This document shows positions 1 to 45,591 of a DNA stretch of 45,591 bases, piece by piece. The notes below the pieces were generated by a model. That model was not told where the DNA came from and searched no databases. It was given only the letters and a program-made list of their open reading frames with translations. Within the stretch, counting starts at the first letter, position 1, and each line of letters begins with the position of its first letter. Origin of the DNA: a virus; IMG/VR virus record IMGVR_UViG_3300036832_000582, positions 1 through 45,591 of that record; one strand, written 5' to 3'. A program made the translations under genes and the position numbers.

Positions 1-961
1 TGGTGCGTGGAAGACCGGCGGCCAGATCACGAAGATCGACCCGGCGGTCGAGAAGAGCGTCGGCAAGGATCTCGCGGCCAGCATGCCCAGCGCGCCCGAG
101 GTGGAGCTGCCCAACCCGACCGGCGATCCCGAGAAGCTGATGGCGCTCGCGCACTCCAAGGGCCAGGCCCACTTCCAGGCGCTGCTCGATCTCGGCCAGG
201 GGATCGCGGATGCGCTGGGGGCCCAGACCCACGACGTGTCAGAGGGCAAGAGCTTCGACCAGGTGACCAGGGACATCGCCGCCAACATGGATAAGCCGCA
301 CGTGATCATCGCGCCGGTCAAGGACCACAAGCGCGCGCTGGACAAGGTCGCGTCGCTCGGCCGCGAGGGCGATCTGAGCAACCTTCACGACGTGTTGCGC
401 GCGACCGCGACCGTCCCGACGGCGCAGGATCTGCCGCACGCGATCGCGGAGATCACGCGCCAGGTGGAGGCGCGCGGCTGGAAGGTCGAGCGCACCACCA
501 AGCGGATGGTCGACAAGAACGGCTCCACGCGGCTGGCCAGCGGCTACGGCGACACGCGGCTGGTGCTGCGCGCGCCCCCGGAGGCGGGCGGGATGATGGC
601 CGAGCTGCAGATCAACACCAACCCGATGTGGCACACCAAGGAGGCCGGGCCCGGCCACAAGCTGTTTGAGCTGGAGCGCCAGATCACCGGTCGCCAGATG
701 ACCGAGAAGCGCGCGGCAACACCTGACGAGCAGTCGCTCGTGGGCGAGCTTCACAAGGCCGCCAAGCCCCTGTATGACCGTGCGTGGGGGGCGTCGCTGA
801 ACGGCGGCGTCACCGGGGACCCGGCGACCGCGCTGGGAACCAAGGAGGAGCGCGCGGCGGCCGAGGACCAGCTCAAGAAGCTGGCCGCCAAGACGGCGGG
901 GCTGATGGGCGGCCCGCCGACGCCGACGACGCAGCGCGGCCGCTTGCCCAGGGCGGCGTGA
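1..961 (+). CDS. Partial head-region protein with C-terminal RelA/SpoT-like domain
   Basis: The reading frame is open from base 2, so the true start lies left of the window; the first internal ATG at 83 is probably not the start. About 319 codons are visible. The middle and C-terminal part fits the RelA/SpoT nucleotidyltransferase fold: a basic PVKDHKRALDK segment, then DVLRATATV (the D..G/A.R position), then GYGDTRLVL, then AELQINTNPM and GPGHKLFELE, matching the family GYR-D-(I/L)-x-(L/V), ELQI and HK-(L/Y)-E motifs in order. Family members transfer pyrophosphate to nucleotides or to tRNA 3' ends. The stop overlaps the next ATG by one base (TGATG). The place just before head genes suggests the C-terminus of a minor head (MuF-type) protein, but that part is out of view. 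Domain call good; activity and fusion partner are inferred. Confidence 0.7.
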   Translation, partial: GAWKTGGQITKIDPAVEKSVGKDLAASMPSAPEVELPNPTGDPEKLMALAHSKGQAHFQALLDLGQGIADALGAQTHDVSEGKSFDQVTRDIAANMDKPHVIIAPVKDHKRALDKVASLGREGDLSNLHDVLRATATVPTAQDLPHAIAEITRQVEARGWKVERTTKRMVDKNGSTRLASGYGDTRLVLRAPPEAGGMMAELQINTNPMWHTKEAGPGHKLFELERQITGRQMTEKRAATPDEQSLVGELHKAAKPLYDRAWGASLNGGVTGDPATALGTKEERAAAEDQLKKLAAKTAGLMGGPPTPTTQRGRLPRAA

Positions 962-1680
962 TGGCGCGCGATCCGGTCACACCGGCCGATCCCGGCAGCA
1001 CGCAGAACACCGAGGTCGACCCGTCGCAGTCGACTCCCAACCGCTGGGGGTCGGGCGGCGACGACAGCTCGGAGTACGACGGCGGCGACTACCAGTTCTG
1101 GCTGCACGAGGGCACCACGCCGTTTCGCACGCTCGGCCCGGCGCAGGCCGACGTGTTCTCCCGGGACGACAACGGCTGGATGCGCCAGTCGGCGATCGAC
1201 CGCGCCAAGCTGTGGGACTCAAGCCCGGGCGAGATCGCGGGCAGGATCGGCGGGCGGCACCGGCTGACCGAGCCCGTCAAGGGCACCGCGCCGCTCGATC
1301 CCGGCCCCGACGAGGACTTCGCGCCGGTCGAGTCCCCCGACTACATCGCCGAGGCCGACTCCGAAGCCGACCTGCCTCAGCCGCCGCCGTCTGAGCAGGA
1401 CGAGGAGGCATCCGACCTTCCGCCGGGGGGCATGAACGAGCAGCAGATCCGCGACGCCGGTCTGCGCGTCGACGTGCCCTTCGAGAGCCCGCTGCCGGTG
1501 GGCCTGAAGTACAAGAACACGGGGCAGCAGGAGTGGACCCCGCCGCCGGGGTTCCGCCAGGGGCTGCCCCCGATCGACGAGGATCTCGCGACGAGCCTGG
1601 GCGTGCCGCGAGATCTCGGTAATCAGGAAGGGGCCGAGGGTGGCAGTACTAGCGGAGATACCGGGGAGCCTGGCTCCTGA
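961..1680 (+). CDS. Hypothetical acidic, proline-rich phage protein
   Basis: A 239-aa protein whose ATG overlaps the stop of the gene before it (TGATG), indicating translational coupling. It is hydrophilic and rich in Asp, Glu, Pro and Ser, with a low-complexity acidic middle (residues about 115-155) and a more ordered N-terminal part containing YQFWLHEGTTPFRTLG and FSRDDNGWMRQ. The C-terminal segment has VGLKYKNTGQQEWTPPPGF. I do not recognise the family. Its position between the RelA/SpoT-like gene and a small gene suggests a head-associated role, but nothing in the sequence proves it. It overlaps the next gene by 41 bases. Confidence 0.65.
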   Translation: MARDPVTPADPGSTQNTEVDPSQSTPNRWGSGGDDSSEYDGGDYQFWLHEGTTPFRTLGPAQADVFSRDDNGWMRQSAIDRAKLWDSSPGEIAGRIGGRHRLTEPVKGTAPLDPGPDEDFAPVESPDYIAEADSEADLPQPPPSEQDEEASDLPPGGMNEQQIRDAGLRVDVPFESPLPVGLKYKNTGQQEWTPPPGFRQGLPPIDEDLATSLGVPRDLGNQEGAEGGSTSGDTGEPGS

Positions 1681-1978
1681 TCTGCCGCCGGGACATCCCG
1701 ACGAGTTCGTAGGGCAGCCGATCAATCCGGCCGAGCAGATCCGCGTGCTGCTCGTCCGCAAGAAGCGCCAGGGGATCACCGACTGGGGTCGCGTGTGGCC
1801 GTGGGCGGTCGGCCGGGTGCGCTGGCCCCACGACCGCGAGGAGCGCCACGACTGGAAGCACACGATCGTGTGGGCCGAGCTGGCGTTCCGCGAGGCCTAC
1901 GAGGGCGACACGGTCTCGGTCGACATGAGCGCGCTGATCATGTTCGACATGGCCAGGCGCATCGCCGACGAAGTCTAG
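1640..1978 (+). CDS. Hypothetical 112-aa protein
   Basis: GTG start preceded by an AGGAAGGGG-type ribosome site; the first 41 bases lie inside the previous gene in another frame. The protein has a proline-rich N-terminus followed by a compact part with IRVLLVRKKRQGITDWGRVW, a run of His/Arg/Glu (WPHDREERHDWKH) and a helical C-terminus. No family recognised. The stop codon TAG is followed at once by TAGCGC-like sequence of the first dyad promoter, so it ends the left-edge transcription unit. Confidence 0.6.
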   Translation: MAVLAEIPGSLAPDLPPGHPDEFVGQPINPAEQIRVLLVRKKRQGITDWGRVWPWAVGRVRWPHDREERHDWKHTIVWAELAFREAYEGDTVSVDMSALIMFDMARRIADEV

Positions 1979-1982
1979 CGCT

Positions 1983-2005
1983 TAGCCTCAGACGTGTGCT
2001 ATCCT
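1983..2005 (+). promoter_or_regulatory. Dyad promoter P1
   Basis: TAGCCT (1983-1988), 7-nt spacer, GTGCTA (1996-2001), with -10 box TATCCT at 2000-2005 sharing bases with the right arm and an extended -10 TG before it. Left arm departs from consensus TAGCRC. An extra TAGCGC lies at 1976-1981. Drives the operon from 2034. Confidence 0.7.
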
Positions 2006-2033
2006 GGCGGTACCGACCGACCAGGAGAGAGGC

Positions 2034-2333
2034 ATGACGCACACCTATCACGAGAAGCTCCCGGGCTTCGACGAGCGCCAGATCTTGCACGACGGCTGCG
2101 ACGAGTGCACCGAGCGCGGCAAGGACATCCGCAGCGCGCTGGCGCACATGGACGAACACCAGTTTCACCGCGCCTGGCGTCGGGCGTTTGACCTGATGGC
2201 ATCCGCGGGCGACCACGCGGCCGTCGGTCGCGTGAGCGAGGCCGAGTACCCGCTGCTTCAGATCCTGTGGGGCGTGCAGGTGCACCTGCAGCGCAACGGC
2301 GTCACGCTCAACGGGGAGGTCCCGAGCGCATGA
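2034..2333 (+). CDS. Hypothetical 99-aa protein, first gene of P1 operon
   Basis: ATG start, 7 bases after an AGGAGAGAGG ribosome site that follows a CCGACCGACC variant of the start-associated sequence. The protein is charged and helical, with a possible metal-binding cluster HDGCDECTERGKD near residues 18-31 and several His. No known family recognised. It heads a four-gene operon (2034, 2330, 2629, 2829) in which each start overlaps the stop before it, so the products are probably made together under P1 control. Confidence 0.7.
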   Translation: MTHTYHEKLPGFDERQILHDGCDECTERGKDIRSALAHMDEHQFHRAWRRAFDLMASAGDHAAVGRVSEAEYPLLQILWGVQVHLQRNGVTLNGEVPSA

Positions 2334-2632
2334 GCCAGTCGCTTGCGAACATCGCTCAGGCGTGGCTTGAGAAGGACGCCGAAAGGGACGCGGCCGAGGA
2401 GGCGCGCGACGAATACGGCCACGTCCTGGGGCGGCGGGCATACACGATCCTCAGGGACAACCACCAGATCCGACGCACCGGCCAGTACCCGTCCGTGATC
2501 GCCGTCAAGGGTGACCGGGTCACCTTCGAAGTCACCAACGGCATCGACTACGGCGACGACTTCACGGTCACGTACACGATCGAGCAACTGGAGACGAGCG
2601 ACCGCCTGTTCTCGCCGTCGGAGCTGGCATGA
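2330..2632 (+). CDS. Hypothetical 100-aa protein
   Basis: ATG overlaps the previous stop (ATGA). I chose this start over in-frame codons further upstream because of the four-base overlap and the GGGAGG ribosome site within the end of the previous gene. The N-terminal half is an acidic/basic helix (AWLEKDAERDAAEEARDEYG) and the C-terminal half looks like beta strands (VTFEVTNGIDYGDDFTVTYT). No family recognised. Confidence 0.68.
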   Translation: MSQSLANIAQAWLEKDAERDAAEEARDEYGHVLGRRAYTILRDNHQIRRTGQYPSVIAVKGDRVTFEVTNGIDYGDDFTVTYTIEQLETSDRLFSPSELA

Positions 2633-2832
2633 CCAAGCCGATCAGCAAGCACCAGGACGAACAGATCGCCACGGCGTTCGCCGCCGCCGTCGCCGCTGCC
2701 GCGTCCAGTCTTCAGTCAAAGGGCGGCAAGCGCATCGTCGATCGCAGCGATCCCGAGCGCGTGACGTTCCAGCAGACCGTTCGCAACGACACGCTGGCGA
2801 TCACGATCACGGCCACGGCCAAGCGCCGATGA
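2629..2832 (+). CDS. Hypothetical 67-aa protein
   Basis: ATG overlaps the previous stop. A small basic protein with an alanine-rich helix (FAAAVAAAASSL) and a beta-like C-terminus ending AITITATAKRR. No family recognised. Coupled to its neighbours on both sides. Confidence 0.6.
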   Translation: MTKPISKHQDEQIATAFAAAVAAAASSLQSKGGKRIVDRSDPERVTFQQTVRNDTLAITITATAKRR

Positions 2833-3113
2833 GCGGCTTTCAGCGCGACATCGACTGGGCTCGCTACCAGGCTCGCCAGCGCGAGCTGGAGGAGCAGGCC
2901 GAGCGCCAGCGCCAGCGCGCGCCCGAGCCTGGGTACCTGGGTACCCAGGAGCCCGGTCGCGACGACGGCCGCGCGATCGGCGTGATCGTCGTGCTCGTGC
3001 TCGTGATCATCGGCCTGACGTTCGGCTGGTGGGCGTTCTGGATCTGCCTGACGGTGGTCGTGGTCCTGATCGCGCTTGTGATGTGGGCCGACGATCGCTA
3101 CGGAGTTCGATAG
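2829..3113 (+). CDS. Small membrane protein with two transmembrane segments
   Basis: 94 aa, ATG overlapping the previous stop. The N-terminal half is a highly charged helix (residues about 10-30, many Arg, Glu and Gln). Two hydrophobic segments follow, roughly residues 50-66 (IGVIVVLVLVIIGLTFG) and 68-86 (WAFWICLTVVVVLIALVMW). This predicts a cytoplasmic N-terminal tail and a helical hairpin in the inner membrane. Size and topology are compatible with a class II-like holin or with an immunity or exclusion protein. There is no endolysin beside it, so I do not assign lysis. Last gene of the P1 operon. Confidence 0.65.
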   Translation: MSGFQRDIDWARYQARQRELEEQAERQRQRAPEPGYLGTQEPGRDDGRAIGVIVVLVLVIIGLTFGWWAFWICLTVVVVLIALVMWADDRYGVR

Positions 3114-3154
3114 CGCGATGTCACATCCGGGGCACGAACCTCGGTAGAGGTTGT

Positions 3155-3388
3155 ATGACGAACTGGAAGGATCAGGAGATCGGGCTGGGGGTCAAGCGCT
3201 GCCCGATCGCCACGCTTGAGGAGTGGCAGCCGGATCCGCGGTTCCAGCGGACTCACATCGAGCCCGGCATACGCATCGTCAAGCCCGCACGAGGAGAGCG
3301 GCCACCCAACGTGAGGGGTAGCGCCAAGGCCAGAGTCTCTGCGAACCCCAGGGCCCCGCTTCGGCGGGGCCCCGACCCTTCGGTGTAA
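3155..3388 (+). CDS. Possible small protein ending in a terminator-like hairpin
   Basis: 77-aa frame from ATG 3155 with a moderate GTAGAGG ribosome site. The first 55 residues look like normal protein (MTNWKDQEIGLGVKRCP). The last 20 codons run through a perfect 9-bp hairpin at 3351-3372, so the C-terminus may be an accident or the gene may really overlap its terminator. No family recognised. A half copy of the dyad (TAGCGC at 3111-3116) precedes it without a -10 box. Confidence 0.4.
   Translation: MTNWKDQEIGLGVKRCPIATLEEWQPDPRFQRTHIEPGIRIVKPARGERPPNVRGSAKARVSANPRAPLRRGPDPSV
3351..3372 (+). terminator. GC-rich hairpin with TTCG loop
   Basis: GGGCCCCGC, loop TTCG, then GCGGGGCCC: a perfect 9-bp stem with a stable UUCG tetraloop. 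It is not followed by a clear T run (CGACCCTT), so it may end transcription inefficiently or act as a 3' stabiliser for the P1 operon. Confidence 0.5.
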
Positions 3389-3464
3389 GAAATCGTCGAG
3401 CTTCGACGGCTAGATGGGAAAGGGATGTCAGATCCCGCGTCGAAGCAGCGACTGGGTAGGTAAC

Positions 3465-3475
3465 CGACCGAGGAG
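3465..3475 (+). promoter_or_regulatory. Start-associated sequence CGACCGAGGAG
   Basis: Eleven-base element ending five bases before ATG 3481, identical to copies at 5040, 5521, 6718, 11716, 12523, 14388, 21672 and 22797, with variants at 2013-2027 and 7856. Only the GGAG part is explained by pairing to 16S rRNA. Confidence 0.75.
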
Positions 3476-3480
3476 GGACG

Positions 3481-3864
3481 ATGCACAAGACCCGCACCGC
3501 AATCGAGCTGTTTCACGAGTACAAGCTCGACTACGAGGCCGCGCTGGAGCCGTGCGTGTTCTGCCTGTTTGAGAAGTGCCCCGAGGAGGAGCGCGACGAG
3601 CTGAACGCGCTGCTTGAGGTGTGGTCAGACGACGCGCCGGGGCCGCCGCTGTCGCCAGTGCAGATACGTCGCCTTGAGCAGAAGATGGCACCGATCGTCG
3701 AGCGCGTGATGGCCGATCCGGGCGTGATGGCGGCCGAGGATCAGCGCGCGGCAACATGGCGCGACACGCCGTGGTGGCGCAAGGCCTACCGGCGCGCTCG
3801 CTTCCGCGCTTTCGTGTGGAAACTGCGGCTCCAAGGGCTGGGTCGGCGCAAGCCCTGGGAGTAG
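3481..3864 (+). CDS. Hypothetical 127-aa protein with CxxC pair
   Basis: ATG chosen because CGACCGAGGAGGG sits directly upstream. The N-terminal part has EPCVFCLFEKCPEEE, a cysteine cluster that could bind metal. The middle is helical, and the C-terminus is strongly basic (WWRKAYRRARFRAFVWK...GRRKPWE). Basic tail plus cysteines suggest nucleic-acid or membrane contact, but no family is recognised. No copy of the dyad promoter lies in the 90 bases upstream; that gap instead holds two short perfect hairpins (3394-3408 and 3423-3436). Confidence 0.65.
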   Translation: MHKTRTAIELFHEYKLDYEAALEPCVFCLFEKCPEEERDELNALLEVWSDDAPGPPLSPVQIRRLEQKMAPIVERVMADPGVMAAEDQRAATWRDTPWWRKAYRRARFRAFVWKLRLQGLGRRKPWE

Positions 3865-3879
3865 CCTGCCTGGCGTCGT

Positions 3880-3966
3880 ATGGGGCGCTGCTACTCCTTC
3901 CTGCAGTTCGTGTGCGTGTTCGGGACCTTCGCGATGGTGCTGTACGGCTGCTCGCACCTGAGCTAG
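3880..3966 (+). CDS. Possible 28-aa lipobox-like micropeptide
   Basis: ATG to TAG, MGRCYSFLQFVCVFGTFAMV then LYGCSHLS. One hydrophobic segment (residues about 5-22) ends in LYGC, which fits the lipobox pattern L-x-(G/A)-C, leaving only four residues after the cysteine. Such tiny lipoproteins resemble bacteriocin-release/lysis peptides in design. The ribosome site is weak and chance is possible, so this is tentative. Confidence 0.3.
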   Translation: MGRCYSFLQFVCVFGTFAMVLYGCSHLS

Positions 3967-3997
3967 CTCGTCCTGGGCTGCCGGTAGCGTTCAAGGC

Positions 3998-4077
3998 GGC
4001 GGTATGGAGCAGCGGCAGCTCGCCGGGGTCCCCGGCCGGACCCCGGAGGTCGTCGGGTTCGAGTCCCACTGCCGCCC
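3998..4077 (+). tRNA. tRNA-like gene with enlarged anticodon arm
   Basis: Acceptor stem GGCGGTA (3998-4004) pairs fully with TGCCGCC (4070-4076), one pair being T-G. The D arm is GAGC/GCTC (4007-4010, 4018-4021) with a 7-nt loop. The T loop is TTCGAGT (4058-4064), but the T stem has only 3 of 5 pairs. The segment between D arm and variable region is 24 nt instead of the usual 17: an 8-bp stem CCGGGGTC/GACCCCGG around an 8-nt loop. Read with a 5-bp stem, T33 is followed by CCC, so Gly(CCC) is possible, but isotype is uncertain. CCA is not encoded. It may be a diverged, intron-bearing or non-translating tRNA-like RNA. Confidence 0.5.
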
Positions 4078-4081
4078 ACCT

Positions 4082-4104
4082 TAGCGCTCGATGTGTGCTA
4101 CAAT
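4082..4104 (+). promoter_or_regulatory. Dyad promoter P2
   Basis: TAGCGC (4082-4087), 7-nt spacer, GTGCTA (4095-4100), -10 box TACAAT at 4099-4104 with extended TG. It is the only copy not followed by a start-associated sequence and an ATG within about 100 bases; what follows is the structured region to 4757. Confidence 0.75.
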
Positions 4105-4106
4105 GA

Positions 4107-4757
4107 AGGCGAAGGGGAAAGGGCAAAGGGCCGAAAGGGCCCAGTCCGCACGCCAGACCTGAGTCAGTTCGATCGGAGCGTCAGCGAGAAATCCGGGAGA
4201 CGTCCCGCGTGCCTTCCTCTTCAGCCCCCACGGGGAGCCGAACAATCTTTCAAAGCTACTGGCCCAGGACACGGGCGCGCGGTCACGCTAGTTCGCCGCG
4301 CGGGCAGGTTCGAATCCTGTCCCACCCCGCCAGTGTGGCTGCGGTCACCTTGAGCGTGCAAGGCCCGAGGGTCGCGCTGGCGGGACGTGCTTCCGGGACC
4401 GCTTAGTCCCCAGGCGCACCGAGCAGGTGCGAAACCTCCCGCTCCCATTGGGAGAGTCTCCGGGCGCGAAAGCGAAACGAGCGGTCCTGACCAGCTTGGC
4501 AACTTGGGTTGCCAGCAGACTTGCCGGTGGTAGACGGCATGCCAAGCCCGCGAGAAGCGAGGGCCTCTGGTGAAGTGGGTACGGCTCGTCGCTCAAGCCA
4601 GGTGGGTCACATCCCCAGGCCTAGCCAAAGGACCCCGGGCAGCTACCCCTCAAAGGCTGCCCACGCCTTAGCGCGTGATGAAAGTTTCGCTAAGTGCGGG
4701 GAGCGCTCAAGTCTGGAGCTAGTCGACTGAGCCTCCCGGTGCTTAGTATGCGCGGCG
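4107..4757 (+). ncRNA. Candidate large structured noncoding RNA locus
   Basis: About 650 bases start just after dyad promoter P2 and contain no reading frame with a ribosome site or protein-like composition. Many stable hairpins are visible: GGGCC/GGCCC at 4128-4142; CGCGCGG/CCGCGCG at 4276-4302; GGGAC/GTCCC at 4395-4410; CGCACC/GGTGCG at 4415-4431; CTCCC/GGGAG at 4442-4454; GGCAAC/GTTGCC at 4498-4513 (extended by GCT/AGC); and GGGCAGC/GCTGCCC at 4637-4662. CGC-GAAA-GCG near 4465-4474 has a GNRA tetraloop. A tRNA T-arm plus CCA end lies at 4303-4332. Large ornate phage RNAs such as GOLLD and ROOL also sit beside phage tRNAs and have this size, but I cannot test homology. A tRNA cluster too diverged to read, or a group I intron, are the alternatives. 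Confidence 0.45.
4303..4332 (+). other. tRNA 3'-half-like segment with encoded CCA
   Basis: GGCAGG, loop TTCGAAT, CCTGTC, then CCACCCC, G and CCA: an intact T arm, the 3' strand of an acceptor stem, discriminator and CCA. The matching 5' strand would be GGGGTGG, and I cannot find it in the preceding bases. It could be a tRNA remnant, part of the structured RNA, or the core of an attachment site copied from a host tRNA gene. Confidence 0.4.
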
Positions 4758-4970
4758 ATGCCGAGGATTGAGAGGTATGCCGTGGGAGTTGCCGAGATCG
4801 ACGCCATGATGGCGGCGGGCGTCCCGTTTGAGCGGATCGAGGCCGAGATCGAGCGCCTGCACGCGCACGACGACGTCAAGTCTGCGCTGTGGCTGTACGC
4901 GTGGACGGAGTCCGACCGGGCCACCCGCCGCCGCGCCGTGGCCGAGATCATCGCCGGTCTCAGTTCCTAG
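4758..4970 (+). CDS. Hypothetical 70-aa helical protein
   Basis: ATG start without a clear ribosome site. The protein is short, charged and alpha-helical throughout (EIDAMMAAGVPFERIEAEIE) with no Cys. No family recognised. It follows the structured RNA region and is separated from the next operon by dyad promoter P3. The coding call rests on length, composition and fit between regulatory elements. Confidence 0.5.
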   Translation: MPRIERYAVGVAEIDAMMAAGVPFERIEAEIERLHAHDDVKSALWLYAWTESDRATRRRAVAEIIAGLSS

Positions 4971-4973
4971 TCT

Positions 4974-4996
4974 TAGCGCTCATCGTGTGCTATCCT
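4974..4996 (+). promoter_or_regulatory. Dyad promoter P3
   Basis: TAGCGC (4974-4979), 7-nt spacer TCATCGT, GTGCTA (4987-4992), -10 box TATCCT (4991-4996). The 5' leader after it contains an imperfect repeat (GTGGGCCAAGAGGG and GTGGGCCAGAAGAG) and ends in the start-associated sequence at 5040-5050. Confidence 0.78.
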
Positions 4997-5039
4997 TGTA
5001 GGTGGGCCAAGAGGGTCCGCAGGTGGGCCAGAAGAGCCC

Positions 5040-5050
5040 CGACCGAGGAG
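5040..5050 (+). promoter_or_regulatory. Start-associated sequence CGACCGAGGAG
   Basis: Perfect copy, ending six bases before ATG 5057. It fixes that ATG as the start of the small zinc-ribbon-like gene. Confidence 0.75.
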
Positions 5051-5056
5051 CACGAC

Positions 5057-5221
5057 ATGAGCCGCAACTACGGCACCGCAGTCCGCCAGCCGCCAGGTTT
5101 CAACAGCGCGCCGACACAGCCCGTGTGGGCCCCCGTGCGGATGAGCGACGAGATCTGGTGCGAGCAGGCCGGGTGCCCCAAGCGCGAGTGCGTCGCCTGC
5201 AAGGCGGCAGCCCATGACTAG
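5057..5221 (+). CDS. Small cysteine-motif protein (54 aa)
   Basis: Start set by the perfect start-associated sequence. The protein ends in a cysteine cluster, WCEQAGCPKRECVACKA, with four Cys spaced like a treble-clef or zinc-knuckle site. The N-terminal half is Pro/Gln-rich and probably flexible. Small zinc proteins in phages often bind nucleic acid or host enzymes, but the target here is unknown. Overlaps the next gene by eight bases. First gene of the P3 operon. Confidence 0.65.
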   Translation: MSRNYGTAVRQPPGFNSAPTQPVWAPVRMSDEIWCEQAGCPKRECVACKAAAHD

Positions 5222-5486
5222 GCCAGACCGGCCCGGCAAGTACGACTGGTGGCCCGTCGGCCCGCGGCAGTTCGTGGACCGGCGGATGGCGCTGCGGCGC
5301 GACGCCGGGCTCGTCCGCTACGGGGTGCGCGCCTACCGCGGCGTGGTCGTGCGCAGGCAGGCCAACGGCAAGCCTGAGTACGACAACTGCCCGCACGCTC
5401 ACAACAAGCCGAGCGCTGCGCGCAAGTGCGCCGAGAAGGAAGCGCGCCGCCGCAACCGAGAGGCCAAGAAGGCCACCATCGACTAG
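5214..5486 (+). CDS. Hypothetical basic 90-aa protein
   Basis: ATG lies inside the end of the previous gene (8-base overlap). Strongly basic, especially the C-terminus (SAARKCAEKEARRRNREAKK), with an Arg-rich middle (RYGVRAYRGVVVRRQ) and NCPHAHNK. The composition suggests nucleic-acid binding; no family recognised. The stop TAG is the first three bases of the next dyad promoter. Confidence 0.65.
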   Translation: MTRPDRPGKYDWWPVGPRQFVDRRMALRRDAGLVRYGVRAYRGVVVRRQANGKPEYDNCPHAHNKPSAARKCAEKEARRRNREAKKATID

Positions 5487-5506
5487 CGCGCATCGTGTGC
5501 TAGACT
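5484..5506 (+). promoter_or_regulatory. Dyad promoter P4
   Basis: TAGCGC (5484-5489), spacer GCATCGT, GTGCTA (5497-5502), -10 box TAGACT (5501-5506). The left arm supplies the stop codon of the gene before it. Confidence 0.78.
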
Positions 5507-5520
5507 GTAGGAAGAAACAC

Positions 5521-5531
5521 CGACCGAGGAG
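5521..5531 (+). promoter_or_regulatory. Start-associated sequence CGACCGAGGAG
   Basis: Perfect copy, ending five bases before ATG 5537 and only about 15 bases downstream of the P4 -10 box. This is the most compact promoter-to-start arrangement in the window. Confidence 0.75.
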
Positions 5532-5536
5532 ACAGC

Positions 5537-5743
5537 ATGATCACGATTGACATTGGCGAGGGAGGCGACCTGACGGAGGCCGACTTCGCAAACCTCGTCG
5601 AGCTTGTCGGCCAAGAAGTGAGCGCCGACCCGCTCGTCAAGCACCTGCCGCAGAGCACCGAGGCAATGAACCGCATCGAGTTCACGCTCGACAGCGTGCT
5701 CATGGCGATAGAGCGTGAGCAGGACGAAAGGGAGGCATCGTGA
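5537..5743 (+). CDS. Hypothetical acidic 68-aa protein
   Basis: ATG fixed by the start-associated sequence. Very acidic (MITIDIGEGGDLTEADFANL) with a helical C-terminus rich in Glu. Acidic small phage proteins can act as DNA mimics or inhibitors of host enzymes, but no specific family is recognised. Coupled to the next gene through TGATG. Confidence 0.65.
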   Translation: MITIDIGEGGDLTEADFANLVELVGQEVSADPLVKHLPQSTEAMNRIEFTLDSVLMAIEREQDEREAS

Positions 5744-6522
5744 TGAACCTGGCATTCGGACGTAACCGGGGGATCCCCGAAGACGTCACCACCGCATGGG
5801 GTGCGCGCCTGATCGCGCCCGACGACCTGCTGCACGACCGGCAGGATCTCGTCGCTGAGAACGACGAGGCCAAGGCCGAGCTGATCGCCTGGCTGAACGG
5901 CAGTCCGTCGGGCACTGGCGCGATCGCGAAGATGCGCGAGTGGCTGCGCGAGAACTACTGGCGGTTCCGTCAGGACGACGAGCAGCTCACGGTCCACGAG
6001 GATCACGAGGGCATCATCGTCGGCTCGACGCAGGGATCCCACGGCTACGTGTACATCGCCGGATGGCTGAAGCCGCTCGACAAGGCGGCGCTGCGCGAGA
6101 TCCGGCGCGCGACGCCGGTAGGGCGCGTGCACGACGGGCTCACGGTGGAGAAGTACAAGATCCGGCGGATGCCGATCACGACCGAGCGCTGGCACACGCA
6201 CTACGGCTGGAGCGTGGTCGAGGCCGCGAAGTTCGGCGAGAACCCGAACAGCACCGAGGTGCGGATCTTCGCGCTTCACACTGACGGCAGCCAGCGAGAG
6301 ATCGAGGGCGAGCCCGCTGGCTCGTTCGAGTTCGGCTACGGCGGCTCGGGCCCGCATGCGACCGCGCACGCGATCGTCGGCGACCAGGCCTACGCCGACG
6401 ACCTGAGCCCCGCGAACCTGCAGGAGCTGGTCCCGGAGGTGTTCGCGCCGACCGGGCGAGAGAGCATGACGATCACCGTCATCGCCACTGACGTCAGGAC
6501 GCGGATCGAGGCGGCATGCTGA
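5743..6522 (+). CDS. Hypothetical 259-aa protein
   Basis: I chose ATG 5743 over GTG 5740 because AAAGGGAGG ends about eight bases before the ATG; the stop of the previous gene overlaps it. The protein is soluble and of mixed alpha/beta character: a helical N-terminal part, then YWRFRQDDEQLTVHEDHEGI and GSHGYVYIAGWLKPLDKAAL, and a C-terminal part with GSFEFGYGGSGPHATAHAIV. Low Cys, no membrane segment. The GYGGSGPHATAHAI stretch is compatible with a nucleotide- or ligand-binding loop, but no family is recognised. One of the larger accessory genes here. Confidence 0.68.
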   Translation: MNLAFGRNRGIPEDVTTAWGARLIAPDDLLHDRQDLVAENDEAKAELIAWLNGSPSGTGAIAKMREWLRENYWRFRQDDEQLTVHEDHEGIIVGSTQGSHGYVYIAGWLKPLDKAALREIRRATPVGRVHDGLTVEKYKIRRMPITTERWHTHYGWSVVEAAKFGENPNSTEVRIFALHTDGSQREIEGEPAGSFEFGYGGSGPHATAHAIVGDQAYADDLSPANLQELVPEVFAPTGRESMTITVIATDVRTRIEAAC

Positions 6523-6710
6523 CCTGCGACTGCTGCAACGAGCCAGCGACGACGCGCCTGGAGGAGTACCACGAAGGGCACGACCGTCGCTGGCCCAGCC
6601 GCACGACCAGCCGCTGTGACCGCTGCGCGCAAGACCTGCGTGCCCGGATCGCACCGGACGCTTCGGTTCGCGTCGTCGAGCAGCGGCTGCGCGAGCCGAT
6701 GATGGCCTGA
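6516..6710 (+). CDS. Small zinc-finger-like protein (64 aa)
   Basis: ATG overlaps the end of the previous gene by seven bases. Cysteines CDCCNEP near the N-terminus and CDRCAQD about 28 residues later form a likely two-pair (CxxC...CxxC) zinc site; conserved Arg and His lie between them. Similar tiny zinc ribbons are common in actinophages with unknown roles. Nucleic-acid binding is plausible but unproven. Confidence 0.65.
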   Translation: MLTCDCCNEPATTRLEEYHEGHDRRWPSRTTSRCDRCAQDLRARIAPDASVRVVEQRLREPMMA

Positions 6711-6717
6711 CCCACAA

Positions 6718-6728
6718 CGACCGAGGAG
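6718..6728 (+). promoter_or_regulatory. Start-associated sequence CGACCGAGGAG
   Basis: Perfect copy six bases before ATG 6735, without any dyad promoter upstream. It shows that the element travels independently of the promoter and acts at translation or on mRNA. Confidence 0.75.
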
Positions 6729-6734
6729 AAGCAC

Positions 6735-6905
6735 ATGATCGAACTGACCGATAGCGAGACCGCCGTCATGATCGACTCGCTTGCGATGACGCGCGACAAG
6801 CTGCGCGAGCAGGGAATGGACACGCCGAACATCGACGGCGCGCTAGCGAAGATCAACTCACTGATGACGCCGAGCACCGCCGGGCTGCGCATCGAGGCGC
6901 TGTAG
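6735..6905 (+). CDS. Hypothetical 56-aa helical protein
   Basis: A short gene defined by the start-associated sequence just upstream. MIELTDSETAVMIDSLAMTR begins an all-helical, Met-rich small protein. No family recognised. Its stop TAG overlaps the GTG of the next gene (TAGTG). Confidence 0.6.
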   Translation: MIELTDSETAVMIDSLAMTRDKLREQGMDTPNIDGALAKINSLMTPSTAGLRIEAL

Positions 6906-7252
6906 TGCCACGCCGCCCGAAGCGGCTGACGGCCCGCCACTGGTCGGAGGTCAAGGAAGCCAACCCCTACGACCCGCGCACGCGCCTGGGCTACGGTGGC
7001 CCGGACCACAAGAGGCTGGACAGCGAAGCCATGCGGGCAGGGTACGAGCCTGATCAGGGCGCGTTCCGGCCGTGGTACCGCCGCCGGGTCATGACTCTCG
7101 TGGCACTGACCGGCGACGGCGAAGCGTTCGCGATCATCAACCGGCTCAACGAGATCGCCGACGCCGAACGAGAGGTCCAGGGGCTGACCGAGGCGCTGCG
7201 CGAGTGGATGGGTGTGATCGAGCTGATCGCGAGTGTGCGCGGCGATGGCTGA
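6905..7252 (+). CDS. Hypothetical 115-aa protein
   Basis: GTG start overlapping the stop before it. Basic N-terminus (MPRRPKRLTARHWSEVKEAN), then PYDPRTRLGYGG, and a C-terminal helix (INRLNEIADAEREVQGLTEA) likely to form a coiled coil. No family recognised. Coupled to both neighbours. Confidence 0.62.
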   Translation: MPRRPKRLTARHWSEVKEANPYDPRTRLGYGGPDHKRLDSEAMRAGYEPDQGAFRPWYRRRVMTLVALTGDGEAFAIINRLNEIADAEREVQGLTEALREWMGVIELIASVRGDG

Positions 7253-7574
7253 GGTGTCCAAGCACCTGCACGACCGGTTGTCCCGGCAGACGCAGGTCAG
7301 CACGTTCTACCTGCTGTGGTGCGAGGAGTGCGGCCTGGCGCAGGAGCCGTCACCGCCCGCACTGCAGCCCAACTTCGTGGCACCGCAGTCGGAGGCGATG
7401 CGATGCGAATGCGGGCGATTCCTGCTGCTGCTGGAGTGCTTCAACGCATTGGAGACCAGGCTCTGGCAGGCAGCGCCCGGCCGGGCGTGGCAGGTCGTGA
7501 TCTACCCCGATGACCTGCCGGAAGCGCGCTGGCCCTCGCGGCGAGCCGGGAGGCAGCGATGGATCGACCCGTGA
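7245..7574 (+). CDS. Hypothetical 109-aa protein with zinc-ribbon-like cysteines
   Basis: ATG chosen because it overlaps the end of the previous gene by eight bases. The pairs LLWCEECGL (residues about 25-30) and MRCECGRF (about 50-55) form a CxxC...CxC zinc-ribbon-like pattern separated by about 25 residues. The C-terminal part is Arg/Trp-rich. Target unknown. Confidence 0.62.
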   Translation: MAEVSKHLHDRLSRQTQVSTFYLLWCEECGLAQEPSPPALQPNFVAPQSEAMRCECGRFLLLLECFNALETRLWQAAPGRAWQVVIYPDDLPEARWPSRRAGRQRWIDP

Positions 7575-7816
7575 CCCCGACCGGCCATCTCTGGACCAGG
7601 AACGTCTTCGCTGTGCGCGAGTGGGCGATCGCCCGGATGAAGGCCGACGCGCGCGCCGGGGTCAAGACCGACGAGGAGATCTTCGACATCGAAGACTGGT
7701 GCCGCGTGTGGATCGAGAACGACCCGCGCGACAACGGTGGCGACGCCAGCGTCCGGCGCGAGATGCGCTCGGAGTGGCGCGAGATCTGGCGTGACTACCA
7801 GCGCCTGAGCGCGTAG
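7559..7816 (+). CDS. Hypothetical 85-aa protein
   Basis: ATG lies 16 bases inside the previous gene. A charged, Trp-rich helical protein (DIEDWCRVWIENDPRDNGGD; SEWREIWRDYQRL). No family recognised. Its TAG stop is the first three bases of dyad promoter P5. Confidence 0.62.
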   Translation: MDRPVTPTGHLWTRNVFAVREWAIARMKADARAGVKTDEEIFDIEDWCRVWIENDPRDNGGDASVRREMRSEWREIWRDYQRLSA

Positions 7817-7836
7817 CACACGTCGGGCGCTATACT
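7814..7836 (+). promoter_or_regulatory. Dyad promoter P5
   Basis: TAGCAC (7814-7819), spacer ACGTCGG, GCGCTA (7827-7832), -10 box TATACT (7831-7836). It is the most diverged copy, and the start-associated sequence after it (7856-7866, CGACCGAAGGG) is altered too. It drives the gene that looks most like a DNA-binding regulator, so altered sites could reflect autoregulation. Confidence 0.7.
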
Positions 7837-7871
7837 CGCCGCCTCTGGTAAGTCCCGACCGAAGGGAACCA

Positions 7872-8357
7872 ATGTCTGAAGCCCAGAACGGCAGCGCGCC
7901 CGCGCTCCCGCACGCTGCGGCGATTGTCCAGCAGCTCCGCGATCTGATCGACGAACGTCGCGTCAGGCTCAACGAGCTGGACGAGGAACGCAACCGCATC
8001 AACGGCGAGCTGAAGATCTACGAGCAGGCGATCAAGCCGCTGACCGGCGAGCCGACGCGCAAGCGCAAGGCGGCGACCGGCGAGCGCATACGCACAGTCC
8101 CGTCGAAGGTCGGCCCCGAGCGGCTGGCGGAGATCGAGGAGTTCATCCGCGCCTACGCCGCCGAGCACGAGGAGTTCCGCCAGGTCGACATCCGCGCGGG
8201 CCTCGGCACGTTCAAGAACGGGTCGGCGTTCACGTCCAGCCAGTCGGCGTCGGCGTTTGAGGCCCTGCGCCAGGAGCCCCACAATCTGCTGCGCGTCGCT
8301 CGCGTGTCGGGCAACAGCAAGTACTACCGGCTGACGCGTGAGGCACTGCAGTCATGA
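7872..8357 (+). CDS. Coiled-coil protein with possible winged-helix C-terminus
   Basis: 161 aa. ATG follows CGACCGAAGGGAACCA. Residues about 15-55 form a coiled coil (QQLRDLIDERRVRLNELDEE), then a basic linker (PTRKRKAATGERIRT). The C-terminal 70 residues (ERLAEIEEFIRAYAAEHEEF, then VDIRAGLG and NSKYYRLTREAL) look like a helix-turn-helix plus wing, as in small winged-helix DNA-binding domains. A dimerising coiled coil plus wHTH is a reasonable transcription-factor design. Its promoter P5 is a diverged dyad, so it is one in-window candidate for the dyad-binding regulator. Function is inferred. Confidence 0.6.
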   Translation: MSEAQNGSAPALPHAAAIVQQLRDLIDERRVRLNELDEERNRINGELKIYEQAIKPLTGEPTRKRKAATGERIRTVPSKVGPERLAEIEEFIRAYAAEHEEFRQVDIRAGLGTFKNGSAFTSSQSASAFEALRQEPHNLLRVARVSGNSKYYRLTREALQS

Positions 8358-8527
8358 CCTACGCGTTCAGGGTCTGGTACCGCGCGACCAGCGAGAGCGA
8401 CGAGCCGCAGACGGAGCGCGGCCTGGACGCGCTCCAGGTCGAACAGGCGATCGGCGCGTTCCTGCGCGACATGGAAAGCCTCGGCGGCGAGGGCTGTCGC
8501 CGGTTCAGTGTGGAGGTTGAGCGATGA
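8354..8527 (+). CDS. Hypothetical 57-aa protein
   Basis: ATG overlaps the previous stop (ATGA). MTYAFRVWYRATSESDEPQT then helix and a final strand. Looks like a small alpha/beta protein; no family recognised. Its stop overlaps the next ATG (ATGA). Confidence 0.55.
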   Translation: MTYAFRVWYRATSESDEPQTERGLDALQVEQAIGAFLRDMESLGGEGCRRFSVEVER

Positions 8528-9012
8528 GCGCCGCGGGTCGCAACGGCCGGGTGGACATGACCCTGCTGGGGATCTCCGACGCCGACATCCTCGGCATGAT
8601 CGACGACCTGGGCGACGAGAACGGGTGGGCCACGACGCTGGCCGTCCGCGTCCAGCTCGGTGAGGATCCGTGGGTCCCGGCCCAGGGCGAGCATCGCTCG
8701 GGCGTCGGGATCCGGCTGGCGTGGCTCAAGCGCTACGGGTGGCTTGAGACCGGCGAGCGCGAGCGCGTCGAAAGCGGCGACGACGAGCGCGGCTGGCGCT
8801 GGTCGCAGTCGTGGCGGCTGACCGCGATGGGCCAGGCGCTGCTCGACAACCCGAGCCTTTCGCGCACGGTCGAGAAGGCGCTGGATGGGCTGAACCCCGC
8901 GCAGCGGCTGCGCATGGTCCGCGAGCTGGGCGACGCCGGGTTCAGCTCGGCACCGGAGATCCAGGCCGCGCTGCGTCGGCAGTGGAAGCGCTCGATGCGG
9001 GTGCGGTACTAG
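8524..9012 (+). CDS. Probable winged-helix protein (162 aa)
   Basis: ATG overlaps the previous stop. The N-terminal half has a wHTH-like layout: helix DADILGMIDDLGDENGWATT, helix RSGVGIRLAWLKRYGWLETG (recognition-like, ending in the G-W-L-E turn typical of MarR/PadR-type wings), then strand WSQSWRLTAMGQALL. The C-terminus is helical. Likely DNA-binding, perhaps a phage regulator. End of the P5 operon; a long imperfect inverted repeat (CCGCGAGCG 9016-9024 and CGCTCGCGG 9078-9086) follows. Confidence 0.6.
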   Translation: MSAAGRNGRVDMTLLGISDADILGMIDDLGDENGWATTLAVRVQLGEDPWVPAQGEHRSGVGIRLAWLKRYGWLETGERERVESGDDERGWRWSQSWRLTAMGQALLDNPSLSRTVEKALDGLNPAQRLRMVRELGDAGFSSAPEIQAALRRQWKRSMRVRY

Positions 9013-9015
9013 CAG

Positions 9016-9086
9016 CCGCGAGCGCGGCGGTCGGCGGAAGCGGATACGCGGGCGAACGGGCCTTACCCTGGCTGCGCCGCTCGCGG
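9016..9086 (+). repeat. Spaced inverted repeat downstream of P5 operon
   Basis: CCGCGAGCG (9016-9024) pairs with CGCTCGCGG (9078-9086) across 53 bases. It may form a long hairpin ending the P5 operon transcript. No T run. The rest of the 9013-9164 gap holds only the presumed promoter of the next gene. Confidence 0.4.
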
Positions 9087-9152
9087 GCAAGCACTACGGC
9101 GACCGTCGCGTTGGCGGCTGTACTCGCATGAGGTGGCGCGCCGATCCGGCCA

Positions 9153-9158
9153 TACGCT
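9153..9158 (+). promoter_or_regulatory. -10 box of a probable leaderless gene
   Basis: TACGCT followed after six bases by GTG 9165, which puts the start codon at the expected transcription start. No ribosome site is visible before either GTG 9159 or GTG 9165. Confidence 0.45.
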
Positions 9159-9164
9159 GTGGCT

Positions 9165-10901
9165 GTGTCGGTCACCGCGCCACCGCAACGGCCACAGCAG
9201 CCGCGCCAGCAGCAGCCACCCCCGGCGGGCGGCGGCACCTGGCAGTCGCAGCTTCACCCTCGCGGGCGCGGCGGCAAGTGGATCGTCTCCCACGGTGCCG
9301 GGTACGGGGCCGCCGGGCCCGACCAGACGACCAAGCAGCTCCAGCAGCGCCTCCAGCAGCTCGGCTTCCACGTGCCCGCCGACGGCAAGTTCGGGCCCGA
9401 CACCCAGGACGCGGTCAAGGCGTTCCAGGCGCGCTACGGGCTGGACACGAGCGGCGGTGTGGACGCTGCGACGATGGAGGTGCTGCAGAACCCTCCCACG
9501 GAGACGCTCGCTCAGGTCCAGGCGGGGAACCGGGCCACGCGCAGGGCGGCGTCTGCGGCGGCCAGGAAGACCGCCACGGCCACGGCCAAGGCCAAGGCGG
9601 CCCGGCGTACGACCCGGGTTCGCGCGAGCGCAGGCGGGCGCACAGGGGGTCGTGGGGGGGTCCCCGCCGGGACGAACACGACCGTGATCGGCCCGGGCCA
9701 TCTCGGCAATGGCGAGCTGCGCCAGGGAGCGGGCATGACCGGCGTCAAGAACGAGGCGGTCGCCAACCTCCAGACGGCGCTCAACCAGACCGGGGCCAAA
9801 CTCGCGAAGGACGGGCGCTTTGGCCCGCGAACGGAGGCAGCCGTGAGACAGCTACAGCAGGCGCACGGGCTGGCCGCCGACGGCATCGTCGGGCCCGAGA
9901 CCAAGGGCCTGCTGATCGGCCTGCAGGCGAGCACGAGCACGGCCAAGAAGGCCAAGAGCACGGCCAAGAAGAGCGTCAAGAAGCCACTGCCCGGCGAGGT
10001 CGCGACGCTGCGCACCAAGTCGCCGCACGCGCGTCACAGCAGCCGCACCGCGGGCAGCCGGATGCGGATCAAGCCGCCCGCCAAGGGCATCGCCACGCTG
10101 AAGTACTCCGCCGAGGTGCCCACCAAGCAGCCCGACCTGGAGGAGGCGACGATCGCGTTCGGCTACGGCGGCGAGCCGTCGCGCTCGATCAAGGACTTCC
10201 GCGAGCAGGAGCCCGCCTACGACCTGCCGGTATGGCTCCCCGAGCAGATCCGCGCCGACGTCAGGGACCTGACCATCCAGGACGGCCGCCCGCCCTACCA
10301 GCCGCCGCCGCCGGGCAACACGACGATCGACGACGGGCGCATCGTCGAGCTGCAGGCGGCCCTGACCGAGGCGGTCACCGCCCGCCAGGCGGCCAAGGAC
10401 GGCCGCGAGTTCGCTCGCGCTCGCGCTCGCGAGCAGATGCTGCGCACGCGCCTGCAGGAGGCGTGGTCAGACGCCGCTCGCGCCGCTTCGCTGGCGGTGC
10501 GCCGGGCGCTCACGGCGCTCAAGCCCGGAGAGTCGACCGCGCTGGGGGCGTTTCACGTGAAACGGGAGAGCGGCGGCAAGTTCGAGCTGTACGGCCCGGG
10601 GCACAGGCGGGTGTCGTCGCACAGCACCGCCATTGCGGCCGCGGCGCACCTGGTGCGCGCCAAGCAGGGCCTGCCCAACGCGGCGCTGTCGACCCTGTAT
10701 CCGGTCGAGGAGGCGAGCGTCTACTCGGACAGGCTCAAGAGCGCCGAGACCAACAAGCCGTTTGACCTCGGCGGCGGGTTCACCGGACTCAAGCTCTCGA
10801 CCGGCCACTACGTGGCGGGCAACGGCACCGAGCACATCCACCACGAGGACCCCGAGCGCGTCGCGCGGGTCGTCGGCGCGCACCTCAGGAGGAAGACGTG
10901 A
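9165..10901 (+). CDS. Peptidoglycan-binding phage protein with two PG_binding_1 repeats
   Basis: 578 aa from GTG 9165 (an in-frame GTG lies at 9159). Two peptidoglycan-binding modules are clear: TTKQLQQRLQQLGFHVPADG with KFGPDTQDAVKAFQ (residues about 55-95) and VANLQTALNQTGAKLAKDGR with FGPRTEAAVRQLQ (about 195-235). An Ala/Lys-rich linker lies between and after them. Near the N-terminus LHPRGRGGKW resembles the HPR...GKW motif of phage head-associated proteins. The C-terminal part has a coiled segment (EFARARAREQMLRTRLQEA) and a domain with GAFHVKRESGGKFELYGPG. No catalytic endolysin domain is recognised, so it may be a virion-attached wall-binding protein rather than the lysin. Confidence 0.72.
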   Translation: MSVTAPPQRPQQPRQQQPPPAGGGTWQSQLHPRGRGGKWIVSHGAGYGAAGPDQTTKQLQQRLQQLGFHVPADGKFGPDTQDAVKAFQARYGLDTSGGVDAATMEVLQNPPTETLAQVQAGNRATRRAASAAARKTATATAKAKAARRTTRVRASAGGRTGGRGGVPAGTNTTVIGPGHLGNGELRQGAGMTGVKNEAVANLQTALNQTGAKLAKDGRFGPRTEAAVRQLQQAHGLAADGIVGPETKGLLIGLQASTSTAKKAKSTAKKSVKKPLPGEVATLRTKSPHARHSSRTAGSRMRIKPPAKGIATLKYSAEVPTKQPDLEEATIAFGYGGEPSRSIKDFREQEPAYDLPVWLPEQIRADVRDLTIQDGRPPYQPPPPGNTTIDDGRIVELQAALTEAVTARQAAKDGREFARARAREQMLRTRLQEAWSDAARAASLAVRRALTALKPGESTALGAFHVKRESGGKFELYGPGHRRVSSHSTAIAAAAHLVRAKQGLPNAALSTLYPVEEASVYSDRLKSAETNKPFDLGGGFTGLKLSTGHYVAGNGTEHIHHEDPERVARVVGAHLRRKT

Positions 10902-11197
10902 CCCTGCTTGAAGATCAGCTCCAGGAGGCCGTCGAGGCACGCAAGGCGGCGACGACGTCGACCGAGTTCGTGCGGGCCCGGGCTCGCGAGCAGGTACTGC
11001 GCGCCCGGCTGCAGGAAGCGATCGGCCCGATCAAGAAGGGCGCGTTCCACGCCTGGCTCGGCAAGAAGCCCGACGAGCCGATCACCGCGGCGGACATCGC
11101 CAAGGGCAAGGCCGCTGGCGGTCACCCGGCGAAGATGGCGCACTTCGCCGAGCAGGCGATGAAGTGGGGCAAGGGCAAGAAGAAGAAGGCGGCGTAA
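10898..11197 (+). CDS. Small phage protein sharing a module with the upstream gene
   Basis: GTG start overlapping the previous stop (GTGA) with a strong AGGAGG ribosome site. 99 aa. Residues about 5-45 (LQEAVEARKAATTSTEFVRA then RAREQVLRARLQEA) are clearly related to residues in the C-terminal third of the 9165 product. After it comes GAFHAWLGKKPDEPIT and a Lys-rich tail (KWGKGKKKKAA). Probably a head- or lysis-module protein that arose by duplication of that helical segment. Confidence 0.65.
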   Translation: MTLLEDQLQEAVEARKAATTSTEFVRARAREQVLRARLQEAIGPIKKGAFHAWLGKKPDEPITAADIAKGKAAGGHPAKMAHFAEQAMKWGKGKKKKAA

Positions 11198-11673
11198 TGC
11201 CGTACACCTGCAAGGGCAACGACGTTGTCCGCTCCGACACCGGGGCGCTGGTCAAGCACCACCCGACGCACGCCAAGGCGCTGGCGCACCTGCGCGCGCT
11301 CAAGGCCAATGTCGAGAGCCAGGAGGCCACATACCGCTGGCTCGACGAGCACGCTCAGGAGTGGCTGCCGACCGATGACCAGCTCGCGCTGGAGGAGTCA
11401 GAGAAGACAGCCGGGTACTCGGTCACGCACTCTCCACTGGGCAAACCGGGCGGTCCGGGCCTGTGGAAGCACAAGGGGCTGCAGCTACCGGCCTACATCC
11501 AGAACGTGGCCAAGGGCATCATGAAGTCGGTCAAGGACAAGTCGCGCGCGATCGCGACCGCCATCGCCACGGTGAAGCGCTGGGCCCGAGGGGGCGGCAA
11601 GGTATCGCCCGAGGTGCGCGCCGCGGCGGCGAAAGCGGTGGCCGAGTGGGAGAGGCTCAAAGCCTCGCACTGA
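11197..11673 (+). CDS. Head-associated-type conserved phage protein
   Basis: ATG overlaps the previous TAA. 158 aa. The N-terminus (MPYTCKGNDVVRSDTG, then HHPTHAKALAHLRALKANV) matches the H-P-T-x-x-K-A-x-A-H-x-R-A-L-x-A-N-V motif often found in phage head proteins. The C-terminus (KSRAIATAIATVKRWARGGG then PEVRAAAAKAVAEWERLK) matches a second motif found in actinophage capsid-associated and MuF-like proteins. From memory of such families I infer a virion role, but no enzymatic domain is visible. Last gene of this module. Confidence 0.6.
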   Translation: MPYTCKGNDVVRSDTGALVKHHPTHAKALAHLRALKANVESQEATYRWLDEHAQEWLPTDDQLALEESEKTAGYSVTHSPLGKPGGPGLWKHKGLQLPAYIQNVAKGIMKSVKDKSRAIATAIATVKRWARGGGKVSPEVRAAAAKAVAEWERLKASH

Positions 11674-11681
11674 CCGCTCGG

Positions 11682-11704
11682 TAGCACGCATCGTGTGCTA
11701 CGCT
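11682..11704 (+). promoter_or_regulatory. Dyad promoter P6
   Basis: Perfect dyad TAGCAC (11682-11687), spacer GCATCGT, GTGCTA (11695-11700), -10 box TACGCT (11699-11704). The core is identical to P7. Confidence 0.8.
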
Positions 11705-11715
11705 GTAGATGCAAC

Positions 11716-11726
11716 CGACCGAGGAG
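11716..11726 (+). promoter_or_regulatory. Start-associated sequence CGACCGAGGAG
   Basis: Perfect copy ending four bases before ATG 11731. Confidence 0.75.
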
Positions 11727-11730
11727 AAAG

Positions 11731-11916
11731 ATGACTGGCTACATCGTGCAGGTGCACGGCGAGTGGTCCGGCCGCGACGACGTGATCGACCAGGACTTCG
11801 AAGCCGCGACGATCGAGGAGGCCCGGGCGATCATTCGCGAGGAGGTCCCCGAGGGCGTCATTTACGTCCTGCAAACCACCGACGGCAGGACGATCGAGGA
11901 AGGTGTGGGCCGATGA
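11731..11916 (+). CDS. Hypothetical acidic 61-aa protein
   Basis: Start fixed by the start-associated sequence. MTGYIVQVHGEWSGRDDVID then an acidic helix (ATIEEARAIIREEVPEG) and a final beta strand pair. Looks like a small alpha/beta fold; no family recognised. Overlaps the next gene by four bases. Confidence 0.65.
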   Translation: MTGYIVQVHGEWSGRDDVIDQDFEAATIEEARAIIREEVPEGVIYVLQTTDGRTIEEGVGR

Positions 11917-12473
11917 GCCGCTACGCCTGGGAGCGCGGCACGATCAAGCTGCCGACCGCCGACGTGACGCGCGTCAAGAAGGCTGTACGCGACGCCAACA
12001 ACGCGCTGCATGAGCGCCGGTATGAGCTGGCGCGCGAGGCGTGGCGCAAGCTGTCCCGCACCAGGGATGCCTACGACGTCCTGGAGGGTATGCGCCTGGA
12101 TGACGGCGAGTTCGACGCGCTGCACGACGTGCTCGAAGCGGCTACCCACCGCGGTCGCATGCCGGGCCGCGGCGACATCCGGCCCGCGCGAGCGACCAAC
12201 AAGACCAACGCCTTCGCCGTCGGTCACGACGCGACGATCCGCTTCGCTAGGCGCGAGGTGACCTGGAGCGTCAGGGAGAACAACCACGCCGTCGAGTCCG
12301 CTCGCTGGGACCCGCTGGGCAAGGCGTTCTTCACGGCGCTTGGCCGGGTGCGCTGGACGCGCGGCAGCGGCGGGCAGATCGTCGGCAACGACGAGTACAA
12401 CCGCGACTCCGACTACGCGGGCGGCGGCAGCAACTACGTCACCGCCGAGTTCGGGGCAAAGGCCCGCCGCTAG
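11913..12473 (+). CDS. Hypothetical 186-aa basic protein
   Basis: ATG overlaps the previous stop. The N-terminal 80 residues are helical (ADVTRVKKAVRDANNALHER then LAREAWRKLSRTRDAYDVLE). The C-terminal half has beta character with GRVRWTRGSGGQIVGNDEYN and DYAGGGSNYVTAEFG. Basic overall, so nucleic-acid contact is possible. Related to no family I can name. Its TAG stop forms the start of promoter P7. Confidence 0.65.
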   Translation: MSRYAWERGTIKLPTADVTRVKKAVRDANNALHERRYELAREAWRKLSRTRDAYDVLEGMRLDDGEFDALHDVLEAATHRGRMPGRGDIRPARATNKTNAFAVGHDATIRFARREVTWSVRENNHAVESARWDPLGKAFFTALGRVRWTRGSGGQIVGNDEYNRDSDYAGGGSNYVTAEFGAKARR

Positions 12474-12493
12474 CACGCATCGTGTGCTACAAT
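12471..12493 (+). promoter_or_regulatory. Dyad promoter P7
   Basis: Perfect dyad TAGCAC (12471-12476), spacer GCATCGT, GTGCTA (12484-12489), -10 box TACAAT (12488-12493). The leader that follows has GCGGC...GCCGC (12500-12519), a 5-bp hairpin shared with the P8 leader. Confidence 0.8.
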
Positions 12494-12522
12494 GTAGGTG
12501 CGGCCGGAAGAGAAGCCGCAAA

Positions 12523-12533
12523 CGACCGAGGAG
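12523..12533 (+). promoter_or_regulatory. Start-associated sequence CGACCGAGGAG
   Basis: Perfect copy ending five bases before ATG 12539. Confidence 0.75.
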
Positions 12534-12538
12534 ACCGA

Positions 12539-14407
12539 ATGACCATCACCCTGCAGAGCGTTTACGAGCGCCAGCAGGCCGCCAACGACGCGCGCTGGAA
12601 CGTCTCTGAGACCCGCGAGCGGGTCCACGAGTACGGGGACGACTGGGCGAAGACGGCCGAGCACCCCGACGTCAAGGCCGCCCAGGCCGAGGCCGAGCTG
12701 ATCGCCGTCGAGGTGGCTGCCCTGCACGAGCAGGCTGGCGGCACCGTGTTCCGCGTCGTCGACGTCAAGCTCGACGAGCTGCGCGACCGGATCGCCAAGC
12801 TGAACAAGAAGGCCGCGAAGTACGGCACCGAGCCGATCACGCTGATCGTCTCCGACGAGCGCGAGCAGGAGGTCCGCCGCGAGCCCCGAGCGGCGATGGA
12901 CGCGGTCGAGGCTTCGCTGGAGGCCGTCGAGGGCACCCGCAACTACGTCGAGCGGATCATCGACTACACCTTCGTGGTGGTCGACGGGCCGAGCGCGGTG
13001 ATCGAGGGCTGGGTCTTCGTCGCCACGCTGGACCACGAGGCCGACCAGGGAGCCGACGAGAGCGTCGGGATCCGCCGGGCACCCGTGGGAACCAGGCTGG
13101 CCGACAAGATCGGCGCTGACGCCGCCAAGGCGGTCGAGGCCGCCGATCTGACGAGCTACCGCCACGCGGGCGCTGACTGCGACCACTGCGGCTTCAACCG
13201 CCGTCGCAACCAGACCTACGTCCTCTACGAGATCGAGACCGGCGCGCTGCGCCAGATCGGCTCGACCTGCCTCCGGGACTACACGGGCGCTAACTCCGCT
13301 GAGCGGATTGCGGCCTGGGCCGAGTGGCTGGAGGCCCTGTACAGCGACCTGGGGTCCGGAGGCGACTACGACGACGTGGGCGTCGGTGGTGGGCGGATCG
13401 CCCATCGCACGCTGGACTTCCTGGCGAGCGTCGCAGCGGTCACCCGCGAGCACGGCTGGCAGTCGCGCTGGCGCAAGACCGGCTACGGCGACTTCGAGCG
13501 CAACTACGACGCCACGGCCGACCGGGCGATGGACAACCTGAACGACCAGGGCAAGAAGACCGCGATCCCGATCACGGCCGACGACAAGACCGAGGCCGCG
13601 ACTGCGCTGGAGTGGGTCCGCGAGGATCTGGCCGAGCGCGACGAGCTGGACGAGTTCCAGCACAACCTCGTCACGTACGCGCGCTCTGACTGGCTGCCCG
13701 CCAAGGGTGACGGCTTCATCGCCTACATCATCCAGGCGCGCAAGCGCGAGATCGGCGACCGGCTGGAGTACGAGCGCAAGGAGCGCGTCGCGGTCGAGTC
13801 CGAGTGGATCGGCGAGCCCAAGCAGCGCATCAAGGGCCTGACCTTCACCGTGACCTTCACCAAGGTGATCGACGGGCACTACGGTGCCAAGCAGCTCACC
13901 AAGGGCCACGACGAGAACGGCAACCTGCTGGTCTGGTGGGCGTCGGGTGGGACCTGGCTCGACCAGGGCCACACCTACGAGCTGACCGCCACGGTCAAGT
14001 CCCACGATCGCGACAGCTACCAGAACGACGCGAAGGTGACCGAGATCACCCGGGTGCACGGTCCGTCGGTGACGGACGTCACCCGGTGCGAGGATTGCGG
14101 CGAGCAGCTCCAGCCCGACCCCGAGATGCCCGGCAGCAGCAAGGCCGCGATCTGCGCCTGCACCATCAGGGCGCGCGAGGAGGCCGACGCCAAGGAGGCC
14201 GCTGAGAAGGCGGCCTTCGACGCCGAGCACGACGACCTGCGCGCGATCTACGACCGCGTCCGCGAGCGTCAGCCCAACAGCACCTGGCAGCACTTCCCGT
14301 TCGGGAGCTTCGTCCAGACCGCCAAGCAGAACCCCGAGCTGGTCGAGGCGCTCGTCGAGGAGCTGGACAAGAAGGCAGCAGCAACCACGACCGAGGAGAA
14401 CCGATGA
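12539..14407 (+). CDS. Zinc-finger and OB-like nucleic-acid-binding protein (622 aa)
   Basis: Start set by the start-associated sequence. The N-terminal 130 residues are helical and acidic. Around residue 215 there is a metal site, CDHCGFNRRRNQTYVL followed by GSTCLRDYTG, a C-x-x-C...C-L-x-D-(F/Y)-x-G pattern that I know from many phage and plasmid proteins of unknown function. A beta-rich segment (GLTFTVTFTKVIDGHYG, then HTYELTATVKSHD, residues about 430-500) looks OB-like, followed by a second cysteine cluster (CEDCGEQ...AICAC). The C-terminus is charged and helical. I infer single-strand or DNA/RNA binding, perhaps in replication. Largest non-structural gene here and head of the P7 operon. 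Confidence 0.68.
   Translation: MTITLQSVYERQQAANDARWNVSETRERVHEYGDDWAKTAEHPDVKAAQAEAELIAVEVAALHEQAGGTVFRVVDVKLDELRDRIAKLNKKAAKYGTEPITLIVSDEREQEVRREPRAAMDAVEASLEAVEGTRNYVERIIDYTFVVVDGPSAVIEGWVFVATLDHEADQGADESVGIRRAPVGTRLADKIGADAAKAVEAADLTSYRHAGADCDHCGFNRRRNQTYVLYEIETGALRQIGSTCLRDYTGANSAERIAAWAEWLEALYSDLGSGGDYDDVGVGGGRIAHRTLDFLASVAAVTREHGWQSRWRKTGYGDFERNYDATADRAMDNLNDQGKKTAIPITADDKTEAATALEWVREDLAERDELDEFQHNLVTYARSDWLPAKGDGFIAYIIQARKREIGDRLEYERKERVAVESEWIGEPKQRIKGLTFTVTFTKVIDGHYGAKQLTKGHDENGNLLVWWASGGTWLDQGHTYELTATVKSHDRDSYQNDAKVTEITRVHGPSVTDVTRCEDCGEQLQPDPEMPGSSKAAICACTIRAREEADAKEAAEKAAFDAEHDDLRAIYDRVRERQPNSTWQHFPFGSFVQTAKQNPELVEALVEELDKKAAATTTEENR
14388..14398 (+). promoter_or_regulatory. Start-associated sequence CGACCGAGGAG inside a coding region
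   Basis: Perfect copy lying within the last codons of the 622-aa gene and ending five bases before ATG 14404. Its survival inside coding sequence argues for selection on the element itself. Confidence 0.75.
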
Positions 14408-14616
14408 ACGAGAAGCTGGAAACCGTGAGGGTCGCCGCGATGGATGCGGCGTCGCTGGCACAGCAGGCGCAGGGCATCGTGGCAGGCATCCAGAACGCCA
14501 CAGACGGCTCGGCCGACTGGATGCTGCCCCATGCCCAGGAGGCGCTCGACAACGCGCAGGTGCGCCTGGACGCTGCCAAGCGCGTGCTGCGGGAAGCGCT
14601 GGAGACGAGCCGATGA
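14404..14616 (+). CDS. Hypothetical 70-aa helical protein
   Basis: ATG overlaps the previous stop and follows a perfect start-associated sequence. All-helical with heptad-like Ala/Leu spacing (AAMDAASLAQQAQGIVAGIQ; LDNAQVRLDAAKRVLREALE), likely a coiled coil. No family recognised. Confidence 0.65.
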   Translation: MNEKLETVRVAAMDAASLAQQAQGIVAGIQNATDGSADWMLPHAQEALDNAQVRLDAAKRVLREALETSR

Positions 14617-14855
14617 GCACGACGACAGACACCGAGACCGTCACGGTCGGCCGGATCACCTACGAGGTGACCAGGACCGAGCGGCCCGACACGATCCCGT
14701 ACGAGCTGCACGGCCCGCGCGGAGCCCACTACGGGCTGATGCGCAATCACCACAGGCCCGAGATGCTCTTCCTCTTCAACATGAAGGGGTTCACCAAGCA
14801 CTCGCCCGACTGGTGGTTCACCGACCGGGACGGGACCCTGAGGTACGTGCGATGA
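14613..14855 (+). CDS. Hypothetical 80-aa protein
   Basis: ATG overlaps the previous stop. Beta-rich small protein, VTVGRITYEVTRTERPDTIP then GAHYGLMRNHHRPEMLFLFN and HSPDWWFTDRDGTLRYVR. It shares a general look with the next gene (MYEVRKTEG against TYEVTRTER), so the two may be paralogues. No family recognised. Confidence 0.62.
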   Translation: MSTTTDTETVTVGRITYEVTRTERPDTIPYELHGPRGAHYGLMRNHHRPEMLFLFNMKGFTKHSPDWWFTDRDGTLRYVR

Positions 14856-15147
14856 CCGGGCCGACAGACACTTTCTGGATCGCCGACGAGCCGATCATGT
14901 ACGAGGTCCGCAAGACCGAGGGCAGCGACATGCGCGGCCCCGGCGTCCTGATCGTCCGCTGCGAGAACAGCGACGAGGACTACCAGCAGGGCCTGATGGA
15001 GATCGTCCATGACGGCGACACACTTCGCCTGACCCAGGTGGACGGCGACCTGGACGCGAAGAAGGCGATTACCGCCGACCAGCACGCGATGCGCATGGCC
15101 CGCTACCCGTTCAATATCTGGCGGCGCATCTGGAAGGTGGCGATGGG

Positions 15148-15151
<4 letters not shown>
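14852..15151 (+). CDS. Hypothetical 99-aa protein
   Basis: ATG overlaps the previous stop. MYEVRKTEGSDMRGPGVLIV then acidic beta/alpha sequence and a basic C-terminus (RMARYPFNIWRRIWKVAMG). The first strand resembles the start of the preceding gene. No family recognised. Confidence 0.62.
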
Positions 15152-15927
<776 letters not shown>

Positions 15928-15966
15928 TCATGTCGCCTTCGTTGGTCGGCTCCCATCCCCTCCCGC

Positions 15967-15972
15967 AGGGTA
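15967..15972 (-). promoter_or_regulatory. Candidate -10 box for the minus-strand operon
   Basis: Read on the minus strand the sequence is TACCCT, about 40 bases before the minus-strand ATG. A CCCC-TTCGGC-GGGG hairpin lies just upstream of it. Weak single-box evidence. Confidence 0.35.
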
Positions 15973-16027
15973 CGCCCCGCCGAAGGGGTCGCTGCAATCC
16001 GAATCCTGAAGCCGCTCAGACCGACTG

Positions 16028-16033
16028 TAGGCT
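16028..16033 (+). promoter_or_regulatory. Candidate -10 box TAGGCT
   Basis: TAGGCT in a CTGTAGGCTCC context, 30 bases before GTG 16063 and divergent from the minus-strand operon. The GTAG context resembles the late promoters at 20753 and 23514. Confidence 0.45.
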
Positions 16034-16062
16034 CCGGTTCTGTGTCCAGCGAAGGAGACTCT

Positions 16063-16713
16063 GTGAACGGGATCGGGCTCGCTGTCGAGGAGTTTGAGCC
16101 GGTCTACCTGGAGATCGGCGACATCCACATCACCGAGTACGGCAAGCGGTGGTGCAACGATTGGATGGAGGGCCTGGAGCGCCACAACCAGACGCTGAAG
16201 GACGTCGCCAGCCTCGCCCTGGTCGAGATGCGCGACTGGCACTGGATCCAGCGCAAGCTCGACGCCGAGGGCGTCGCGCAGATGATCAGCTCGGGCGTCT
16301 CGCAGTACGCGATGCCCAAGCTCAACGACCACCTCAACGGCAAGACGGCGTTCACGATGCCGGTCACCGTGGCGATGGGTCTGTGGACGGTCGCGCCGAC
16401 GTCGACATCGACCGGCGCGTCGGCTAACGAGGCCAACTACACCGGCTACGGCCGCCAGACGATCGCCGCGGCCGGGTGGAACGCCTCGACGGCCGCGACA
16501 CCTTCGGTGTCCACGAACGCGAGCACGATCACGTTCGGCAACTGCACCGCGGGCACCTCGACGTTGCTCGGGTTTGAGATCTGCGACTCGGCGACGATCG
16601 CGGCGGGCAACGCGCTGTGGTACGGCACGCTCACGAGCACGGTGATCAGCACGACTCAGACCCCGCCGACGATCGCGGCCGGTGCCCTCGCCGTATCCAT
16701 GACCGGGACCTAG
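16063..16713 (+). CDS. Probable virion decoration or fibre protein
   Basis: GTG 16063 is chosen because GAAGGAG lies five bases upstream; in-frame GTG 16042 would be nearly leaderless and remains possible. 216 aa. The N-terminal 90 residues are helical (EYGKRWCNDWMEGLERHNQT). The C-terminal 110 residues are Thr/Ser/Ala-rich beta sequence (GLWTVAPTSTSTGASANEAN then YTGYGRQTIAAAGW, TTQTPPTIAAGALAVSMTGT) of the kind seen in phage tail or capsid decoration domains (T-x-x-T-G-A-x-A-N-E...Y-x-R-Q motif). Starts the fibre/decoration module; no enzymatic motif. Confidence 0.62.
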   Translation: MNGIGLAVEEFEPVYLEIGDIHITEYGKRWCNDWMEGLERHNQTLKDVASLALVEMRDWHWIQRKLDAEGVAQMISSGVSQYAMPKLNDHLNGKTAFTMPVTVAMGLWTVAPTSTSTGASANEANYTGYGRQTIAAAGWNASTAATPSVSTNASTITFGNCTAGTSTLLGFEICDSATIAAGNALWYGTLTSTVISTTQTPPTIAAGALAVSMTGT

Positions 16714-16724
16714 AGAGGACGCCG

Positions 16725-17186
16725 ATGGGCGAGACCTACACCCACCCCGAGACCGGCGAGGAAGTCGAGATCCCCGACGGCGCGGAGATCACCTACGTCG
16801 GCAAGGGCGCAGACCAGCAGATCGCCGGATGGTCCAATCCGCCTGCCACGCCCGAGGGCGAGCTGCACCCCGACCAGGTCGAGGGCTATGACCCGCACTT
16901 CCCCCGCGACAGCGTCCAGCGGCGCGTGCTGGCCTACATCACCGACGACGATCACGTCGGCCGCGGCCCGCGCAACACCGCCGACCGCCTCGCGCAGGAG
17001 CTGGACGAGGATCCCAACACGCCGTTTGTGCTTGAGGGCTTCGACGACCCGGCGACCGGCGAGCCGGTCGAGGGCGACGACGTGCAGGGCTACCTGGACG
17101 AGCTGGTGGAGGCGGGGCTCGTCGAGGCGCGCGATGACGGCACCTACGGGGTCACCGAGCCGGGGCGCATCGAGCTGGTCAACTAG
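16725..17186 (+). CDS. Hypothetical acidic 153-aa protein
   Basis: ATG preceded by GAGAGGACGCCG. Very acidic. The middle and C-terminal parts (QRRVLAYITDDDHVGRGPRN, then GYLDELVEAGLVEARDDGTY) look like a winged-helix-type or adaptor fold, with the L-x-x-G-L-V-E turn typical of wHTH wings, but the acidity argues against simple DNA binding. It lies between two decoration-like genes and may be an assembly partner. No family recognised. Confidence 0.6.
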   Translation: MGETYTHPETGEEVEIPDGAEITYVGKGADQQIAGWSNPPATPEGELHPDQVEGYDPHFPRDSVQRRVLAYITDDDHVGRGPRNTADRLAQELDEDPNTPFVLEGFDDPATGEPVEGDDVQGYLDELVEAGLVEARDDGTYGVTEPGRIELVN

Positions 17187-17192
17187 GCGGCC

Positions 17193-17843
17193 GTGATGAG
17201 GTGGACTCGCGAGCGAGGCGCTCTCGTCCCGGTGGTCGAGGATCTGATCGAGTCAGACTTCCTGCGCAACTGGGAGGTGCTCGACCTCGGTCGCGAGCGT
17301 GACTGCCAGCGGCGCGAGTGGGGCCGGATGATGCGCGACGTGCTGCGCTCCGGTCGGCCGACGGCGAGCGTGCCGGGGAACGCCTACACCGTCGTGAGTC
17401 CCGTCTTCGCGCTGGCGGTAACGGCGAAGACGGCGATCAACCTGATCGCTGGGGCCGCCAACCAACCGTCGATCGTCGAGTTCGGGATCTCGTGCGACGG
17501 CACGACCGGCAACCTGCTGGTCGAGCTTTGCCAATCGACGCAGGCGGGTGCGGGAACGCCGGGGTCAAGCCCGACCCCCACCCAGCTTCGCGGTTGGCCT
17601 CCACAGCCGAGCGCGAACACGGCCGGGATCAGCTATACCGCCGAGCCGACCGTGCTGACGACCTCGGGCGTCAAGCGCTGGCGCTACGCCCTGCCCGGCG
17701 GGCCGCTGGTCCTCCAGTCGCCGCTGGGTCGTGAGACCACCGCGATCGTCACCGCCGCGACGGCGGGCAAGGGGCTGTGCCTCAGGCTCACCGCTTCGAC
17801 CGGGACGCCCAACGGTGACAGCTACGTTGAGTACGAGGAGTAG
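17193..17843 (+). CDS. Probable virion structural/decoration protein
   Basis: 216 aa from GTG 17193; ATG 17196 is one codon later and equally possible. The N-terminus is charged and helical. From residue about 65 the sequence is beta-rich: VVSPVFALAVTAKTAINLIA, FGISCDGTTGNLLVELCQST, then TPTQLRGWPPQPSANTAGIS and LPGGPLVLQSPLGRET. It resembles actinophage proteins that decorate capsids or tails, with a jelly-roll-like strand pattern. No catalytic motif. Confidence 0.6.
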   Translation: MMRWTRERGALVPVVEDLIESDFLRNWEVLDLGRERDCQRREWGRMMRDVLRSGRPTASVPGNAYTVVSPVFALAVTAKTAINLIAGAANQPSIVEFGISCDGTTGNLLVELCQSTQAGAGTPGSSPTPTQLRGWPPQPSANTAGISYTAEPTVLTTSGVKRWRYALPGGPLVLQSPLGRETTAIVTAATAGKGLCLRLTASTGTPNGDSYVEYEE

Positions 17844-17865
17844 GGCGCGAGCGGCGGGCTGAGCG

Positions 17866-17991
17866 GTGGCCGCGCAGGCGATCACCCCTTCTGCGCAGGC
17901 GACGAGCGCGGCAACGCTGACGGTGGCGGCTGTCGTCCGGGTGCGGATAGTCGTTATCGGCCAGGCCGTGATGCGGGCGGCGCAGAGATAG
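17866..17991 (+). other. Short frame encoding one stray copy of the 911-aa protein's repeat
   Basis: GTG to TAG, 41 codons, in the same frame as the following gene, with the TAG directly before its ATG. It encodes VAAQAITPSAQATSAATLTV and AAVVRVRIVV, which match the LTPSAQAQASATVTA-type repeat of that gene. It may be a translated minigene, a remnant, or an upstream part separated by a new stop. Confidence 0.4.
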
Positions 17992-20727
17992 ATGGCACGC
18001 ACCGGCCGCTCATTCCCTGCGCGCGCGGTGGTGATGCGGCCGGTCGCGGGACCGGTTCCGCAGTTCCTCTCGCGGTCCTACGACCAGGCAGTTCTGAGCG
18101 ATTCGCCTGCCAACTACTGGGCGCTGGATGAAGCCAGCGGCACGGTCGCGACCGACAGAGCTGGCGCTAACCCGGGCACCTACACGGGCGGCTTCACGCT
18201 CGCTTCGGCCGGGCCACAGGGCCGTCGGGTTGTCCAGCTCGATGGGAGTACGGGCTACGTCGATCTCGGTTCGTCGATCAACCTGGCTGCCATCGGCAAT
18301 ACCGGGCTGACGGCTGTCGAGGCGTGGCTCTACCCGACGACGTTCCGTGGCAACACCGCGATCATCGACACCACTGGGTACACGGAGCCGCTCTCCTGGT
18401 ATCTCGACGGCAGTGGCTACTCGCATCTGAACGTCGGCTACATCGGCAACCAGCAGGGGATCGCCGCGGCGGGCCCGCTGACACTCAATGCGTGGAACCA
18501 CGTCGTCGCGGTGTGTGTCGGCACGCTCGTCGGCAGCGTATGGACGGGCACGATCTACCACTACCTCAACGGCCTGCCCAACGGTAGCGGCGCGGTCATC
18601 GGCCAGACGGTGCAGACCGGAGCGGGGAACGACTACCGGATCGGCGGTGCGCAGGCTTCCAGCAACAGTCAGTTCAACTTTCAGGGGAGCGTCTATGGCG
18701 TTGCCTACTACGCCGGGGCGCTCACCGCTGCCCAGGTCCAAGCCCACTACAGCGCGGGGATCGGCCAACTCTCGGCGATTGTCGGGACCGCGGCCCAGGC
18801 TCTCGTCTCGGTAGTCCAGAAGCTGACCCCCGTCGCCCAGGCGCAGGCGCAGGCGACGGCCACGGTCACCGCGAGCCCGGTTCTCACGCCGGTCGCCCAG
18901 GTCGCGACGTCGGCGGTGTCGCTCGCCACCGCGCGCTCGGTGCTCGTGCTGAGCGCCGCAAGTGCCGCTCAGGCGTCCGCGACCGTCATAGCGAAGGTCG
19001 CTCTCGTACCCAGCGCGAGCGCATTGGCCCAAGCCGTTGTCACCATCGTCGTCCCGACTGCGGCGCTCCTGACGCCGACTGCGGTGGCCACTACCTCGGC
19101 CGCTGTGACCGCCAGCGCCCCGGCGCTGCTGACGGGCTCGGCGAGCGCCGCCACAGCCGCGAGCGCTAACGCAACCGCGAGCGCGAAGCTCGCGCCGAGC
19201 GCGCAGGCGCAGGCGGCGGCGTCTGCTGTCGCGACCACCGGCATGCTCGTAGCGGCGAGCGCCAGCGCGAGCGCGAGCGCCACCGGTTCGGTCACGGCTG
19301 CGATGCCTCTCTCGGCCGCGGCGGGAGCGACGGCCCAGGCCACGCTCGCGCTGCGTGCTCCTACCGCGCTCACTGCGTCTGCCAGCACCGTCACGGCCGC
19401 GAGCGCGCTCGTTGCCACTCCGGTCCTGCTGGTGTGCTCGGGAGGCGTAGCCACGGCTGCGAACGCCGTGACGACCGCTGTCGTCGGCCTGGTGGCCAGC
19501 GCCAGCGTGAGCACACAGGCGACTTTGGGCGTACAGGCCCCGGGGATCCAGTTCCTGAGCATCACCGCCGCTACGGCCACAGCCGCAAGCGCGACGGCGG
19601 TTGTCAAGGTGGCGCTCACCCCGTTCGCGACCGCCGCGTCGGCGGCCACCGGCCTTGCCACGGCGGCCGCGCTGCTCGGCCCTGTCGCGGCTGCACAGGC
19701 GAGCACCCAGGCGCTGGTCACGTCGCGTGTCACGCTCACCGCCGCGGCGGTCACGGCGACGGCCGCCGTCGCCACCGCGATCACGGTGGCACCGCTGGCG
19801 GCACAAGCGCAGGCGCAAACGCAGGCGGCGGCCACGGCTACGACGACGAGCCCGGTTGTCCCCAGCGCTCAGGCGGCGGGCATCGCGATCGCCACGATCA
19901 GCGCACCGGGCCTGCTGTTGCCGACGGCGATCGTCTCGACGCAGGCGTCATGCAGCATTGCCGTCGCCCAGGGGCTCCTGCCGACGGCCGCAGCGCAGAC
20001 CGCGGCGACGGTGCTGATCAGCAGCGGCGGCGCGTCGCTGCTGGCGATCGCCGCGACCACTACGCAGGCGCTCGCGGTGGTCGTGGTGCGCGTCGCGTTG
20101 ACCCCGAGTGCTGTCGCGAGCACCAGCGCGACGGCAACCGTCGCCGCTGCCGTCCGGCTGACTCTCGCTGCCGCTGCGCAGACGAGCGCGAGCGCGAGCA
20201 CGACCGCGAACCTGCCGCTCGTCCCGACGGCGGGAGCAGCGACATCGAGCGCGATGACGCTTACGACGGGCGCAGTGCTTGCGGCGAGCGCCACGAGCAC
20301 GACCGGGGCAGCGGGAGCCGTCACCGCGTCCACCTGGATGGTGCCGGGCGCTGGCGTGCGGACGAGCGCCACGGCGAGCGCCACGGCGGCGTCTCAGCTC
20401 ACGCCCGGCGCTACGAGTAGCACGGCCGCTGCAGGCACGATCGTCGTCACCGAGGTGCTGACCCCGGCCGCCGGAGCTGCGTCGTACGCCGTGGCGCAGG
20501 TCTCCGTACACGTTGGCCTCGCCGCGAACGCCACGGCCGCCACGCTGGCGGTTCTGCGGGTCACCGCGCCGCTCGTGACGACGCTGCTGCTCCCGCTGTA
20601 TGCCGACGTGACCGCCAACCGCACCTACCTCGACGTCGTCGACCCCGGCCAGAGCGCCGTGGTGACCGCGAGCCGCGCCTACGCCGACGTTGCCGATCCG
20701 ACCGTCTTCGCCGACGTCCAAAGCTAA
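17992..20727 (+). CDS. Giant fibre-like protein: LamG domain plus tandem Ala-rich repeats
   Basis: 911 aa. Residues about 30-255 form a LamG/concanavalin-like lectin domain (NYWALDEASGTVATDRAG, GYVDLGSSINL, VEAWLYPT, WNHVVAVCVG, IYHYLNG, YRIGGAQ, VAYYAGALTAAQVQAHY), a fold used for carbohydrate binding. From about residue 270 to 865 there are nearly 30 tandem units of about 20 residues with the plan L-T-P-x-A-x-A-x-A-x-A-(T/S)-V-x-A-x-V, nearly pure Ala, Thr, Ser and Val. A short conserved end (DVTANRTYLDVVDPGQ and AYADVADPTVFADV) closes it. Alternating small residues suggest a beta-solenoid or fibrous stalk. Likely a virion fibre binding host surface glycans. Function inferred. Confidence 0.72.
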   Translation: MARTGRSFPARAVVMRPVAGPVPQFLSRSYDQAVLSDSPANYWALDEASGTVATDRAGANPGTYTGGFTLASAGPQGRRVVQLDGSTGYVDLGSSINLAAIGNTGLTAVEAWLYPTTFRGNTAIIDTTGYTEPLSWYLDGSGYSHLNVGYIGNQQGIAAAGPLTLNAWNHVVAVCVGTLVGSVWTGTIYHYLNGLPNGSGAVIGQTVQTGAGNDYRIGGAQASSNSQFNFQGSVYGVAYYAGALTAAQVQAHYSAGIGQLSAIVGTAAQALVSVVQKLTPVAQAQAQATATVTASPVLTPVAQVATSAVSLATARSVLVLSAASAAQASATVIAKVALVPSASALAQAVVTIVVPTAALLTPTAVATTSAAVTASAPALLTGSASAATAASANATASAKLAPSAQAQAAASAVATTGMLVAASASASASATGSVTAAMPLSAAAGATAQATLALRAPTALTASASTVTAASALVATPVLLVCSGGVATAANAVTTAVVGLVASASVSTQATLGVQAPGIQFLSITAATATAASATAVVKVALTPFATAASAATGLATAAALLGPVAAAQASTQALVTSRVTLTAAAVTATAAVATAITVAPLAAQAQAQTQAAATATTTSPVVPSAQAAGIAIATISAPGLLLPTAIVSTQASCSIAVAQGLLPTAAAQTAATVLISSGGASLLAIAATTTQALAVVVVRVALTPSAVASTSATATVAAAVRLTLAAAAQTSASASTTANLPLVPTAGAATSSAMTLTTGAVLAASATSTTGAAGAVTASTWMVPGAGVRTSATASATAASQLTPGATSSTAAAGTIVVTEVLTPAAGAASYAVAQVSVHVGLAANATAATLAVLRVTAPLVTTLLLPLYADVTANRTYLDVVDPGQSAVVTASRAYADVADPTVFADVQS

Positions 20728-20752
20728 GTGGGGCAGGGCCCGCCGCGGCTCG

Positions 20753-20758
20753 TAGGAT
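20753..20758 (+). promoter_or_regulatory. -10 box of a leaderless gene
   Basis: TAGGAT (CGTAGGATCC context) followed by exactly six bases and ATG 20765, so transcription would begin at or next to the start codon. No ribosome site is present. Confidence 0.55.
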
Positions 20759-20764
20759 CCGGGC

Positions 20765-21145
20765 ATGGCGCTGCTGCTCACCGGTCCGTGGAAGATCAAG
20801 CGCGGAGCCACCTCGCCGCCCTACCACGTGACGCTGCGCCAGGCGGACAAGAACCCGGTGGATCTCAGCCAGGCCGATCACGTCAACTTTGTGATGCGCC
20901 TGCGCGGGGAGAACGACCCGACCGTCGATGCGCTGGCGGTCACGATCCAGGAGGGTGACGCCGAGACCGGCACCGACGTCGGCGTCTGCGAGTACGACTG
21001 GGTCCGGGGCGACACCGACGTCAGCGGGATCTACGACGTCGAGTTCGCGCTCTATGACGTCAACGGCGAGGTGTACGCCCGGGTCCCGAACGACAGCTAC
21101 CTTGAACTTCAAATCCTTGGGAACCTGTCGGCTCCACCGCCATGA
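20765..21145 (+). CDS. BppU-like N-terminal / tail-accessory protein
   Basis: 126 aa, probably from a leaderless mRNA. The sequence follows the pattern of the N-terminal domain of phage upper baseplate proteins: KIKRGATSPPYHVTLRQADK, NPVDLSQADHVNFVMRLRGE, then VCEYDWVRGDTDVSGIYDVE and a final YARVPNDSYLELQI. Such domains are Ig-like beta sandwiches that attach receptor-binding parts to the tail. Family call is by recalled pattern. The stop overlaps the homing endonuclease start. Confidence 0.62.
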   Translation: MALLLTGPWKIKRGATSPPYHVTLRQADKNPVDLSQADHVNFVMRLRGENDPTVDALAVTIQEGDAETGTDVGVCEYDWVRGDTDVSGIYDVEFALYDVNGEVYARVPNDSYLELQILGNLSAPPP

Positions 21146-21606
21146 CGAGCGAGGCCGAACTCGCCTACTTTGCGGGCTTCTTCGACGGCGAGGGTTGTGT
21201 TGGTATCAACCCTGTCTCAAAGGCTGGCGGGGTTAGCCGCTACTACTGCCTTTACGCCACCGCTCGGCAGATCGACACCACCCCGCTCCAGATGCTCAAG
21301 GAAGCTTTCGGTGGCTGTATTCAAGGACCCCACAATGCCTCCGCAACTAAGCGGGGCACCTATTCGTGGCGTGTGCAGGCGGCGCAGGCAGAGCAGTTCC
21401 TGGTAGCGGTCTTGCCGTACCTGGTAGTCAAGCGGGCCCAGGCCGAGCTTGCCTTGGAGTTCCGCCGAACCTTCCACCGGGGGGAGATCCTCCCGAAGGG
21501 CAGCACCCACGCAGGGAATCCTGCGCGGCGTCATGCAGTCATGGAACGGCGCGAGATGTGCTACCGGGAGATGAGAGCGCTCAACAGGCGCGGTCCCCGC
21601 CCGTAG
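21142..21606 (+). CDS. Free-standing LAGLIDADG homing endonuclease
   Basis: 154 aa, ATG overlapping the previous stop. The signature LAYFAGFFDGEGCVGI (residues 7-22) is a clear single LAGLIDADG motif, whose last acidic residue in FDGEG binds the catalytic metal. Downstream sequence fits the fold: RYYCLYATARQIDTTPLQML, FGGCIQ, and a C-terminal GRRHAVMERREMC-type helix. With one motif it should act as a homodimer. It cuts intron- or gene-free alleles and spreads by gap repair. The gene is lower in GC than its neighbours in its first 200 bases, suggesting recent transfer. No intron is visible around it. Confidence 0.85.
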   Translation: MTSEAELAYFAGFFDGEGCVGINPVSKAGGVSRYYCLYATARQIDTTPLQMLKEAFGGCIQGPHNASATKRGTYSWRVQAAQAEQFLVAVLPYLVVKRAQAELALEFRRTFHRGEILPKGSTHAGNPARRHAVMERREMCYREMRALNRRGPRP

Positions 21607-21615
21607 CACCCGCCT

Positions 21616-21638
21616 TAGCGCGCGATGTGTGCTACACT
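21616..21638 (+). promoter_or_regulatory. Dyad promoter P8
   Basis: TAGCGC (21616-21621), spacer GCGATGT, GTGCTA (21629-21634), -10 box TACACT (21633-21638). The leader has a GCGGC/GCCGC hairpin like P7. Confidence 0.8.
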
Positions 21639-21671
21639 GTAGGTGCGGCCGAAAGAGGAGCCGCGACCCCC

Positions 21672-21682
21672 CGACCGAGGAG
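21672..21682 (+). promoter_or_regulatory. Start-associated sequence CGACCGAGGAG
   Basis: Perfect copy (extended to GAGGAGG) ending five bases before ATG 21688. Confidence 0.75.
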
Positions 21683-21687
21683 GCCAG

Positions 21688-21825
21688 ATGATCAAGGTCA
21701 AGGTGACCTTCGCCAGCGGAGCGATTCGTTCTGGCAAGGGCAAGACCATCGAGGCTGCCGTCGCGAAGCTCACGAAGTACGCGGACGGCGCGGCGATCAT
21801 CGACGTGGCCGTGAGAGGAGCATGA
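21688..21825 (+). CDS. Hypothetical 45-aa protein
   Basis: Start fixed by the start-associated sequence. MIKVKVTFASGAIRSGKGKT then a helix and strand: a small basic alpha/beta peptide. No family recognised. It leads the P8 operon and overlaps the next gene by four bases. Confidence 0.6.
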   Translation: MIKVKVTFASGAIRSGKGKTIEAAVAKLTKYADGAAIIDVAVRGA

Positions 21826-22181
21826 CCGTGGACGAGCAGTTCACCTGCCCCGAGTGCGGGACCGAGATGATCCGCAGCCCGCTCGACCCGGAGTTCCTGA
21901 TTCACGTCGAGTCCACCGACTGCGCTCCCGACCCGTGGCCGACGCCCGAGACCGCGCGCGCGACCTGCCACTGGCTGATCCAAGTCGCCAGCGGCAACCC
22001 CGAGCCCGACTTCCCCGAGGATCTCTGGAAGGAAGTCGAGTGCGGCGCGGCGCTGACCATCAACGAGTACGGGTCCTGGAAGTGCGAAGCCGGGCACGAG
22101 TACGTGACCATCAACGATCCGGCACGAGCGGCGTGGGACGCCGAGCAGGCGTTCATCGAGCGCCAGGAAGAGCGCTACTGA
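21822..22181 (+). CDS. Hypothetical 119-aa protein with N-terminal zinc motif
   Basis: ATG overlaps the previous stop. FTCPECGTEMI near the N-terminus and later Cys (DCAPDP, ECGAAL, KCEAGHEYV) suggest one or two zinc sites. Acidic overall, with many Trp. No family recognised. Stop overlaps the next ATG (TGATG). Confidence 0.62.
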   Translation: MTVDEQFTCPECGTEMIRSPLDPEFLIHVESTDCAPDPWPTPETARATCHWLIQVASGNPEPDFPEDLWKEVECGAALTINEYGSWKCEAGHEYVTINDPARAAWDAEQAFIERQEERY

Positions 22182-22516
22182 TGGCCGAGTTCCGGCTGTA
22201 CTTCAACGACGCCGACGATGCGCATGCAGCGCAGAAGCGCGTCGAGAGCTACGACGCGCCGATCAAGACGCTGGACGACGTGCGAACTGACATGCGCGAC
22301 TTTGCCCACCGGCACGGGGTCGCGGACCCGCTGCGTGCGGCGCGGAAATACCAGGCGATCCTACGGGCAGGCGATCCCGTCACGATCGTCTGGCCAGCGT
22401 CGCGATACGACGATGACGCCAGCTCTCCCTGGGAGCTGATCTTGGAGGCCGACTCGATCCAGGACGTGCAGCAGTTCGTCGGGGTCGATCTCGACTACTC
22501 GTGGGAGACGGGCTGA
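22181..22516 (+). CDS. Hypothetical 111-aa protein
   Basis: ATG overlaps the previous stop. Starts with a beta strand (FRLYFNDADDAHAAQKRVES), then helix and an acidic beta C-terminus (WELILEADSIQDVQQFVGVD). Looks like a small alpha/beta (ferredoxin-like) fold. No family recognised. Confidence 0.62.
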   Translation: MAEFRLYFNDADDAHAAQKRVESYDAPIKTLDDVRTDMRDFAHRHGVADPLRAARKYQAILRAGDPVTIVWPASRYDDDASSPWELILEADSIQDVQQFVGVDLDYSWETG

Positions 22517-22761
22517 TGGTTGAGCGGCTAGAGCATGAGTCGCCGCGTTCGTGGACCCGCCGGGCGGTGCTCGCGAAGGCGCGCGAGCTTGGCGTGAACT
22601 TGCCCGAAGAGGCGATCCGCGCGCTCGCGGACGAGGCGGTGATCACCATGTCGCTGGCGTTTGCGCACGACATCCCGAAGGATCCGGGGATGTCGGTGAT
22701 CGAAGGGTTCCAGGCGATGATGGCCGTGACCGAAGAGTGGACCGAAGAGCCCGACGAGTAA
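22516..22761 (+). CDS. Hypothetical 81-aa helical protein
   Basis: ATG overlaps the previous stop. Helical with RRAVLAKARELGVNLPEEAI and a C-terminal acidic helix. No family recognised. The TAA stop lies in the left arm of dyad promoter P9. Confidence 0.6.
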   Translation: MVERLEHESPRSWTRRAVLAKARELGVNLPEEAIRALADEAVITMSLAFAHDIPKDPGMSVIEGFQAMMAVTEEWTEEPDE

Positions 22762-22782
22762 GCGCACGATGTGCGCTATACT
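22760..22782 (+). promoter_or_regulatory. Dyad promoter P9
   Basis: AAGCGC (22760-22765), spacer ACGATGT, GCGCTA (22773-22778), -10 box TATACT (22777-22782). The five inner pairs AGCGC/GCGCT are perfect: a compensated variant in which both arms carry GCGC in place of GCAC/GTGC. Confidence 0.8.
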
Positions 22783-22796
22783 GTAGGTGCAACCCC

Positions 22797-22807
22797 CGAC
22801 CGAGGAG
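22797..22807 (+). promoter_or_regulatory. Start-associated sequence CGACCGAGGAG
   Basis: Perfect copy ending six bases before ATG 22814. Confidence 0.75.
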
Positions 22808-22813
22808 GAACAA

Positions 22814-23158
22814 ATGAGTGGCCTGCGCGCAGACATCTACCGAGGGCCTTACGGCGACTGCTCAGGCGGCGGGATCTCCAGCCGCGTGAACCAGGTGACG
22901 ATCGTCGACCCGCGCATCGAGGGGCCGTTTGAGCCCAGCGACGACGCCCCCGCGGTGCGGCTCGTGGAGCGCAACTTCGGCGGCAAGCCGTACTTCCACC
23001 TGGAGCCGATCGAGCGGCCCGAGGGCATGCTCGGCCCGATGATGGGCGGCACCTACGTGGCGACGCCGGACAGCCGCCTGCGCCGGATCGTGGAGGGAGC
23101 GATCCCGCTGCACGACCGGTGGGAGACCCCCGAGCAGTACAGGAGCCTGAGCATATGA
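22814..23158 (+). CDS. Hypothetical 114-aa protein
   Basis: Start set by the start-associated sequence. Gly/Pro-rich beta protein: DIYRGPYGDCSGGGISSRVN, VRLVERNFGGKPYFHLEPIE, then GTYVATPDSRLRRIVEG. No family recognised. Overlaps the next gene by four bases. Confidence 0.64.
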   Translation: MSGLRADIYRGPYGDCSGGGISSRVNQVTIVDPRIEGPFEPSDDAPAVRLVERNFGGKPYFHLEPIERPEGMLGPMMGGTYVATPDSRLRRIVEGAIPLHDRWETPEQYRSLSI

Positions 23159-23400
23159 GCGAGTTCCCGATCGACCACACGATGCCGAACGGAGCGACCG
23201 TGGCCGACTGGCTCGGCACGGCGGCATCCGCTGCCCGCGCAGCGGCGATGCACATCGAGGATGTGCGCGGAGTCGGAACCGCGTACCGCCCCGACGCGTT
23301 CACCTCGCGAGCCAAGCTCGCCAAGGCGACCGAGCAGCTTCGCCAGGCGCTGAGCGAGCTTGAGACCGTTACGGGCGTGCTGCTGATCAAGCAGGGGTAA
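23155..23400 (+). CDS. Hypothetical 81-aa helical protein
   Basis: ATG overlaps the previous stop. Mostly helical with Ala-rich AASAARAAAMHIEDVRG and a C-terminal coiled segment (KATEQLRQALSELETVTGVL). No family recognised. Last gene before the strongest terminator in the window. Confidence 0.62.
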   Translation: MSEFPIDHTMPNGATVADWLGTAASAARAAAMHIEDVRGVGTAYRPDAFTSRAKLAKATEQLRQALSELETVTGVLLIKQG

Positions 23401-23428
23401 CGCCGGGGCGCAAGCCTGGCTGGGCAAG

Positions 23429-23468
23429 AAGGGCCGTCCTCGCTGTGAGGGCGGCCCTTTCCCTTTCC
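23429..23468 (+). terminator. Strong bidirectional-looking terminator
   Basis: AAGGGCCGTCCTC, loop GCTGT, GAGGGCGGCCCTT: 13-bp stem with one G-T pair, then TTCCCTTTCC. It separates the small-gene cassette from the capsid operon. Confidence 0.75.
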
Positions 23469-23485
23469 ACAGAGCGGGCAGAATC

Positions 23486-23519
23486 CATCTGCGGTAGCGG
23501 TCACAGGCCGCCGTAGTAT
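23486..23519 (+). promoter_or_regulatory. Late promoter (class 2) for the capsid operon
   Basis: CATCTGCGGT (23486-23495), 17 bases, GTAGTAT (23513-23519) with -10 TAGTAT. The same arrangement with identical spacing occurs at 29384-29417. ATG 23527 is seven bases past the -10, so the mRNA is probably leaderless. Confidence 0.6.
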
Positions 23520-23526
23520 CGGCCCC

Positions 23527-25005
23527 ATGAGTGCTGTCACAGACCCGCCGACCGAGGCGCTTGAGCTACGCGAGGCGATGTACGCGCTCTCGCGCGACGC
23601 CGTCCCGTTCCCGACCGAGCTGCAGGAGCAGCGCGTCCGGCGACTCGTCGACCGCGGCCTGAGCTTGGAAGAGGCGACCGAGACCGAGCAGCACGAGCGC
23701 AACAAGCTGCTGCCGCTGCACATCCTGCGCCCGTGCCTGGGCAAGGGCAAGGGCCGACACCTCTACGAGGCGAAGATGCTGGAGGAGAACGCCAGCAAGT
23801 TCGCGGGCTGGCGGCAGTTCATCGACCACCTCTCACCGGAGGCGCGGCGCGCGGCCAAGGGGCTGCCGCGCTCGATCCGCGACCTGGGCGGGCGGATCGT
23901 GGAGAGCTACTGGGACGGCAGCGTGCCGCCCGACCCCGACAAGGACTTTGGCCAGGGCGCGGTCGTCGGCTGGTCGCTGCCGACGCCGTTCATCCGCGAG
24001 CTGGCCGAGAACGATCCCGAGCTGGTCGAGGCCTCGATCTCGGCCAACGCCACGAGCGTGCAGCCGATCATGCGCGACGGCCGCCGGGCGTGGCTGGTCG
24101 AGGGCATCGAGGATCGCGGAAGCGTTGACTGGGTGACGGAGGCGGGCGCTGGCGGCCGCGTCGTCGCGCTGATGGAAGCTGCCTACGAGGAGGACGGGAT
24201 GGGACTGCTGGAGACGATGACCGACGAGGAGTTCATCGCCTACGTCGAGGAGATCCGCCCGCACCTACTCACCGAGCAGTCTGACGGCGACGCCGAGGAC
24301 GCGGCAGACCAGGGCGATGACGAGCTTGAGGAGATGGTCGCGCGGATGATGAAGCGCAACCCCAAGCTCAACCGGGCCCAGGCCGAGGCGCTGGCCAAGA
24401 AGGCGCTGGCCAAATCAACGGCGGAAGCCGCAATCACAGAGGAGACGGATATGGGTGCGATCACCCCCGAGGCGCTCCAGGAAGCTCTCCAGAGTGAGGA
24501 CTTCCGCGGCGTGCTCGATGACGTTGTCGAGCAGCGCGTCAAGACGCTGGTCGAGGCGGCGGTGGCAGGCGAGCGAGAGCTGATCCGCGCCGAGGCGCGC
24601 GCCGACGCCGACCGCCAGCTTGAGCTGCGCGACATGCGCGACGCGGCTCACCGGCAGATCTCAGAAGCCAAGCTTCCGACGGTGTTCGCGAATCGCGCCA
24701 AGGCGCAGTTCGAGATCACCAACGACGGCCCGGCGTCGGCGCTGGATGTCGTCGACGACGTCGACGATGACGGCAACGTCACCAAGCAGGCGGCCGCCAA
24801 GCTCCAGGAGGCGGTGGACGCCGCCGTCCAGGATCAGCGCGAGCTGCTCGCCGCGGCCAACCCGACGGCCGTTCGCGGCCAGGGCCCTGGCGCTCCCGCC
24901 AAGCGCGGCGACGGGGAGGAGGACCCGAAGAAGGGCGAGGGCACGCTCTACGGGTCCCTGCTCCAGGAAGCAGGGGTCGATCCCGCAACGGCGTGGGACG
25001 ACTAG
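23527..25005 (+). CDS. Prohead (capsid maturation) protease fused to scaffold
   Basis: 492 aa. The N-terminal 235 residues look like a phage prohead serine protease: VVGWSLPTPFIREL, SISANATSVQPIMRDGRR and IEDRGSVDWVTEAGAGGRV, the S-V-D-x-V-T-x-(A/P)-G-A-G-G signature whose Ser is the likely nucleophile. Then an acidic linker and a long charged helical region (residues about 300-420, GELIRAEARADADRQLEL type) typical of scaffolding proteins, ending in a Gly/Pro-rich tail. It lies directly before the decoration and major capsid genes, as expected. An internal start at 24451 could give scaffold alone. Catalytic assignment by motif memory. Confidence 0.72.
   Translation: MSAVTDPPTEALELREAMYALSRDAVPFPTELQEQRVRRLVDRGLSLEEATETEQHERNKLLPLHILRPCLGKGKGRHLYEAKMLEENASKFAGWRQFIDHLSPEARRAAKGLPRSIRDLGGRIVESYWDGSVPPDPDKDFGQGAVVGWSLPTPFIRELAENDPELVEASISANATSVQPIMRDGRRAWLVEGIEDRGSVDWVTEAGAGGRVVALMEAAYEEDGMGLLETMTDEEFIAYVEEIRPHLLTEQSDGDAEDAADQGDDELEEMVARMMKRNPKLNRAQAEALAKKALAKSTAEAAITEETDMGAITPEALQEALQSEDFRGVLDDVVEQRVKTLVEAAVAGERELIRAEARADADRQLELRDMRDAAHRQISEAKLPTVFANRAKAQFEITNDGPASALDVVDDVDDDGNVTKQAAAKLQEAVDAAVQDQRELLAAANPTAVRGQGPGAPAKRGDGEEDPKKGEGTLYGSLLQEAGVDPATAWDD
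24451..25005 (+). CDS. Nested in-frame scaffold protein
   Basis: In-frame ATG 24451 is preceded at six bases by GAGGAG, a good internal ribosome site placed exactly at the boundary between the protease part and the helical scaffold part. Translation here would give a 184-aa scaffold (MGAITPEALQEALQSEDFRG start). The lambda C/Nu3 pair uses the same design. It is inferred from the site and domain boundary only. Confidence 0.5.
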   Translation: MGAITPEALQEALQSEDFRGVLDDVVEQRVKTLVEAAVAGERELIRAEARADADRQLELRDMRDAAHRQISEAKLPTVFANRAKAQFEITNDGPASALDVVDDVDDDGNVTKQAAAKLQEAVDAAVQDQRELLAAANPTAVRGQGPGAPAKRGDGEEDPKKGEGTLYGSLLQEAGVDPATAWDD

Positions 25006-25034
25006 GCCACCGGTAGGCAGAAAGGAGCAACGAG

Positions 25035-25415
25035 GTGCCATATAACCGACCTGGCCCGGGCGTCTACGTCGTCAACGGTGGCTCGGCCATCGCACACGGT
25101 TCGCCCCAGGTGAACGCTGGTTTCGTCGGCGTCGCGGTCAAGCAGAAGTCGCGGACGTGGCAGGACGGTCTCGCGATCCAGGCGACGATCGACGCGGCCG
25201 AGCCGTACTTCCTGATCACCAAGGGCGTGGTCCAGGTGCCCAACACCGGGATCTCCGCCAACGTCAAGGGCGACCCGATCTACATCACGGCGGCCGGGGT
25301 GCTCAACACGACCAACACCAACCCGAAGTTCGGGCGCATCGTGGAGGTCTCCGGACAGCGCGGCACGCCCACGGGCAAGGTCCGCATCGACCTGGACACG
25401 AAGGACAGCTTCTAG
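25035..25415 (+). CDS. Capsid decoration protein (DUF2190-like)
   Basis: 126 aa, GTG start after AAAGGAGCAACGAG. The sequence is all beta with Gly: GVYVVNGGSAIAHGSPQVNA, GFVGVAVKQKSRTW, PYFLITKGVVQVPN, then VKGDPIYITAAGVLN and VSGQRGTPTGKVRIDL. This follows the pattern of DUF2190-type capsid stabilising proteins (V-x-x-G-x-P-V, G-V-x-x-V, G-D-x-V-Y-x-x). It sits between protease/scaffold and major capsid genes, the usual place for a decoration protein. Confidence 0.7.
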   Translation: MPYNRPGPGVYVVNGGSAIAHGSPQVNAGFVGVAVKQKSRTWQDGLAIQATIDAAEPYFLITKGVVQVPNTGISANVKGDPIYITAAGVLNTTNTNPKFGRIVEVSGQRGTPTGKVRIDLDTKDSF

Positions 25416-25417
25416 TT

Positions 25418-25445
25418 CTCAGCCGGGTTCCCCCACCCGGCTGAG
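25418..25445 (+). terminator. Hairpin between decoration and major capsid genes
   Basis: CTCAGCCGGGT, loop TCCCCC, ACCCGGCTGAG: perfect 11-bp stem, followed by TCGGCCCTTCGGGGC. No T run. It may be an attenuator or mRNA-stability element that sets capsid protein levels. Confidence 0.6.
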
Positions 25446-25522
25446 TCGGCCCTTCGGGGCATCATCATGGGCGCGTTGCGCCTTGGCGGGGAGCGGCGAA
25501 AGTCAAACCAAGGAGCAACGTG

Positions 25523-26578
25523 ATGCACGGCAATCCATACGGGGCTTACGGGCGACCGATTCGGCTGCTGGAGGCCTACAAGGAATGGCGCGACGAGCGC
25601 CAACTGGAGGAGGCCGACTCCAAGGCCGACTTCCCGTCGTTCCTGTTCGGCCCGGTGCGCCAGTCGATGTGGTCCGGGTACTCGCGGGCCCAAGCGCAGT
25701 ATCAAAGGTACACGCGCCAGGAGAACGCGCCGGACTTCCGCGACCGGCGACTGCGTGGCCTCAACGGGCTGCTCGGGATCGGCTACGTGGGAGACCACGG
25801 GCACTACCCCGGCATGGTCCGCACCGAGCGCCCGGCGGCTTCGCTGTCGGTCGACACGTACGGTGGCGTCTACCAGATCACCCGCCAGGCGATCATCAAC
25901 GACGACTCCAACGAGCTGCTGAACCGCAACCCGGCCGACATGGGCTACGCGGCCGGTGTGTTCATCCTGCAGACCGTGATCGCGATGATCCAGACCCCGG
26001 GTCTCGCGCCGGACGGCAACGCGTTCTACAGCGTCCCCCGCGGCAACCAGGTGGTCGTGCCGCTGTCAGAGGACGCGCTGGCTGACGCGGTGGCCTACAT
26101 GGAGTCCCAGCTCGACGACGACGGGCGTCAGATCGTCGTCACGCCGCAGCTCCTGGTGGTCAAGAACGCGCGCCTGCAGATGATCGCCCAGCGGATCCTC
26201 AACTCGACCCAGACCGGCGTCAACATCCAGTACACGGGCGCGGCCGGAGTCGGATCCAACGTGTTCGACAAGGGCACGATCAACCCGCTGGCCGGGATTC
26301 TTCCCGCCGACGGCGTGATCCGCGATCCCTGGTTCTCAGACGCCAACGACTGGTATCTGTTCGCCGACCCGGGCGACGTCCCCGCGTTCGCAGTGGGCTT
26401 CCTCAACGGGCAGTCAGAGCCGCAGGTAATGCTCAAGGACCCGATGGTCCGGATGGCGCTGGGCGCGGGCACCGACCCCTACCAGTACGAGCTGGACTCG
26501 GTGGACTTCAAGGTCCGCTCGGACTTCGGCACTGCACCGATCGACCCTCGCGGTGCGTACCGTTCAATCGTTCCGTAG
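25523..26578 (+). CDS. Major capsid protein (HK97 fold, Mu gpT-like)
   Basis: 351 aa. ATG 25523 is preferred to GTG 25520 because AAGGAG is about seven bases upstream. Sequence shows the expected features: N-terminal helical arm (RLLEAYKEWRDERQLEEADS), RTERPAASLSVDTYGGVYQI followed by TRQAIINDDSNELLNRNPAD (typical of gpT-like subunits), the central ALADAVAYMESQLDDDGR, ITVVTPQLLVV-type strand, and a C-terminal VDFKVRSDFGTAPIDPRG. Forms the icosahedral shell after cleavage or direct assembly. Located right after decoration gene; flanked by hairpins on both sides, consistent with high independent expression. Confidence 0.85.
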   Translation: MHGNPYGAYGRPIRLLEAYKEWRDERQLEEADSKADFPSFLFGPVRQSMWSGYSRAQAQYQRYTRQENAPDFRDRRLRGLNGLLGIGYVGDHGHYPGMVRTERPAASLSVDTYGGVYQITRQAIINDDSNELLNRNPADMGYAAGVFILQTVIAMIQTPGLAPDGNAFYSVPRGNQVVVPLSEDALADAVAYMESQLDDDGRQIVVTPQLLVVKNARLQMIAQRILNSTQTGVNIQYTGAAGVGSNVFDKGTINPLAGILPADGVIRDPWFSDANDWYLFADPGDVPAFAVGFLNGQSEPQVMLKDPMVRMALGAGTDPYQYELDSVDFKVRSDFGTAPIDPRGAYRSIVP

Positions 26579-26607
26579 GCCTCTCCATCCACCGGAACGG
26601 ACCTCGC

Positions 26608-26631
26608 GGCGGCGGCTTTCGGGCCGCCGTC
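26608..26631 (+). terminator. Terminator-like hairpin after major capsid gene
   Basis: GGCGGCGGC, loop TTTCGG, GCCGCCGTC: 9-bp stem with one G-T pair. Followed by CGCCCGTTTG. Confidence 0.55.
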
Positions 26632-26643
26632 GCCCGTTTGTGA

Positions 26644-26668
26644 GCCCCGCTCGGGGCGCGGGTAGCCT
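26644..26668 (+). promoter_or_regulatory. Candidate promoter with GCCCCG-CT-CGGGGC dyad
   Basis: Perfect 6-bp dyad at 26644-26657 with a -10-like TAGCCT at 26663-26668, 30-40 bases before a good GAGGAGG ribosome site and ATG 26705. The dyad could be an operator or the end of the upstream terminator. Confidence 0.4.
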
Positions 26669-26704
26669 TGAGCAAACGAGCCCAGAGGAGGCTTAGCACA
26701 CATC

Positions 26705-27259
26705 ATGTCACCCCGTGGCAACGATTCAGAAGCAGCAGGCCAAGAGCTGAAGGCTCGTACCGGCGTCGCCCCCAACGCCGAGGAGATGATCGCGGCCAAC
26801 CAGGCGCGCTGGCCGACCGAGCTGATGGCGGCCAACAACCGGGCGGTCGACTCCGAGGCGACCGACGACCTGTCCGACGACGAGGTCCAGGGCCTGGTCG
26901 GAGACGACCAGACGGTGCTCGGCCACGCGGTCCGCGGTCCGTTCGTGGTCACCGTCTCCGAAGACGACGAGACCGGCGAGATCGTCAAGAAGGCACACCC
27001 GCGCCCGGGTCACGAGAAGCAGGCCGAGCGCCTCGCGCCCAAGGAGATGGATCCCGAGAAGGCCGACAAGGAGGCCCAGAAGCGGGCCGAGAAGGAGGCC
27101 AAGGAGCGCGAGGTCGACGAGGACGTCGCCACGCCCGAGGGCGCAGCCGAGGAGCAGGGCGAGCAGGGTGACCAGGGCACCGAGCAGCAGCCCCACCCCG
27201 AGCAGCAGGCCGAGAAGCCCAAGTCGACCGCAACGCCCGCGGCCGCTCGCCGCCGATAG
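26705..27259 (+). CDS. Hypothetical head-module protein with charged coiled coil
   Basis: 184 aa. Strong GAGGAGG upstream, ATG chosen over closer codons. Residues about 15-45 are helical (GVAPNAEEMIAANQARWPTE). The middle has a beta part (VRGPFVVTVSEDDETGEIVK), then a long Glu/Lys/Ala coiled coil (EKADKEAQKRAEKEAKERE) and a Glu/Gln-rich disordered tail ending in RRR. It occupies the slot between major capsid protein and the head-tail connectors and may be a connector accessory or assembly factor. No family recognised. Confidence 0.62.
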   Translation: MSPRGNDSEAAGQELKARTGVAPNAEEMIAANQARWPTELMAANNRAVDSEATDDLSDDEVQGLVGDDQTVLGHAVRGPFVVTVSEDDETGEIVKKAHPRPGHEKQAERLAPKEMDPEKADKEAQKRAEKEAKEREVDEDVATPEGAAEEQGEQGDQGTEQQPHPEQQAEKPKSTATPAAARRR

Positions 27260-27271
27260 GAGGAAGGGGCG

Positions 27272-27856
27272 GTGAGCGTCACGCCAACAGCGGCGCTGCC
27301 GCCCACCGTCGCCGACCTCAAGACCTGGAGCCGGATCGACTTCTCCTCGCTCGACGCGCCCTACACCGACGCTGACCTGCAGGAGCTGATCAACCGCACG
27401 GCGGCGTACCTGACCGCGGTGACCGGCACGGCGATGGACGGCTCGCTGACACCAGCGCTCGTGCCGATCGCAGAGGACGCATTCCAGATCCGGATCGAGG
27501 AGACGGTCTTCAAGAGCCAGCCCGACTACGTCGAGACCGAGGCCGACGACCTGATCCAGAGCTTCACGGCGGGCAACTACTCAGAGTCGCGCCATGAGCC
27601 CGGTCGGTCGCGCTACACGGGGGTGACCACCGGGCTGCCGAGCATCGACCCCAACGCCCGCCTGAACTTCGACATCTGGCTGCTGTGCACGCCGCAGATG
27701 CAGGAGTACTGGCGCTTCGTCATGCAGAACCAGGGGGCCCCGGCGATCGAGGTAACCGAGGCCGACTGGGGCAACTACGACGGGCTGTACCCCTACAGCT
27801 ACGGCGTCGGGGCGTTCCAGGGGCCGCTGCTTGAGCCGGGTGTCTGGGGCGCGTAG
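27272..27856 (+). CDS. Head-tail adaptor protein
   Basis: 194 aa. GTG start after GGAGGAAGGGGCG. The N-terminal part (TVADLKTWSRIDFSSLDAPY, then TDADLQELINRTAAYLTAVT) has the D-L-K-x-W...D-x-x-L-x-x-x-I-x-x-A-x-x-x-L plan of gp6/gp15-type head-tail connectors. The C-terminus is beta with aromatic residues (NYDGLYPYSYGVGAFQGP). Position directly after the capsid genes supports the role: a ring joining portal and tail. Next gene starts at the adjacent base (TAG-GTG). Confidence 0.68.
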   Translation: MSVTPTAALPPTVADLKTWSRIDFSSLDAPYTDADLQELINRTAAYLTAVTGTAMDGSLTPALVPIAEDAFQIRIEETVFKSQPDYVETEADDLIQSFTAGNYSESRHEPGRSRYTGVTTGLPSIDPNARLNFDIWLLCTPQMQEYWRFVMQNQGAPAIEVTEADWGNYDGLYPYSYGVGAFQGPLLEPGVWGA

Positions 27857-28255
27857 GTGTCGCTCAACGCGGCGCTGGTCGACCGGGCCCGCCGGGTGAT
27901 CGAGACCCCGACCGACGAGAAGGTCGAGGGCACGACCGTGTTCCAGACGCTGCACGGCCCGTGGTTCAAGGTGCGCCTGACCCTGCAGGCATCGCCGGAG
28001 TCAGACGATCCGCAGGCGGGCCGCCGCCGCGTCCCGCACCCCGGCACGATCCTGTGCGGCGTCAAGGATCTCGACGGCGGCGTGGTGGTGATCAACGCGA
28101 CCGACCGGCTGTGGGTCAACTCCAGGGAGCTGGGCAGCGCGCTGTATGAGATCACCTCCGACGGTGAGCCGATCCGCAAGAAGCGCAAGCAGATCGGCTG
28201 GATGGCGACGATCACTCGTCTGGAAGAGCACGAGTTCCAGGCGGTCGAGGCGTGA
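27857..28255 (+). CDS. Head-tail connector / stopper protein
   Basis: 132 aa, GTG immediately after the previous stop. The pattern (VIETPTDEKVEGTTVFQTLH, GPWFKVRLTLQASPESDD, GTILCGVKDLDGGVVVINAT, then WVNSRELGSALYEITSDGEP) is mostly beta, like SPP1 gp16-type stoppers. Located between adaptor and tail-completion genes, where the stopper is expected. Assigned by synteny plus fold-like pattern. Confidence 0.58.
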   Translation: MSLNAALVDRARRVIETPTDEKVEGTTVFQTLHGPWFKVRLTLQASPESDDPQAGRRRVPHPGTILCGVKDLDGGVVVINATDRLWVNSRELGSALYEITSDGEPIRKKRKQIGWMATITRLEEHEFQAVEA

Positions 28256-28794
28256 GCGGCTACGAGGCGGTCTACATCGGGCCGAAGCTCGCCGACCTGT
28301 TCGACGACACACCGGTCAAGCGGACGTGCCTGCGCATGGCCGATACCGGCGGCGACCGCATGCACGCGATGATCAGCGCGCTGACGCCGGTCAAGACCGG
28401 CAACCTGGCCACGAGCTGGTATCGCGAGCCGACGCGGCGCGAGCTGCACGGGACGGCACCGGCCTACGTGTCAACGGTCGCGACAGACGTCGACTACGCG
28501 CCGTACGTCAACTACGGGACGGGACTGTGGGGCCCGGAGCACCGCAAGTACCTGATCGAGCCGCACCCCCCCAACCAGGCGCTCACGTGGATCGACCCGC
28601 TTACGGGACGCCGTGTGTTCGCGCGCCGCGTCTGGCATTCGGGCTCGCCAGGCGAGCACATGATCGAGAAGGGCGGCGCGCTTGTCGAGTCGCTGTTGAA
28701 CGAGATCATGGTTACCGACCTGGAGATCTTCAAACGCGAAATGGAGGCCCAGGCGGTCGAGGCGATGCGCGGGGTGGTGATCCCGCCGAGATGA
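28252..28794 (+). CDS. Tail-completion protein (HK97 gp10-like)
   Basis: 180 aa, GTG overlapping the previous stop. The motif AMISALTPVKTGNLATSW (residues about 40-57) followed by VDYAPYVNYGTGLWGPEHRK is the classic HK97 gp10 signature (P-V-x-x-G-x-L-x-x-S...Y-A-x-x-V-x-x-G). A mid-chain insertion with RVFARRVWHSGSPGEHMIEK extends it. These proteins seal the head-tail joint or tail end in assembly. Strong synteny. Confidence 0.75.
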   Translation: MSGYEAVYIGPKLADLFDDTPVKRTCLRMADTGGDRMHAMISALTPVKTGNLATSWYREPTRRELHGTAPAYVSTVATDVDYAPYVNYGTGLWGPEHRKYLIEPHPPNQALTWIDPLTGRRVFARRVWHSGSPGEHMIEKGGALVESLLNEIMVTDLEIFKREMEAQAVEAMRGVVIPPR

Positions 28795-29381
28795 GCACGC
28801 TCGACGTCGGCCGGACGAACACCGACGCGCTGAGGAGCCTCAAGCGCTACGTCGCCGCGGCGCTGGGCGACGGCTTCGAGGTGCGCCTGTCGCGCGAGGA
28901 GGGAGCGTTTGACCGGCCGTTCGCGCGCGTCTGGCAGGTGGCGGGCACGACCTACCCGCTGACCGGCGGGAAGTGGCTGGCGGACATCGTGCAGCCGTTC
29001 GTGATCTCCGCCTACCCCGAGCCCGGCGAGACCCCCGACGAGGCGCTGCTGGGCGCGCAGGCGGTCGAGGAGACGCTGTACAAGGCGTTCCGCGTGGGCG
29101 TCAACGGCGGGCGTCCCCTGCGCGTGCCGCTGCTGAACTACGCCAGCGTCGCGCTGGACGCGCCGGGCGTCTGGAAGGCACCCATCTTCATGCGCGTCAC
29201 CGATCTCTCGACCCAGCCGTTCCCGGACCCTGACGAGTCCCGGCTGTGGACCGTTGTCTGTGACGTGCGCCTGACCTGGCGCAGGCTCGCGGCCACCATT
29301 CCGGACAGCCCGCTGCTCACCTCTGTGCCCGTTTCGCCGGGCCCACTGCTCGACTCTGTACCCGTCTCGCCGGGCCCCTGA
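28791..29381 (+). CDS. Tail terminator-like protein
   Basis: 196 aa, ATG overlapping the previous stop. Helical start (NTDALRSLKRYVAAALGDGF), then strands with EVRLSREEGAFDRPFARVWQ and a C-terminal VTDLSTQPFPDPDESRLWTV then VVCDVRLTWRRL, fitting the tail-terminator alpha/beta plan (residues about 1-175). The last 20 residues are an imperfect tandem repeat (TSVPVSPGP / DSVPVSPGP) encoded by 24-bp repeats at 29329-29378. Position just before the tail sheath operon fits. Confidence 0.65.
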   Translation: MSTLDVGRTNTDALRSLKRYVAAALGDGFEVRLSREEGAFDRPFARVWQVAGTTYPLTGGKWLADIVQPFVISAYPEPGETPDEALLGAQAVEETLYKAFRVGVNGGRPLRVPLLNYASVALDAPGVWKAPIFMRVTDLSTQPFPDPDESRLWTVVCDVRLTWRRLAATIPDSPLLTSVPVSPGPLLDSVPVSPGP

Positions 29382-29383
29382 TT

Positions 29384-29417
29384 CATCTGTGGTCGCCCGT
29401 CTGGGCGGCCGTAGTAT
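29384..29417 (+). promoter_or_regulatory. Late promoter (class 2) for the tail operon
   Basis: CATCTGTGGT (29384-29393), 17 bases, GTAGTAT (29411-29417), -10 TAGTAT. The sequence and spacing match the promoter at 23486-23519. Unlike that one it has a 39-base leader with GAGAGGAG before GTG 29457. Confidence 0.6.
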
Positions 29418-29456
29418 CGGCGGCAGCCCGTCTGTGGGCTCACAGAGAGGAGCACG

Positions 29457-29774
29457 GTGGCGGATTCCGAATCAACACAGAGCAAGCGCCAGAGCGCCAA
29501 GCGACCCGCGGAGCCCGCCGAGGAGGCGCAGGACGTGGAGGCCACCGGCACCGAGGATCCGGGGACTGCCGACGCACCAGTAACGATCCCCGTCAGCCAA
29601 CTGATCGAGCAAGGGTCGCCGCTGCTCGGCTACGACTCCCATGTCGTCGCGGGCGCGCTGTACGGCCGCGACGCGGACGAGGAGCTTACGACCGACGTGG
29701 CGAAGGCCGAGGTGGAGAACTGGCTTCAGCGGCCGGTGCAGGTCGACCCGGCGTACGTGGACGAGGAGGAGTAA
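29457..29774 (+). CDS. Hypothetical 105-aa protein before the tail sheath
   Basis: GTG start after GAGAGGAGCACG. The N-terminal half is disordered and charged (SKRQSAKRPAEPAEEAQDVE); the C-terminal half is folded-looking: VTIPVSQLIEQGSPLLGYDS, HVVAGALYGRDADEELTTDV, AEVENWLQRPVQV. The second half resembles short proteins often found before tail sheath genes in myophages of Gram-positives, role unknown. First gene of the tail operon. Confidence 0.62.
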   Translation: MADSESTQSKRQSAKRPAEPAEEAQDVEATGTEDPGTADAPVTIPVSQLIEQGSPLLGYDSHVVAGALYGRDADEELTTDVAKAEVENWLQRPVQVDPAYVDEEE

Positions 29775-29777
29775 CGC

Positions 29778-31277
29778 ATGCCCGGGATCTTCAGCAAGGC
29801 CGCGCGTCCCGCTCGCCCGGGCGCGTATTTCAACTGGTCCGCGCTGCCGGTCACCACCGTCCTGCCGAACATCGGCTCGATCGTGCTGGTGCCGATCGTG
29901 CACGACTGGGGCCCTGCCGAGACGCCTGTGGTGACCGCGTCGCTGTCTGACTTCCAGGCGAAGTTCGGGCCGACGCTGAGCGCGGGCTACAAGGCGGTCA
30001 TGCAGGCCTACGAGGGCGAGGGCGTGGCGGGCCGTGGCGGTGCCGGGACCGTGATCGCCTACCGAATGACGTCGACCGCCGTGGCGACGGCGTCGAAGAC
30101 CGTCCAGAACACGACTCCTGCCGTGGCGCTCACGCTGAACGCCAGGTACCCGGGCAGCTACGGCAACAACCTCGGCTGGGCCAACCAGGCCAACGCGCTC
30201 AACCCGGCGACGCAGAACGACTTTCAGATCACGCTGCTCGGCCAGGTAGTCGAGACCTACACGTACAACAAGACCGACATCGCCGGTCTGGTCGCGCAGA
30301 TCAATGCGGTCTCGCAGTGGGCGACCGCGACGCTGACCCTGAGCGGCACCGCGCTGCCGACCGCCACGACGATCACGGCGCTTGCCGGTGGCCTGGACGG
30401 CTCCACGCTGGTCGGCCAGGACTGGACGGACATGATGACGGCGTGCGGGCCGCTGCGCTTCTCGCTGTTCGCCCCCTACGACCTGACCGACAACACGATC
30501 CTCGCCTCGATCCAGGCGTGGGCGATCAAGGGCAACCTCACGGGCAAGCGCTTCATGACGGTGGTCGGCGGTGCGCTGAACGAGTCGTCCACCACGGCGA
30601 TTGCGCGCGCTGTGATCCTGCAGGGGATCCCGACCGGCGCGCCACAGCAGGGCGCTGAGAACTTCGTCAACCTCGGCGTGGGATCGCTGATCGACCCGAC
30701 GCTTGCGCTGGCGGCGGGCGGGAGCACCCTGTCGACGTCCCAGCTCGCGCCGCGCGTCGCCGGGATCATGGCCGCTCGCGGCGAGTCGATGAGCCTCACG
30801 TTCGCGCGTCTGGCCAACGCGACCCCGGGCGTGATGCCGACCGACTCCGACATCCTGGCGTGCTTCAACAGCGGGATCGTGTGCTTCAGCCAGGACTCCA
30901 ATCCCGACGCGCCGATCCGGATCGAGAAGGGGCTGACGGCCTACATCGGCGGCGACGCCACCAAGCCGTACCTGATCTACCGCAACCCGAAGTTCATGCG
31001 CACGATGCACGGGATCGAGCTGGACATCACCGACTGGGCCACGTTCAACGCGATCGGCAGCCTCCAGGTCAGCGACGCGACCCGCGCCTACATCGTCGGC
31101 CACGCGCACGACGTGATCCAGGCGCGCGCCAACCAGGGCGTGATCCAGGACGGCTTCAGCGTCGGCGTTGACCCTTCGCCGCCGCCGTCTGACCAGGACG
31201 AGTTCATCGCGCTGGTCTACGGAGTCGCCTTCGGTCGCAGCGTCGAACAGGTCTTCAACCTGGTCTACATCAGTTAG
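29778..31277 (+). CDS. Tail sheath protein
   Basis: 499 aa, ATG after GAGGAGTAACGC. Contractile-sheath features are present: N-terminal PGAYFNWSALPVTTVLPNIG, SIVLVPIVHDWGPAETPVVT then SLSDFQAKFGPTLSAGYKAV, a middle beta part (YPGSYGNNLGW, FQITLLGQVVETYTYNK), and the conserved C-terminal domain (AYIGGDATKPYLIYRNPKFM, TMHGIELDITDWA, then FGRSVEQVFNLVYIS). It polymerises around the tube and contracts on infection, so the virion is a myovirus. Next gene (tube) follows 13 bases later. Confidence 0.88.
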   Translation: MPGIFSKAARPARPGAYFNWSALPVTTVLPNIGSIVLVPIVHDWGPAETPVVTASLSDFQAKFGPTLSAGYKAVMQAYEGEGVAGRGGAGTVIAYRMTSTAVATASKTVQNTTPAVALTLNARYPGSYGNNLGWANQANALNPATQNDFQITLLGQVVETYTYNKTDIAGLVAQINAVSQWATATLTLSGTALPTATTITALAGGLDGSTLVGQDWTDMMTACGPLRFSLFAPYDLTDNTILASIQAWAIKGNLTGKRFMTVVGGALNESSTTAIARAVILQGIPTGAPQQGAENFVNLGVGSLIDPTLALAAGGSTLSTSQLAPRVAGIMAARGESMSLTFARLANATPGVMPTDSDILACFNSGIVCFSQDSNPDAPIRIEKGLTAYIGGDATKPYLIYRNPKFMRTMHGIELDITDWATFNAIGSLQVSDATRAYIVGHAHDVIQARANQGVIQDGFSVGVDPSPPPSDQDEFIALVYGVAFGRSVEQVFNLVYIS

Positions 31278-31290
31278 GAGGTGAACGGCA

Positions 31291-31842
31291 TTGGCTGAAG
31301 TTGGCAGTTCGGAGGGCCTGTATCGCTTTTCGGGGATGTACGGCTACGTGATGATGGACGGTCACGTTCGTGCAGAGATCACCAACGTCACGGCGACGGT
31401 CACGATCGCCAAGATCGAGATGCCGCTCGTGGGCGCGACCCGCATGGGCATCAAGCCGGGCCGAGAGACGCGAGACGGGACCTTCTCGGTGCAGAAGGTC
31501 GACTCGCACTGGGAGAAGTACGTGTACAGCTACCTGTCCCAGAACCTCGCTCAGCGCCGCGCCGCGCGCGGCACTGCGCAGGGGATGATGCGCTCGTTCG
31601 CGATCCAGCTCTGGCTCGACGACCCGGACGCGCTCGGGTTTGAGGTGTGGCAGCTCAACGGCTGCCTGATCTGGGATCTGCCGCTGGGCTTCAACATCAC
31701 CGACGACGTGATCGACAAGTCCTTCAGCTTCGGCTGGGAGTCAGAGAAGCCGCTGGAGAGCTTCGAGATCGTCCAGGACGTGCCCAACCCGGCAACCGGG
31801 CAGCCCTCGATCACGCTGCTCGACACGATGAAGACGTCGTGA
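31291..31842 (+). CDS. Tail tube protein
   Basis: 183 aa. Probable TTG start: TAGGAGGTG lies seven bases upstream and no nearer ATG/GTG fits. The sequence is beta-rich: GLYRFSGMYGYVMMDGHVRA, EITNVTATVTIAKIEMPLVG, then PGRETRDGTFSVQKVDSHWE and AIQLWLDDPDALGFEVWQLN, with ITDDVIDKSFSFGWESEKPL near the end. This fits the contractile-tail tube fold (XkdM/gp19-like). Position directly after the sheath is diagnostic. Confidence 0.82.
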   Translation: MAEVGSSEGLYRFSGMYGYVMMDGHVRAEITNVTATVTIAKIEMPLVGATRMGIKPGRETRDGTFSVQKVDSHWEKYVYSYLSQNLAQRRAARGTAQGMMRSFAIQLWLDDPDALGFEVWQLNGCLIWDLPLGFNITDDVIDKSFSFGWESEKPLESFEIVQDVPNPATGQPSITLLDTMKTS

Positions 31843-32045
31843 TCATCGACCATGAGCGGGCCTGGACGGAGCTGAAGGCCCACCTGCTGTCCAAGAACAG
31901 CCACGGCCAGCGCGACCTGCTGACACGGATGGCGCAGATCGAGATCGACTGCCGTGTGCCTGAAGAACTTCGGGCCTTTGACCCGGAGCCCCCGTATAGG
32001 AAGTCCGCTGGGCGAGCACTCCGCGAGGTGACGCCGCATGGCTGA
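31839..32045 (+). CDS. Hypothetical 68-aa protein
   Basis: GTG overlapping the previous stop (GTGA). Helical start (DHERAWTELKAHLLSKNSHG) and a Pro/Arg-rich tail. No family recognised. Small genes of this kind often lie between tube and tail assembly chaperone. Confidence 0.55.
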   Translation: MIIDHERAWTELKAHLLSKNSHGQRDLLTRMAQIEIDCRVPEELRAFDPEPPYRKSAGRALREVTPHG

Positions 32046-32090
32046 TCTGTCAACCCGTCGCGAGGCCAACGGCCCCGGAGGAGCGCCCGC

Positions 32091-32678
32091 ATGTCTGACG
32101 TCGCAGCACCGCCGCAGCAGCCCAAGCCCCAGGAGCAGCAGGCTCCTGACCGGCTGCCGCCACCCACGGCCCTAAGGGGCCACGAGGACCGGCCCGACCG
32201 GCCCACCCCCGAAGTCCTGGAGGCGCTCGCCGCCGACGGCAAGATCACCAGCAGCGAGGCGCAGTCGGCGACCGACTGGTTTCTCTCCGAGGAGCCCGAG
32301 GAGAACGAGGAGCAGACACACACGATCGAGCTGAACGTCGGCGTCGGCGACAGGGAGCACTGGATCTCGTGGGTGGTGCGCCCGATCGACTCAGACGAGC
32401 TGCGCCGGATCCAGCGCCAGACCCAGGCGCTGCGCCGCCGCGGCCGCCAGGACGACCTGGCCGTCGATCAGCTCGGCAACCTCAAGGTGATCGTCGCGGG
32501 CTCGGTCGACCCCGACGTCGAGGCGATCGCCGCGCAGCGCGGCAAGCAGCCCGAGGCGGTGGTGCTCAAGCAGTTCGCCAAGAAGCCGGGGCTGATCGCG
32601 CAGCTCGCTGCTCAGATCATGGCGCTGTCGGGCTTTGACGACGAAGACGTCAGGGACGCGATCGTCGCAAAAAACTGA
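32091..32678 (+). CDS. Tail assembly chaperone (short form)
   Basis: 195 aa, ATG after GGAGGAGCGCCCGC. Pro/Gln-rich N-terminus, then a folded part (HTIELNVGVGDREHWISWVV, RPIDSDELRRIQRQTQALRR, DPDVEAIAAQRGKQPEAVVL) and a helical end (IAQLAAQIMALSGFDDEDVR). This is the pattern of XkdN/gpG-like chaperones that bind the tape measure before tube assembly. It ends at TGA 32676-32678, directly after a slippery A-AAA-AAC, and lies just before the tape measure gene. Confidence 0.78.
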   Translation: MSDVAAPPQQPKPQEQQAPDRLPPPTALRGHEDRPDRPTPEVLEALAADGKITSSEAQSATDWFLSEEPEENEEQTHTIELNVGVGDREHWISWVVRPIDSDELRRIQRQTQALRRRGRQDDLAVDQLGNLKVIVAGSVDPDVEAIAAQRGKQPEAVVLKQFAKKPGLIAQLAAQIMALSGFDDEDVRDAIVAKN

Positions 32679-32932
32679 TCAAGGCCGGGGGCGAGCCGCA
32701 GCTCTTGTTCCTGGCCTGGAGGTACGGCGGTGAGGACCCCTACAGAACCTACAACGGGCTCGACGAGGACTACCGGCCACTCGGCCACCCCGACGCGCCG
32801 CCGCGCCCGCCGAGGTACCCGACGCGCCTGCGCATGTTCGTCTACGGCTGCGGGATCGTGGCCCTCGACAACGAGAGCAAGCTCGCGGGCAACAAGAGCG
32901 GCCAGAAGGTCCAGCGCGCGCTGGGGGGATAG
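32091..32932 (+). CDS. Tail assembly chaperone, -1 frameshift product (long form)
   Basis: A -1 shift at A-AAA-AAC (32669-32675) leads into an open frame (CTG ATC AAG GCC...) that runs to TAG 32932, giving about 280 aa. The added 85 residues are LIKAGGEPQLLFLAWRYGGE, then DPYRTYNGLDEDYRPLGHPD, RMFVYGCGIVALDNESKLAG and end KVQRALGG. This extra domain has no usable start of its own. The gpG/gpGT arrangement is conserved in long-tailed phages. A possible downstream stem pairs GGCC 32683-32686 with GGCC at about 32713. Confidence 0.8.
32669..32675 (+). other. -1 ribosomal frameshift site A-AAA-AAC
   Basis: The X-XXY-YYZ heptamer sits two codons before the frame-0 stop of the tail assembly chaperone, in the phase needed for tandem slippage. 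Confidence 0.78.
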
Positions 32933-32935
32933 CCG

Positions 32936-35900
32936 GTGGCCGTAAGCGTCGAGGCCGCCTTCGTCCTGCTTGACAGGGCGTCGGGCCCGCTGAAGGAGAT
33001 CCGTCGTCAGGCGCTGCTGACCGACAAGGCGATGCGCAGCCTGGACACCAGCGGTGGCGGTGGCGGCGGCGGCACGAAGCTCCTGAGCTTCAGGCAGGAG
33101 ATGGAGAAGAGCCGCAACGTCGCCAGGAGCATGGGCAACGAGACCGAGGCCGCTGGCAAGAAGGTCGAGAAGGCGGGCAACATCTTCACCCGCGCGGAGA
33201 AGGCGATCAAGAACTGGACAAGGTCGCTCGGGGATGCACACCCGGCGCTGAAGGGTGTTTCCGCCGGGGTCGGCGCTGTGATCGGCGGCCTGACGGGGAT
33301 GGTCAACAAGGTGACGCTGATCGGCGGGGCGGTGGTCACCCTGATCCCGATCTTGATCACGCTGACGGGGGTGGTCGGCGCGCTTGCCTCGTCGCTGGCG
33401 TTTGCCGTGGGTGGTGGGGCGCTGCTCGGCGGCGGGCTGCTCGGCTCGTTCGCCGTCGGGCTCGGGTCGCTGGCGGTGATCGCCAAGCCCGCCCTGGACG
33501 GGCTGAAGAAGTACCAGGCGGCGGTGACCAACCTCAACAAGGCGATGGCGTCCGGCAGCCCCACGCAGATCAAGGCTCGCCAGAAGCAACTGGACGCGCT
33601 CGCCAAGGCCAACCCGGGCGTGGCACAGCTCGCGCGCAACCTCAGCGGGTTCGAGAAGCAGTGGAAGAAGATGACGGCACCAGCGCGCGCGAGCTTCTTC
33701 AAGCTGGCGGCCGACGGGATCTCGACGCTCAGGGACCTGCTCCCGACGCTGGCCGATCAGGTCAACAAGAACGTCGGGGCGATCCAGCAGGGGTTTCACC
33801 AGATCCTGGAGCCGTTCCTCAAGAGCGACCAGTTCAAGGGCTTCATCGACACCCTCGGCGAGATCTTCCGCAGGAACCTGCCGGGTTTCATGAAGGGGTT
33901 CGTCGCCATCCTCGGGGGCCTGGCGAACGTCCTCAAGATTCTGGCCCCGACGCTCGACAAGGCGGGCGGGGCGTTTGAGCGCATGGGCAAGAGCTTTGAG
34001 AAGTGGACGACGTCGAAGGGTGGGAAGTCGACGGTCAGCAACATGGTCGATGCGTTCAAGGAGTGGTGGCGGCTGGTCAAGGGGATCGCGCGGATCATCG
34101 GCGACGTCGTCGGCGTTGCCGGGCCCAAGGGCACCGGGCTCATCACCAAGTGGGCGGACGCGACCAACAGGCTGGCCGACCGGCTCTCAAAGCCGGGGGG
34201 CAAGAAGGGGATCTCGGATTTCTTCACCAAGTCGATTGACGACGCTGGCAAGTTGTGGCCGCTACTCAAGAACATCGCCGATGACCTGAAGGACATCTAC
34301 GCCGTCTTCAAGCCACTGGGATCGGTCACGGCGTTCGTGCTCAAGACCCTGCCTGCCCCGGCGGTCGCGGCGCTGACGGCCGCGGTGGTGGGAGGCAAGG
34401 GAATCGTAGGCGCGGTGAAGGGTGCCAAGGGCGTCCTGGACTTCTTCACCAAGACCAGGGGTTCCACGCCCGCCAATCCGCTGTTTGTCGCCGACGTCAC
34501 CGGGGGCTTGGGCGGCGGTGGTGGCAAGCACTTCCGTGGCAAGCGACTGCCCGGCAAGGTTCCGGCCGAAGGGGCCGAGGTTGGGGGCGCTGTTGAAGAT
34601 GCCAGCCAGCTCAGCAGGGCGGGCAGGCTGCGACGGGCCCTCGGCAGGCCCGGGCGATGGATTGCGGGCGGCATCAGGGGCCTGCCGATGGCCGGTGCGG
34701 CGGTGGCGGGCGTCACGGCCTTCTCCGCGATGTCCAAGGCCGACAACAACGCGAGGGACAAGCTCATCGCCGGGCTCAAGGGGGCGGACCCGACCGCTCC
34801 GATCCTGAACCTGATCGGCCTGCCCTCCGTCACCGAGCTGCTATTCCCGGGCGCGAACGACAAGGGGCGGCTCAGCGCCGCGCGTGTGGCGAGCGGCCTG
34901 CCAGAGGCCCTGGGCGGCACCCAGTTCAACCGAGGTCGAACCCGGGCCATACCGCATACGACCGGTCCAATCCTGACTCAACCTCCGCGTGGGTATGAGA
35001 GCAACCCGCTGATCGGCTTCGGTGCGCTCGGGCTACACCCCACCCCGTCGGGTGGTCAGGGTGGCGGGTTCTTCAGCACGATCGCCAATGCGATAACCGG
35101 CGCTGGCGTCTCCAGCAGAAACTACCTGCAGAACGTGGGCACAGCGGTGGCGACGTTCGCCAACAACCTGCCGCACAAGCTCAACAAGCCGATCAGCGAC
35201 GCCACCAAGCAGGGCGCGGCCGACATCGGGACGTTCAAGCAGAAGTCCTTGGATTCGCTCAGCACCCTCAATACCAAGGGCACCAGCCAGATGCAGGGGC
35301 TGACGACCAACATGGGCACCGAGACCGGCAAGGAGAAGACCACGGTCACCGGGTTGCAGACGGCGGTCACGACCGGCATCACCAACATCGTCGGCAACGT
35401 CAACACGGTGATGCACGCGCTGGGGATCGGCAAGATCGTCGGCGGCGACTTCAAGAAGCTCGGAGCTACCGCCGGGGGTGCGATCGCCAGCGTCGGCGCG
35501 AAGGTCGCTGGTCATGCCAGCGGCGGGCGGCTGCCCGGCCCGGCGCGCGGAGATCACATTCCGCTGCTCGGCCGCGGTGGCGGCCTGCTCGGGATCGCCG
35601 ATGGCGGTGAGCTGGTCGTCAACCGCCACACCGAGCGCCGGATCGACCAGAAGCTGGCGTCATTCGGGACGACGCTCGGCAGGGAGGTCTCAAACGAGAC
35701 GATCCCGCACGCCAAGACCGTGTTCTCCTACGGCGGGCGGGTGCCGCGCCTGGCGACGGGCGGCAGGCTCTCCTACGGCCAGCTCGAAGGCCTGTGGACC
35801 CAGGCGGGAGGCCCGGCAGGCGCTGCCTCGCTGATGGCCGCGATCGCGCTGGCCGAGTCCGGCGGGAATCCGTCGATCGTCAACTCCATCGGAGCATCCG

Positions 35901-36814
35901 GGCTGTGGCAGATCCACCCGGCAGAACCGGGCGATCTCAACCCGCTAACCAACGCCCAGATTGCTGTTCGGAAGTTCCACTCGCAGGGGCTTGCCGCGTG
36001 GCAGGCGTATACGAACGGGGCGTACCGGCGCTTCCTGCAGGGCGGCGTCCCGGCGTCCGCATACGCGGGCGGAGGCGGCGCTGCGTTCGCGATGCCGAAC
36101 ATTCCGACTCCCGCGCTCAGGGGCCCGCCCGGCGCGCTCACGGGGCTCGGGCAGGGGATCATGCGCCAGGTCGCGGCGGGTGCCAACCAGTTCCTCGCGC
36201 GCCAGAGCCCGGGTGGCGGCGCGGTTCCCGGTGGCCAGGGCGTCGTCCAGGACCCGTCGGGCAAGCCCGTCGCCGGGTGGATCGAGCCGATCCTCAACTG
36301 GGCGCGCGGGCACGGCTGGCACGGGACGGTGACCAGCGGCTACCGCAGCTACGCGCAGCAAGCCGCGCTCTACGGCCATGTGTTCCCGGCCGCGCGGCCC
36401 GGCACCTCCAACCACGAGGGCACCGTCTTCCCGCGCGGCGCGGTCGACGTGTCCGACGCGGCCGGGCTCAGCGCGGTCCTCTCTCGCAGCCCGTACGCCT
36501 CCACGCTGGTGTGGGCAGGGTCCAAGGACCCGGTGCACTTCTCGCACCCGCACGGCGGCTCCTACGAGCTGGGGGGGCGTGTCCCGTGGTTCGCGGGCGG
36601 TGCGGATTTCGTCGCCCGGCGGCCGCAGATCATCGGCGTCGGCGATCGCCCCGGCGGCGAGCGCGTCACCGTCACGCCCACCGGCCAGAGCACGCGCGGC
36701 GGCGGCGTGCATGTCGAGATCCACCACATCGAGGTCAACCGCAAGGGCGACATCCAGCGGATCGTCGACGAGGAGATGCGGCTGCTGGCCGACTCGCTGG
36801 AGCGCCAGACCTGA
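32936..36814 (+). CDS. Tape measure protein with lytic transglycosylase and M15-like peptidase domains
   Basis: 1292 aa, GTG start three bases after the previous stop. N-terminal coiled regions, then a hydrophobic stretch at residues about 100-185 (GVGAVIGGLTGMVNKVTLIG, AVVTLIPILITLTGVVGALA). Gly-rich segments follow. A lysozyme-like lytic transglycosylase domain lies at about 940-1030: SLMAAIALAESGGNPSIVNS, then GASGLWQIHPAEPG, with Glu in AESGG as catalytic acid. An M15/VanY-like zinc peptidase follows at about 1110-1210: VTSGYRSYAQQAALYGH, TSNHEG...GAVDVSD and DPVHFSHPHG, giving a His-Asp-His metal set. It fixes tail length and probably cuts glycan and peptide bonds during genome entry. 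Confidence 0.85.
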   Translation: MAVSVEAAFVLLDRASGPLKEIRRQALLTDKAMRSLDTSGGGGGGGTKLLSFRQEMEKSRNVARSMGNETEAAGKKVEKAGNIFTRAEKAIKNWTRSLGDAHPALKGVSAGVGAVIGGLTGMVNKVTLIGGAVVTLIPILITLTGVVGALASSLAFAVGGGALLGGGLLGSFAVGLGSLAVIAKPALDGLKKYQAAVTNLNKAMASGSPTQIKARQKQLDALAKANPGVAQLARNLSGFEKQWKKMTAPARASFFKLAADGISTLRDLLPTLADQVNKNVGAIQQGFHQILEPFLKSDQFKGFIDTLGEIFRRNLPGFMKGFVAILGGLANVLKILAPTLDKAGGAFERMGKSFEKWTTSKGGKSTVSNMVDAFKEWWRLVKGIARIIGDVVGVAGPKGTGLITKWADATNRLADRLSKPGGKKGISDFFTKSIDDAGKLWPLLKNIADDLKDIYAVFKPLGSVTAFVLKTLPAPAVAALTAAVVGGKGIVGAVKGAKGVLDFFTKTRGSTPANPLFVADVTGGLGGGGGKHFRGKRLPGKVPAEGAEVGGAVEDASQLSRAGRLRRALGRPGRWIAGGIRGLPMAGAAVAGVTAFSAMSKADNNARDKLIAGLKGADPTAPILNLIGLPSVTELLFPGANDKGRLSAARVASGLPEALGGTQFNRGRTRAIPHTTGPILTQPPRGYESNPLIGFGALGLHPTPSGGQGGGFFSTIANAITGAGVSSRNYLQNVGTAVATFANNLPHKLNKPISDATKQGAADIGTFKQKSLDSLSTLNTKGTSQMQGLTTNMGTETGKEKTTVTGLQTAVTTGITNIVGNVNTVMHALGIGKIVGGDFKKLGATAGGAIASVGAKVAGHASGGRLPGPARGDHIPLLGRGGGLLGIADGGELVVNRHTERRIDQKLASFGTTLGREVSNETIPHAKTVFSYGGRVPRLATGGRLSYGQLEGLWTQAGGPAGAASLMAAIALAESGGNPSIVNSIGASGLWQIHPAEPGDLNPLTNAQIAVRKFHSQGLAAWQAYTNGAYRRFLQGGVPASAYAGGGGAAFAMPNIPTPALRGPPGALTGLGQGIMRQVAAGANQFLARQSPGGGAVPGGQGVVQDPSGKPVAGWIEPILNWARGHGWHGTVTSGYRSYAQQAALYGHVFPAARPGTSNHEGTVFPRGAVDVSDAAGLSAVLSRSPYASTLVWAGSKDPVHFSHPHGGSYELGGRVPWFAGGADFVARRPQIIGVGDRPGGERVTVTPTGQSTRGGGVHVEIHHIEVNRKGDIQRIVDEEMRLLADSLERQT

Positions 36815-37698
36815 TGCCCCGGGTCGAGACGCGCGCGGAGGGGATGCGGATCAGGATCCAGGGGATCGGCAACGGGCTGACGGTCGACAAGCAGGGGCGC
36901 GCGCTGCTGAAGGACCCGTTCGTGTTCCAGTGCCCGCCGCTTGAGCAGTTCTCGATCCAGCACCAGCAGAACTTCGGCACCTACGACACGATCGACGACG
37001 ACCAGTTCGTGCGCCGCGGCTCGCGCCAGCTCGACACCTGGTCGTTTGACACGCTGGCGATGTACCTCGGGGCCGACGCGGCCGGTCACCCGCTGCCGCG
37101 CTGGGTGCCCTACCCGACGCACGAGCCCCGCGGCCGCCAGTTCCGCGGGCCCAACTGGTACCGAGACCAGCTCGTGCATCTGCACAACGCCGGGTCGCCG
37201 TTCCGGATGATGATGGCGTTTCAGCGCGCCACGCCGATCCGCTCGACGTTCGCGGTGCTGACCGCCTTCAACGAGGTCTACAAGCACGGCGAGGGCGACA
37301 CGATCTACTTCAGCAGCGTGACGTTCTCGGAGTGGCGCGACCCGGGCGACGCAAGCCGGATCAGGCACAAGGTGCCAGCGCACGTGCACTTCCGCGTCGT
37401 CGACGGGCACTACATCGCCTTCAGGGCCGACAACGGTCGCAACATCCCGACGCGGCACAAGACTGGCACGACGCTGGCCGACCTGGCTCGCTACTACTAC
37501 GGCGACGGGTCCAAGTGGCGGCACATCGCCGTCGCCAATCACCTCAAGGGCGGCGCTGGCGAGACGCCGATCTTCAAGCACTGGTACCCGCATCGCTTCG
37601 CGCACGGCAAGCCGCACGTGACGATGACGATCCCCAAGCTGACGGCCCCGCCGCCATCTGCGCGCACGCCACCAGCGAAGAGCAAGACGAAGCGATGA
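36814..37698 (+). CDS. LysM-containing baseplate/tail hub protein
   Basis: 294 aa, ATG overlapping the previous stop. The N-terminal 200 residues are a baseplate-type beta domain (PFVFQCPPLEQFSIQHQQNF, YDTIDDDQFVRRGSRQLDTW, TFAVLTAFNEVYKHGEGDTI). The C-terminal part is a LysM-like module (TRHKTGTTLADLARYYYGDG, SKWRHIAVANHLKG), then a basic Pro/Lys tail. It matches XkdP/gp53-type proteins that join the tube to the baseplate. It follows the tape measure as usual. Confidence 0.75.
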   Translation: MPRVETRAEGMRIRIQGIGNGLTVDKQGRALLKDPFVFQCPPLEQFSIQHQQNFGTYDTIDDDQFVRRGSRQLDTWSFDTLAMYLGADAAGHPLPRWVPYPTHEPRGRQFRGPNWYRDQLVHLHNAGSPFRMMMAFQRATPIRSTFAVLTAFNEVYKHGEGDTIYFSSVTFSEWRDPGDASRIRHKVPAHVHFRVVDGHYIAFRADNGRNIPTRHKTGTTLADLARYYYGDGSKWRHIAVANHLKGGAGETPIFKHWYPHRFAHGKPHVTMTIPKLTAPPPSARTPPAKSKTKR

Positions 37699-39242
37699 GC
37701 ACCAAGATCAGCGCGGCCGAGCGCCACAAGGAGATCCGCTTCGAGAACATGGTCGTCGACCAGCTTGAACACACGGTCTCGGTGGTCGACGTCTGGAAGA
37801 CGCGGGTGCGGGTGATCGCGCGCACCGTCGACGGCAACCTCGACATCTCCAAGCTGTGCGACAACCTCACCTGGCAGGACCAGTCGAGCGACGACCTGAA
37901 GAACATCAACACGCAGGCGGCGATGACCGGCTCGATCACGCTGCACAAGCCCGCGCTGCGCCAGTACAACAAGCTGCTGCTACCGGCGTTCTCCGCGCGC
38001 GTGGTCAATGGCACCGACCGCTGGGGCGCGATGGGGGTCGTGATCATCTGCCAGGTCGGCTACGGCAAGCACTTCACCAGCATGTGGGCGATGCGGGTGA
38101 CGCCCGGCTTTGACTCGGGCACGGCCGAGACGGTGACGCTGTCTGACGGGAGCTGGGTGCTGACACTCACCGACGACCTGTGGACGCTCGCCCAGACGGT
38201 GGCCGACTTCAAGTACACGTCGGGCAAGAAGACGCGCAAGAACGGCTGGCGCTGCGACGAGATCGCCGCCGACGTCTGCAAGCGCTACCGGGTGCCGGTG
38301 CGCGCGCTGGCGCAGGGCTCGGCGTACTTCTCGATGCCGCCGTCGTTGCTGACCTCGCCGGTACACGTGATCACAGCCGCTTACCAGGAGGAGACCAAGC
38401 GCACCGGGCGCACGTTCATCATCCGCTGGGGAGCGCCGGACAAGAAGCACCCGTTCGGGGCGCTTGAGGTGGTGCCGATGCGGCGCAACCGCAATCTGAC
38501 CAAGCTGCGCAGGCTGCTGCTCGACGCAACGCTGACGCGCAGTCAGAGCCCAGGCTTCGCGACCGTGGTCCTGGGGCGCGGGACGGTCAAGGAGGGCAAG
38601 AAGCACAAGACCATCACCGTCACCGCGACGTCAGATCCAGGGGTCAGGCGCTTTGGCTTCATCCGCAAGACCGTCAACTTCGGCCAGGTCTCCTCGCAGC
38701 TTGAGCTGCAGATCCTGGCCAAGCGCTCGCTCGCGCAGCGCCTGTCGCCGATCCGCACCGCCGAGCTGAACCATCCGGGGATCGCGACAATCCGCCGCGG
38801 CGACGCGATCCACATCGACCTGCCCGAGGAGGGCTACGCCGACGTACCGCTGTCCTCGCTGGAGACGCCGCGCACGCCGCACACCAAGAGCAAGAACACC
38901 ACCAAGGTGCTGCTCTCGGCGCTGGCGGCCGCCGAGAAGAACGACCCGACGATGTTCGGCCTGCCCGACCCGGCGGCCGTCGCGCAGTCGCAGTCCTCCC
39001 AGACCCCGGCGGCTGACGCCAACGCCCCGGCGTTCATGCCGATCGCCAACCAGGGGATCGCGTTCGTGACCTCGGCCGCGCACTCGGTGTCGGCCGGTAG
39101 CTACACGGTCGACCTGCAGACGAGCTTCATCGACGTGCTCGACCCGCGCGAGCTGCGCGCCCAGGTGGACAAGACGATCCGCGACTGGAAGACCGCGCAC
39201 AAGAAGACCACGCCCGCCACCAAGGCGAAGAAGAAGAAGTAG
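37695..39242 (+). CDS. Baseplate hub protein (XkdQ/gpD-like)
   Basis: 515 aa, ATG overlapping the previous stop. The sequence has the hub plan: an N-terminal beta domain (NLDISKLCDNLTWQDQSSDD, LKNINTQAAMTGSITLHKPA), then WRCDEIAADVCKRYRVPVRA (the D-E-I-x-x-D-V-C-K-x-Y segment of XkdQ-like proteins), ITAAYQEETKRTGRTFIIRW, and GIATIRRGDAIHIDLPEEGY. A Ser/Ala-rich linker and VDLQTSFIDVLDPRELRAQV with Lys-rich tail end it. Forms the central hub under the tube. Confidence 0.78.
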   Translation: MSTKISAAERHKEIRFENMVVDQLEHTVSVVDVWKTRVRVIARTVDGNLDISKLCDNLTWQDQSSDDLKNINTQAAMTGSITLHKPALRQYNKLLLPAFSARVVNGTDRWGAMGVVIICQVGYGKHFTSMWAMRVTPGFDSGTAETVTLSDGSWVLTLTDDLWTLAQTVADFKYTSGKKTRKNGWRCDEIAADVCKRYRVPVRALAQGSAYFSMPPSLLTSPVHVITAAYQEETKRTGRTFIIRWGAPDKKHPFGALEVVPMRRNRNLTKLRRLLLDATLTRSQSPGFATVVLGRGTVKEGKKHKTITVTATSDPGVRRFGFIRKTVNFGQVSSQLELQILAKRSLAQRLSPIRTAELNHPGIATIRRGDAIHIDLPEEGYADVPLSSLETPRTPHTKSKNTTKVLLSALAAAEKNDPTMFGLPDPAAVAQSQSSQTPAADANAPAFMPIANQGIAFVTSAAHSVSAGSYTVDLQTSFIDVLDPRELRAQVDKTIRDWKTAHKKTTPATKAKKKK

Positions 39243-39589
39243 TGCTCGGGCCCGAACCACTCGTGCTCGTCGGACGCCAGGCGTTCTTTGACGCCCAGCA
39301 GGGCTTTTCGGGCGTGGTAGTCGCGATGGGCTACTTCACCGTGAGCTGGTACGGGTCCTCGGTGTCTGACGAGCGCGGCAGCTTCGGCGTCGTGGATCCC
39401 GCGATGGGGCTGGCCGACTCGGTCGGCGACGTCGTGCAGGCGGGCTACAACGGGCGCACAGTGTCGGTCTACGTGATCGGCTCCCAGCCCGGTCTCGGCA
39501 CCGACCTCGGGCTCTCGCGGCGCTCCTACATGGCGCTTGAGCTGCTGGCGATCGAGCCGCTGACCGCGACCGTCGGGACGGTGACGTGA
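39242..39589 (+). CDS. Baseplate small protein, possible RlpA-like double-psi barrel
   Basis: 115 aa, GTG overlapping the previous stop (TAGTG). [20 protein letters not shown] then [20 protein letters not shown] and [11 protein letters not shown] follow the order W-Y-G ... A-x-x-x-L-x-x-G-x-x-V-x-V ... G-R-x-V-x-V-x-V of double-psi beta-barrels such as RlpA, though the catalytic Asp is not evident. In contractile systems a small protein here can plug or stabilise the hub. Family idea is inference; conservation of place is good. Confidence 0.55.
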
Positions 39590-40293
39590 GCGGCCGCCTG
39601 GCACTGCGCGACGCGATCGGCGAGCACGGCAAGCGCCTGGTCAACCGTCACAAGGGCTCGCACTGGGCGACGGTGTCTGACACCAGCCCGCTGACGCTCG
39701 ACGTGCACGACTTCGATCATCCGCTGGTCTACGACGACGACTTTGAGCTGTCGCAGTCGCTGACCAGCTACCACCAGTCGGTGGGCCTGGACATCGACGA
39801 CATGCTGCTGCTGCAGGAGATCGGCAGCGCCTGGGTGGCGGTCGACGTCGTCTCTGACGGGCCTGCCCCGTCGCTCGCCGGTAAGCCGGGTCCGGCAGGC
39901 CTGACCGGGCCCCAGGGTGCGACCGGGCCGCAGGGCACAACTGGCCTGACCGGGCCGCCCGGATCCCAGGGCCCGACCGGGGCGCAGGGGCCGACCGGAC
40001 CGACCGGCGCACAGGGCCCAACAGGGCCCCAGGGCGCAACCGGCCCGCAGGGACCACCCGGCCCGCCGGGCTACTACAGCAACAACGCCACGCACGGGGC
40101 CGGGACGACGATCACGATCACGCAGGCAACGCACGGACTGCGCGCCAGCCGAGGGATCCAGGTCCAGGTCCAGGACAACGCGACCGGCAGCGTCGAGCTT
40201 CCCGACATTGCCGTCGCCGCGAACGGGGACGTGACGGTCACCTATCTGGCGTCGCTCACGGCCAACACCAAGCTCGTGACACTGGTCGGCTGA
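39586..40293 (+). CDS. Baseplate-associated collagen-like protein
   Basis: 235 aa, GTG overlapping the previous stop. The N-terminal 95 residues are a folded domain ([60 protein letters not shown]), similar in plan to small baseplate spike proteins. Residues about 98-160 are a continuous Gly-X-Y collagen stretch ([20 protein letters not shown] and on), followed by a beta domain of 70 residues ([20 protein letters not shown]). Trimeric rod carrying a head. Similar collagen repeats are found in the minus-strand gene at 15342. Confidence 0.68.
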
Positions 40294-42158
40294 TGCCCGA
40301 GGTCGTCGGCAGACTCAGACCACCGCGCCTCGCCTCGGCACCCGCGTCGCCTGCGGTCGGCGAAGAGTACGTCAACACGGGCACGAATCTGCCGATGCAC
40401 TGGAACGGCTTGGCGTGGATCAGCGGTCGCCCGTTCTTCTACAGCGGCTACAACGTGGCGAGTCCGCTGCCGTGGTCGCTTTCGAACTACAACGCGACGA
40501 CGGCGGTCACGCTCCCGGCCGCGCCGCAGCAGGCGACCGAGATGATGTTCTGGGTCAACGTCGCAGGCGGCATCACGGTGGCGGTCGGAGCCGGGGACAG
40601 CGGGTTCGCCAACCCTCACGGCCTCGGCGGCAACCTGGCGGGGCCGATCATCCTCAACCAGGGGACGCACCGCCTGATCTATCAGACCGACAAGTTCTGG
40701 CGTGTGATCTCGACAAGCGACCCCGCGCCGATCACTCAGGCCACCCCGCCTGCGGGTGTTGCGTGGGCCGGGTTCCCGTGGTGGGACACGACCCGCAACA
40801 TGCTGCGCTTCTTCGACGGGTTGGGGTGGCCCGGCGTGAGCATCCCGCCTGCCTCGCAGAACCTTCTCCCGAATGGCAGCTTCGAGCGCGACACCGTCGG
40901 CGGCGCGACACCGGCCGGGTGGGGCGTCAGCGGCACCTTCCTCACCGCTGGTGCGACCGCCAGCGCCGTTGCCGGTGGGCTGTTCGGCAGTAACGCCATG
41001 CAGATCGTGACCGCCGGGGCGACCTCTCAGGGGGCGAACGCGGCGATTGCGGGCTCGTTCTACCCGGGTGTCCCGTACGTGTTCTCGGTCTGGCTGAAGG
41101 GCTCTGTCGGTGGCGAGGCCGCGATCATCTACATGGGGAGCGCCGCCGAGTTCACGGGTCAGGCGATAACGCTGACAACCTCGTGGCAACGGTGCTGGGT
41201 GATGTTTACCCCGACCGCGCTACGCACCGGCATGTTCGTTGTCGTTCGCAGCAATGCGGCGGTCGCGATGACGTTCCTGGCCGATGGCGCGAGAGTCGCC
41301 CAGGAGGTCGCGCCCGGCTCTTACGTGGATGGTGACTCGCCTGGACTGGGCTGGACCGGCGCAGCCGGTAACTCCGTGTCCGGCCCGCTGGGACCGGCTG
41401 GCGGCGCAGCGGGTGGCGATCTCGTCGGCACGTACCCGAACCCGACGATCAGGCTCGGCGCAGCCGGGTCGCTGAAGCCGGTCGCTGTGACTGCGAACTA
41501 CACGGCGAACCCAGGCGATCTGGTGATCGTCGACACGGCCGGGATCACGATCACGTTACCCGCCAGCCCGGCCGACGGAACGCTGGTGGGCATCAACCAG
41601 TACCAGACCTACGGGGCGCTCAACACCACGGTCAACGGCAACGGGCACAACATTTGGCGCGGCGGAGTGGGTCCGGCGACCATTGCGCTGCCGAGCGGCC
41701 AGAACGCGGTGTTCGAGTACAACGCGGCGCATGGTGACTGGCGGATGCTTTCCGATTCGGGCGCGATTCCGATCGTGACCAACGCCTATGCGACGACCAG
41801 CAACCCAGCGCTGGTGAACGGCGCGGTGATCCCCGAGATGTCGATCACCAGGTACTTCCGCGGCGGGATGGTCGTGGTCCTGCTCACGTGCCACTACATC
41901 ACCTCCAACCCCGCCTCCTACAACGATTTCGCCATCCGGCAGGACGGCGCTGCGCCACCGTGGGTCACCGACGCGACGTACACCGACGACGGCGCGGCGG
42001 GATCGGTCGGCTCGGCCAACCAGTCCTCGACGGCTCACTGTCACTGGGCGGGCGTGATCGCGGCGGGGAACCACACGATCGACGCGACCTACGCCACGGG
42101 GAGCACGCCGAATACCTGCTTCGGATTACGACGCCTGCTGACCATCACGGAGTACTGA
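40293..42158 (+). CDS. Tail fibre with carbohydrate-binding-like domain
   Basis: 621 aa, ATG overlapping the previous stop. The N-terminal 190 residues contain EEYVNTGTNLPMHWNGLAWI and AGFPWWDTTRNMLRFFDGLG, repeats typical of phage fibres that read as short W-N-G/D-x-L-x-W modules. NLLPNGSFERDTVGGATPAG then WGVSGT...FSVWLKG (residues about 190-350) matches CBM4/9-like carbohydrate-binding domains. Then GGDLVGTYPNPTIRLG, the common fibre linker, ITLPASPADGTLVGINQYQT beta repeats, and a Trp/Tyr-rich tip. Likely receptor-binding fibre. It lies between baseplate hub and wedge genes. Confidence 0.7.
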   Translation: MPEVVGRLRPPRLASAPASPAVGEEYVNTGTNLPMHWNGLAWISGRPFFYSGYNVASPLPWSLSNYNATTAVTLPAAPQQATEMMFWVNVAGGITVAVGAGDSGFANPHGLGGNLAGPIILNQGTHRLIYQTDKFWRVISTSDPAPITQATPPAGVAWAGFPWWDTTRNMLRFFDGLGWPGVSIPPASQNLLPNGSFERDTVGGATPAGWGVSGTFLTAGATASAVAGGLFGSNAMQIVTAGATSQGANAAIAGSFYPGVPYVFSVWLKGSVGGEAAIIYMGSAAEFTGQAITLTTSWQRCWVMFTPTALRTGMFVVVRSNAAVAMTFLADGARVAQEVAPGSYVDGDSPGLGWTGAAGNSVSGPLGPAGGAAGGDLVGTYPNPTIRLGAAGSLKPVAVTANYTANPGDLVIVDTAGITITLPASPADGTLVGINQYQTYGALNTTVNGNGHNIWRGGVGPATIALPSGQNAVFEYNAAHGDWRMLSDSGAIPIVTNAYATTSNPALVNGAVIPEMSITRYFRGGMVVVLLTCHYITSNPASYNDFAIRQDGAAPPWVTDATYTDDGAAGSVGSANQSSTAHCHWAGVIAAGNHTIDATYATGSTPNTCFGLRRLLTITEY

Positions 42159-42159
42159 G

Positions 42160-42693
42160 ATGAGCACCATCGAACCCGACGCGCTGGACTACGACCTGAT
42201 CCCTCCCGACCCGGGGCTGATCAACCCGGACCTGGCGCTCGACGCCGCGCTGGCTCCGGTGGAGGACGCCGAGCCCGACACGCCGATCCCGTTCGGCAAG
42301 AGCTGGCGCTTTGACTTCCTCGCCGGGCAGTTCGTGCGCGACGGCACCGCGCCCCAGGCCGCCTACGAGCTGGACAGCCTGATCATGTGGGTCGAGAAGA
42401 CAGCGCGTACCGACCGCTACTCGCACCCGATCTACTCCGACGAGTACGGCACCGAGGACCCGTTCGCGCTGATCGGCGAGCAGACCGACGACGAGCTGAT
42501 GGCGAACTACCAGGAGGCGCTCACCACGGCGCTGCTGGTGCACGACCGGATCGTCGCCGTCGAGGACTTCAGCTTTGACCAGGATCCGTTTGACGAGGCG
42601 CTCTACACATCCTTCACAGTGATCGTGGACGCAGCGCCGCCGCTTGAAGCCCAGCCGCTGGAGTTCTCCAACATCCCGATCACAAGCGCATGA
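42160..42693 (+). CDS. Baseplate wedge protein (gp25/DUF2634-like)
   Basis: 177 aa, ATG one base after the previous stop. The conserved part is FGKSWRFDFLAGQFVRDGTA, then AYELDSLIMWVEKTARTDRY and SHPIYSDEYGTEDPF, matching the XkdS/DUF2634 and gp25 plan (S-W-x-x-D-x-x-x-G-x-F...W-x-x-x-x-x-x-T-x-R-x-x-Y). Binds baseplate J to the hub. The next gene is baseplate J, as expected. Confidence 0.78.
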   Translation: MSTIEPDALDYDLIPPDPGLINPDLALDAALAPVEDAEPDTPIPFGKSWRFDFLAGQFVRDGTAPQAAYELDSLIMWVEKTARTDRYSHPIYSDEYGTEDPFALIGEQTDDELMANYQEALTTALLVHDRIVAVEDFSFDQDPFDEALYTSFTVIVDAAPPLEAQPLEFSNIPITSA

Positions 42694-44174
42694 CAGACGC
42701 CACCGACCTAACCGAGATCTTCTCCGAGACGCTGGCGCGAGTGCGCGCCCGGATGGACCAGGACGTCAACGCGGCGGTGACCGACGACGACCCGGAGTGG
42801 GTCGACACGCGCGAAGGCAGCTTCTACTGGGACATGACCCAGCCCCCGGCGATGGAGTGCGCGCGCCTGTGGGACGCGATGACCGAGACGATCGCGGCGG
42901 CCTTCCCGTCGACCGCCTGGGGCGACTACCTCGACGAGCACGGCACGACCTTCGGGCTGGTGCGCAACCCGGCGATGGCGGCGACCGGCAACCTGACGTT
43001 CATCACGTCGACGCCGACGCTGATCACCGCCGGGACGCAGGCCTCGGCGATCGCGCCGCTGACCGGCGAGGCCCAGAGCTTCCAGACGATCGCGAGCGGC
43101 ACGTCGCCGCCGCCGCTGGCCGTGCCAGGCAACGTGCAGGTCGCTGTCAACAACAGCGTCGGCCACCTGGTGGGCGGCACTCGCTACTACCACGTGACCG
43201 CGCTCAACGCATTCGGGGAGACGACCGGCAGCGCCGACGTTGCGGGCACCACGACCGGCAACAGCGGCCAGAACACGGTCACCTGGAATGCGGTGGCCGG
43301 AGCCACGTCCTACAACGTGTACGTCACGCAGACTCCGGCCTCGACCGGCATGCTGCTCGCCTCCACGGCCGCCCTGACCTACGTCGACAACGGCAGCGTC
43401 ACGCCATCTGCCACCGTCGTCGAGCCGACGACGAACACGACATCGGGCGTCACGATCGCCGCGTCGGCGCTGACGCCGGGCTCGGCGGGCAATCTCGCGC
43501 AGAACGCGATCACCTCGCTTGACTCGGTGCTGACGACCGTGATGTCGGTCAACAACCCCGCCCCGATGACGGGCGGCGCTGAGCAGGAGTCAGACGACGA
43601 CTTCCGGGTGCGCATCCTGGGCGAGTACGTCGGCACCTCGGGCGGCGGCAACATCGTCGACTACCGGCGCTGGGCATCGGCGCAGGGCATCCCGCGCGTG
43701 GCCGTGATCCCGGTCTGGAACGGCGCAGGGACCGTGCTGGTCGTGGCGATGGGGGCCGACGGCACGCCGCTGACGAGCGGCACGATCACCGCCCTGCAGC
43801 AGTACCTCGACCCGGTCCCCGGCCTGGGGCACGGCCAGGCTCCGATCGGAGCCACGGTGACCGTCGTCACCTCGACGGTCCTGGCGGTCACGATCACGGC
43901 CGGAGTCGACGGCGAGACCGGCTATACGCTCGACGGCGCTGGCAACACGATCGCCGTGCGCCAGGCGATCATGGCGGCGCTGGCCTCCTACCTGCAGAGC
44001 CTGCAGCCGGGCGACTCGATCATCTACACCCACGTGCAGGCGTGCTTCTTCGTCACTGGCGTGCACCAGGTGACCACCCTGAGGGTCAACGGTGGCACGG
44101 CAGACATCGCGCTCGCGGCGGGAGCGACCCCACAGGTGGCGCAGCTCGCCTCCGCGACCCTCACCGACGTCTAG
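42690..44174 (+). CDS. Baseplate J protein with inserted Fn3-like domain
   Basis: 494 aa, ATG overlapping the previous stop. Baseplate J features: REGSFYWDMTQPPAMECARL, WGDYLDEHGTTFGLVRNPAM, SGVTIAASALTPGSAGNLAQ, PAPMTGGAEQESDDDFRVRI, then NIVDYRRWASAQGIPRVAVI and LQPGDSIIYTHVQACFFVTG. Between strands an extra 85-residue domain (about 145-250), YYHVTALNAFGETTGSADVA and VTWNAVAGATSYNVYVTQTP, is a fibronectin type III-like fold. It forms the baseplate wedge; the insert may contact the cell surface. Confidence 0.82.
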   Translation: MTDATDLTEIFSETLARVRARMDQDVNAAVTDDDPEWVDTREGSFYWDMTQPPAMECARLWDAMTETIAAAFPSTAWGDYLDEHGTTFGLVRNPAMAATGNLTFITSTPTLITAGTQASAIAPLTGEAQSFQTIASGTSPPPLAVPGNVQVAVNNSVGHLVGGTRYYHVTALNAFGETTGSADVAGTTTGNSGQNTVTWNAVAGATSYNVYVTQTPASTGMLLASTAALTYVDNGSVTPSATVVEPTTNTTSGVTIAASALTPGSAGNLAQNAITSLDSVLTTVMSVNNPAPMTGGAEQESDDDFRVRILGEYVGTSGGGNIVDYRRWASAQGIPRVAVIPVWNGAGTVLVVAMGADGTPLTSGTITALQQYLDPVPGLGHGQAPIGATVTVVTSTVLAVTITAGVDGETGYTLDGAGNTIAVRQAIMAALASYLQSLQPGDSIIYTHVQACFFVTGVHQVTTLRVNGGTADIALAAGATPQVAQLASATLTDV

Positions 44175-44184
44175 GAGATCGGGG

Positions 44185-44664
44185 TTGAGCGACTTCGTCT
44201 ACAACATCGCCAAGGGCCGCGTCGCGGAGTTCGTGCAGCGGGTCAACAACGCTGACCCTGCGCAGGCGGCGCTCGTCGTTGTGGGGATCGCGGTCGCAGG
44301 TGAGGTAACACAGCCGGTGCAGCAGGACGCGACCACGCTCGCCGCGGTGCTGTCGGGCGGCACGACCGAGGTGATCAACGCGGGCTACACCCGCAAGGTG
44401 CTGCGCGCGGCAGACATCAGCGCCTACAACCACGCGCCCAACAACACCGCCAACACCAACTGGTGCGACCTTCCCGACATCACCTGGGTCACCGTCGCCG
44501 CGGCGGGCGGGGAGTTCGGGTCACTGGTCGTGTGCTACCGCTCGGTTGACACCGCTGCCGACTCGGCGATCGTGCCGCTGACCCACCACACGTTCGCGGT
44601 CGCGCCCGACGGCACCAACATCGTGGCGCAGATCGCGACGACGGGCTTCTTCGTCGCGAGCTGA
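44185..44664 (+). CDS. Conserved tail protein of actinophages
   Basis: 159 aa from TTG 44185, chosen because TAGGAGATC lies just upstream and no ATG/GTG fits. YNIAKGRVAEFVQRVNNADP, AQAALVVVGIAVAGEVTQPV, then LAAVLSGGTTEVINAGYTRK, NWCDLPDITWVTVAAAGGEF and SAIVPLTHHTFAVAPDGTNI follow a pattern I know from many actinophage tail-region proteins of unknown structure. Beta-rich, no enzyme motif. Start overlaps nothing; stop overlaps the next ATG (TGATG). Confidence 0.68.
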   Translation: MSDFVYNIAKGRVAEFVQRVNNADPAQAALVVVGIAVAGEVTQPVQQDATTLAAVLSGGTTEVINAGYTRKVLRAADISAYNHAPNNTANTNWCDLPDITWVTVAAAGGEFGSLVVCYRSVDTAADSAIVPLTHHTFAVAPDGTNIVAQIATTGFFVAS

Positions 44665-45591
44665 TGGCTTCGATCACCGCAGCGGCGGGAGGCGGGAACT
44701 GGTCGGCGACGGCCACCTGGACGGGCGGGGTGGTGCCGGGCGCTGGCGACGACGTGTTCCTGGCCGCGGGCTCGGGCAGCGTCACGGTGGACGTCGTCAG
44801 CAACTGCCGCAATCTCGACTGCACCGGCTACACGAACACGCTGACGCTGACGGCGGGCCTGACGGTCAACCCCATCGCCGGAGGCACGGTCAAGTTCGTG
44901 GCAGCGATGACGATCGCCGGGGCCGCGACCGTCACGATCATCTCGGCGGCGGGGGCCAACTCGACGCTGACGTCGGGCGGCAAGACGCTGCCCGCGCTGA
45001 CGCTCAACAGCCCCGCCACGGGCGGGGTCGTCCTCGGCGATGCCAGCACGGTCACGGGGGCGGTGACGCTTACTCAGGGTGCCCTGGACACCGGTAGCAA
45101 GACCTGTACGTGGGGCTCGTTTACGTCAAGCTCGGGGCTGACCCGGGTGATCACCCTCGGCACGTCCGCCATCACTCTCAGCAGCTCCTGGGGCGTGTCG
45201 GCCGCCGGGTATTCGGGCACCGCCTCGGGATCCACGATCACCCTGACGGGTACCAATGCGGTATTTGCTGGCGGGACCCTTCTTGCCTACGGCACGGTGA
45301 TCCTCTCGGGGCCTGGCAACGCGCAGCTAGCGAACACCGTCACGATCGCCAACCTCAGCCGGATCGGCACAGCCAACAAGAACGACACGCTGCTGGTAAC
45401 TACCAACCAGTCGGTCCCCACGATCACCGGCACGCTCACGCTTCAAGGCAACTCGCCGGTCAACCGGCTGATGATCGGCACGGCAGTCGTCGCGGCCCCG
45501 ACGAGCTTCACTCCAGGCACGCCGGTCACGCTGTCGGCCGGGGCGGTGTCGCTGAGCAACGTCGACCTCATGGACGTCACCGCCAGCGGCG
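44664..45591 (+). CDS. Partial tail fibre / beta-helix protein
   Basis: ATG overlaps the previous stop; the frame is open to the end of the window (309 codons). Begins ITAAAGGGNWSATATWTGGV then VPGAGDDVFLAAGSGSVTVD, a start typical of beta-helical fibre proteins that carry W-x-x-x-x-T-W-x-G-G-x-x-P-x-x-x-D-x-V. Repeated Thr/Gly/Ser strands follow (LTLTAGLTVNPIAGGTVKFV, TVTGAVTLTQGALDTGSKTC). Likely a stacked beta-solenoid receptor-binding fibre. Confidence 0.7.
   Translation, partial: MASITAAAGGGNWSATATWTGGVVPGAGDDVFLAAGSGSVTVDVVSNCRNLDCTGYTNTLTLTAGLTVNPIAGGTVKFVAAMTIAGAATVTIISAAGANSTLTSGGKTLPALTLNSPATGGVVLGDASTVTGAVTLTQGALDTGSKTCTWGSFTSSSGLTRVITLGTSAITLSSSWGVSAAGYSGTASGSTITLTGTNAVFAGGTLLAYGTVILSGPGNAQLANTVTIANLSRIGTANKNDTLLVTTNQSVPTITGTLTLQGNSPVNRLMIGTAVVAAPTSFTPGTPVTLSAGAVSLSNVDLMDVTASG

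What the first reader, a model, noticed from the sequence alone, without database searches (positions are those of the whole stretch)
1..961. RelA/SpoT-like domain fused to or next to phage head genes
The ordered motifs (KDHKRALDK, DVLRA, GYGDTRLVL, AELQINTNPM, GPGHKLFE) fit a RelA/SpoT transferase. Small alarmone synthetases act as toxins (toxSAS) that modify nucleotides or tRNA CCA ends. Polymorphic toxin domains joined to MuF head proteins are known, and such a protein could be injected with the genome. Here the domain is at the C-terminus of a longer frame that starts outside the window.
Basis: partly seen in the sequence, partly recalled or inferred. Interest (0 to 1): 0.72.

Follow-up and report, generated by a model that had tools for sequence, protein, structure and literature searches.

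The report
Phage zeta toxin fused to RelA domain
The window starts inside a large phage protein that in its relatives joins two bacterial toxin types (a zeta kinase and a RelA/SpoT-like enzyme), and most of those relatives also carry a probable "undo" enzyme fused to a tRNA-repair enzyme, which suggests, but does not prove, a toxin-and-repair kit carried by the virus particle.

Summary
Window 2-961 (+, open at its 5' end) is the last 319 aa of what in relatives is a 928-952-aa protein, and holds a RelA/SpoT-type pyrophosphokinase domain. The catalytic Asp (aa 130) and Glu (aa 201) are invariant in 17 of 17 aligned sequences. The AlphaFold2 model (pLDDT 89) matches Rel/SAS structures first.

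No MuF domain was found in full-length relatives. They carry a Zeta toxin (E about 1e-22) before the RelA/SpoT domain. In the window the head cluster starts 22.6 kb downstream; in relative G001 the portal is far away too. A distant cousin does show a MuF-RelA/SpoT fusion.

The nearest solved relative by sequence is Tas1, a (p)ppApp synthetase. Four of five long relatives also encode a protein joining a CCA-adding tRNA nucleotidyltransferase to an HD domain whose best solved match, by sequence and fold, is the (p)ppApp hydrolase 7smg. The fifth lacks both domains.

Best reading: a virion-type polyvalent effector that pyrophosphorylates an adenosine 3'-OH (ATP/ADP, or tRNA CCA), with a hydrolase plus CCA-repair counterpart in the same phage group. 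Acceptor, packaging and reversal are inferred. New variant of a known kind.

The parts
2..961 (+). C-terminal 319 aa of a protein that in relatives is a zeta-toxin/RelA-SpoT polyvalent protein; the 5' end lies outside the window
   Evidence: full-length relatives L003 4180-6966, L004 4168-6957, L018 4123-6936, L084 3021-5879
74..793 (+). RelA/SpoT-type pyrophosphokinase domain with its N-terminal helices (the stretch modelled)
   Evidence: AF2 pLDDT 89.1, pTM 0.86; Foldseek ranks 1-31 in PDB are Rel, SAS or FaRel entries; VIA-align: SaEAS 8vx3 Z 14.2 and Tas1 6ox6 Z 13.9, tied
320..346 (+). Syn1-like motif KDHKRALDK (K107, R111, K115 invariant)
   Evidence: 17 of 17 sequences
389..391 (+). catalytic Asp 130 (Syn2, HDVLRAT; R-x-T is the form reported for Apk2)
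   Evidence: 17 of 17; aligns with Tas1 'KDLARNT'; Apk2 form
542..553 (+). Syn3 / acceptor-loop motif GYGD (Y182, D184 invariant)
   Evidence: Tas1 has GYSG at this place
602..610 (+). catalytic Glu 201 and Gln 203 (Syn4, AELQINTNPM)
   Evidence: 17 of 17; Tas1 'GEIQVN'
961..1680 (+). acidic 239-aa protein of unknown function (net charge -28); its ATG overlaps the stop of the RelA-domain gene (TGATG); candidate cognate partner or immunity protein
   Evidence: overlap seen in 6 of 6 clade-I loci; homologue found by BLAST in 4 of the other 5 and read by eye in L018; no Pfam match
25520..26578 (+). major capsid protein (context: the head cluster, 24.6 kb downstream)
   Evidence: Phage_capsid_4 E 5.3e-37; phrog_133 / phrog_4523
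23527..25005 (+). scaffold-like head protein (context)
   Evidence: phrog_172 head scaffolding E 2.6e-6
9159..10901 (+). peptidoglycan-binding protein carrying the same LHPRGRGGKW motif as the zeta-RelA relative L004 (context)
   Evidence: PG_binding_1 E 1.2e-33; motif list

Best explanation
The gene encodes a two-toxin polyvalent phage protein: an N-terminal region (bearing an HPRGRGGKW motif in two of the four full-length relatives), a zeta-type kinase, and a C-terminal RelA/SpoT-type pyrophosphokinase. The RelA/SpoT domain most likely moves pyrophosphate from ATP onto the 3'-OH of an adenosine, either free ADP/ATP (giving (p)ppApp and draining ATP, as Tas1 and the Apk2 toxins do) or the A76 end of tRNA (as FaRel2 and CapRel do). 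It probably rides in the virion with the phage's other polyvalent proteins and acts early in the new host. In the same phage group a second polyvalent protein, encoded after the portal in G001, joins a CCA-adding tRNA nucleotidyltransferase to a (p)ppApp-hydrolase-like HD domain and can be expected to undo 3'-adenosine pyrophosphorylation, made by its own toxin or by host defence toxSAS. Shown here: fold, conserved catalytic residues, domain fusions (in relatives), co-occurrence. Inferred: the zeta part of the window's own gene, acceptor, catalysis, packaging, timing, reversal.
For: Catalytic D and E plus K/R/K, Y and GH are invariant in 17 of 17 sequences. Fold. A profile of the 17 against PDB sequences puts Tas1, a (p)ppApp synthetase, first at E 1.4e-11; the next is 2.9e-5. 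Zeta toxin E 9.9e-23, 1.1e-21 and 1.7e-22 in L003, L004 and L084, with a GGGYA[SA]GKG P-loop in L003, L004 and L018. The second protein is present in 4 of 5 long clade-I contigs; in G001: PolyA_pol 2.6e-16, tRNA nucleotidyltransferase phrog_2244 1.9e-51, HD phrog_990 1.1e-27. Its CCA motifs and HD metal motifs are intact in 4 of 4. A profile of these four HD domains puts 7smg, (p)ppApp hydrolase, first (3.3e-16; next 2.7e-9). The AF2 model of the G001 HD (pLDDT 94.6) also has 7smg first (Foldseek 2e-7 against 3.8e-5 for MESH1; Z 21.0 against 18.8). 7smg and all four share GQxD or DQxD, where Rel and MESH1 have R. A phrog_990 HD occurs in 15 of 21 RelA-domain records.
Against: No activity, packaging or toxicity was tested. 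By structure, SaEAS, Tas1, RelP and RelQ tie (Z 14.2-13.4), so acceptor choice rests on sequence only. The Syn3 motif here (GYGD, GYRD) is neither the GxN reported for Apk2 nor the SxH of guanosine enzymes. Pfam cut-offs are missed by the RelA_SpoT domain of the window and L003, and the model does not hit L004 or L084 at all at E 1; the clade-I HD is below the HD_4 cut-off and the CCA part below NCBIfam's equivalog cut-offs. One clade-I phage (G021) keeps the zeta-RelA gene but lacks both CCA and HD, so the undo module is not obligatory. Aph1-like HD domains occur in 34 other viral loci, none with this RelA domain detected in the flank held (up to 6 kb), so the HD may serve another purpose. 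The motif between the CCA and HD modules may mark separate products, which weakens the fusion argument.
Confidence: 0.5

Rival explanations
1. Counter-defence kit. The CCA-HD protein is there to repair tRNA 3' ends damaged by host toxSAS or nuclease defences (HD removes the 3'-pyrophosphate, the CCA enzyme rebuilds the end), and the zeta-RelA protein is an unrelated host-takeover effector.
For: CCA and HD are present together (4 of 5) or absent together (1 of 5, G021) in clade-I contigs while the RelA gene stays. A phage SAH, PaSpo of SSU5, is reported to remove the tRNA modification made by FaRel2 (PMC11559606, passage). Jumbo-phage authors list an alarmone HD enzyme among counter-nucleotide defences and the CCA-adding enzyme under RNA repair (PMC7824862, passages). 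Aph1-like HDs are found in viral loci with no such RelA gene detected nearby.
Against: A phrog_990 HD sits beside the RelA gene in many clade-II phages, which looks like a dedicated pair.
Confidence: 0.25
2. An ordinary toxin-immunity pair: the RelA/SpoT protein is a MuF-family-like toxin of temperate phages, with an HD hydrolase and a small neighbouring protein as immunity, kept for the lysogen's benefit.
For: Clade II shows the order portal, RelA, ~70-aa ORF, HD (e.g. L019, L024, L026, L027), like apk2-iapK-aph1 (PMC12226406). In the six clade-II contigs over 80 kb, HD and integrase go together: both present in G005, G007, G013, G022, both absent in G011, G020. L098 is a MuF-RelA fusion.
Against: The window's clade shows no tyrosine integrase in 5 of 5 and no serine resolvase in 5 of 5 long contigs, no adjacent HD gene and no MuF fusion. 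Contigs are linear and may be incomplete.
Confidence: 0.15
3. A guanosine alarmone synthetase: the domain makes (p)ppGpp and triggers a stringent-like arrest of the host.
For: The fold is tied with RelP and RelQ. The clade-II HD keeps the R residue of (p)ppGpp hydrolases, and the mixed HD profile matches MESH1 best.
Against: The clade-I HD and the RelA domain both match (p)ppApp enzymes best by sequence; Syn2 is R-x-T as in Apk2, not the RSH form.
Confidence: 0.1

Closest known systems
Tas1 / Apk1 (P. aeruginosa T6SS effector, (p)ppApp synthetase, PDB 6ox6)
   Same: Best sequence-profile match (E 1.4e-11); 25% identity over 166 structurally aligned residues (Z 13.9, rmsd 2.4); same AP-x-K...RA..K, D..R.T, GY, E-x-Q and GHk.yE motifs
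   Different: Tas1/Apk1 is a PAAR-linked T6SS effector (PMC12226406); this one is a phage protein fused, in relatives, to a zeta domain; Syn3 differs (GYGD against GYSG)
Apk2 (MuF + (p)ppApp synthetase, with IapK and Aph1 immunity), prophage polymorphic toxins
   Same: RelA-type domain at the C-terminus of a large phage protein; Aph1-like hydrolase in 4 of 5 long clade-I contigs; a cousin (L098) has the MuF fusion
   Different: No MuF found in the full-length relatives, zeta instead; hydrolase not adjacent but fused to a CCA-adding enzyme; no integrase found
Polyvalent proteins (Iyer et al. 2017)
   Same: Multi-domain effectors of tailed phages; RelA/SpoT and zeta domains are both reported there, each fused to MuF (PMC5512222, passages)
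   Different: Zeta plus RelA/SpoT in one protein, and CCA-adding plus Aph1-like HD in one protein, were not met in the passages read or in the searches made
(p)ppApp hydrolase 7smg (B. caccae; the Aph1 kind)
   Same: Best PDB match of the clade-I HD domain by sequence and fold; shares GQxD
   Different: 7smg is a small separate protein (149 residues); here a module of 1027-1150-aa frames with a CCA-adding enzyme and, in G001 and G002, DUF7178
toxSAS that modify tRNA (FaRel2, CapRel)
   Same: Same fold (CapRel Z 11.6); adenosine 3'-OH acceptor
   Different: Weaker match than Tas1 by fold (Z 11.6 against 13.9); not among the sequence-profile hits

Membership tests
RelA/SpoT (SYNTH) superfamily | SYNTH fold | tested here: met
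   AF2 pLDDT 89.1; Foldseek PDB ranks 1-31 all Rel, SAS or FaRel entries; VIA-align Z up to 14.2 against 8.0 for the first row outside the family
RelA/SpoT (SYNTH) superfamily | catalytic Asp (Syn2) and Glu (Syn4) | tested here: met
   invariant in 17 of 17, aligned to the matching residues of Tas1; also seen in L084, L093 and L098, found later
RelA/SpoT (SYNTH) superfamily | sequence homology to characterised members | tested here: met
   profile E 1.4e-11 to Tas1, 2.9e-5 and weaker to SAS/Rel. Pfam cut-off missed by the window sequence alone (13 against 27 bits), not hit in L004 and L084 at E 1, passed by relative P0002 (30.6 bits)
Apk (adenosine 3'-pyrophosphokinase) | makes (p)ppApp only | not testable with these tools
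   needs an enzyme assay
Apk (adenosine 3'-pyrophosphokinase) | Syn signatures reported for Apk2 (RYT / GxN / YH, PMC12226406) | tested here: inconclusive
   Syn2 RAT fits R-x-T; Syn3 GYGD and Syn4 IN do not match GxN / YH
Apk2 / MuF polymorphic toxins | N-terminal MuF domain | tested here: not met
   no Phage_Mu_F at E 1 in full-length L003, L004 or L084 nor at E 10 in 10 records; the window's own N-terminus is not held
Apk2 / MuF polymorphic toxins | encoded by a temperate phage | tested here: inconclusive
   no PF00589 or PF00239 in 5 of 5 long clade-I contigs, but the contigs are linear and may be incomplete
Apk2 / MuF polymorphic toxins | aph1-type hydrolase gene next to the toxin | tested here: not met
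   in clade I the HD is in another protein: G001 109.9-113.0 kb against 22.2-25.0 kb; not found in G021
tRNA-modifying toxSAS | pyrophosphorylates the tRNA CCA end | not testable with these tools
   needs an assay
Zeta toxin | Zeta_toxin domain with P-loop | tested here: met
   in relatives only: 81.1, 77.6 and 80.3 bits against a cut-off of 22.3, P-loop in 3 of 3 checked; in the window itself the region is not held
Phage polyvalent proteins | several unrelated effector domains in one phage protein | tested here: met
   zeta plus RelA/SpoT in L003, L004, L084 (alignment); CCA plus HD plus DUF7178 in the second protein
Phage polyvalent proteins | packaged in the virion and injected | not testable with these tools
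   only shared motifs and gene context
Aph1-type (p)ppApp hydrolase (HD of the second protein) | HD fold and metal-binding motifs | tested here: met
   7smg first by profile, Foldseek and VIA-align; H43, H62, D63, E66, D67, D125, N129 invariant in 10 of 10
Aph1-type (p)ppApp hydrolase (HD of the second protein) | hydrolyses (p)ppApp | not testable with these tools
   needs an assay

The most novel reading that the evidence does not exclude
Lytic-looking phages carry in the virion both a zeta plus adenosine-3'-pyrophosphokinase weapon and a matching repair protein in which a 3'-pyrophosphate hydrolase is fused to a CCA-adding enzyme. The real substrate of both is the tRNA 3' end: the first blocks host translation (or answers host defence), the second restores tRNAs for the phage and defeats host toxSAS immunity.
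Probability: 0.18. Interest if true: 0.85.

Novelty: new variant of a known kind. Interest (0 to 1): 0.55.

Why it matters
RelA/SpoT toxins in phage heads are known from MuF proteins of prophages. Here the same chemistry appears in phages without a detectable integrase, joined to a second toxin, and the matching hydrolase is joined to a CCA-adding enzyme. If the hydrolase-CCA protein repairs tRNA 3' ends, it is a ready-made, testable candidate for an injected phage answer to CapRel/FaRel2-type immunity, and it would say what the RelA domain acts on.

Tried and rejected
MuF fusion for this protein: rejected for lack of any Pfam MuF match in full-length relatives. P0004 of G001 has a MuF-like Cys/His stretch by eye only; the Pfam model does not confirm it.

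Standard toxin plus adjacent hydrolase for clade I: rejected, the HD is not adjacent. Clade II alone was considered as an Apk2-like operon; its ~70-aa ORF is only positionally like IapK.

A tight RelA-HD bond: weakened by G021, G011, G020 and the 25-kb fragments G018 and G019, which have RelA and no phrog_990; the short contigs G017 and G024 have none either. Further weakened by 34 Aph1-like loci without RelA nearby. Limits of that control: the RelA profile used may miss distant Apk2 domains, several flanks are cut by contig ends, some loci are near-duplicates, and the loci were picked with a pattern that contains GQ[TV]D, so that signature in them is circular.

Rows left out of the RelA alignment A3: L021, L022, L029 and L031, near-identical to L020, L028 and L030; L084, L093, L095 and L098 were found later.

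Codon-position counts between clade-I copies gave no useful sign of selection because third positions are nearly all G/C. A genome scan with A3 used one pattern, matched 17 stretches and confirmed no relative in bacterial genomes. PADLOC gave nothing for 6 proteins. A DNA scan for the HPR motif matched 10 stretches and was not followed. In the window PHROGs gave one weak match of unknown function to the RelA part (phrog_37685, 7.7e-5). In one search no family was excluded by absence.

Literature: the whole text of no paper was read. Seen: PMC12226406 parts 1-3 of 4; passages of PMC5512222, PMC3482391, PMC12691689, PMC11782079, PMC11559606, PMC11699363, PMC7824862, PMC5576092; the rest only as search listings. 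PMC10083569 (Aph1) is not held. Searches for zeta toxin with RelA or alarmone synthetase in phages: none; one paper (PMC3266247, zeta toxin of B. subtilis, listing only). tRNA nucleotidyltransferase with RelA/HD/pyrophosphohydrolase or alarmone hydrolase: none. Looser searches gave 64 and 213 papers, of which 10 and 8 were listed. So no report of either fusion was met, in an open-licence library only. RelSeq residue numbering and the role of the R/D position in base recognition are recalled, not from a call.

Full report
WHAT IS THERE. The window is a 45,591-base fragment of a virus record, 67-70% G+C, with a contractile-tail phage layout: capsid, sheath, tape measure and baseplate genes. Its first frame, 2-961 (+), is open at the 5' end and gives 319 aa. 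Relatives show the missing part: 928 aa in L003, 929 in L004, 937 in L018, 952 in L084; L017 is cut like the window. Window and contig G001 share their gene order from this gene to window 32.7 kb, which is where the compared 60 kb of G001 ended, so the window corresponds to G001 from about 22 kb onward, in a phage of at least 125 kb.

DOMAINS. The three full-length relatives scanned (L003, L004, L084) match Pfam Zeta_toxin in the middle at 77.6-81.1 bits (cut-off 22.3). The C-terminal part matches RelA_SpoT weakly in the window and L003 (13 and 15.5 bits, cut-off 27), not at E 1 in L004 and L084, but over the cut-off in the Bordetella phage relative (30.6 bits). An alignment of 17 sequences keeps K107, R111, K115, D130, R133, Y182, D184, E201, Q203, G218 and H219 (window numbering) in all 17; L084, L093 and L098, found later, also have the Asp and Glu. 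The profile finds Tas1 first among solved proteins (E 1.4e-11), then small alarmone synthetases and RelA. The AF2 model (pLDDT 89.1) finds only Rel, SAS or FaRel entries in ranks 1-31. VIA-align gives SaEAS 14.2, Tas1 13.9, RelP 13.8, RelQ 13.7 and CapRel 11.6; the first four are tied. In the viral structure library four of the five best matches are proteins of 981-1129 residues, three of them named DdrB-like, ART-PolyVal-like and RelA/SpoT; the fifth is named Tas1. So RelA/SpoT domains in polyvalent phage proteins are a known theme.

TWO CLADES. Clade I (window, G001-G004, G021) has zeta before RelA in the four cases where the full length is held (three by Pfam, L018 by its P-loop). Clade II (PHB04-like) has RelA behind a different N-terminus; it follows the portal directly in 8 of the 12 loci where my script located the gene (16 loci given), three loci start inside it and one has an ORF between. 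L098, a short contig, is a MuF-RelA fusion (Phage_Mu_F E 1.3e-4, RelA_SpoT 0.0035, both below cut-off).

THE HYDROLASE. A search for HD_4 in the relatives led, through matches below the cut-off, to a second large protein in clade I. In G001 it lies at 109,935-113,018, after the portal (102,681) and a 1046-aa protein with GNAT homology. It is built as motif, CCA-adding tRNA nucleotidyltransferase, motif, HD, DUF7178 (NCBIfam's best is the actinobacterial CCA enzyme, below its equivalog cut-off). The CCA catalytic motifs GGxxRD..DxD, RRDFT[IV]N and EDPLRMLR and the HD motifs are intact in 4 of 4. The protein is in G001-G004 and in no other of the 21 records. In the fifth clade-I contig, G021, the orthologue is 515 aa, with the N-terminus and DUF7178 but neither CCA nor HD; neither turned up elsewhere in that contig with the whole protein as query or with phrog_990. 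The HD belongs to the RelA/SpoT hydrolase family. The four clade-I HDs match 7smg, a (p)ppApp hydrolase, far better than others by profile (3.3e-16 against 2.7e-9), and the G001 HD model does so by fold. They share with 7smg an Asp where Rel and MESH1 carry Arg (alignments). Clade-II HDs (6 aligned) keep the Arg, and the mixed profile is closest to MESH1.

CO-OCCURRENCE. A phrog_990 HD is found in 15 of 21 RelA records: 4 of 4 clade-I contigs in that set, 11 of 16 clade-II contigs (some near-duplicates), not in the 45-kb window fragment. Four further records gave 2 of 4: G022, where it lies just behind RelA, and G023, where it is some 8 kb away on the other strand; G021 and the 5-kb G024 have none. 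CCA (phrog_2244) is in 4 of 21, all clade I. Among the six clade-II contigs above 80 kb, HD and tyrosine integrase are both present in four and both absent in two. This is suggestive, too few to be a test. Clade I has neither PF00589 nor PF00239 in 5 of 5. Against a strict pair: 34 other viral loci with Aph1-like HDs show no such RelA in the flank held.

MECHANISM. Two independent domain matches, synthetase to Tas1 and hydrolase to 7smg, point to adenosine 3'-pyrophosphate chemistry. The acceptor may be ATP/ADP or the A76 of tRNA. The CCA-adding partner favours tRNA; the Tas1 match favours free nucleotides; a phage SAH is reported to strip the FaRel2 mark from tRNA (PMC11559606, passage). The motif H-P-R-x-R-x-G-[KR]-[WF] lies in the zeta-RelA protein of L004 and L084 (not in L003 and L018), before the CCA module and between the CCA and HD modules in 4 of 4, twice by pattern and a third time by eye in the 1046-aa protein of G001, and in the peptidoglycan-binding protein of the window. 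It looks like a module border or targeting motif of virion proteins. That is inference.

PARTNER GENE. The next gene (window 961-1680) starts inside the stop codon of the RelA-domain gene in 6 of 6 clade-I loci and codes for an acidic protein of about 240 aa (net -28 to -30 in the five measured). It is the best candidate for a cognate binding partner.

VERDICT. Real, well conserved, catalytically intact by sequence. New variant of known kinds (Apk-type toxins, polyvalent proteins). What deserves the interest is the pair of fusions: zeta with a RelA domain, and CCA-adding enzyme with a (p)ppApp-hydrolase-like HD.

Noticed in passing
G001 109935-113018 (L035 4935-8018 +); G002 L036 10708-14043 -; also G003 and G004: CCA-adding enzyme and SpoT/Aph1-like HD in one phage protein (with DUF7178 in G001 and G002), after the portal in G001, with an HPR-type motif before each of the first two modules.
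   Followed up: yes
L106 256-1803 - (G021): Orthologue without CCA and HD; in their place a stretch with two HVT motifs that looks like a 2H phosphoesterase (by eye only).
   Followed up: partly
L106 1793-3199 - (G021): GNAT (below cut-off) plus ADP-ribosyltransferase (ADPrib_exo_Tox E 4.5e-17) in the neighbouring large protein.
   Followed up: no
window 9159-10901; L004, 69 aa into the zeta-RelA protein; L035, L036: Recurring motif LHP-R-[GD]-R-x-G-[KR]-[WF] in several large proteins of one phage, placed at module borders: possible processing or packaging signal.
   Followed up: partly
clade-II contigs G005, G007, G011, G013, G020, G022: HD hydrolase gene tracks tyrosine integrase in six long contigs (4 both, 2 neither), as expected if HD is lysogen immunity.
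   Followed up: partly
L098 1183-3003: MuF domain fused to the same RelA/SpoT subfamily on a 5-kb contig.
   Followed up: partly
window 21142-21606: Frame with YFAGFFDGEGCVGI, LAGLIDADG homing-endonuclease-like by eye.
   Followed up: no
window 39586-40293: Collagen-like [10 protein letters not shown] repeats in a short late gene between tail genes.
   Followed up: no
L013 15872-15946 - and 16534-16617 - (G002): Two tRNA genes (Glu, Thr) predicted; none in the seven G001 pieces scanned nor in the other two G002 pieces.
   Followed up: no

Follow-up and report, generated by a model that had tools for sequence, protein, structure and literature searches.

The window analysed here, a 45.6-kb virus record from IMG/VR taken over its full length, belongs to a phage with a contractile tail, whose tail sheath was found. 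Between the genes at 3481-3864 and 4758-4970 lie, in this order, a tRNA-like element (element 1, 3998-4077), a promoter-like site (4082-4104), an orphan body of about 560 nt (4105-4667) and a 3' block (4664-4757), all on the plus strand. The downstream gene on the same strand, called gene 4758 here, is a small ORF of 70 amino acids that is conserved in seven relatives, and the GTG at 4782 is its more likely start. A sequence-only reading of this DNA had taken the interval for a large structured RNA transcribed from its own phage promoter, either a member of GOLLD or ROOL, a new family, a group I intron or a decayed tRNA cluster.

The promoter family and the noncoding stretch

The site at 4082 belongs to a family of the form TAGCRC-N7-GYGCTA, a dyad that leads into a -10 element of the type TANNNT. 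Searching both strands of the window with the motif TAGCGCNNNNNGTGTGCTA and up to three mismatches gave 20 matches at about 10 separate sites, where 3.6 matches were expected and none of 100 shuffles reached 20. The motif is also present in about ten further IMG/VR contigs. Every other copy in the window with a good -10 element has an RBS and a gene 30-64 nt downstream, and this placement ahead of genes suggests that sites of the family act as promoters. The copy at 4082 departs from this rule, as 681 nt separate it from the next gene. Its imperfect 19-nt dyad (4082-4100, TAGCGCTCGATGTGTGCTA) runs into the -10 element TACAAT at 4099-4104, and the RNA would start near 4110. The sequence-only reading had described a perfect dyad promoter; the promoter-like site was confirmed, as part of a family far above chance, but the arms, TAGCGC and GTGCTA, have one mismatched position.

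The same reading had the promoter lead a long noncoding stretch with no credible gene, beside a tRNA-like gene, and all of this held. No ORF within 4101-4757, or elsewhere between the genes at 3481-3864 and 4758-4970, shows the strong GC3 signature of the genome, the Pfam search of the ORFs in this interval gave no match above the cut-off, and the first RBS-led ORF past the promoter begins at 4782. The noncoding stretch, which has a GC content of 66%, and its promoter are real.

The tRNA-like neighbour, element 1, lies outside the noncoding stretch; it was called by ARAGORN and scored 34.5 bits with RF00005, for which the cut-off is 29. It has counterparts at L007 2796-2898, L060 3030-3130 and L061 3428-3545, and among the four phages the D-arm region is invariant and the T-arm nearly so, whereas loop lengths vary and the anticodons assigned by ARAGORN differ or are absent. 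In the four-phage alignment, the stem is extended by 8 bp in place of the anticodon loop, and the extension shows three compensatory pairs as well as two mismatches. As a lead from these four sequences, element 1 appears to be a conserved tRNA-shaped element unable to decode, possibly a tRNA mimic, and it, not the noncoding stretch, may be the stranger feature of the locus.

The variable slot upstream of gene 4758

Relatives were collected by IMG/VR scans with the flanking proteins, the promoter, the tRNA-like element and gene 4758. Gene 4758 is carried by seven of them (G001, G002, G007, G013, L066, L067 and L069), and the stretch proved to be a mosaic: its last ~90 nt are the conserved upstream region of gene 4758, and its middle ~560 nt are an accessory insert. 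The 3' block aligns with G001, G007, G013 and G002, the identity to G001 being 78% over 4679-5008, and it is found also in phages without the body. The body itself (4105-4667), which has neither a coding signature nor an Rfam match, is absent or different in the seven relatives, and no homologue of it was found among these seven loci, in the IMG/VR scans or in related records.

What stands ahead of the 3' block and gene 4758 differs from phage to phage. In G001 the promoter is followed by gene X, element 1 and a terminator-like hairpin, and in G002 by gene X, each time with the 3' block and gene 4758 next in order. L066, L067 and L069 are without the cassette (L067 covers only 300 bases upstream), and the slot is short or empty in all relatives other than G007 and G013. 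At this locus these two carry tRNA-Glu(CUC), with the same promoter ahead of it. The order in G007 is element 1, a hairpin, the promoter, a leader, tRNA-Glu, a small ORF, a terminator-like block, the 3' block and gene 4758. G013 has the same order minus the small ORF and plus an opposite-strand HNH endonuclease gene (L061 2840-3232) between the leader and tRNA-Glu; the slot attracts mobile genes as well.

Between G007 and G013 the leaders show clear homology, whereas the window body aligned with them no better than shuffles did. One longer comparison of the body with the two cassettes, equalled by 6 of 200 shuffles, was not accepted. Because the body is not alignable to theirs, it is by position only that the window cassette and the cassettes of G007 and G013 may be one shared cassette. 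The locus is a variable slot in an uncultured contractile-tailed phage lineage, in which one promoter may drive exchangeable noncoding and tRNA cargo.

The homologous leader sequence behind the promoter spans ~140 nt (L060 3186-3332 in G007, L061 3236-3375 in G013), and six pairs are changed on both sides in a two-sequence fold; this stretch ahead of tRNA-Glu is a candidate structured leader. Two smaller features were seen in the upstream region of gene 4758. At 4700-4720, and at the equivalent place in relatives, there is what resembles a degenerate version of the promoter dyad that lacks a -10 element, and there is also a small palindrome, which in relatives reads CTCGC-N5-GCGAG.

A tRNA 3' half inside the body

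The body contains the 3' half of a tRNA at 4304-4332, comprising a T-arm with the consensus loop (GCAGG-TTCGAAT-CCTGT, 4304-4320), an acceptor 3' strand (CCCACCCCG, 4321-4329) and CCA (4330-4332). None of 2000 shuffled versions of the body had a perfect T-arm with a correctly spaced CCA, and perfect T-arms by themselves came to 0.14 per shuffled window. Over 40 nt, this half is ~86% identical to the 3' halves of a tRNA-Cys from a Prescottella plasmid and of tRNA-Asn from mycobacteriophages; nucleotide searches of phages and plasmids returned tRNA 3' halves as the only matches. Viral contigs matched by the T-arm pattern turned out to be unrelated tRNA arrays.

What may survive of this tRNA's 5' half (4231-4303) is weak. 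The tRNA-Sec model RF01852 matches 4232-4328 with 15.5 bits (E 1.5-6.9) against a cut-off of 47, and an alignment of the 5' half with the 5' part of tRNA-Cys was equalled by 53 of 1000 shuffles and not accepted as proof. Searches with ARAGORN and RF00005 for a complete cloverleaf, D-arm and anticodon arm included, called 3998-4077 only and nothing in the body.

We favour, with a probability of about one half, a promoter-led tRNA cassette with degenerate tRNA content that is probably read into gene 4758. A noncoding accessory cassette would sit as an insert between element 1 and the 3' block and be transcribed from the ordinary phage promoter at 4082-4104. In two relatives this slot, with this promoter, would deliver a phage tRNA-Glu. 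The window cassette, in which neither a protein gene nor an intact tRNA was found, would have kept a tRNA 3' half amid degenerate or rearranged sequence. Because the terminator scan of 3800-5100 gave no terminator-like site ahead of gene 4758, the RNA would probably continue as a roughly 680-nt leader of that gene; the same scan missed the terminator-like hairpins of G007, and the read-through is therefore not firm.

The decayed tRNA cluster, one of the options of the sequence-only reading, fits best, with tRNA-Glu in the slot of two relatives and a significant tRNA 3' half here. The locus resembles phage tRNA clusters (tRNA islands) also in its own promoter, in the position of the slot between small ORFs and in the HNH gene that one relative carries as a passenger, but the window cassette has no canonical tRNA and includes ~560 nt of orphan sequence. 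Points against the tRNA cassette are the lack of alignment between the body and the cassettes of G007 and G013, the weak 5' half, a 15-bp hairpin in which the supposed acceptor end is buried, an odd arrangement for a tRNA, and the neighbouring element 1, which is conserved and not decaying.

Alternative readings of the body

The interval could instead encode a noncoding RNA, structured and functional, from a new family: a discrete transcript with its own promoter that serves, for example, as a scaffold or cage as GOLLD and ROOL do. We consider this unlikely. The promoter, the 681 nt without a gene and the adjoining tRNA-like gene suit such an RNA, as do the embedded tRNA part, which GOLLD linkers sometimes hold as well (PMC12286853), and two significantly folded segments. 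These segments account for the low fold z of the whole 656-nt stretch (-2.98). One is a 59-nt hairpin at 4326-4384, the sole strongly folded part of the body (z = -3.06 for the fold of 4326-4445), which overlaps the acceptor and CCA end of the 4304-4332 element and can sequester it; the other is the 3' block (4664-4757, z = -3.35), which also precedes gene 4758, as part of its upstream region, in phages that lack the RNA. When the whole record was scanned for folds in 606 windows, each of 150 nt, 4276-4425 ranked 6th and 4651-4800 ranked 35th, whereas the remaining 150-nt windows of the region had z from -0.7 to +0.4, so that most of the body folds like shuffles. The many stable short hairpins, including a GNRA loop, on which the idea of an ornate RNA had been built are not above chance, because sequence of 66% GC gives these, and only the two windows stand out. 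Dense hairpins in GC-rich DNA should therefore not be read as evidence for an ornate RNA.

Membership in a known family was not borne out either. The Rfam scan of the window gave no family at threshold, and at E ≤ 10 the window and its sub-stretches gave only chance matches and weak tRNA-Sec matches. Searched at E ≤ 10 across four relatives as well as the window, the GOLLD covariance model (RF02032), which covers the conserved 3' region, matched nowhere, and no control genome was above the cut-off. The 574-position ROOL model (RF03087) likewise had no match at E ≤ 10 in the same sequences, a weaker search in which no positive control was recovered. With GOLLD, the locus shares the size, the phage setting near tRNA-like genes and the embedded tRNA part (PMC12286853); it differs in that the universally conserved 3' region of GOLLD was not found, in having little excess folding and in its lack of homologues. 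The likeness to ROOL lies in size and in the phage setting near tRNAs, against which stands the missing covariance-model match. For a group I intron, the proposed P7 between GACT (4517-4520) and AGTC (4721-4724) is a 4-nt match only. The model of the intron core, P3-P9 (RF00028), gave no match at E ≤ 10 in these sequences either, with controls recovered in 8 of 14 genomes, and the empty slots of relatives show no interrupted gene or tRNA. What survives of the sequence-only interpretation is a promoter-led noncoding stretch beside a tRNA-like gene.

A body without a homologue in the seven related loci also counts against a new RNA family. It is comparably doubtful that the ~560 nt of the body form a discrete, functional structured RNA from a phage family not described before, an own-promoter cassette with a captured T-arm/acceptor module. 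As a possible new functional RNA, it has the promoter and one strong hairpin as its positive evidence, and no more. A functional orphan body would mean a new large RNA in phages, one that carries a tRNA module within it. A rearranged tRNA cassette is more likely than a new giant ornate RNA.

A second alternative, to which we give somewhat less credence, is a long 5' leader that controls gene 4758 in cis, in which the tRNA part is either incidental or serves in sensing or processing. The 3' block folds well and is the conserved upstream region of this gene, and the terminator scan of 3800-5100 gave no terminator-like site between promoter and gene. Against a regulatory leader, every relative has gene 4758 without such a long leader, and in G001, G007 and G013 a strong hairpin block separates the gene from the upstream units.

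More improbable again is a working but highly unusual tRNA at about 4231-4332, with insertions in the D-loop and the anticodon loop, that would be processed from the transcript. The full T-arm, the acceptor 3' strand and CCA are in place, the fold includes plausible anticodon-like and variable-arm hairpins, and the neighbouring element likewise has an altered anticodon arm. However, neither ARAGORN nor RF00005 gives a call, the tRNA-Sec score is far from its cut-off, the 5' acceptor strand is mispaired and the 5' half is not significant, all of which suggests tRNA content that is degenerate rather than working. Very improbable is an attP site carrying the 3' end of a host tRNA: att cores are commonly tRNA 3' halves and the segment is similar to actinobacterial tRNA 3' ends, but a search of 84,980 bacterial and archaeal species found no genome with an identical 27-nt 3' end, and the segment follows a promoter, in a slot occupied by tRNA genes in relatives.

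Two further observations lie outside the slot. An ORF of the LAGLIDADG endonuclease type at 21142-21606 has a Pfam score just under the cut-off. In the AT-rich phage contigs L025 (11236-11412, minus strand) and L029, a tRNA gene appears to be split, with ~110 nt of inserted sequence separating its anticodon arm from its T-arm, in a tRNA array behind a similar promoter-like site.
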